DNA from: a virus
Strand: one strand, 5' to 3'
IMG/VR virus record: IMGVR_UViG_3300010938_000015
Location: 1-27,813 of that record
DNA: 27,813 bases
Positions within the stretch are counted from its first letter, which is position 1; each line of letters begins with the position of its first letter. A program made the position numbers and the translations under genes. A model generated the notes under the pieces. The model saw nothing but the letters and a program-made list of their open reading frames with translations, ran no database searches and was not told where the DNA came from. Below, in pieces: positions 1 to 27,813 of this stretch.

Positions 1-95
1 TCTTCATCTTCGGCTTCTTCATCTTCGGCTTCTTCATCTTCATCTTCTTCATCTTCGGCTTCTTCATCTTCAGCTTCTTCATCTTCGGCTTCGGC
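1..95. repeat. 15-base-type repeats coding an acidic AEDEE tail
   Basis: Tandem and slightly degenerate copies of tcttcatcttcggct (plus strand) run from the window edge to about 95. On the minus strand they encode alternating Ala and Glu/Asp units at the C-terminal side of the large open frame. The array continues beyond the window, so copy number cannot be given. Confidence 0.9.
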
Positions 96-1904
96 TCCAG
101 TGTAACTAGCTAGGTCAACCTCTGCATCTTGTTCACATGATGCATCAACACATCCAATTGTATAATCATCGGTGCCAGGAACTTCAGAATCAACTTCGGA
201 ACCCATTGAAACTTCATTTCCAGATGAAGTGATAGAAGTTAATTCATTCTGTAATTCCATCCATTTACTCTTAATCTCATCAGCTAATTCACCAACTCTC
301 TTGGCCTTTGCTACAGCTCCATCAACAACTGCCATAATACCTTCAATTCCATTTTCTGAAAGAAGTTTCTTAAAGCCATTAGTGTATTTAGCGTACTGTT
401 CAGTTAATTCTGTTACGGCCTTTTTCTTGTCTTCTAGACTTAATTCATCACCACCGGCTTCTAGGTCATCACCACCGGCTTCTAAATCATCACCACCGGC
501 TTCTAAATCACCACCTAGGTCATCACCACCAACGTCAAGGCCCAAGTCACTTTCTGTTTCATCAACAGCACCTTCTGGAGCGACTAATTCATCTTCCTCT
601 TCTGCTGCTGGAATCTTATCAAAGTTGCTTAAGTCACTTACTCTACCAAGCAATTCTGAGCTAATACCTGCTAAGATTTCTTCAGATTCATCACGTACTG
701 CCTTATCTGCTGTTTCATTTTTCTTTAATCTAGCTAATAAGTTATCAATATGCTCAATGGTATCATTGTCTGCAGCGTCACCCTGACTTGCTAGTGATGA
801 ACGTGCAAATTGTAATGCCATTTGAGTCATATCTGTATCAACTGTCTCATTTAAAACAGTACTTAAGAATGTATCATAATCTTTTTCAAATGATGTTGAT
901 TCTTTTAATGTCTCAACTGCTGATATTACTGAAATTTCTTCTGCTTTCTTAGCAACTTTACTCCACGATTCAATAATGCTATCTTTATTGACCCTTAAAT
1001 TAGTACGATAAACTAATTCTGAAGTATGTTCTGTGAGGATAGAATTGAAAATACAATTTGCAAACAATGAATTTTCAACCAATGTATCAAATTCCGCCCT
1101 ATTTAATAAGCAGAACTCTTGGTATTCACGGAAGAATTTTCCTGCTTTTTCAACAGCTTCTTCTAACTTGTGTTGTGATATTAGTAAAGCAATACCCTTT
1201 ATAAATTCATTAAATCCATCTTTCTTATATGCCGATTCTGCTACTGTCTTCATGTTTTTTGCAATTACACGACGACGGGTCATTTCGTTTATTGGTATTA
1301 CGATCTTATCAGAATCAGAGAAGAAAGCTGATACGATATTACCATTTGAAGTTACATCATATCTCTCTACTATTGATTCAACGATAGCTGATATAATTTT
1401 ACCTTTTTTATCTTCAGGTAATTGCTTGTTATCTACCTTAATAAAGTGAACGTTATTATCTCTAGTTCTTACGTAACCACTTTCTGGGATAACTTTTGAA
1501 CGGAATTTGCTTGCTTCGATCTTCGAGAAAACTTGATCTGCTCTTGCAAAGTCGTCTGCGTCAATAGCTTCGACTAAATTATTGCAAAACTTTGAAAACG
1601 TTTCGCTCTTTTCTGATTCAGTGACAATAATTTGTCTAGCATTCTGAATAAAGAATCTATTCTTTTGCTTTTTAATATCGGCTTCAAAAAGTTTATGAGT
1701 GTCAACATCTTCATAAATCAAACTTGACTTATTAAGAGACTTTAACTCAAAATTTTTACCATTTTTCTTACCAATAGATTTAATTTGGTTAGAAAAGAAA
1801 TTTAAGGTTGCACCAACACCCTCATTGAACGTGCGCAAAAGCTTACCAGCATCCATATGAATTACCTTGGATACATTTTGCTCTTGATTAGCACCATTTG
1901 GCAT
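1..1904 (-). CDS. Large acidic-tailed virion or prohead core protein candidate, 3' end missing
   Basis: The minus frame is open from an ATG at 1904 to the window edge (634 codons, no stop). A good Shine-Dalgarno (GGAGA) lies 6 bases before the ATG, and the start is 48 bases past the portal stop. I do not recognise the fold. The first 400 or so residues are a mixed lysine- and glutamate-rich, helix-prone sequence beginning MPNGANQEQN. Then come a Gly-Asp linker with three copies of GGDDLEA, a further helical stretch, and a very acidic tail of repeated AEDEE units. In T4-type phages the genes just after the portal encode the prohead core, protease and scaffold, and some of these are strongly acidic. 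A scaffold or core role is therefore inferred from position and charge only. A minor structural protein is equally possible. The coding frame itself is secure. Confidence 0.85.
   Translation of the reverse strand, partial: MPNGANQEQNVSKVIHMDAGKLLRTFNEGVGATLNFFSNQIKSIGKKNGKNFELKSLNKSSLIYEDVDTHKLFEADIKKQKNRFFIQNARQIIVTESEKSETFSKFCNNLVEAIDADDFARADQVFSKIEASKFRSKVIPESGYVRTRDNNVHFIKVDNKQLPEDKKGKIISAIVESIVERYDVTSNGNIVSAFFSDSDKIVIPINEMTRRRVIAKNMKTVAESAYKKDGFNEFIKGIALLISQHKLEEAVEKAGKFFREYQEFCLLNRAEFDTLVENSLFANCIFNSILTEHTSELVYRTNLRVNKDSIIESWSKVAKKAEEISVISAVETLKESTSFEKDYDTFLSTVLNETVDTDMTQMALQFARSSLASQGDAADNDTIEHIDNLLARLKKNETADKAVRDESEEILAGISSELLGRVSDLSNFDKIPAAEEEDELVAPEGAVDETESDLGLDVGGDDLGGDLEAGGDDLEAGGDDLEAGGDELSLEDKKKAVTELTEQYAKYTNGFKKLLSENGIEGIMAVVDGAVAKAKRVGELADEIKSKWMELQNELTSITSSGNEVSMGSEVDSEVPGTDDYTIGCVDASCEQDAEVDLASYTGAEAEDEEAEDEEAEDEEDEDEEAEDEEAEDE
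445..507. repeat. Three 21-base tandem repeats (GGDDLEA linker)
   Basis: Three units of 21 bases beginning tcatcaccaccggcttcta occur at 445, 466 and 487, differing only in the last two bases. A decayed fourth unit follows to about 530. They encode a Gly-Gly-Asp-Asp-Leu-Glu-Ala linker in the minus-strand protein, so this is a protein-level repeat and not a regulatory array. Confidence 0.9.
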
Positions 1905-1952
1905 ATCTGTCTCCGTTATTCGACTGTTGTACTTTTGACTGAAGATCTACTT

Positions 1953-4900
1953 TTATAATTCTGGTATATCATTTCTTGTTATTTCTTTAGAATCATTCTT
2001 CTTTTTCTTAAATGAATCAATATATGATGTAAATCCGTTTCTCTCTTCTGTCATAAATTGTGTCATAGCATTTTTACTCTCTTCTATCAAATTATCTTGA
2101 AGATATGACTCTACTATAACTTCTGTTTCATCCACTCTTTGTGGAAGACCATCTAATTCGCCTCTACTCAAGAAATAATCAAGTGGCTTACTTGGATATT
2201 TACTTTCTCTAATTAATTTAATTGTATTAATTAAAGATGTTTTTTCTTCTCTAATCAGTTTTTTGGCTTGTTCAAAGATCAAGTTTTCTTGTTTATTATA
2301 TGATTCTAAACCAAGGTCGGCTTCGCCACCTTTATCAACGCCTTCTATACCTGCACCTATATCTATTTCGCCAACCCCACCTTCACTACCAAGGTCTAAG
2401 CCTCCACCTTCACCACCAAGACCACCAAGGTCTAAGCCTCCACCTCCACTACTTTCACCGCCTTTATCTTCTGACTGCTTACTTAGGCTCAATTCGATTT
2501 CATCTAAACTCATATCTGTAAATGTAGCAATTAACCATTCTGGTTTAAAGAACCCAATAGTTTTCAACCTTTCAATAACTTCTGCTCTACTTTTCCATAC
2601 TTCTATTCTATATAATTCATCTATAGCAGAGCTTGCAGTCATTCCTATGTCAAAAGACTTCATCTCTTCTATTGAATATCCACGTAAGGCCAAATGTACT
2701 AAAGCAATCTTTTTTAAACCTATTGATACAATAGATTGGATAAATTGTACTGCTTTTCCAAATTCAGGTGCTACTTGTGACAATGATTGCTTTGAATCAT
2801 CACTTTTATCACCCATACCAGCACGTGCAAATGGTATTTTAAGCGGTGCAATCATTTTCTTTTTAAAGTATTCAATATCTGCTATTTGATCTAAGTTTTC
2901 AGCACCTGGTAATGTATCAATAGTTGGACCTTCTCCGCCTGGTCTTTGTGGAAGCCAAAAATCATCTTCTTGTATTTGTGGGGACCAACGTTCAGTAACA
3001 TCGTTACTTGAGTAATCAAATATTTTCTTCTTCTTAAACGCTCTAGAAGCCATTTCAATAACATCTGGTATTTCTTTAGTTGGAATATTACCAACAGGTA
3101 TTGTAAATACACGCTTCTCTGGCGCTCTTGTTAAGCGATAAATAATAGCAGCATCTTCCATCAGGCGAAGTTGTTTAAAAGCTTTTCTTGCACCATCCAA
3201 AATAGAATTATGGACAACAATTCCATCAGCAATAAAATTCGATGCTTCATGCTCTACTTGAATATCAGCAGTTTGATGAAAACCATCTCTTTCTATAGAA
3301 ACAATTGATTCGAATAAAGTATTCGTTCCGTACCTTTGTGACTCTTTTTTACGTATATTATAACCACGTGCACCAATTCTTTGAACGTGACGACCAGCAG
3401 ATTCAAATAAGTCAGCTTTATAAAAATAAATATACCAAGTTTTAGAATGATGTATATCACATTCTGTATGCGGAGTTATAATATCACGTTCACGATTACT
3501 AATATTACCACACTTCCATCCTATCTCACCAATTAGTAACTTTATATCTTTAATTAAATCTTCATTAGCTAATTCTATCTGAAATCTTTCACAACCCCAT
3601 TCATCAATAATACTAGAGCCATCAGCATCTATTAACCCATCAATAAATGCAATTTTAACATCTAGTGGACTTTGATAAACCCACCCTGGAATACGTTTAT
3701 TTTTACAACCTTGAATAAAACCACAATTATTTTCCAAGAAATTTGAAAAGTCAACAGAGTAAGTTTTAGTAGTATCTTCCAATAAAGCACTTTGAGAGTT
3801 ACTTTTTTTGTAACTACTAGTCTTATTAGATGAATAATTATTTAAAGATTCTTTATAATATTTATTCAAATTATCATATTCATCACAAGCAAATTCTACA
3901 CCTTTATTTTGCCACTTGTTATTGCCTGTTTTATGTCTATTTAACCATCCATTGCCAATCAAAAAGCCAAATAGCTTTGCAAATTTTTCATCAGCTATAA
4001 CTTCTTTATCATTAATACTACCCAATTTAATATAATTCCTGTTATTTCTTATAGCAGCCGTTCTAGGTATTACTAATTCATCACCAAGTTTCAATTCATC
4101 AGCACGTCTATAAACAAGCTCGGACAACCATTTTCCTTGTGACTTAACCCATTGCCTAACTAAAATAGGGTGATTGCCACTACAATTATTTTCAAAATGT
4201 CTTGTTTTAATTTTATAAATTTCTTTTTCGCCACTATGGCAAGCAGCAACAACTCTTGTTTCTACAAGTTTTTCACCATCAAATGAATAAACTTTATCAT
4301 CTTTTTGAAAATCTTCAATATTCTTATAGCCAGATGGAGTAAGAACGCGAGTACCAAATATCTGACAACGACCATAAGGATGATACATTGATTCTAGGTT
4401 AGACAAGCGCAAATGCATTACTTGCCAAGGGTTAAAAAATTGAGGTGACGATGCTAATTCATCTTGATAAAAGAATCCAACTAGATCACTGTTTTTGGTT
4501 TCACACCTATTAAAATTATAAATATTTAAATGCCTAATTCTTGATACACCATTTCTATGTTCAGTTGGTATTATTTCCCAAGAACAATCACCATATTTGC
4601 ATAAGTATCTGATTATTCCTCTAATATTATTATCTATGAGTAAAGTATCAAAAAATAATGAATCCAATTCATCTTTAACTTTTTTAAATTTAGATTTAAT
4701 GAAAATTGAATGTTTACGTTCAGAGTCAACTAACGATGCTTCATCTGCATATAAATCCAATGCTAAACTTATTTCACCAACTTCATCCATCTGGTCAAAA
4801 TCTTTATATCTTTCTAACCTATTAATATGTAAGTTAGTTTGCTCCAGAAGAGATGCTGGGCTAGACTGATTTACGAAATCGCCAATTGAGGTAAATCTTC

Positions 4901-4997
4901 CAAGATCGCTCTGATTTTGGAAAATATTATCTGCATTATATATATTATTCCTTGCAAATAATGCTCTAATTCTGTCGAATACTGGAAACCAACTCAT
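1953..4997 (-). CDS. Portal vertex protein (gp20-type) interrupted by an intein
   Basis: The protein forms the dodecameric portal at the special capsid vertex, through which DNA is packaged and to which the tail joins. The 1014-residue product contains a 387-residue intein (residues 211-597); the spliced protein would be about 627 residues, compared with 524 in T4 gp20. The gp20 signature is clear just after the intein: KQLRLMEDAAIIYRLTRAPEK, then VFTIPVGNIP. The C-terminal part has a Gly/Asp-rich low-complexity stretch (rough extein residues 465-515) and a charged helical tail that ordinary gp20 lacks. The ATG at 4997 is preceded by a strong Shine-Dalgarno (AGAGGG). The gene sits 45 bases after the large terminase, as expected for a packaging module. 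Confidence 0.95.
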   Translation of the reverse strand: MSWFPVFDRIRALFARNNIYNADNIFQNQSDLGRFTSIGDFVNQSSPASLLEQTNLHINRLERYKDFDQMDEVGEISLALDLYADEASLVDSERKHSIFIKSKFKKVKDELDSLFFDTLLIDNNIRGIIRYLCKYGDCSWEIIPTEHRNGVSRIRHLNIYNFNRCETKNSDLVGFFYQDELASSPQFFNPWQVMHLRLSNLESMYHPYGRCQIFGTRVLTPSGYKNIEDFQKDDKVYSFDGEKLVETRVVAACHSGEKEIYKIKTRHFENNCSGNHPILVRQWVKSQGKWLSELVYRRADELKLGDELVIPRTAAIRNNRNYIKLGSINDKEVIADEKFAKLFGFLIGNGWLNRHKTGNNKWQNKGVEFACDEYDNLNKYYKESLNNYSSNKTSSYKKSNSQSALLEDTTKTYSVDFSNFLENNCGFIQGCKNKRIPGWVYQSPLDVKIAFIDGLIDADGSSIIDEWGCERFQIELANEDLIKDIKLLIGEIGWKCGNISNRERDIITPHTECDIHHSKTWYIYFYKADLFESAGRHVQRIGARGYNIRKKESQRYGTNTLFESIVSIERDGFHQTADIQVEHEASNFIADGIVVHNSILDGARKAFKQLRLMEDAAIIYRLTRAPEKRVFTIPVGNIPTKEIPDVIEMASRAFKKKKIFDYSSNDVTERWSPQIQEDDFWLPQRPGGEGPTIDTLPGAENLDQIADIEYFKKKMIAPLKIPFARAGMGDKSDDSKQSLSQVAPEFGKAVQFIQSIVSIGLKKIALVHLALRGYSIEEMKSFDIGMTASSAIDELYRIEVWKSRAEVIERLKTIGFFKPEWLIATFTDMSLDEIELSLSKQSEDKGGESSGGGGLDLGGLGGEGGGLDLGSEGGVGEIDIGAGIEGVDKGGEADLGLESYNKQENLIFEQAKKLIREEKTSLINTIKLIRESKYPSKPLDYFLSRGELDGLPQRVDETEVIVESYLQDNLIEESKNAMTQFMTEERNGFTSYIDSFKKKKNDSKEITRNDIPEL
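3207..4367 (-). mobile_element. LAGLIDADG intein in the portal protein
   Basis: This in-frame 387-residue insert begins with Cys right after YHPYGR and ends GIVVHN before Ser. Those are the standard intein boundaries: Cys1, C-terminal His-Asn, then Ser at +1. Block B is visible as CSGNHPI. Two endonuclease motifs are present: LFGFLIGNG (portal residues 342-350) and FIDGLIDADG (451-460). In the first, the usual catalytic Asp of IGDG is Asn349; in the second, Asp459 is intact. The splicing parts look complete, while the endonuclease may be crippled. The insertion point precedes the conserved portal sequence SILDGARKAFKQL, fitting the habit of inteins to occupy highly conserved sites. Confidence 0.95.
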
Positions 4998-5042
4998 TAT
5001 ATCCCTCTGGTCTTGTTATATTTTTGTGGCTATATTATTTAC

Positions 5043-6917
5043 CTATGTTGATCTCTTTTTAATCGTTATTTTCATAGGCTTTTTAAAATGATTACCCTTT
5101 ACTACTGTAGCCGGTAACATATCCTTAATTCTTTGCCTCCATTGTTCTTCTGTCTCACCTTGCTTTCTAGAATTTTTTAGTAACTGCGATGTAAATTTAC
5201 CAATCTCATTAGTAATACTAATTCTTTTGTTTTCTTTTTTATCGGCATCATTTATATTACTGCTAATTGGCAATAATAATTTACTATCTTTAACTACCTC
5301 ATTAGATAACAATTTTGGAGCTAAATTATTAGCTCTAAATGGTATTAAAATTCCATTATTGTTTTGTGAAGCATCGCTAATTGCTAAAAATCCTAAGCCA
5401 CAAGCCAAAACAATATCATCTCTATTTCCGGCTCCGCTTTCGTTTCCAGTTCTACCACCACCTTTATTAATATAAATTACTAATTGCTTATATAATCTAG
5501 GTGAATAAATTTTAAATCCATCCATTCCTATATTATCTTTTAATGCTGAATTTAGAATAGGTTTTGTAGATGGAGTTATTGTAAATCCAACTTCACCATG
5601 ATCAGATGGCTTTGACTTTTTCCTCCATAAGTTAAAATAACCTATGTCATGCTCTAATTCTTGTGCTGCTGCTATTCCAAGTCCACCAGACCTATCAACA
5701 ACTAATGTAGCATGATTATACCACATAGAAAGCCAAGTAGCCATTCTAACAGCTATTTTTACTCTAACCTTCGAACTAAATTCAGCTACCTGTTCTCTAT
5801 CAGTTATATCCCAGACAACAATTGCTGTATGATCTTTAGCTTCTCCACCAGATATATCAAATCCAACACTATATATATGGTTTTCTTTAGGCTCTTCCCA
5901 AACCCATAATTGTTTTTCAAAATCTAAATTTGTTATTACACCATCTGGATCTGTAAATTGATGTGTTTCTATTACTGAATATGGTTTTGGATTAGCTCTT
6001 TGAAATTCACCAATATATCTAAGTACAGCTGCATCTAAAACAGTATCTCCAGATCCTAAAAATTCTGCCAGCACCTCTTGTTTGAATTTACTAGTTTCAC
6101 CTTTTTGCTGCAAAGCTCTAAATTGTTGTTCTAGCCATGGACTCCAGTAAGGTCCATATTTATCTATATCTTCAGAGGTTGTACACTTTCTTATATTGGC
6201 AGTTGGAGCAATTATTCTACCATCTGATAGCTTAATTTCCCAATCCATATCCCACCAGTTAATTTCGATGGTGGCAAAATCGTTCTGTTTAGCCTGAGCA
6301 TCCATCCATTTTGCCCAGTACCAATTACCTACTCCATTAGTCGTAGAAATGACTATAACCTTACCACCGTGCATCAATGTAGGTTGGCCTGCAGTCCACA
6401 TCAAATCCATATGAGGCATGAATGCAGCTTCATCAAGTATAACAAGTGATGCAGAATTTGATCTTAGAGTATCTGGTGCTGATGTTAATGATCTAATTGA
6501 ACTGCCTGATGAAAATTCTACAGTATGTTCATTCCAAGCAGAATCTGCCTTATGAAATATCTCGCGCATCCATTCAGGGAGATTTTCATACACTACTTTA
6601 ACGTTTTTACGTAAAAATTCTTTAGCATCATCATCTCTTTTAGAGACAATTAATACTTTCTTATAAGTATGAAACATCGCATACCATAGAGCATATGCTC
6701 CTGTTAATGTAGAAACGCCTGCTTGTCTAGTTTTCTTATATATACAATAGATATGATTTTTATATATATCTAATGCTGCTCTTTGATATTTAAATAATTT
6801 AAAATCTATTAAACCAGCTTGAGGATGCTCAACTTTACAAAAATTCTCAATAAAGTACTCTACTGATTCAGCGCACTTTTGAAGTATTTTCTTACAATAG
6901 TCATTAACATTACTCAT
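5043..6917 (-). CDS. Terminase large subunit (gp17-type ATPase-nuclease)
   Basis: This is the packaging motor, which pumps DNA into the prohead using ATP and cuts concatemers with its nuclease domain. At 624 residues it is close to T4 gp17 (610). The N-terminal ATPase shows a Walker A variant KTRQAGVST (62-70), Walker B LVILDEAAF (158-166) and the coupling motif STT (191-193). The C-terminal RNase H-like nuclease shows acidic residues in GFDISGG (Asp354), VVDRSGG (Asp408) and NRDDIVLA (Asp500/501). The start overlaps the upstream 213-residue gene by 8 bases, suggesting coupled translation. There is no intein here, unlike in the neighbouring portal gene. Confidence 0.96.
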   Translation of the reverse strand: MSNVNDYCKKILQKCAESVEYFIENFCKVEHPQAGLIDFKLFKYQRAALDIYKNHIYCIYKKTRQAGVSTLTGAYALWYAMFHTYKKVLIVSKRDDDAKEFLRKNVKVVYENLPEWMREIFHKADSAWNEHTVEFSSGSSIRSLTSAPDTLRSNSASLVILDEAAFMPHMDLMWTAGQPTLMHGGKVIVISTTNGVGNWYWAKWMDAQAKQNDFATIEINWWDMDWEIKLSDGRIIAPTANIRKCTTSEDIDKYGPYWSPWLEQQFRALQQKGETSKFKQEVLAEFLGSGDTVLDAAVLRYIGEFQRANPKPYSVIETHQFTDPDGVITNLDFEKQLWVWEEPKENHIYSVGFDISGGEAKDHTAIVVWDITDREQVAEFSSKVRVKIAVRMATWLSMWYNHATLVVDRSGGLGIAAAQELEHDIGYFNLWRKKSKPSDHGEVGFTITPSTKPILNSALKDNIGMDGFKIYSPRLYKQLVIYINKGGGRTGNESGAGNRDDIVLACGLGFLAISDASQNNNGILIPFRANNLAPKLLSNEVVKDSKLLLPISSNINDADKKENKRISITNEIGKFTSQLLKNSRKQGETEEQWRQRIKDMLPATVVKGNHFKKPMKITIKKRST

Positions 6918-7551
6918 TAGACTTATTTGCTTTATTCAATAATTCTTTTAATTCAGCAGCATTAATATTTAATGTATTATTTGTTTTGATATTAGTACTA
7001 CGTTTTGTAGCACTCAACAATTTAACTAAAGTATCAGCTGCCTTAACAGAAGTCTCATTTACTTCAGATTTTGTTCTTAATGCATTAACTAATTGTTCTA
7101 CAAACACATCTCCCACTTCACCATCATCTTTACCAAATTCAATTTTTTCCATCAACATGCCTATGGTTTTTTGAATTTGGCTTCTATCTTCTAAATTAGA
7201 GTCAATAACATTTGAGCAAATTGTTATAACTTTATCTCTAATGTTTGTCATTACAGTTGAATCATCTACCAACATATTATCAGAATTAACAATCTCAGCT
7301 GGCTTCGCCTCTACTATTTGATCAACAGATTTTGGTAAAGGTTTAACTAATTCTGTATCTATTTGCTTCTGCACTTTTTGTTCAACTGGTTTAGGATCTT
7401 GTTTAGGATCTTGTTTAGGATCTTGTTTAGGATCTTGTTTAGGAGCTTTTAATTTAGGTAATTGCTGTGGTGGTACTTTTGGCCTACTAGAAGCTTCTAC
7501 CTCATTCAATAGGTCAATTAAATCTTGATCAATATCTGGTATATTATCCAT
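6910..7551 (-). CDS. Candidate terminase small subunit
   Basis: A 213-residue protein whose stop overlaps the start of the large terminase and whose ATG overlaps the upstream stop (TAATG). The N-terminal half is disordered, with Pro, Lys and Gln and a (KQDP)4 repeat. The C-terminal half (about 95-205) is predicted helical and charged, with DRSQIQKTIGMLMEKIEFG and a terminal AAELKELLNKANKS helix. Position directly before the large subunit is typical for the small subunit, which recognises DNA and regulates the motor. I see no sequence motif proving this. A separate packaging or head accessory protein is the alternative. The gene itself is secure from its coupling to both neighbours. Confidence 0.6.
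   Translation of the reverse strand: MDNIPDIDQDLIDLLNEVEASSRPKVPPQQLPKLKAPKQDPKQDPKQDPKQDPKPVEQKVQKQIDTELVKPLPKSVDQIVEAKPAEIVNSDNMLVDDSTVMTNIRDKVITICSNVIDSNLEDRSQIQKTIGMLMEKIEFGKDDGEVGDVFVEQLVNALRTKSEVNETSVKAADTLVKLLSATKRSTNIKTNNTLNINAAELKELLNKANKSNE
7394..7441. repeat. Four perfect 12-base tandem repeats (KQDP)
   Basis: Four identical units of ggatcttgttta stand end to end, within the small-terminase candidate. They encode a Lys-Gln-Asp-Pro repeat in a Pro-rich linker. Perfect identity at DNA level suggests recent slippage expansion, so copy number may vary between relatives. Confidence 0.95.
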
Positions 7552-8333
7552 TATTGGTGCCCATTATTTTTTAACACAGAATTTCCTATATTCTTAATAT
7601 CCTTTTTTAAAGATTCACCATTGTTTTTATTCTTTCTATAATTAATTCTAACACGCTTTTTCAACCTCTCATTAAATTTATCTAGTTTAGCCTCATCTAA
7701 AAACATATATCCAACTTTATTTTCAATATCCGAAGTATCAATTATATCATCAGAAATTGTAATTTTACCAACAACAGCTGGAGAACAATAATCATTGTCG
7801 GCAATAGCAATTGGTACCATTGCTTCATGCACGCCATTATTACATATAAAACTAATAGAGTCAGTTAACACAGAAATATCACCTATCCTACTGCGTAATG
7901 CATCGTAAACTCTACCCTCTAAAGTTAAATTTACTCTATCTATTTCTTTGCTGCATACTTCATCCGCTTTTAGTAAACTACATATATCTTTTTTAATTTT
8001 CATACCACTAATTCCACCGATTTCTTCTTCTAAAATAACAGTTAAATTAGATGGATGTATATTAACAGATGCACCACAAATAGTCTCGTTTATATTAAAA
8101 AATGCCGTTATGTTTGTACAATTTTCAAGCCTATCCAAATTCCATATTAGTATATTTTTAGACGTTGATTCTAGTAAATTTACATCAAAATTTAACTTAG
8201 CATCAGAAATTACTTCTAGCAAAGCTTGCTTTGATATAAATTCACCCTTACCATTTACTGTTAATCTATACTTATTGCATATTGGTGTACTACATAATTT
8301 ATAAGACCCATCTTCACTAAGATTATATTGCAT
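7551..8333 (-). CDS. Unrecognised phage protein, 260 residues
   Basis: I do not recognise this protein. Its ATG directly follows the stop of the sigma-factor gene (TAAATG) and its stop overlaps the next start (TAATG), so it is translated as part of the sigma-terminase array. It looks like a soluble, mainly beta-rich domain (about 1-200) with many Asn, Ile and Val and about eight Cys (for example LCSTPICNKY near residue 13), followed by a basic C-terminus with KKRVRINYRKNKNN. There is no signal peptide or membrane helix. Position beside packaging genes is consistent with a head or neck protein, but nothing in the sequence establishes it. Confidence 0.75.
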   Translation of the reverse strand: MQYNLSEDGSYKLCSTPICNKYRLTVNGKGEFISKQALLEVISDAKLNFDVNLLESTSKNILIWNLDRLENCTNITAFFNINETICGASVNIHPSNLTVILEEEIGGISGMKIKKDICSLLKADEVCSKEIDRVNLTLEGRVYDALRSRIGDISVLTDSISFICNNGVHEAMVPIAIADNDYCSPAVVGKITISDDIIDTSDIENKVGYMFLDEAKLDKFNERLKKRVRINYRKNKNNGESLKKDIKNIGNSVLKNNGHQ

Positions 8334-9299
8334 TTACCAGTCCTCTTCGGAATCTAAATTATATTTTCTCGTACTCCCTCCAGAATTACCAATATAATTT
8401 TGTTCAAAATTGGATGGTGAGTCACTAAATTCGCCTTGACAGGCTCTAATCTTTTTAAAGAAAGATGTTATTTTTTGTCTTGATAATTGTGTTTCATTCA
8501 TTAATTTAGATATTAGTCCGTTAGAAGCATTTTCCAGATCTACTTTACTTATAGATTTCAAAGCATTTAAAATCACCATATCTTCTTTATCATATTGACA
8601 CAATCCTTCTACCTCTCCGAAAAATCTATCTAATTTATAATTCTGATTGCTTGGTTTATATTTTAAATATGAACTATAATTATTGTAGTTCTTTTTATCT
8701 CGTGTTTCTTTCTTAATATGAGCCAAAACTACGGTCTTTGAGACTTGGCTCCACATATTAAAAATTTTTGTGTGATCATGCCTTCTTGATACAATATTTG
8801 ATTTAGCAAGCTTGACAACATCATCTACATCATAAGAAACCTTCTTACCACCAATAACATATTCATCATTCCTAGTTATTTTTATTATTACTTCATTATC
8901 ATCTTCTACCTTGATCATCCCTCTAACTTTATACTTCATTCTATTTCCGTGCACAGATTCATGCACTAATGTAAAAATTTCGGAGTAATCAAATTTGTAA
9001 AGAGTTTTTTCAATTTGTATCCACGCTATTTGAAACAAGTCATTAAACGATGAATCATCTCCACCACCATAAATAGCATATAAGCCATGTGTTCTTATTA
9101 CTTGTCTAATAAGTTCACCAGCATGGCTCATTATTAAATCCCTTAAAACAATATCAGTACATCCATCTTTAACATATTGTTTAAGCAGCGATTCTACCAA
9201 AGGATTATCAAAATACATATTCCTAGGTTTATTGGAATCTTTTTTAAGCATTGGTCTATTAAATCTAGATGTGCTATGTTTGATTTTAGCCTGCTTCAT
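8334..9299 (-). CDS. Late-transcription sigma factor (gp55-type) with an insert
   Basis: This is a likely phage sigma factor that directs host RNA polymerase to late promoters. Residues 50-104 read like sigma region 2.1-2.2: DLIMSHAGELIRQVIRTHG, then FNDLFQIAWIQIEKTLYKFD. Residues 177-200 (KIFNMWSQVSKTVVLAHIKKE) match the region 2.3-2.4 pattern of phage late sigma factors, with an aromatic-rich helix followed by basic residues. Between them lie about 70 extra residues (106-176). A C-terminal helix-turn-helix-like stretch, LISKLMNETQLSRQKITSFF (about 263-282), may be a reduced region 4. At 321 residues it is far longer than T4 gp55 (185). It ends in an acidic tail with a final Trp. I saw no clear Shine-Dalgarno before the ATG. 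Function is inferred from motif pattern, without alignment. Confidence 0.7.
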   Translation of the reverse strand: MKQAKIKHSTSRFNRPMLKKDSNKPRNMYFDNPLVESLLKQYVKDGCTDIVLRDLIMSHAGELIRQVIRTHGLYAIYGGGDDSSFNDLFQIAWIQIEKTLYKFDYSEIFTLVHESVHGNRMKYKVRGMIKVEDDNEVIIKITRNDEYVIGGKKVSYDVDDVVKLAKSNIVSRRHDHTKIFNMWSQVSKTVVLAHIKKETRDKKNYNNYSSYLKYKPSNQNYKLDRFFGEVEGLCQYDKEDMVILNALKSISKVDLENASNGLISKLMNETQLSRQKITSFFKKIRACQGEFSDSPSNFEQNYIGNSGGSTRKYNLDSEEDW

Positions 9300-9346
9300 C
9301 TAAATATATACTAATAATAACATATATTTAAAAATAGGCATTATTA
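9300..9346. other. Short AT-rich spacer upstream of the sigma gene
   Basis: The 47 bases between the UvsW stop and the sigma-factor ATG are almost all A and T. They could hold a promoter, but I see no consensus late promoter and no strong Shine-Dalgarno for the following gene. Confidence 0.5.
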
Positions 9347-12229
9347 CTAAGTTTTAACTTGAGATTTAGGGAATCTCCAGCGTCTTCTAATAATATCTTC
9401 ACCAGACACTTTTATCCCCTTATAAACTACCGTAGACTTATATCCTTCCGCGACAACTGCTTCTAATCTTTTTCTAGCATGTTTATATAAATAATGATTA
9501 GCCATAATCAAAAAGTCAAACACTCTTGAAGAACCTTTCTTATTCTTTCTTACTGCCCTACCAAGGCGTTGCATAAATTCTGAACCCATTTGACCATCAT
9601 AGCACAATATTAAATTCTCGCAACCACCTTTTAAATCTAAACCCCTTCTAAGAATTTTAGAACCTATCAACACTTTTAATTCTCTTGATTCAAATCGATT
9701 TATAACTTCTTCTCTTCTGCTGTCTGAAGTTTTACCATGTATAAATTCTGATCCTGGTATAACTTCTGCTAATTTTTCACCTAATGGTAAACTTTCTACT
9801 AATATTAAAGTTCCTTCATCTTTATAGAATTGACATATTTTATTTATCTTATTATGCAATTCTGTGTTTTCAATCATCCATTCTTTAATAGCACTATTGT
9901 TATCTGTTTTATCATGTTTATTACCATTTTCATTACATGCAAGCATAGTATATGTAACTGGTATAATTCTACCAATAGCTTCTAATTCATCTCTTGATGA
10001 TTGACTAATTATATTACCAAAGTGTTCTCTTATAATCAAATTCTGTACTGGTTTAGCATCATCAAATGGTGTTCCAGAAAAACCATATCTATATCGAGCA
10101 TTTATAGCTAATTTTGTAAATAAATCTGTATAGCTATCAGACGAGCTACGATCACAATTATGAACTAGAATGCCATTAGCCTCAAATCTCGATGCACCAC
10201 TTATAGTAAAATCAATTAGCCTGCAGCTTTTACTTTTACTAATACTACTAACTTCAGAAATAGTATAATTATCTATTAATGGACTTATTCTGTCAAGAAC
10301 AGATTTAATGTTAGCCATTTGTATTTTGACTGCTATTTCTAGATATTTATATCTATTTTTCCATACTGTCATTACACTTATATTAAGCATTCTAGCTATA
10401 CGTTCATCTGACAATGCTAAAATATTTTTAGCATCATTATAATTTTTAATATTCAAATTATTCAGCTTAAATTTCCAAGAATATAAAGTTTTAGTGTCAA
10501 TAACGGCATTATTAATAATATATTTCTCTGTATTAAATAATCTAGCTAAGTGTCTTGGATATAAGCCAAATTTTCTGAGATTATTATATATTTCAGTGCA
10601 GTCAAAAGATTCGCTATACGAACTTTTATGTATATTATTTTTAATTTTTCTAGCAAATTTAAATCCAACTAAATCATAAAATCTTTTACAATTTAAGCCA
10701 GATATTGTTAACCTATGCAGCACAGCATGTTTTAAATTACTTCTATGATTAGAAATAGAAATACTAGATTTAATGCCCAAATAAGTACACAAATTTTGAG
10801 CCAATTTTATTAATACTTCATCACTAGAATCAAATTTTACCCTATCAATGTAACTAGACCCTTCAGAGTCAAACAATCCACATAGCAATCCAGCTGCCGC
10901 TACTCTGCTTGGTATATCAAAATCTAAAGTCATTTTACCAGTTTTTCTACCTTTACTAAATCCCAATTCCTTAAGTTGTGTTACAAAACCATGTGACCTT
11001 ACTCTAAAAACATAGTCATTTCTATTATTAGTACATTCTACGTAATTTCCACCAAATACTTCACATATTTGTTCACATGCAATTCTCCAATCAACCGCAT
11101 CCTTTCTTACCACAAATTTTATTTGTTTATTGTTTAAAAAATGTCCATCGCCAATAAACAATCCAATCCCACGCCATTTAATAAATTCATTGCTACTTTT
11201 ATTTATATCACATATCTTATTATTTAATAATAAGTATTGCCCAATCTGTATATCTGATGAATATTCATCAGATATACTACCATCTCTATTTAAAATTGCT
11301 ATTTTATGATTTTTAGAACATATAAGTTCATGATTTTGTTTTGATTTAATTAAAATAGCGTTATCAAATTTTTCAGATTTATTTTCAATATCATAATACT
11401 TATCACCAACTTTTACTTTATATTTATTAATATTTTCATATACCCTCTTTGCTTTTATCAATCCTTTGTCTGTAGTTATATAACTGTCTTCATGTACACA
11501 TTCATCAACAAGCAGCAAATGGCATTTTTTAACTGCTTCTTGCAAGTATAAAGCATTTTTACGTCTAGTTTGCCAAGCTTTATCAGTACCAGTTCTTTTT
11601 ATTTCAGCTTTCCTAGCTGATCCTGGCGGCAAACTCAATGCTTGAATAGAGCCTACTATTATTAATTGCCCGTCTGGTCGTTTACCAGCATAAAATTCAC
11701 CAACATCTGTTATAGATCTTAATTGTAGTCTTTCTACAAGTTGGCTTAATACAATTTTTTCTTCTGCTATTACCATAGTTGGACATTTTGGAAACATAGA
11801 AATAATACCAGCAATCATTTCGCTTTTGCCACTGCCTGTTTTGTGGGCATGGATACCACAATCATGCTCATAAATAGAATTCAGGCATCGCATTTGATGA
11901 TCTTCTAATTTAATGCCTTGCAAAATATTACAGTTAAGCTGCTCTTTTGGTATTGGCTTATACTTAGGTTCTGGCCTTTGATCTACAACATCTAATGGAA
12001 TATCTTCCTTTTGACATAATCTCTTCAAATCTTCAAGGAAAGCAATTGATAGCTTCTTCCCCTTTCTGTCATAGCTTGTAATTCTTCCATCCCACTGTCC
12101 ATCTTCAAATGCTATTGAGTATCTAGCCTTTGGATCGAATACACTAAATTCTCTAACTAGTGTATCTTCAATATCTGTTGATACAAGATCAAGATATAGA
12201 TAATTATTATCTTTAATATAAGCTATCAT
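9347..12229 (-). CDS. uvsW: UvsW-type superfamily 2 helicase interrupted by an intein
   Basis: UvsW unwinds branched DNA and R-loops and drives replication fork regression in T4-type recombination and late replication. The 960-residue product holds a 448-residue intein (244-691); the spliced protein would be 512 residues, near T4 UvsW (503). Visible motifs are an N-terminal domain (1-100), motif I TGSGKS (131-136), motif II VDE split by the intein and completed by CD to give VDECD, motif III YGFSGTP just after the intein, motif V-like IGSKILRRGLDLKGG, and motif VI QRLGRAVRKNKKGSSRVFDF. The ATG at 12229 stands 18 bases after the stop of a small open frame. The alternative, a generic phage DEAD-type helicase, would not change the motif reading. 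Confidence 0.93.
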   Translation of the reverse strand: MIAYIKDNNYLYLDLVSTDIEDTLVREFSVFDPKARYSIAFEDGQWDGRITSYDRKGKKLSIAFLEDLKRLCQKEDIPLDVVDQRPEPKYKPIPKEQLNCNILQGIKLEDHQMRCLNSIYEHDCGIHAHKTGSGKSEMIAGIISMFPKCPTMVIAEEKIVLSQLVERLQLRSITDVGEFYAGKRPDGQLIIVGSIQALSLPPGSARKAEIKRTGTDKAWQTRRKNALYLQEAVKKCHLLLVDECVHEDSYITTDKGLIKAKRVYENINKYKVKVGDKYYDIENKSEKFDNAILIKSKQNHELICSKNHKIAILNRDGSISDEYSSDIQIGQYLLLNNKICDINKSSNEFIKWRGIGLFIGDGHFLNNKQIKFVVRKDAVDWRIACEQICEVFGGNYVECTNNRNDYVFRVRSHGFVTQLKELGFSKGRKTGKMTLDFDIPSRVAAAGLLCGLFDSEGSSYIDRVKFDSSDEVLIKLAQNLCTYLGIKSSISISNHRSNLKHAVLHRLTISGLNCKRFYDLVGFKFARKIKNNIHKSSYSESFDCTEIYNNLRKFGLYPRHLARLFNTEKYIINNAVIDTKTLYSWKFKLNNLNIKNYNDAKNILALSDERIARMLNISVMTVWKNRYKYLEIAVKIQMANIKSVLDRISPLIDNYTISEVSSISKSKSCRLIDFTISGASRFEANGILVHNCDRSSSDSYTDLFTKLAINARYRYGFSGTPFDDAKPVQNLIIREHFGNIISQSSRDELEAIGRIIPVTYTMLACNENGNKHDKTDNNSAIKEWMIENTELHNKINKICQFYKDEGTLILVESLPLGEKLAEVIPGSEFIHGKTSDSRREEVINRFESRELKVLIGSKILRRGLDLKGGCENLILCYDGQMGSEFMQRLGRAVRKNKKGSSRVFDFLIMANHYLYKHARKRLEAVVAEGYKSTVVYKGIKVSGEDIIRRRWRFPKSQVKT
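10157..11500 (-). mobile_element. LAGLIDADG intein with helix-turn-helix extension in UvsW
   Basis: This 448-residue in-frame insert begins with Cys after LLLVDE and ends GILVHN before Cys. Block B is CSKNHKI. Endonuclease motifs are GIGLFIGDG (residues 354-362) and LLCGLFDSEG (448-457), with acidic residues Asp361 and Glu456 both present, so the endonuclease could be active. Between about 545 and 635 there is extra sequence holding two helix-turn-helix-like segments, one around LRKFGLYPRHLARLFN and one around LSDERIARMLNISVMTVW. These could help DNA-target recognition. The element splits helicase motif II between Glu and Cys, so unspliced helicase should be inactive. Confidence 0.95.
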
Positions 12230-12247
12230 ATATGTAAAATACTACAT

Positions 12248-12490
12248 TTAATTTGACAAATATATGAGAGTACATTCAATATCAGTTGATTCATTAATAT
12301 TATTTGGTTCAACAAAAATTATTAAGCCATATTTGCTAATTTTCTTTTCTTCTACTTTATTTCCCAATTTTAATAACACAAATCCTAAATTTGGATCTAC
12401 TAAAGCAGAACTAGCTGGCTCACCTGGATGATCTCCAGTATTTATAACAGTTACTATAGTTCCAAGTAACTTACTAGCTATTTCTAATAA
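12248..12490 (-). pseudogene. 80-codon open frame without a normal start codon, upstream of UvsW
   Basis: A minus-strand frame runs 80 codons from just after an in-frame TAA (12491-12493) to a stop at 12248-12250. It has no in-frame ATG; the only in-frame TTG is mid-frame, and there is no GTG or TTG near the front. The peptide reads like a real small beta-rich protein (for example INTGDHPGEPASSALVDPNL, then YGLIIFVEP). Its stop lies 18 bases before the UvsW ATG, as in an operon. Either it starts at a rare codon such as ATA, or it is a gene that has lost its 5' end. The upstream bases show no strong Shine-Dalgarno, which favours a remnant. Function is unknown. Confidence 0.45.
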
Positions 12491-12546
12491 TTAATTTCTG
12501 GAAAGCAGTATGTTGAATTGTTTCAATTAAAAGAAAAAATATATAA
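12491..12546 (+). promoter_or_regulatory. Probable start region of the J-domain gene, with a small palindrome
   Basis: This short AT-rich stretch lies between the start-less minus-strand frame and the plus-strand J-domain gene, so it must hold any promoter for that lone gene. It contains the palindrome AATTG-TTT-CAATT at 12516-12528 and a purine-rich AAAAGAAAAA about 8 bases before the ATG, a weak ribosome site at best. The bases TATAAATG at the start codon resemble the T4 late box TATAAATA but overlap the coding start, so I do not call them a promoter. Confidence 0.35.
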
Positions 12547-13425
12547 ATGAAGTTAACAACACTATTCGAGAATATTAAATCTATAGATGAAGCATTAAAA
12601 ATTCTATCTATCGACAGAGGATATACAATCGATAGTTTAAAATCTGCATACAGACGTGCAGCTATGAAACATCATCCAGATCGTGGTGGTTCTCATGAAG
12701 CCATGACAGACGTAAATTTAGCGTTCGAATTGTTATCTAAAAGAGTTGGGAAAAATGAGTCTGAATTCATTAAACAGGTTGATGATGAAGTTAAAGAGTC
12801 TGGCACATATAAAGGTGGTGGAAAATATTCTACAACAGCAGACTGGGAAAAGTGGATGGTCGATAGTGGGCGCGGTGAAATGCTTAAAAATATTAAAGCT
12901 AAACAAAAAGCCAAAGGTGGCGTGTATGAAACGCCAGGTGAACGTTTAAGTCGTTTAGCAGATGATAAGGGATTATTAGTTGAAATGTCTTTGGTTTTAT
13001 TTACGTTAGGGATAGATAAATATAATATTATATCACCATTTAGAGTAGAACCACTTAATATGAAAAACTATAATATGAATATAGATAAAGGTTCAATGTT
13101 AGTAAACAATAAATGGGTACCAAATGATATTGGAGAATTAGGCAAAGACCTTGAAAAAAGCGGTATAATGAAAGTGGTTCACGTTGGAACTGAACGTGAG
13201 AGAGATAATGAATTTAGTTGGCAATTTATGATAGAAATTCCAGCATTATCAAAAGACGAGTACGACAGGTTTAAATTTACATTAGTGTACGGCCCATTTA
13301 CCCATAAAAAAGTTGATGGCAAATGGTTGTTAGTAAAACCAGAAAAGCCAGAACTTCGAACTATGGGCGCTGCATATGAAGAAATGCAGGAAGCATTAAA
13401 AAATTATTTAAATTCTTTAAAATAA
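12547..13425 (+). CDS. J-domain (DnaJ-like) co-chaperone protein
   Basis: A J-domain protein, which would stimulate the ATPase of an Hsp70 (DnaK) and direct it to a client. Residues 10-65 form the J-domain: a helix with LKSAYRRAAMKHHPDRGG containing the HPD triad at 43-45, followed by helix III with NLAFELLSK. The rest (66-292) lacks the Gly/Phe linker and zinc fingers of DnaJ. It is a charged linker (75-140) and an unrecognised alpha/beta domain (145-290) that presumably binds a phage target. It is one of only two clear plus-strand genes here, facing away from UvsW, and so needs its own promoter. It probably recruits host DnaK to phage assembly or replication; that role is inferred. Confidence 0.85.
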   Translation: MKLTTLFENIKSIDEALKILSIDRGYTIDSLKSAYRRAAMKHHPDRGGSHEAMTDVNLAFELLSKRVGKNESEFIKQVDDEVKESGTYKGGGKYSTTADWEKWMVDSGRGEMLKNIKAKQKAKGGVYETPGERLSRLADDKGLLVEMSLVLFTLGIDKYNIISPFRVEPLNMKNYNMNIDKGSMLVNNKWVPNDIGELGKDLEKSGIMKVVHVGTERERDNEFSWQFMIEIPALSKDEYDRFKFTLVYGPFTHKKVDGKWLLVKPEKPELRTMGAAYEEMQEALKNYLNSLK

Positions 13426-13442
13426 TGTTCTAATTTAAACAA

Positions 13443-13457
13443 GCATAAAAATTATGC
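13443..13457 (+). terminator. Hairpin after the J-domain gene
   Basis: A perfect inverted repeat GCATAA-AAA-TTATGC starts 17 bases past the J-domain stop. The stem is six base pairs with few G-C pairs, and no T-run follows, so it is a weak candidate terminator. Confidence 0.3.
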
Positions 13458-13472
13458 AATTGTCTATTATAT

Positions 13473-13667
13473 ATGTATGAAGATGTTAACAAAAAACCAG
13501 TGCTATTATTTGTTCAGGAGTTGGTGATTGATCAGGTGGATAATAATACATATGATACAGCTACGATGTACCAACGAATCCCAAGCGGCGGCGCGCAACT
13601 TCTTCATCCAGTTCTTCACGGCTCAGAAACTTACCACCCTCGGCTGCGTACTGCTGGCGCAACTTGA
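13473..13667 (+). pseudogene. Plus-strand open frame cut by the GC-rich island
   Basis: The first 29 or so codons (from ATG at 13473) lie in AT-rich DNA and read as plausible protein: MYEDVNKKPVLLFVQELV and on to about DNNTYDT. The frame then enters the GC-rich island at about 13561 and runs on to 13667 in a sequence that is coding on the other strand. I read it as the 5' part of a phage gene downstream of the J-domain gene whose remainder was replaced or displaced by the island. There is no clear Shine-Dalgarno, so a chance frame remains possible. Function is unknown. Confidence 0.35.
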
Positions 13668-13824
13668 GCAACTTACGCCCTAGTTCGGTTCTGGGAACAT
13701 AACCGCCGATGGAGTCTTCATGGGCAGCCACGCCGCTGCCGTTACCGTTTTCCGCAGCGGCCACAAGCAAAGATCCAACGACGCCGCGATTTTCTTCAAC
13801 GATAGGCGATTCCAGTACGCGCAT
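13561..13824 (-). CDS. Bacterial-type small protein, antitoxin-like C-terminus
   Basis: An 87-residue frame wholly within the GC-rich island, with G/C-rich codon third positions unlike any phage gene here. Its ATG overlaps the stop of a 24-codon frame (TAATG). Residues 1-45 are low-complexity and Gly/Ala-rich. Residues 46-80 read TELGRKLLKLRQQYAAEGG followed by LSREELDEEVARRR, a pattern I associate with short bacterial antitoxin-like proteins (LG-x-L-x-x-[LI]R ... E[EL]-x-x-E[VI]-x-x-RR). No toxin gene follows: the frame ends exactly at the island edge. The antitoxin idea is a low-confidence resemblance. That the frame is coding in its source genome is more likely than not. Confidence 0.5.
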   Translation of the reverse strand: MRVLESPIVEENRGVVGSLLVAAAENGNGSGVAAHEDSIGGYVPRTELGRKLLKLRQQYAAEGGKFLSREELDEEVARRRLGFVGTS

Positions 13825-13898
13825 TACAGCCCTTTCCTCAGGCGATCCAGCAGATCCGCCGTTATTGAAGCATTGAACGACTCAATGACGCAAGTCAT
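13824..13898 (-). CDS. 24-residue coupled micro-ORF in the island
   Basis: ATG at 13898 overlaps the stop of the upstream frame (ATGA), and its stop overlaps the next ATG (TAATG). The peptide is MTCVIESFNASITADLLDRL plus four residues. Double overlap in a GC-rich context is the pattern of coupled bacterial genes, but the frame is so short that it may be only a gap between two genes. No function is known. Confidence 0.3.
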   Translation of the reverse strand: MTCVIESFNASITADLLDRLRKGL

Positions 13899-14170
13899 GC
13901 CTCGATGGCTTCATCGGTCTTGAATTCGGCGGCCTTGAGCGAAACGCAGTCGAGATCGTTTTCCAATATTCTAGTTAATTTCTTACTGAATGATTCTTTA
14001 ATCTTTTTTGGTAATTTCTTACTTTTAGTAGATGCAAAGTCTTTAACAGACTTTTTACTCATACTACCAGCCGCCTTTTTGACTGCTTTAGAAGGGTTCT
14101 TTAACTCACCTTTTTGGGCAGCTCTTACCATCCCGAAAAATCTTTGTTGTGCTTTAGACTTTGCTGGCAT
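13895..14170 (-). CDS. DUF3008-type small basic protein with a chimeric C-terminus
   Basis: Residues 1-57 match the DUF3008 pattern well: MPAKSKAQQRFFGMVRAAQK, then NPSKAVKKAAGSM and VKDFASTKSKKLPKK. Proteins of this family are short, basic, and found in bacteria and phages; their function is unknown. After residue 68 (KKLTRI) the sequence crosses into the GC-rich island and the last 23 residues (ending FKTDEAIEA) are encoded with foreign codon usage. The native phage C-terminus is therefore probably missing, and the tail may be the 3' end of an unrelated bacterial gene. The start at 14170 is 4 bases past the upstream stop, as in an operon. Confidence 0.75.
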   Translation of the reverse strand: MPAKSKAQQRFFGMVRAAQKGELKNPSKAVKKAAGSMSKKSVKDFASTKSKKLPKKIKESFSKKLTRILENDLDCVSLKAAEFKTDEAIEA

Positions 14171-14174
14171 AACT

Positions 14175-14402
14175 CTACCCTTGTGGCCAAGAATTACGAG
14201 ATTGTTTTGCTACTGGTTTAACGTCATGTGTTAGAGTATTACGCATGGTAGCAGCAGTTCTCCTAACGTTAACATCATCATGCTGCATTAATTCTTCACA
14301 ATGCTTTACCAATTTCATTAAATATTTTTCTGAAATGGTATATTGCATACTAGTATAAGACGATTCCAAAATCTTATTTAAATTATTAGAAAATTTATCC
14401 AT
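14175..14402 (-). CDS. Unrecognised 75-residue protein
   Basis: A small helical, charged protein between the ribonucleotide reductase (27 bases upstream) and the DUF3008-type gene (4 bases downstream), all on the minus strand. It starts MDKFSNNLNKILESSYTSMQ and contains a Lys/His/Cys stretch MKLVKHCEELMQHDDVNVRR that looks like a HEAT-type or simple helical hairpin. No signal peptide or membrane helix. I do not recognise a family. Spacing and AT-rich codon use argue that it is a real gene. Confidence 0.65.
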   Translation of the reverse strand: MDKFSNNLNKILESSYTSMQYTISEKYLMKLVKHCEELMQHDDVNVRRTAATMRNTLTHDVKPVAKQSRNSWPQG

Positions 14403-14429
14403 ATATATTACTTTTGATCCGGCATAGAA

Positions 14430-17400
14430 TTATTGGCATTTTGACCAAGCACAATTTAAACACTTCTTACAACCATCTTCATAAATAATATTTGGAGTAC
14501 CACAACAACCTTCACTACACTTAGCATTTTTAATATAATTACTTAATACTCTGGCAACATGTCTTGAAAAACTATTCATATCGGCTGATTTGAATACAGT
14601 ATCACAAATATCTTCAAGATTTACACCAGATCTAATTGCTAAGTTAGTTAATAATCTTACAGTCATGCCATCTGACTGTAAGAACGATTCTTTAATTGGC
14701 CATTCAACAATTCTAGATTTACCTGTATGTGTACTGACTGGAAATACTAATGCATAAACTCTTGGCTCTAATTTTCGTATAATACCTTTAGTTATATCGG
14801 AAGGTACAGGAAGATCTTCTTTCTTACCAGCAAACACTTCATAAACTTGCCCGTTGACTAATCCAACTAATACAATATGGCCATTTGAGCGATGAATATC
14901 ACATTCAACATCGCCTGGTCTAGAGTTTTTTACTACTTTAGATTCTTCAGAAACTAAAATTCCATTTCTAGAGCCATCTACATATACAGTAACTCCTTTT
15001 AGTCCATGATGGCAAGCATCTCGATAAAATTTATCAATTGTATCTTTTGGTGTACCTTTTGGGAAATTACATGTTTGGCTTACACCGTGATCAATATAAC
15101 TTTGAATTTTTGAAACTATTCTTAATCTGTCATCAATATTTAAGTTGCTAGCTGTTACTTTTAAAAAATCTGGAAGGTTACCAATAGCATCTCTAAGAGC
15201 CTCTGAAGCTGGTTTAGTGCTTTTTGCAACAAGCTTCTCAAGCTCAACAATGTTAAATCCATTAGCTTCTGCCCAATCCAAAAATTGATTATGGAAAACT
15301 GGGTAGTGATGATACTTACTACCATCATGATCTACAGAATGTACTTCGGCATCGTTTTCTGATGTTATTTTTACTTTTCTAACATAAACAAAATCATAAA
15401 CAGGCTCCATACCAGAACTAGTACCAAACCTACCACAACTAGTTTTTGAGAGCAATGATACAGTTCCAGTAGGAGCAATTGTTAATAATGAAATATTGCG
15501 CCTGCCAAATTTTTCAATGTCATTCTGTATTTCTTTTGGTAAACGTTTAATAAAAGCACAATCTTTTTCTAGATCCCAGTCAAACATTGGGAAAGCACCT
15601 CTATCTTGTGCTAATTTCACAGACTTTTTATATGCTTCATTACGCAACGCCTGATAAATTACTTCTACCATATCATCAGACTTATTGTACGGAATATTAA
15701 GAGCCATTAAACAGTCAGCAAATCCATGTGTGCCAAGACCAGTTCTCCTACCATTAATTGCTGCCTCTTTAATTTTATTCCATAGGTCTTTTTGTATACT
15801 AAATGGAAGTTTCGCATCGTCTTTATCTTTTTCTAAATCACTTAATATCTTGTCAATTATTTCTATTTCTAAATCTACCAAATTATCTTCCATCTGCATA
15901 GCTAAGTGAACATCATTTATAAAATTTGTTAAGTCAAAGGTTGCATTTTTAGTAAATGGATTAAGGACATATCCAGCTAAGTTGATAGATATCAATCTAC
16001 AACTATCATAAGCGCTTAAGCCGATTTCAGCACAATTTCCAGAAATAACTCCATTAGCTAATACTGAATGATTATATGGTTGATTTAAGCAATAAACAGT
16101 TTGTCTTTGTTTCATTTTCTTAATAGAAGTAATTTTTGATAAGTATTTATTTCTAATAGATGATTCTGTATTATTAGATCCTGGATGCTTTATGCACCAT
16201 TCGTCAACAATTTTATTATTATCGCTCTGTATAAATCCAATCTTATCTCTAAATAATTTTACAAAATACCCACCACCTATTATCAATTCATAACATGCAT
16301 TTTGATTGTATAAACGTTCTTCACCTCTATACAACCACACACGTTTTCCCTTCTTTTTAAATCGTCTAATAGATGTTGGTATTGCAAAATTAGATAAAAG
16401 GATTTGAACATCTCGTAGTAATTTTTTATTAATAGATGCTAAGCGAACAGATATAGATTTTTTGGATTCATTAACTTGTACTGACCCGTCAGCAGAGAAT
16501 AATGAACGTAAAAATGCCGCAACAGATTCTTTATCCGATGACCATATAAATTCTGGAATTTGATGCTTCAATTTAACAGCATCATAGCCAAGTTCTAAAA
16601 ATCTATCAAATAATACATTCGATGCTAATTCATATTTTTCTGTTGTACAATTAGTATTACATGATTCCATATGAACTCGCCTTAGAGAAACTGACTTATA
16701 TGGTCTACTTGATTTATTATATTCTTCTACAACAGAGTCAAGATGCGGTTTTAATTCGCTAGCTATATCTAATTCATCATAAAAATGTAAGTAAACTCTT
16801 CCTGTTGACGTAGTACCATCTCCAATAACCCATCCAGCTAAAGCTGCTTCTCTAATATAATTGTTTTTACCAAATTTACCTTCAATAGATTGTATTAAAA
16901 GCGTGTCACCAATCTTTAATTCTTTAGTTGTTTTTTTACCATCAGTCGTAAAATGATTGTGCGATGCTGTTACTTTTAACAATTGACCATTACATAATTT
17001 AACCTGGTAGACTACTTCATTTTCACCAGTTATTTGAACTTTGCTAGATTTTACTGCTAATGTATTAATACTATATTTTGTAATATCAACAGTTCCATCT
17101 TTCGATACTCTTGGATCGTAAGTTACATATAATTCTTTATTAATTTGTTGCAATTCTTTAACAGTCAAAAGGCCATAATCAGTATTAATTCTTGTATCGC
17201 CAGTATAGCAAGGATTGGTGGTAAGTGTTTCAAATCCAAATTTTTTATAGCAGTGCGCTGGTAAATTGTTACAATAGTTATCCCACATTAGTAGCCCTGG
17301 TTCAGCATTTTCCCATGCCTGTGTTACTATCACATCCCATAGCTCTTTAGCCTTTACTACTTTTGTTATTTGTGGAGTACCAGTTACTGGCCATCTTAAT

Positions 17401-18107
17401 TCCCAGTCTTCATCTTTTTCAACAGCATCTATTAAATCGTTTGATATTTTTATTGAAACATTTGCACCGGTTACTTTGGTGCGATCGGCTTTCATCTTAG
17501 CAAATTCAATAACATCAGGATGGCGATCACTGATGGTGATCATTAATGCCCCTTGCCTTGCATTCTGTCCAACATATCTTCCAAAGAATGAGATTGCATC
17601 GCATACTGTTGGTACACCTGAGCTACTAACAGCAGCGTTATGAACAGTACTTCCTCTTGGTCTATACGTGCTAACATCTAAACCAACACCTCCACGTCTT
17701 TTCATTATTTCAACTGCCTCGTTGATTGTTGCTAAAATGCCAGACATTGAATCGCCATATTTAGCCGCATCAATTACGAAGCAATTTGAAGCACTAATTT
17801 TTGAAAATTTATTCCCGATAGCTGCCATCGGAGAACCTTGTGGAACAATTCTAGCAAATTTATCAAGAGCATCAAAGTACTCTTTGGTACTATAAATTTT
17901 AGCATGTTTATTTATATCATGATATTTCTTATCTATTCTATTAAATTCTCTTGCTAATCGCTGATGCATATCGGCAGGAGTTGATTCGTGATAGTTGTTA
18001 TTTTTATCTTTTAAAGCATACTTTTTTACAAATGTGTCCGCTGCTAGCTTATTACCATTGAAGTACTCATAAGAAGCCTTGGCGGCATCTTCTTTGTTTA
18101 ACATCAT
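14430..18107 (-). CDS. nrdJ: Class II (B12-dependent) ribonucleotide reductase with an intein
   Basis: Converts ribonucleotides to deoxyribonucleotides for phage DNA synthesis, using adenosylcobalamin to make the active-site radical. The 1225-residue product has a 392-residue intein (300-691), leaving 833. Extein motifs are SNC (first redox Cys109), KRRGGVGLDVS (137-147), the NPC-x-E motif with Asn298, the presumed thiyl Cys692 and Glu694 split by the intein, LSAYDSCRLISINL after it, QTCNFPKGT with the second redox Cys, and a Cys-rich C-terminal tail with CKKCLNC. The LSAYDSCRL form and lack of a beta-subunit gene nearby point to class II rather than class I. The start is a double ATG behind GGGATAG. 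Later phage genes follow within 30 bases. Confidence 0.93.
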   Translation of the reverse strand: MMLNKEDAAKASYEYFNGNKLAADTFVKKYALKDKNNNYHESTPADMHQRLAREFNRIDKKYHDINKHAKIYSTKEYFDALDKFARIVPQGSPMAAIGNKFSKISASNCFVIDAAKYGDSMSGILATINEAVEIMKRRGGVGLDVSTYRPRGSTVHNAAVSSSGVPTVCDAISFFGRYVGQNARQGALMITISDRHPDVIEFAKMKADRTKVTGANVSIKISNDLIDAVEKDEDWELRWPVTGTPQITKVVKAKELWDVIVTQAWENAEPGLLMWDNYCNNLPAHCYKKFGFETLTTNPCYTGDTRINTDYGLLTVKELQQINKELYVTYDPRVSKDGTVDITKYSINTLAVKSSKVQITGENEVVYQVKLCNGQLLKVTASHNHFTTDGKKTTKELKIGDTLLIQSIEGKFGKNNYIREAALAGWVIGDGTTSTGRVYLHFYDELDIASELKPHLDSVVEEYNKSSRPYKSVSLRRVHMESCNTNCTTEKYELASNVLFDRFLELGYDAVKLKHQIPEFIWSSDKESVAAFLRSLFSADGSVQVNESKKSISVRLASINKKLLRDVQILLSNFAIPTSIRRFKKKGKRVWLYRGEERLYNQNACYELIIGGGYFVKLFRDKIGFIQSDNNKIVDEWCIKHPGSNNTESSIRNKYLSKITSIKKMKQRQTVYCLNQPYNHSVLANGVISGNCAEIGLSAYDSCRLISINLAGYVLNPFTKNATFDLTNFINDVHLAMQMEDNLVDLEIEIIDKILSDLEKDKDDAKLPFSIQKDLWNKIKEAAINGRRTGLGTHGFADCLMALNIPYNKSDDMVEVIYQALRNEAYKKSVKLAQDRGAFPMFDWDLEKDCAFIKRLPKEIQNDIEKFGRRNISLLTIAPTGTVSLLSKTSCGRFGTSSGMEPVYDFVYVRKVKITSENDAEVHSVDHDGSKYHHYPVFHNQFLDWAEANGFNIVELEKLVAKSTKPASEALRDAIGNLPDFLKVTASNLNIDDRLRIVSKIQSYIDHGVSQTCNFPKGTPKDTIDKFYRDACHHGLKGVTVYVDGSRNGILVSEESKVVKNSRPGDVECDIHRSNGHIVLVGLVNGQVYEVFAGKKEDLPVPSDITKGIIRKLEPRVYALVFPVSTHTGKSRIVEWPIKESFLQSDGMTVRLLTNLAIRSGVNLEDICDTVFKSADMNSFSRHVARVLSNYIKNAKCSEGCCGTPNIIYEDGCKKCLNCAWSKCQ
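16035..17210 (-). mobile_element. LAGLIDADG intein in the reductase active site, ending Gly-Asn
   Basis: A 392-residue in-frame insert begins with Cys after TTNP and ends VISGN before Cys, which is the presumed catalytic thiyl Cys of the enzyme. Block B is visible as VTASHNHF. Endonuclease motifs are LAGWVIGDG (423-431) and FLRSLFSADG (532-541), with Asp430 and Asp540 both present. The residue before the terminal Asn is Gly, not the usual His. Some inteins lacking the penultimate His are known to splice, though more slowly. The insertion splits the Asn-x-Cys-x-Glu motif, so unspliced enzyme cannot work. Confidence 0.95.
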
Positions 18108-18181
18108 ATTTTCTATCCCAGTCAGTCTGTCTTTAATGTTTTAGTGCTATATTTTTATCGCTAAATTATATCAATAATAAA
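18108..18181 (-). promoter_or_regulatory. Spacer upstream of the reductase with a weak hairpin
   Basis: This 74-base AT-rich spacer separates the unknown 211-residue gene from the reductase and is longer than most gaps here. On the minus strand it holds TTTAG ... CTAAA flanking ATAAAAATATAG-type sequence, a weak five-pair hairpin, then the GGGATAG ribosome site. A promoter or terminator is plausible but I cannot identify one with confidence. Confidence 0.25.
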
Positions 18182-18817
18182 TTATTGAATATAATCTGTT
18201 TGCAATAAAGAGGAAGCCAATTCTTTCTTATCATCATCAAATTTGATTTTTACTTGTATTCTCATTAAATCAATATTGGGTGGTAATAATTCCCTTGTCT
18301 TCTTATCTAAGTTATTAATCGCTTTTCTGCATGATTTTGAAATTGCTAAAAATTGAGGAGTTATAACACCAGATTTAAATAATAAAACAATATTAGGATA
18401 TTCACCAATTCCTCTACGTTTTATTAAAAAGTCAAATAACGGTGCTCCATTTCTTAGACTATTTAATTCATCTATTGTATTCTTCAACGAATTCGATTCA
18501 AGTTCTTTCTTATTTTCAATATCTTCTAATTCCATAAGAGCTATTTCATAAATTCTTTTATGCCTCAATATAGATGCTCCTTTGTTTAATATACCCTTCT
18601 TTTTTGCATATTTAACAAGAGCCACTACAATTCTATTTGCTGTATCATCGTCCAAGTTATTCTCTTCTAGCCATTCTGCAAATTTTTTAAACCACATGTA
18701 CATATATGTTTTTTTATAATCTGAAGCAGCTGGCCAAGACACATTTCTATTGGCAATTGACATCATAGATGTTCTCCACCAAGAGTATATAAGTTGGATT
18801 CGATCATCAATATTCAT
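18182..18817 (-). CDS. Unrecognised 211-residue phage protein
   Basis: A soluble, mostly helical protein with a Trp/Tyr-rich N-terminus (IYSWWRTSMMS; YMYMWFKKFAEWLEENNLDD) and a basic middle (VKYAKKKGILNKGASILRHK). The C-terminal half has a Lys/Asp-rich strand-helix pattern. It has no catalytic motif that I can see and no membrane segment. It lies upstream of the reductase on the same strand and is divergent from the 109-residue plus-strand gene with only 14 bases between the two starts. A replication-accessory or DNA-binding role is conceivable, but I do not assign one. Confidence 0.7.
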   Translation of the reverse strand: MNIDDRIQLIYSWWRTSMMSIANRNVSWPAASDYKKTYMYMWFKKFAEWLEENNLDDDTANRIVVALVKYAKKKGILNKGASILRHKRIYEIALMELEDIENKKELESNSLKNTIDELNSLRNGAPLFDFLIKRRGIGEYPNIVLLFKSGVITPQFLAISKSCRKAINNLDKKTRELLPPNIDLMRIQVKIKFDDDKKELASSLLQTDYIQ

Positions 18818-18831
18818 AAAGGATAATATAC

Positions 18832-19161
18832 ATGGTTAGCGAGCCAAATAACGAAATTATTAAGGATAATGAAGAACATCGTATTGATATTGAGGAAAAT
18901 AATCGTAAATTTGCTGAATTAAAAAAGATAGAAGATACAGAAGAAAAAGCAGAAATGACAAAAGAAGTAGTCAAAAAATTAGAAAATGAAATAACTACAG
19001 TGTTAGAAAATAATTCAATCAAAGACTATGTACTGGTATTAAGTACACCAGACGGTAAGCAATTGGGATTCTATGGTAAAGATGAGTATAAAGCAGCAGT
19101 ATTATCAAAGGTAATTTATAAAAATTTAAGAGATAAAATTTTAAATAATATTTCTGTTTAA
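18832..19161 (+). CDS. Unrecognised 109-residue plus-strand protein
   Basis: The ATG at 18832 has a clear Shine-Dalgarno (AAAGGA, 8 bases upstream). The N-terminal 60 residues are strongly charged and coiled-coil-like (EENNRKFAELKKIEDTEEK, then VVKKLENEITTVLE). Residues 65-109 look like a small alpha/beta unit: YVLVLSTPDGKQLGFYGKDE followed by a helix. It is one of two isolated plus-strand genes in a minus-strand genome region. Its stop overlaps the gp6-like stop (shared TTAA), so the two genes are exactly tail-to-tail. The opposite-strand frame at 18807-19022 lacks this quality and is rejected. Function is unknown; small regulatory or modifying proteins are often arranged this way. Confidence 0.75.
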   Translation: MVSEPNNEIIKDNEEHRIDIEENNRKFAELKKIEDTEEKAEMTKEVVKKLENEITTVLENNSIKDYVLVLSTPDGKQLGFYGKDEYKAAVLSKVIYKNLRDKILNNISV

Positions 19162-20771
19162 GCTATTCTTTGTTGAGAACTTGGCTCTAAATAATACGTT
19201 ATTTTGCTAGTCCCAAGTGTTAAAAGCTCAGAATATCCAACAGACAGAGAATCAGCACTTGTAGTTTTAGAAGAAGCTTCTAAAATATCATCTTTTGGAC
19301 TAAACACTCTAATATATTTAACACCATCAACCTGTTGAATCGTGTTAACCAGATTACTGATTCTAAAACCTTTACCAATTTCAAAATTATCAACCGCAAA
19401 AAATTTAGATATAGTATCTTCGACATTTGCTTTTACAGTTGCTGTATTAGCATTTTTAAATATTACAACATCTATTTCAAGATTGATAGGCTTTACTGCA
19501 CCATCCAATACTACAATTTCATCTGTGAACACATTTTTCTCTGACATTAAATTTTTTAATCCATCCTTTAAACCAATATTTGGAAGGACAGGCTCGCCAT
19601 TCTCACCGCCAGCTAACACATATAGTTCAATCTGATTTATATTTATGGATGAACGCAACACAGCATTGGCTTTCAGAATAGCTCCATATACAGGATGACT
19701 ATAATTAGAAGCTATTATAGAGTAATCTTCACCACTTACTATGCTATCATGCGTTGCTGCTTCTAATGGGCCTCTACGTTTAGCTTTTTCTAGACTTTCT
19801 CTATCAAACCCACCTTCTGAAGCTAATATATTCCTAAATCGAACAGGTACTTGAGCAGACAATGGAGAGTCTGGATTCAATGATCTAGTTTCATCAATAA
19901 TTCCACTTGGTATTCTTCCACGGGTACCGCCACCAGTCCTATACGTTACAACTATATTCCTACCAGCAGGAGGAATAGAGCCATACTCATCATTTCCAAA
20001 AATTATTGCTAATGAATCTTCTTCTAATCTAGCTTCAAAAACTTTTTCATTTGGTCCAGCTCTCTCTATAATTGGTATTTTTACCCATCTTTCAGTTATA
20101 GATCCATCAACAGTATTTGTTACTATATCAACAAATATAGGTTCTTCCAATATATTACTTCCACTAATCACAAATTGTTGATTAGGACCACCAACGGATA
20201 CAGCAGTAAATTGGCTGGAAAAAGATCCTTCTATAGCAAAGGCTACAGTGCCAAATTTACCCTTTGGAATTATAATATCATTAATAAAATCATTTGGGGC
20301 TTTAAATATTTCATAATATAATGGCTGGCCATCAGGGCTTCCTACTTGAAATTTAGTACCAGCTGGTATATGTAAATCGCTTATAAGTGGGGCCGCAATA
20401 GTGCATGCCACAACAGATTGGGCAGGAGTTTGTGGCTTAATTTTTTGGCCTATCAATTTTAAATGCTGTTGTACTGCCACATCAGTCAACGCTGTTGGCA
20501 AAAACGCTTCATTAGCCAATACATCTTCTCTTAATGCTAAAATAGATCCAACATATGAAACTAATTCCATAACCATTATAAAACCGTTATCAGCAACAAA
20601 GTCATTAAACTGGTCTGGAAAATAAGTTTTAACATATTCAATACAAGCTCTTCTAATAGAATCAAATTCTAGTGCCGTAAAATCTATTTTACGTAAAGAT
20701 GATGGCTCAAAGATTAACCCAAACTCTTCTGGAGAATTTGGTAAGTTAAAAAATGTTTGTTCTTCTGCCAT
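19158..20771 (-). CDS. Baseplate wedge protein (gp6 / baseplate J-type)
   Basis: This protein joins the wedges into a ring around the hub in contractile-tail baseplates. The 537 residues show the baseplate J-type layout: an N-terminal helical domain with YFPDQFNDFVADNGFIMVME (51-70) and LREDVLANEAFLPTALTD (79-96), beta-rich domains with AGTKFQV and ITYRTGGG-like strands, the GGFDRESLEKAKRRGPLE stretch near residue 325, and a C-terminal domain with FEIGKGFRISNLVNTIQ. T4 gp6 is longer (660). The start sits right after the gp25-like stop, with the ribosome site AAGGGA lying inside that gene's last codons, so the two are translated together. Confidence 0.9.
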   Translation of the reverse strand: MAEEQTFFNLPNSPEEFGLIFEPSSLRKIDFTALEFDSIRRACIEYVKTYFPDQFNDFVADNGFIMVMELVSYVGSILALREDVLANEAFLPTALTDVAVQQHLKLIGQKIKPQTPAQSVVACTIAAPLISDLHIPAGTKFQVGSPDGQPLYYEIFKAPNDFINDIIIPKGKFGTVAFAIEGSFSSQFTAVSVGGPNQQFVISGSNILEEPIFVDIVTNTVDGSITERWVKIPIIERAGPNEKVFEARLEEDSLAIIFGNDEYGSIPPAGRNIVVTYRTGGGTRGRIPSGIIDETRSLNPDSPLSAQVPVRFRNILASEGGFDRESLEKAKRRGPLEAATHDSIVSGEDYSIIASNYSHPVYGAILKANAVLRSSININQIELYVLAGGENGEPVLPNIGLKDGLKNLMSEKNVFTDEIVVLDGAVKPINLEIDVVIFKNANTATVKANVEDTISKFFAVDNFEIGKGFRISNLVNTIQQVDGVKYIRVFSPKDDILEASSKTTSADSLSVGYSELLTLGTSKITYYLEPSSQQRIA

Positions 20772-20772
20772 A

Positions 20773-21180
20773 TTATCCCTTAATTTCGAAGTTCACTTCA
20801 TCAAATGATATTGGTATACCCAATAATATATTATTAGATGGGTTTACTGATAACGATCCATAAATTTCTATAATTATCATATTTTGATCTGACTTATCTA
20901 TTATTCCTAACTTATTAACTATTATTCTAGGTTCTTCACGTGCAATAGCATCTAAAATATTTTCGCGTAATAGCAGTAATGAAGTTTTGCTAATATCTTC
21001 CATTAAAAATCTTCTTAAATTGGTGCCAAACGTTGGCCTCATTACCCTTTCGCCAGGTAATGTTAATAAAAGCTGTTTAAGATCATTTTTTAATAACCTT
21101 TCGTCTTCTTGATATGACATAAATCTACCGTCTGCTACAAAAGGCGGATTGAAGCCAAACCATTTTGACTTTAAAGCCAT
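20773..21180 (-). CDS. Baseplate wedge protein (gp25-type)
   Basis: A 135-residue member of the gp25 / GPW family, which starts sheath assembly on the baseplate and is part of the conserved core wedge with gp6 and gp53. The hallmark is LLLTLPGERVMRPTFGTNLR (37-56), followed by helix LLLLRENILDAIAREEPRI and two strands. T4 gp25 is 132 residues. Its ATG overlaps the stop of the upstream gene (TAATG), and the gp6-like gene follows at once. The order gp25 then gp6 is the usual contractile-injection core order. Confidence 0.95.
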   Translation of the reverse strand: MALKSKWFGFNPPFVADGRFMSYQEDERLLKNDLKQLLLTLPGERVMRPTFGTNLRRFLMEDISKTSLLLLRENILDAIAREEPRIIVNKLGIIDKSDQNMIIIEIYGSLSVNPSNNILLGIPISFDEVNFEIKG

Positions 21181-21893
21181 TATCTCACCAATAGACCTAA
21201 CTTAATCATATCATCATATAATGTTGATAATGTTGCAGACAATTCTTGTTCACGTAAAGTTAAGTTAGCAAGTTCTTGCTCTATATCTGATTTTTTATTA
21301 GTAAATTTCGTCAACAAATCATCATTGTCATCATCTAATAAATTTAATGCTACGATAGCATCATTAACCTGCGTTAAAGATTTATTATAAGAAACTATAC
21401 TATTTTGCACAGATTTAAATTCTGTATTTGTAATTGCCAATTGTAACCTAATATTATTAAATTTAGTTCTAGATTTATTTTCTAAATCTGATATTTCATC
21501 ATCAGTTAATCCCATATCAGCAAAGTCGAATAAATTATTATTATGTTGAATTTCGACATTATCAGGAACATTAGCTATTTCTTTTTCTATGAAAGTCAAA
21601 TCAGATTCTGATAATGATCTGCCAATTTCAAATTGAACAAGATTAGTCAAATCACTATTCGACTTTGAATTTGTAACAGTGTATAGCAAGTTACCATAGA
21701 TAGGTCTACGTTGCTCATTATTAAATACAACCTCTGGCAAGGATTTTAATTGCCTAGCTAATGGTAATTGTTGAGCTACTATTTCAGATTGTTTTGGAAC
21801 TTCAGTTGAAATAATCCACGTAAAGGCACCACTATCACCCTGATTTAGTGGTAATTGATTTTTATATAATCCAGTTGGATATTTTATTATAAT
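21180..21893 (-). CDS. Baseplate-associated coiled-coil protein with a probable AUU or AUA start
   Basis: The frame is open from 21905 to 21180. The first standard start is a TTG at 21740, but the 50 codons before it are good protein (KYPTGLYKNQLPLNQGDSGA, then FTWIISTEVPK). There is a strong Shine-Dalgarno (AGAGGGA, 21897-21903) followed at normal spacing by in-frame ATT (21893-21891) and ATA codons, with no ATG. I therefore start the gene at 21893, giving 237 residues. The N-terminal 60 residues look beta-rich; the rest is two long coiled-coil segments with many Asn and Ser. It lies between spike and gp25-like genes and overlaps the latter by one base. A baseplate role is inferred from position; I do not recognise a family. 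Confidence 0.7.
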   Translation of the reverse strand: MIIKYPTGLYKNQLPLNQGDSGAFTWIISTEVPKQSEIVAQQLPLARQLKSLPEVVFNNEQRRPIYGNLLYTVTNSKSNSDLTNLVQFEIGRSLSESDLTFIEKEIANVPDNVEIQHNNNLFDFADMGLTDDEISDLENKSRTKFNNIRLQLAITNTEFKSVQNSIVSYNKSLTQVNDAIVALNLLDDDNDDLLTKFTNKKSDIEQELANLTLREQELSATLSTLYDDMIKLGLLVR

Positions 21894-21896
21894 AAA

Positions 21897-21903
21897 TCCC
21901 TCT
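21897..21903 (-). promoter_or_regulatory. Strong ribosome binding site that decides a non-AUG start
   Basis: The minus strand reads AGAGGGA, 20 bases past the spike stop codon, followed by TTT and in-frame ATT, ATA, ATA. The match to the anti-Shine-Dalgarno is as good as that of the portal gene (AGAGGG). It argues that translation begins at 21893-21885 rather than at the TTG at 21740, before which I see only a weak candidate site. Confidence 0.6.
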
Positions 21904-21923
21904 ATTTAAATTTGCAATTAACT

Positions 21924-24008
21924 TTATCCGTCTACAACCTTTTGATCTACTTCACTGGTTGGTATATTAGATGCGAATCCCCTTTCATCTGGATCTGCTA
22001 ATGGTGATATATCATTTCTATCTATCACCATTTTAATAATATTTGGTGTCGCACCACCTATAGGATCTGATTTAGCAACTCCCTTACCATTAATATGTAA
22101 TGGCCTTTCAGCCTCTGGAATAAATGCTCTTACATTTTTTGCATGAATATCACCATCAACACCAAGTTTACCGCCACCAAGTTTACCAGAAATACCCATA
22201 GCACTCATATTTATAGCAGTCTTTGCCCTTAAATTAATATTATTAGCTTTAAGATTAATATTGCCATCAGAAATTATTTCAATATCATCTTTTGACTGGA
22301 TTCTAATTTTTCCATCATCATTGTATATTAGTATTGATTTATTTTGGTCATTTATCATTAAAAACGCATTGACATCGGAGATAGATCTCATAACAATAAA
22401 CTTCTTATTTTCAGATGTGAATAAACCTCTATCGTAATTATCTCTAATTTCTAACCATTCTTTATCATCTCTAATTTCTAATCCTTGCAACTTTGGTGAC
22501 TTAAGCCTAGCATAACCATTTTTCTTATCCAATAATAAATGGAATGTTTTAGTGTCGCCTCTATCCATCCTACCAGAGGCCAGCGAAAATTCATTATTTT
22601 TAGTGCCAAGCCATGGTCTTGAAATTTCGTGCGGAAGATTTGTACATAATAGCACAAATTCTTCTTTATCATTCATCTCTAATAATTGATCATTTGGACT
22701 ATACAGTTTTAACGCATTCAATTCATCTTTTTCATTAAACTCAATACCAAACCCCTTAGAGGCACTACCTCCAACAGTAGTCTGCTTTGAATCACCAGAC
22801 GACTTCGATCTACGACCTTTAATTAGCAAACCATTGCCATGTGGCGTTTCCTTGCTTTCGGCGTCAGTATTACTTGAACCACGATCATCTAAAACGATTT
22901 TAAAACCATGCCTGGTAATTATTCTAATTTGACGACCATCAGCAAATTCGTTTTCGTCATGATAGGGTCCGGTTTCTTTGATCGATTCGCGTTTATAGTA
23001 ATTATCATTTACAGGATCAAATCCCTTATCCATCATCTCTATTAAATGACCACCCTTGGTAGCAAATTTCATCCAACGTTCATCTTTATCTGTACTAGAT
23101 ATTGTTCTGCTTGAAGTAGTAAACTCATTTGCTCTAGTGTTATTCCAACCAACATCTCTTAACTCTATCTTATGACCTGCCCTAGTACAAAATTCAATTC
23201 GCCTCTCATCATTATCCTTTGATTTATCTTCACTAATAAGCCTTTGGATATACTTATATCTATCAGCTTCAAATTTAGCATCTTTATCAGGATCACCGGT
23301 AAATTCACCAGCATTAGCACCTTGCCCTGTCACAACTCCTTGAGGAATTTGCCAGTCATAACCTATATCACTAAGAATTATTCTATTGCCATATTTAGTA
23401 ATAATTGCTGTACATTTAAAGTCAGGATCGTTTACCTTAGGTTTACCAGATTCAGATGCTTTATCATGTGTTGATGGGTAATATCCAACACTACCTAAAT
23501 AAACAACATTACCATACCTATCCTTTATACCACGTGACATTGGCCTTCCATCTTTTGGAAGGTAATCATTATTGTAATCATTTGGCGGATTAGGATTTGT
23601 AGCTGAATTATTAGAAACAGCTCCATCACTATTTAGATATATTGGTGTTTTAGTATGTACAGATTCAAGCTGATACATATGCCTTCTTGTCGGATCAGCA
23701 GCTGCAACAAAGATTGGAGCATAAGGATGATCCTTTTCCCAGCATACAAATATAACATCACCTATACATACATTTCCCCAATCACCAGCATTTGGTCCAC
23801 CTACTTGCGGAGCCGGAACAGCCCACGGGCATTTATTTGCATCTAAATCAAAATCGTGTAGTTCTGGGCACCTAAATCTAACTCTACCCATATTTAGTGG
23901 GTCATTAGTCTCTACAACTATCGATCTTAAATATGATGGAAACCTACCTTCTGTAAGAGGCTTGTTCCTGTTTTCATAAAAATGTTGTAATGCTTCTAAT
24001 TCTTCCAT
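21924..24008 (-). CDS. Baseplate central spike protein (gp5-type)
   Basis: The central spike that pierces the outer membrane when the tail contracts. Residues 22-110 form the OB-fold of the gp5 / base V family: RSIVVETNDPLNMGRVRFRC and CPWAVPAPQ (60-68), then GDVIFVCWEKDHPYAPIFV. Residues 130-480 repeat a pattern of R-x-GH-x-I-x-x-D-x-G type (TRAGHKIELRDVGW; TKGGHLIEMMDKGF; TRHGFKIVLDDRG), suggesting tandem beta units. Residues 560-620 (DIEIISDGNINLKANNINLR) are a beta-helix needle as in T4 gp5 and VgrG. I see no lysozyme domain, unlike T4 gp5, so wall degradation must be supplied elsewhere. The 694-residue gene overlaps the gp53-like stop by one base (TAATG). Confidence 0.88.
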   Translation of the reverse strand: MEELEALQHFYENRNKPLTEGRFPSYLRSIVVETNDPLNMGRVRFRCPELHDFDLDANKCPWAVPAPQVGGPNAGDWGNVCIGDVIFVCWEKDHPYAPIFVAAADPTRRHMYQLESVHTKTPIYLNSDGAVSNNSATNPNPPNDYNNDYLPKDGRPMSRGIKDRYGNVVYLGSVGYYPSTHDKASESGKPKVNDPDFKCTAIITKYGNRIILSDIGYDWQIPQGVVTGQGANAGEFTGDPDKDAKFEADRYKYIQRLISEDKSKDNDERRIEFCTRAGHKIELRDVGWNNTRANEFTTSSRTISSTDKDERWMKFATKGGHLIEMMDKGFDPVNDNYYKRESIKETGPYHDENEFADGRQIRIITRHGFKIVLDDRGSSNTDAESKETPHGNGLLIKGRRSKSSGDSKQTTVGGSASKGFGIEFNEKDELNALKLYSPNDQLLEMNDKEEFVLLCTNLPHEISRPWLGTKNNEFSLASGRMDRGDTKTFHLLLDKKNGYARLKSPKLQGLEIRDDKEWLEIRDNYDRGLFTSENKKFIVMRSISDVNAFLMINDQNKSILIYNDDGKIRIQSKDDIEIISDGNINLKANNINLRAKTAINMSAMGISGKLGGGKLGVDGDIHAKNVRAFIPEAERPLHINGKGVAKSDPIGGATPNIIKMVIDRNDISPLADPDERGFASNIPTSEVDQKVVDG

Positions 24009-24304
24009 TAGGTATTTGCTAATACTATTTGTTTCGATAAAGTTTTAATAACTTGTCCGGCTTTAGGCCAATTTAATGGATCTATAGGTTTATTTACAAT
24101 TATTAAAGTCCAATAATAATTTGGATTATTATATAGCATAGTAGATATTAAGTCTGCCCTGCCTTCTAGATCACTTGTTACTAAAAAATCTACTAAATCT
24201 TCTTTCTTTATATTAGATACCCATATTGGCTCTTTGTATAGACCATATACTTGCTTATTATTAAAATTAACTACAGGCGTGGCAGAATATCTAGTCTTAG
24301 GCAT
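24008..24304 (-). CDS. Baseplate wedge protein (gp53-type)
   Basis: A small wedge protein of the gp53 type, which with gp6 and gp25 forms the baseplate core. The recognisable part is ISTMLYNNPNYYWTLIIVN followed by IDPLNWP, matching the gp53 pattern of Y-x-[DN]-P-x-x-x-W-x-[LI]-x-x-x-N-x-I-[DN]-P-x-x-WP. I choose the ATG at 24304, which overlaps the upstream stop (TAATG) and gives 98 residues; a GTG three codons earlier is possible but less likely. T4 gp53 is 196 residues, so this is a shortened form. Confidence 0.75.
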   Translation of the reverse strand: MPKTRYSATPVVNFNNKQVYGLYKEPIWVSNIKKEDLVDFLVTSDLEGRADLISTMLYNNPNYYWTLIIVNKPIDPLNWPKAGQVIKTLSKQIVLANT

Positions 24305-24972
24305 TAGAACCACTTACTTATTGCTTTTTTGTTATTTGCGAAAAAATTCATAAATTCTTTCTCTTCTATTTTTTGTTGCGGCTTACTTGGTGAATTATTT
24401 GCAGTCACCAGTGCTAAATTAGTTGTTACTGTATGTTTTAAGTGGAATGAGTGTGACCCATCTAATAAAATTGGCCCGTCTGGCTTTATGTCTATATCAA
24501 ACATTCTCCACGTACCAAGTCTTTCTGTATTAGACTCTGGTTTAGGAGAATAATCATATAAACTTAGTTTGACTAGTGGATATTGTCGTAATCCGTCTAC
24601 TACTGTATTATAAAAATACGATTTTAATTTTAATAATTCACCGTTAATTGCCGTAATTGTCCAACTACCACTTCTACTTGTTACAATATATTCAAATTGC
24701 ATCGTAATTTTTCTAGCATCAGCGCCCATCCAAAAAGCCAATGGTTCATATGACGCTACTGGTATTTCTTTCCATTCGGCCCTCTTATTATCACCAGTTA
24801 TTCTAGGTGGAAATTGAAAATTTACAGTATTAAGAAAATTAGATATAGTCTTACCAGCATTACTAACAGAGCTGCTAATTGCACCACCACCATACGAAGG
24901 CTGTTGCCAGTTAATAATCATTGACGTAGCAGAGCCGATTAAACTTAAATCTATATCTGTATATTCTTGCAT
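24304..24972 (-). CDS. Tail or baseplate structural protein, family not certain
   Basis: A 222-residue protein in the middle of the baseplate array. The central part is beta-rich: FQFPPRITGDNKRAEWKEI (53-71), then SYEPLAFWMGADARKITMQF (73-92). The stretch PRITGDNKRAEWKE resembles tail-tube-to-baseplate junction proteins of other myoviruses, but I cannot name the family with confidence. The N-terminus is Ser/Gly-rich and the C-terminus is a Lys-rich helix. It is translated next to the hub gene (start 2 bases past its stop). Likely roles are tube initiator or hub cap; no enzymatic motif is seen. Confidence 0.6.
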   Translation of the reverse strand: MQEYTDIDLSLIGSATSMIINWQQPSYGGGAISSSVSNAGKTISNFLNTVNFQFPPRITGDNKRAEWKEIPVASYEPLAFWMGADARKITMQFEYIVTSRSGSWTITAINGELLKLKSYFYNTVVDGLRQYPLVKLSLYDYSPKPESNTERLGTWRMFDIDIKPDGPILLDGSHSFHLKHTVTTNLALVTANNSPSKPQQKIEEKEFMNFFANNKKAISKWF

Positions 24973-24973
24973 T

Positions 24974-26284
24974 TTATCGAACCGGTAATTTTATAGCTTT
25001 AGCATTATGATCAATTCTATATAAATATAAGTCTGTAAACCAGCCACGTCTTGATACTATATGTTTGAACCCGTACAATATCCATCTACCACCTAAAAAG
25101 TACTTTTCTCCTTCATTATCACACCAGTTTAGCATTATAGTAGATACACCTAGTTGTGTACTATCGCCAATACTCGACCACCCAGGGACCCTAATCATCA
25201 ATCTCATTAATGAACTATTTATATCTATAAATTTTTGTTTTAGCCTACCATTAATATAATCATTATAATTTAATCCTACTTCGCCGCCATTTAATTCTGG
25301 AATAGATAATATGCTTGTTGATTTATTTAAACCTATTTCTGGTAAGGTATATGCATTAAAACTTGCTATATCTCTAGCATTAAATTTAAATTCTGTATTA
25401 TGATCATTAACAACAAGTTTAGAACTTGATTTATCAAGATATGAGCCAGATATGGAGCTTATGCCTTGTGTTACTAGATTTTCCTCAACAACACTCAAAA
25501 AATTATTACCATTAAAATGTATATCTATAACATCACTAGCAGCTGATGTATTCATATCTATTATACCAAGATCTGTTTTACTAACCTTCAGTTCTGGCAA
25601 TTGTTTAATATGTAGCACTGGATTCATACTATCACTAGTATATTCTATACCACTAACAACAATCCATTGTGTGTTATATTTAGTTAAAGAAGATGACCAT
25701 TCTAATAAAGATAATATAAATGTCATTGGGTCCATCCTCATCGGATACCACAATCCATTCTTATTATCTATTGTTTTTGTTACTTCTAATTTTATAGTTG
25801 GTTTTTTATTGGTAGATGGATCTATTGGAGCAAATTTTAATGCCTCATTAAAAGCTTTATTAGCAACATTTTCAATCACAGTTGATATATTACCTTCAAA
25901 AACTCCACCATCAGATGAACCATGATTTAATGCGTAGCTTGGCGGGTCGATGGCTGTAAATTGTAATTTACCAGAATTTGGTTTACCCTTAGCACTAATT
26001 TCTGTGATATATGCAAGGCATTCAGGTGTTGATAAATCAGTACCGGCATTTCCCCATTCTATTTTGAATGAAAGAGGTGTGGGGGCTATTCTAGCAGTTT
26101 TTAAATATGAATTAGATACGTCATTTAAATAGTTATATAAAAAGTCATTAATTACAACTTTTACAGAATATCCACGATTTATAAATGATGACCATTCAAA
26201 ATAATCAAATCTATCAGAGCCAATTTCTGGACCGTAATTGATCTTAGCTCTGATTATCGGTGCTGCTCCAACTTGAATTGTCAT
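24974..26284 (-). CDS. Baseplate hub protein candidate (gp27-like role)
   Basis: A 436-residue beta-rich protein placed three genes before the spike. The N-terminal half has the feel of a gp27 / phage late control D type hub: PLSFKIEWGN (68-77), AYITEISAKGKPNSGKLQFT, then FILSLLEWSSSLTKYNTQWI in the middle and DLYLYRIDHNAKAI at the end. In T4 the hub trimer gp27 (391 residues) carries the gp5 spike, and the length and position here fit that. No single motif proves it, so the name is by context. Its ATG overlaps the upstream stop (ATGA). Confidence 0.6.
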   Translation of the reverse strand: MTIQVGAAPIIRAKINYGPEIGSDRFDYFEWSSFINRGYSVKVVINDFLYNYLNDVSNSYLKTARIAPTPLSFKIEWGNAGTDLSTPECLAYITEISAKGKPNSGKLQFTAIDPPSYALNHGSSDGGVFEGNISTVIENVANKAFNEALKFAPIDPSTNKKPTIKLEVTKTIDNKNGLWYPMRMDPMTFILSLLEWSSSLTKYNTQWIVVSGIEYTSDSMNPVLHIKQLPELKVSKTDLGIIDMNTSAASDVIDIHFNGNNFLSVVEENLVTQGISSISGSYLDKSSSKLVVNDHNTEFKFNARDIASFNAYTLPEIGLNKSTSILSIPELNGGEVGLNYNDYINGRLKQKFIDINSSLMRLMIRVPGWSSIGDSTQLGVSTIMLNWCDNEGEKYFLGGRWILYGFKHIVSRRGWFTDLYLYRIDHNAKAIKLPVR

Positions 26285-26598
26285 TTATTATCCAATGGTG
26301 TTATTTCATACTCTTCTAAAATATTTATCCTATTTTTGAATATTGTCTTATATGCGTTACCGAAGGTTGCAGGCATTACTTCTTTAAACCATTTTAATCT
26401 ATATAATATATCTTTCATTTTTAAATCTTTAATATTGGCTCTTATTAAGGTATTTTCAACATTTCCAATTTTATCAGATATCAAAAAGTGATATTTCTCA
26501 TATAATTCGCCAAGACATATAGCTAAAATAGCTTTACGTTTTTTAACGCGTCTTTCTTTTTCTCTCAAATTAGAATATATAAACCAAACTAATTTCAT
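26281..26598 (-). CDS. Unrecognised small basic protein (105 residues)
   Basis: I start this gene at the ATG at 26598 (MKLVWFIYSN), which has AAGGT nearby; an upstream TTG in frame at 26616 would overlap the preceding gene. The protein is basic and helical (REKERRVKKRKAILAICLGE) with a second helix near DLKMKDILYRLKWFKEVMP. It overlaps the hub start (ATGA) and so belongs to the baseplate array. A chaperone or assembly factor for the baseplate would fit, as would a gp26- or gp51-like role, but no family is recognised. Confidence 0.6.
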   Translation of the reverse strand: MKLVWFIYSNLREKERRVKKRKAILAICLGELYEKYHFLISDKIGNVENTLIRANIKDLKMKDILYRLKWFKEVMPATFGNAYKTIFKNRINILEEYEITPLDNK

Positions 26599-26606
26599 AT
26601 CATACC

Positions 26607-26996
26607 TTATGTACAAAGTTCAGTACGACGCAATATAACTTCACACAACCTCTTATAATTTTCAATTTCAGCACTGGTTAAACTTTCAACAATTTTTTCA
26701 ACAACTCTTTCAAAAGAAACTGAGCAATTAGGCTTTAATGAGCAATATTCTTCTATAAATTTGTTTAGAATTGATGTATCAGAATTTGAATCGTTATTGA
26801 TGTGCGAAAAAGCGCGCAATTTATCACTATATTTATCTTTTACACACATAAACCAAACTGGATCGGTAACTTCTGGCTTATCTTCATTTTGTGCTATATA
26901 TATTAAGCCACTATATTCACAATTATATTTCTTTTTATCTGATTCAGAATTTACAAATTTTATTGATGTAATCAGCGGCATTTTAGTTAATTGCAT
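26607..26996 (-). CDS. Unrecognised 129-residue protein
   Basis: A compact acidic-to-neutral protein whose ATG directly follows the primase stop (TGAATG), indicating co-translation with the replication gene. The N-terminal half is beta-rich with LITSIKFVNSESDKKKYNCE and DPVWFMCVKDKYSDKL; the C-terminal 45 residues are two helices (VSFERVVEKIVESLTSAEI). In T4-type phages gp26 and gp51 families occupy this kind of position ahead of the hub, but the sequence does not let me say so. No catalytic or membrane features. Confidence 0.6.
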   Translation of the reverse strand: MQLTKMPLITSIKFVNSESDKKKYNCEYSGLIYIAQNEDKPEVTDPVWFMCVKDKYSDKLRAFSHINNDSNSDTSILNKFIEEYCSLKPNCSVSFERVVEKIVESLTSAEIENYKRLCEVILRRTELCT

Positions 26997-27813
26997 TCAA
27001 TCTCCTAGTAAGTTTTGGAATTCAAGTTTATTATTGTTAATCTTTTTACGTAAGTTAATAATAGTAAGTAAATCTAATTTTTTCATGTGTTTGTCAATGT
27101 ACTCTTTTATCGAATTTTCTTCAACATACTTTTTGTACAGTTCATTATTTTTAATACTTAATTGTGACAAATCATTCCAATCTTTAATACCATCTATTTC
27201 AGGTGGTAAACAATACCACAAGTAATCTTTATGTTCTTTCAATACTTCATAATTATCGATTAGTGATTGTATGCCAGCCGCATCATTATCTGGACATAAG
27301 ACCACTTTCTCAGGACTCAATACATTAAGTTTTTCAGACTGTTTACCTTCTAAAGTAGCTCCACCAGAGGCTAATGCATTTGGCCCGATTGATATAGCGT
27401 TAAATATAGCTTCTACTATATATAACACGCATCTTGGATCTGCTCTATGCCATCCCCATAAAAATTGTGTTTTTTGTAGCCCAGTAATTCCTGAATCTGG
27501 GAATCTAAATCTTTTATTAGCTATTTCTCTAATTTGCCAATACACAACTTCAGCATACTCTATATATGGGAATATAATTTCACTAATCCCATACATCAAG
27601 CCCCAATCTATGGCCTCTTGTAAAGATATATTCCTAGATTTTAAGTAGTTTATTGCTATGTCACGTAATTGTTGGTTTTCAGTACCTTCAAAACTCCAAC
27701 AATTATCTGGTAATTTCAGTATTACTTCTTCTACTAAATTCTGTTTTGGTTTAACTTCTTCTTCTAAAATTTTAGAAATATCAGATTTTTTAGCACTTTT
27801 TATTGCTAAAAAT
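26997..27813 (-). CDS. DnaG-type primase, 5' part cut by the window edge
   Basis: The minus frame is open to the window edge, so the N-terminus (and any zinc domain) is missing; 271 codons plus stop are visible. Primase makes RNA primers for lagging-strand synthesis. The TOPRIM fold is clear: LYIVEAIFNAISIGPNALAS, in which Glu of VEA is the usual first acidic residue, then VVLCPDNDAAG with the Asp-x-Asp pair. Upstream, AINYLKSRNISLQEAIDWGL is typical of the DnaG catalytic core. After TOPRIM comes the short helical end. It could also be a TOPRIM-bearing primase-like protein of the T4 gp61 or phage T7 type. Confidence 0.85.
   Translation of the reverse strand, partial: FLAIKSAKKSDISKILEEEVKPKQNLVEEVILKLPDNCWSFEGTENQQLRDIAINYLKSRNISLQEAIDWGLMYGISEIIFPYIEYAEVVYWQIREIANKRFRFPDSGITGLQKTQFLWGWHRADPRCVLYIVEAIFNAISIGPNALASGGATLEGKQSEKLNVLSPEKVVLCPDNDAAGIQSLIDNYEVLKEHKDYLWYCLPPEIDGIKDWNDLSQLSIKNNELYKKYVEENSIKEYIDKHMKKLDLLTIINLRKKINNNKLEFQNLLGD

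Follow-up and report, generated by a model that had tools for sequence, protein, structure and literature searches.

An intein that interrupts the catalytic motif of a ribonucleotide reductase (RNR), and whose C-terminus lacks the penultimate His common among class 1 inteins, raises the question of whether its splicing is constitutive or whether it is slow or conditional and so governs the supply of dNTPs. Such an intein is encoded within nrdJ in a 27,813-nt stretch of viral DNA (the window; positions 1 to 27,813 of IMG/VR record IMGVR_UViG_3300010938_000015). A sequence-only reading of this DNA had suggested the second answer. The comparisons described here favor the first: with a probability of roughly 85%, the NrdJ intein is a class 1 LAGLIDADG intein of the family found at the RNR radical-cysteine site, and its splicing is most likely constitutive. 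This family has long been known, and the NrdJ intein adds one member to it.

The nrdJ gene and the insertion point

Within the nrdJ ORF (Table 1), Pfam models identify Ribonuc_red_lgC (6e-68), LAGLIDADG_3 (6e-18), and Intein_splicing (3e-10). The top NCBIfam model is the adenosylcobalamin-dependent NrdJ (TIGR02504, 2.7e-117; 392.8 bits with the intein in place, slightly below the cut-off of 399.95), and NrdE_NrdA also matches (1.5e-46). All of the NrdJ active-site residues are found (Cys109, Cys692, Glu694, and Cys703), placing the product in the class II NrdJ sequence family. Alignment by phmmer to NrdJ of Thermotoga maritima (1XJE) pairs Cys692 with Cys322, Cys109 with Cys134, and Cys703 with Cys333; in this class II RNR, Cys322 is the thiyl-radical residue and Cys134/Cys333 form the reducing pair.

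The insertion has the layout NP/C...SGN/CAE (a slash marks a splice junction), with Cys692 as the +1 residue. The junctions can be read directly in the DNA as AAT CCT/TGC TAT ACT on the N-side and TCT GGA AAT/TGT GCT GAA on the C-side. In empty-site homologues, namely two IMG/VR contigs with the same gene order (L006 and L007; 62% identical) and Bacteroides phage DAC22, the corresponding sequences, TTNPCSEIGLSAYDSCRL and STNPCAEIAMEPYNSCRL, are uninterrupted. Since the motif TNPC[SA]EI is unbroken in these inteinless genes, the boundaries of the intein are fixed, and the alignments rule out boundaries that are wrongly placed or due to chance. An intein at the same site in contig L005 has identical boundaries. 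The anatomy given by the sequence-only reading is therefore borne out: the insertion lies inside the catalytic motif, between Asn-Pro and Cys-x-Glu; the catalytic Cys, aligned with the Thermotoga radical Cys, is also the +1 nucleophile of splicing; the intein ends in Gly391-Asn392 rather than His-Asn; the endonuclease residues Asp131 and Asp241 are intact; and the predicted spliced NrdJ is 833 aa, as had been stated.

The C-extein also carries an imperfect, in-frame 21-bp tandem duplication (15423-15443, minus strand) within a conserved stretch. It reads TSCGRFG TSSGMEP, where homologues have TSSGIEP, and is present in none of the homologues surveyed. The duplication could impair this copy of NrdJ or could be an assembly error.

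Table 1. Features of the nrdJ locus and intein-bearing genes elsewhere in the record (window positions unless a contig is named; intein residues numbered from Cys1, extein residues from the start of the precursor)
Feature	Position	Strand	Basis
nrdJ ORF with in-frame intein, 1225-aa precursor	14430..18107	-	Pfam, NCBIfam, phmmer
N-extein, residues 1-299, ending TTNP, contains Cys109	17211..18107	-	
NrdJ intein, 392 aa, CYTGDT...VISGN, residues 300-691	16035..17210	-	Pfam, DNA junctions, empty-site homologues
Splicing block B, TASH (Thr81, His84)	16959..16970	-	
LAGLIDADG motif 1, LAGWVIGDG (Asp131)	16815..16841	-	
LAGLIDADG motif 2, LRSLFSADGS (Asp241)	16482..16511	-	
Block F, VYCL, Cys374 at F:4 (usually Asp)	16086..16097	-	
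Block G, VISGN (Ser390, Gly391, Asn392); penultimate Gly391 at 16038-16040	16035..16049	-	
+1 Cys692	16032-16034	-	
C-extein, residues 692-1225	14433..16034	-	
C-extein Cys703	15999-16001	-	
Portal intein, 387 aa, ending VVHN/S, in T4-like portal ORF 1953-4997	3207-4367	-	
Helicase intein, 448 aa, ending LVHN/C, in ORF 9347-12229	10157-11500	-	
GDP-mannose 4,6-dehydratase gene, intein ending RIHN/S	L124:1048-3078	-	
ThyX gene with 348-aa intein	L131:770-2752 (G000:C1 about 56269-58251)	-	Reading of the ORF

The splicing center and the endonuclease

The center of the NrdJ intein consists of Cys1, Thr81, His84, Cys374, His381 (in block F), Ser390, Gly391, and Asn392, together with Cys at +1 and Glu at +3. 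As expected of class 1, Cys1 (Cys300 of the precursor) is present and is invariant among 29 aligned relatives, block B contains TxxH, and Asn392 directly precedes the +1 Cys692. The penultimate His, a common but not defining trait of this class, is replaced by Gly391. Class 3 inteins have no nucleophile at position 1 and carry the WCT triplet (Trp at B:12, Cys at F:4, and Thr at G:5). This class was considered and ruled out by the presence of Cys1 and by a residue other than Trp at B:12 (His86); with Ser390 at G:5, only the F:4 Cys matches the WCT set exactly.

Both catalytic LAGLIDADG Asp residues are kept. An AlphaFold2 model made from a 29-sequence alignment (mean pLDDT 91.8, pTM 0.92) predicts a HINT plus nuclease fold, and Foldseek places it closest in the PDB to full-length endonuclease inteins, TliVMA and PI-PfuI among them. 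Model confidence and these matches together argue that the intein is not a chance resemblance.

Inteins at the RNR radical-cysteine site

The NrdJ intein alone matches 41 phage records, most of them RNR genes, from SPbeta-like phages and others, and the extracted junctions show that reductases of class Ia, Ib, and II are all interrupted at one point, directly ahead of the radical cysteine. When viral and bacterial contigs were scanned as well and the sequences clustered at 80% identity, the set grew to about 67 non-redundant same-site inteins from phages and bacteria. A penultimate His is missing from 52 of the 67, a count biased toward non-His because the bacterial scan pattern contained Gly-Asn-Cys. 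Among 32 viral sequences picked by the N-junction pattern, 18 lack it (11 Gly, 2 Ser, 2 Ala, 2 Arg, and 1 Leu); this proportion is independent of the C-terminus, yet approximate, being limited by similarity to the window intein. At this site Gly/Ser/Ala is the commonest penultimate state. By comparison, about 5% of functional inteins overall are non-His at this position (PMC4031507), and, given this frequency, the chemistry of such inteins is less well studied.

On a tree of 64 rows, from which the C-terminal 26 residues were left out, the penultimate state changes only 3 times (shuffled mean, 12.9) and is thus inherited. The window intein pairs with that of L005 (support 100), its nearest row, which likewise ends in SGN, and the pair lies within a mainly Gly-type group (support 90, drawn open). 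Consequently, the missing His by itself is no sign of slow or regulated splicing, and the inference previously drawn from it must be corrected: at the RNR radical-cysteine site, inteins commonly lack this His and inherit that state. Across the tree, F:4 Cys undergoes 5 changes and appears to have been gained separately in the window/L005 pair and in the DAC16/G20c group. Within the same-site set, a penultimate His accompanies F:4 Cys in 0 of 26 inteins and F:4 Asp in 15 of 41, an association that is a clade-level correlation with just two supported independent pairs, too few to give a phylogenetically independent comparison any power; the Fisher value for this split therefore does not count as independent evidence. 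With either Asp or Cys at F:4, with His, Gly, Ser, or Ala at the penultimate position, and with a nearly constant extein context, the same-site inteins provide a natural series for Asn cyclization without His.

Several known inteins can be set beside that of NrdJ. The BnrdE (NrdE) intein of SPbeta (Bacillus phage SPBc2), which GenBank annotates in NC_001884 and which was first reported by Lazarevic et al. 1998 (cited in PMC3653736), occupies the radical-cysteine site, begins with Cys1, and has a non-His end, TGN/C. It is 385 aa long, compared with 392 aa for the NrdJ intein, 98% of which it matches at 28% identity (tblastn E 3e-31), and it falls in the same region of the tree (support 90, drawn open); however, it resides in a class Ib reductase, in the context SNL/CSE, and has Asp at F:4. 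The intein of Bacteroides phages DAC16, DAC23, and SJC03 interrupts a B12-type NrdJ at the same point and has F:4 Cys with no penultimate His, but it is 321 aa long, ends in TSQ (a C-terminal Gln), and belongs to another tree branch. The nearest relative with an intein, L005 (46% intein identity), shares SGN/C, F:4 Cys, and the gene neighborhood; its intein differs in lacking the block F His, and the contig differs in having a terminase intein and no helicase intein. The RNR intein of Chilo iridescent virus, compared here by its published description, has an atypical block G with a C-terminal Gln and still splices well (PMC4031507).

Two same-site inteins (L064 and L070) lack a C-terminal Asn or Gln, ending instead in SRG/C, and are possibly unable to cyclize or mis-bounded. 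In four other contigs (L080, L086, L093, and L096), same-site N-terminal halves stop shortly past block B; these are probable split inteins.

Constitutive or conditional splicing

The closest precedent for a Gly at the penultimate position is the class 1 intein of mycobacteriophage Bethlehem gp51, a recombination directionality factor (RDF), which interrupts a different host protein and has been tested at the bench (PMC5050341). With its native Gly, the RDF intein was fully spliced at time zero, while its Gly-to-His mutant needed more than 5 h for ~50% splicing (PMC5050341). By this analogy, the direction that the sequence-only reading expected for His versus Gly would be the opposite of that seen in the precedent. 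More generally, restoring His improves splicing in some inteins and worsens it in others (PMC4031507). With non-His the commonest state at the site and with the Bethlehem Gly as precedent, the suggestion of slow or conditional splicing is unsupported.

The most probable course of events can be outlined as follows. The NrdJ intein would be a Cys1-initiated class 1 intein with a LAGLIDADG homing endonuclease, from the family found at the site N[P/L]/CxE of RNR catalytic subunits in phages and bacteria. The nuclease would cut intein-free nrdJ at this conserved site, allowing the intein to spread. After translation, Cys1 would form the N-terminal thioester, Cys692 at +1 would then take the N-extein, and cyclization of Asn392 would proceed without a penultimate His, leaving a ligated, 833-aa NrdJ with its radical cysteine intact. 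The penultimate Gly and the F:4 Cys would be inherited family variants whose chemistry is compensated, and for this reason splicing is most likely constitutive. We infer that the intein splices, how fast it does so, and that its nuclease cuts.

Of the competing explanations, the one nearest to the original suggestion is that Cys1, Cys374, and Cys692, with their thiols close to one another, would form a disulfide under oxidation and so pause dNTP synthesis until the cell is again reducing. Redox sensitivity is chemically possible, since three thiols (Cys1, the Cys that replaces Asp at F:4, and +1 Cys) are present in the active site, but is without specific support. In the class 3 DnaB intein of M. 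smegmatis (DnaBi1), splicing stops when the F:4 Cys118 is oxidized to a disulfide with Cys48 (PMC6195587), and the ThyX intein of the same phage as NrdJ likewise combines F:4 Cys with SGN. Nevertheless, while Asp is the most frequent F:4 residue among inteins, Cys is generally the second commonest (PMC4031507). Outside the splicing center, L005 shares a single cysteine with the NrdJ intein, Cys188 of the nuclease domain, and has no counterpart to Cys73, 184, 306, or 339; the -3 position has no Cys and thus offers no extein trap, and closely related phages do without the intein. We consider such a switch very unlikely. Were redox control true, phage dNTP supply would come under the control of protein splicing, but no result here demands it. 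Nor did we find positive evidence for the broader idea that dNTP supply is tied to cell state; sister phages whose NrdJ is 98% identical lack the intein.

The F:4 Cys can also be read as part of a route like that of class 3, in which Cys374 would attack the N-terminal junction with Cys1 as an auxiliary, making the intein intermediate between classes 1 and 3. If Ser or Thr is accepted at G:5, two of the three WCT residues match; F:4 Cys occurs in 26 of the 67 same-site inteins, and 22 of those 26 have Thr/Ser at G:5. But Cys1 is retained in every same-site intein examined, B:12 is not Trp, and putting WCT into a class 1 intein allows almost no productive splicing (PMC7664689), all of which makes this route very unlikely. 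To the same low degree we credit the idea that loss of the penultimate His marks a poorly splicing intein that is being lost. The improvement of some inteins by His restoration (reviewed in PMC4031507) and the odd 21-bp duplication in the C-extein would fit with decay, but divergent members of the same-site set, with their nuclease intact, retain Gly, and the nrdJ frame is open with every active-site residue present. Decay through His loss was rejected, the state being old and shared among same-site inteins.

Mobility and dispensability

Although neighboring genes are common to the window phage, L005, and L006, only the first two of these carry the NrdJ intein; L006 lacks it, as does L007. Because close relatives have the same gene without it, the intein is dispensable, and the phages that lack it have no need of it as a switch. 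Helicase and terminase inteins are likewise patchily distributed among the window phage, L005, and L006. A comparison of DAC16 (with the intein) and DAC22 (without) shows that 836 of 851 extein residues are identical; of 34 nucleotide differences in 2556 bases, 32 lie between -496 and +155 of the insertion, a clustering never reached in 200,000 random placements. This is the pattern predicted for homing with co-conversion, observed in relatives rather than in the window phage itself.

Other inteins and genes of the phage

Judged by its portal and large terminase sequences, the 88-kb record represents a T4-like phage. It contains at least five inteins, in NrdJ, portal, helicase, GDP-mannose dehydratase, and ThyX (Table 1), the last two lying beyond the window. 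The helicase intein is inserted between LLLVDE and CDRSSSDS, right past the DE of the helicase motif, and is missing from the L005 and L006 helicases. The ThyX intein, with junctions NVSRVF/CYHPET...WSGN/THELVRHR, gave no match to the intein models PF14890, TIGR01445, and TIGR01443; since it escaped them, more divergent inteins may exist in this phage.

The portal, helicase, and sugar-dehydratase inteins end in His-Asn, while those of NrdJ and ThyX, both DNA-precursor enzymes, have a His-less center with F:4 Cys and a penultimate Gly. A joint response of NrdJ and ThyX splicing to thiol redox, through their shared Cys1, F:4 Cys, and Ser-Gly-Asn, seems most improbable. The two inteins are too divergent in sequence to show close kinship, and the shared signature may therefore be a coincidence. 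The signature also occurs outside RNR: a terminase-like gene of Bacteroides phage BS162P1 (L014:1862-4585) encodes an intein with Cys at F:4 and the end VSGN/S, whose sequence shares 27% identity with that of the NrdJ intein. Amid minus-strand genes, the window contains a single plus-strand gene (12547-13425), whose product has an N-terminal DnaJ domain.
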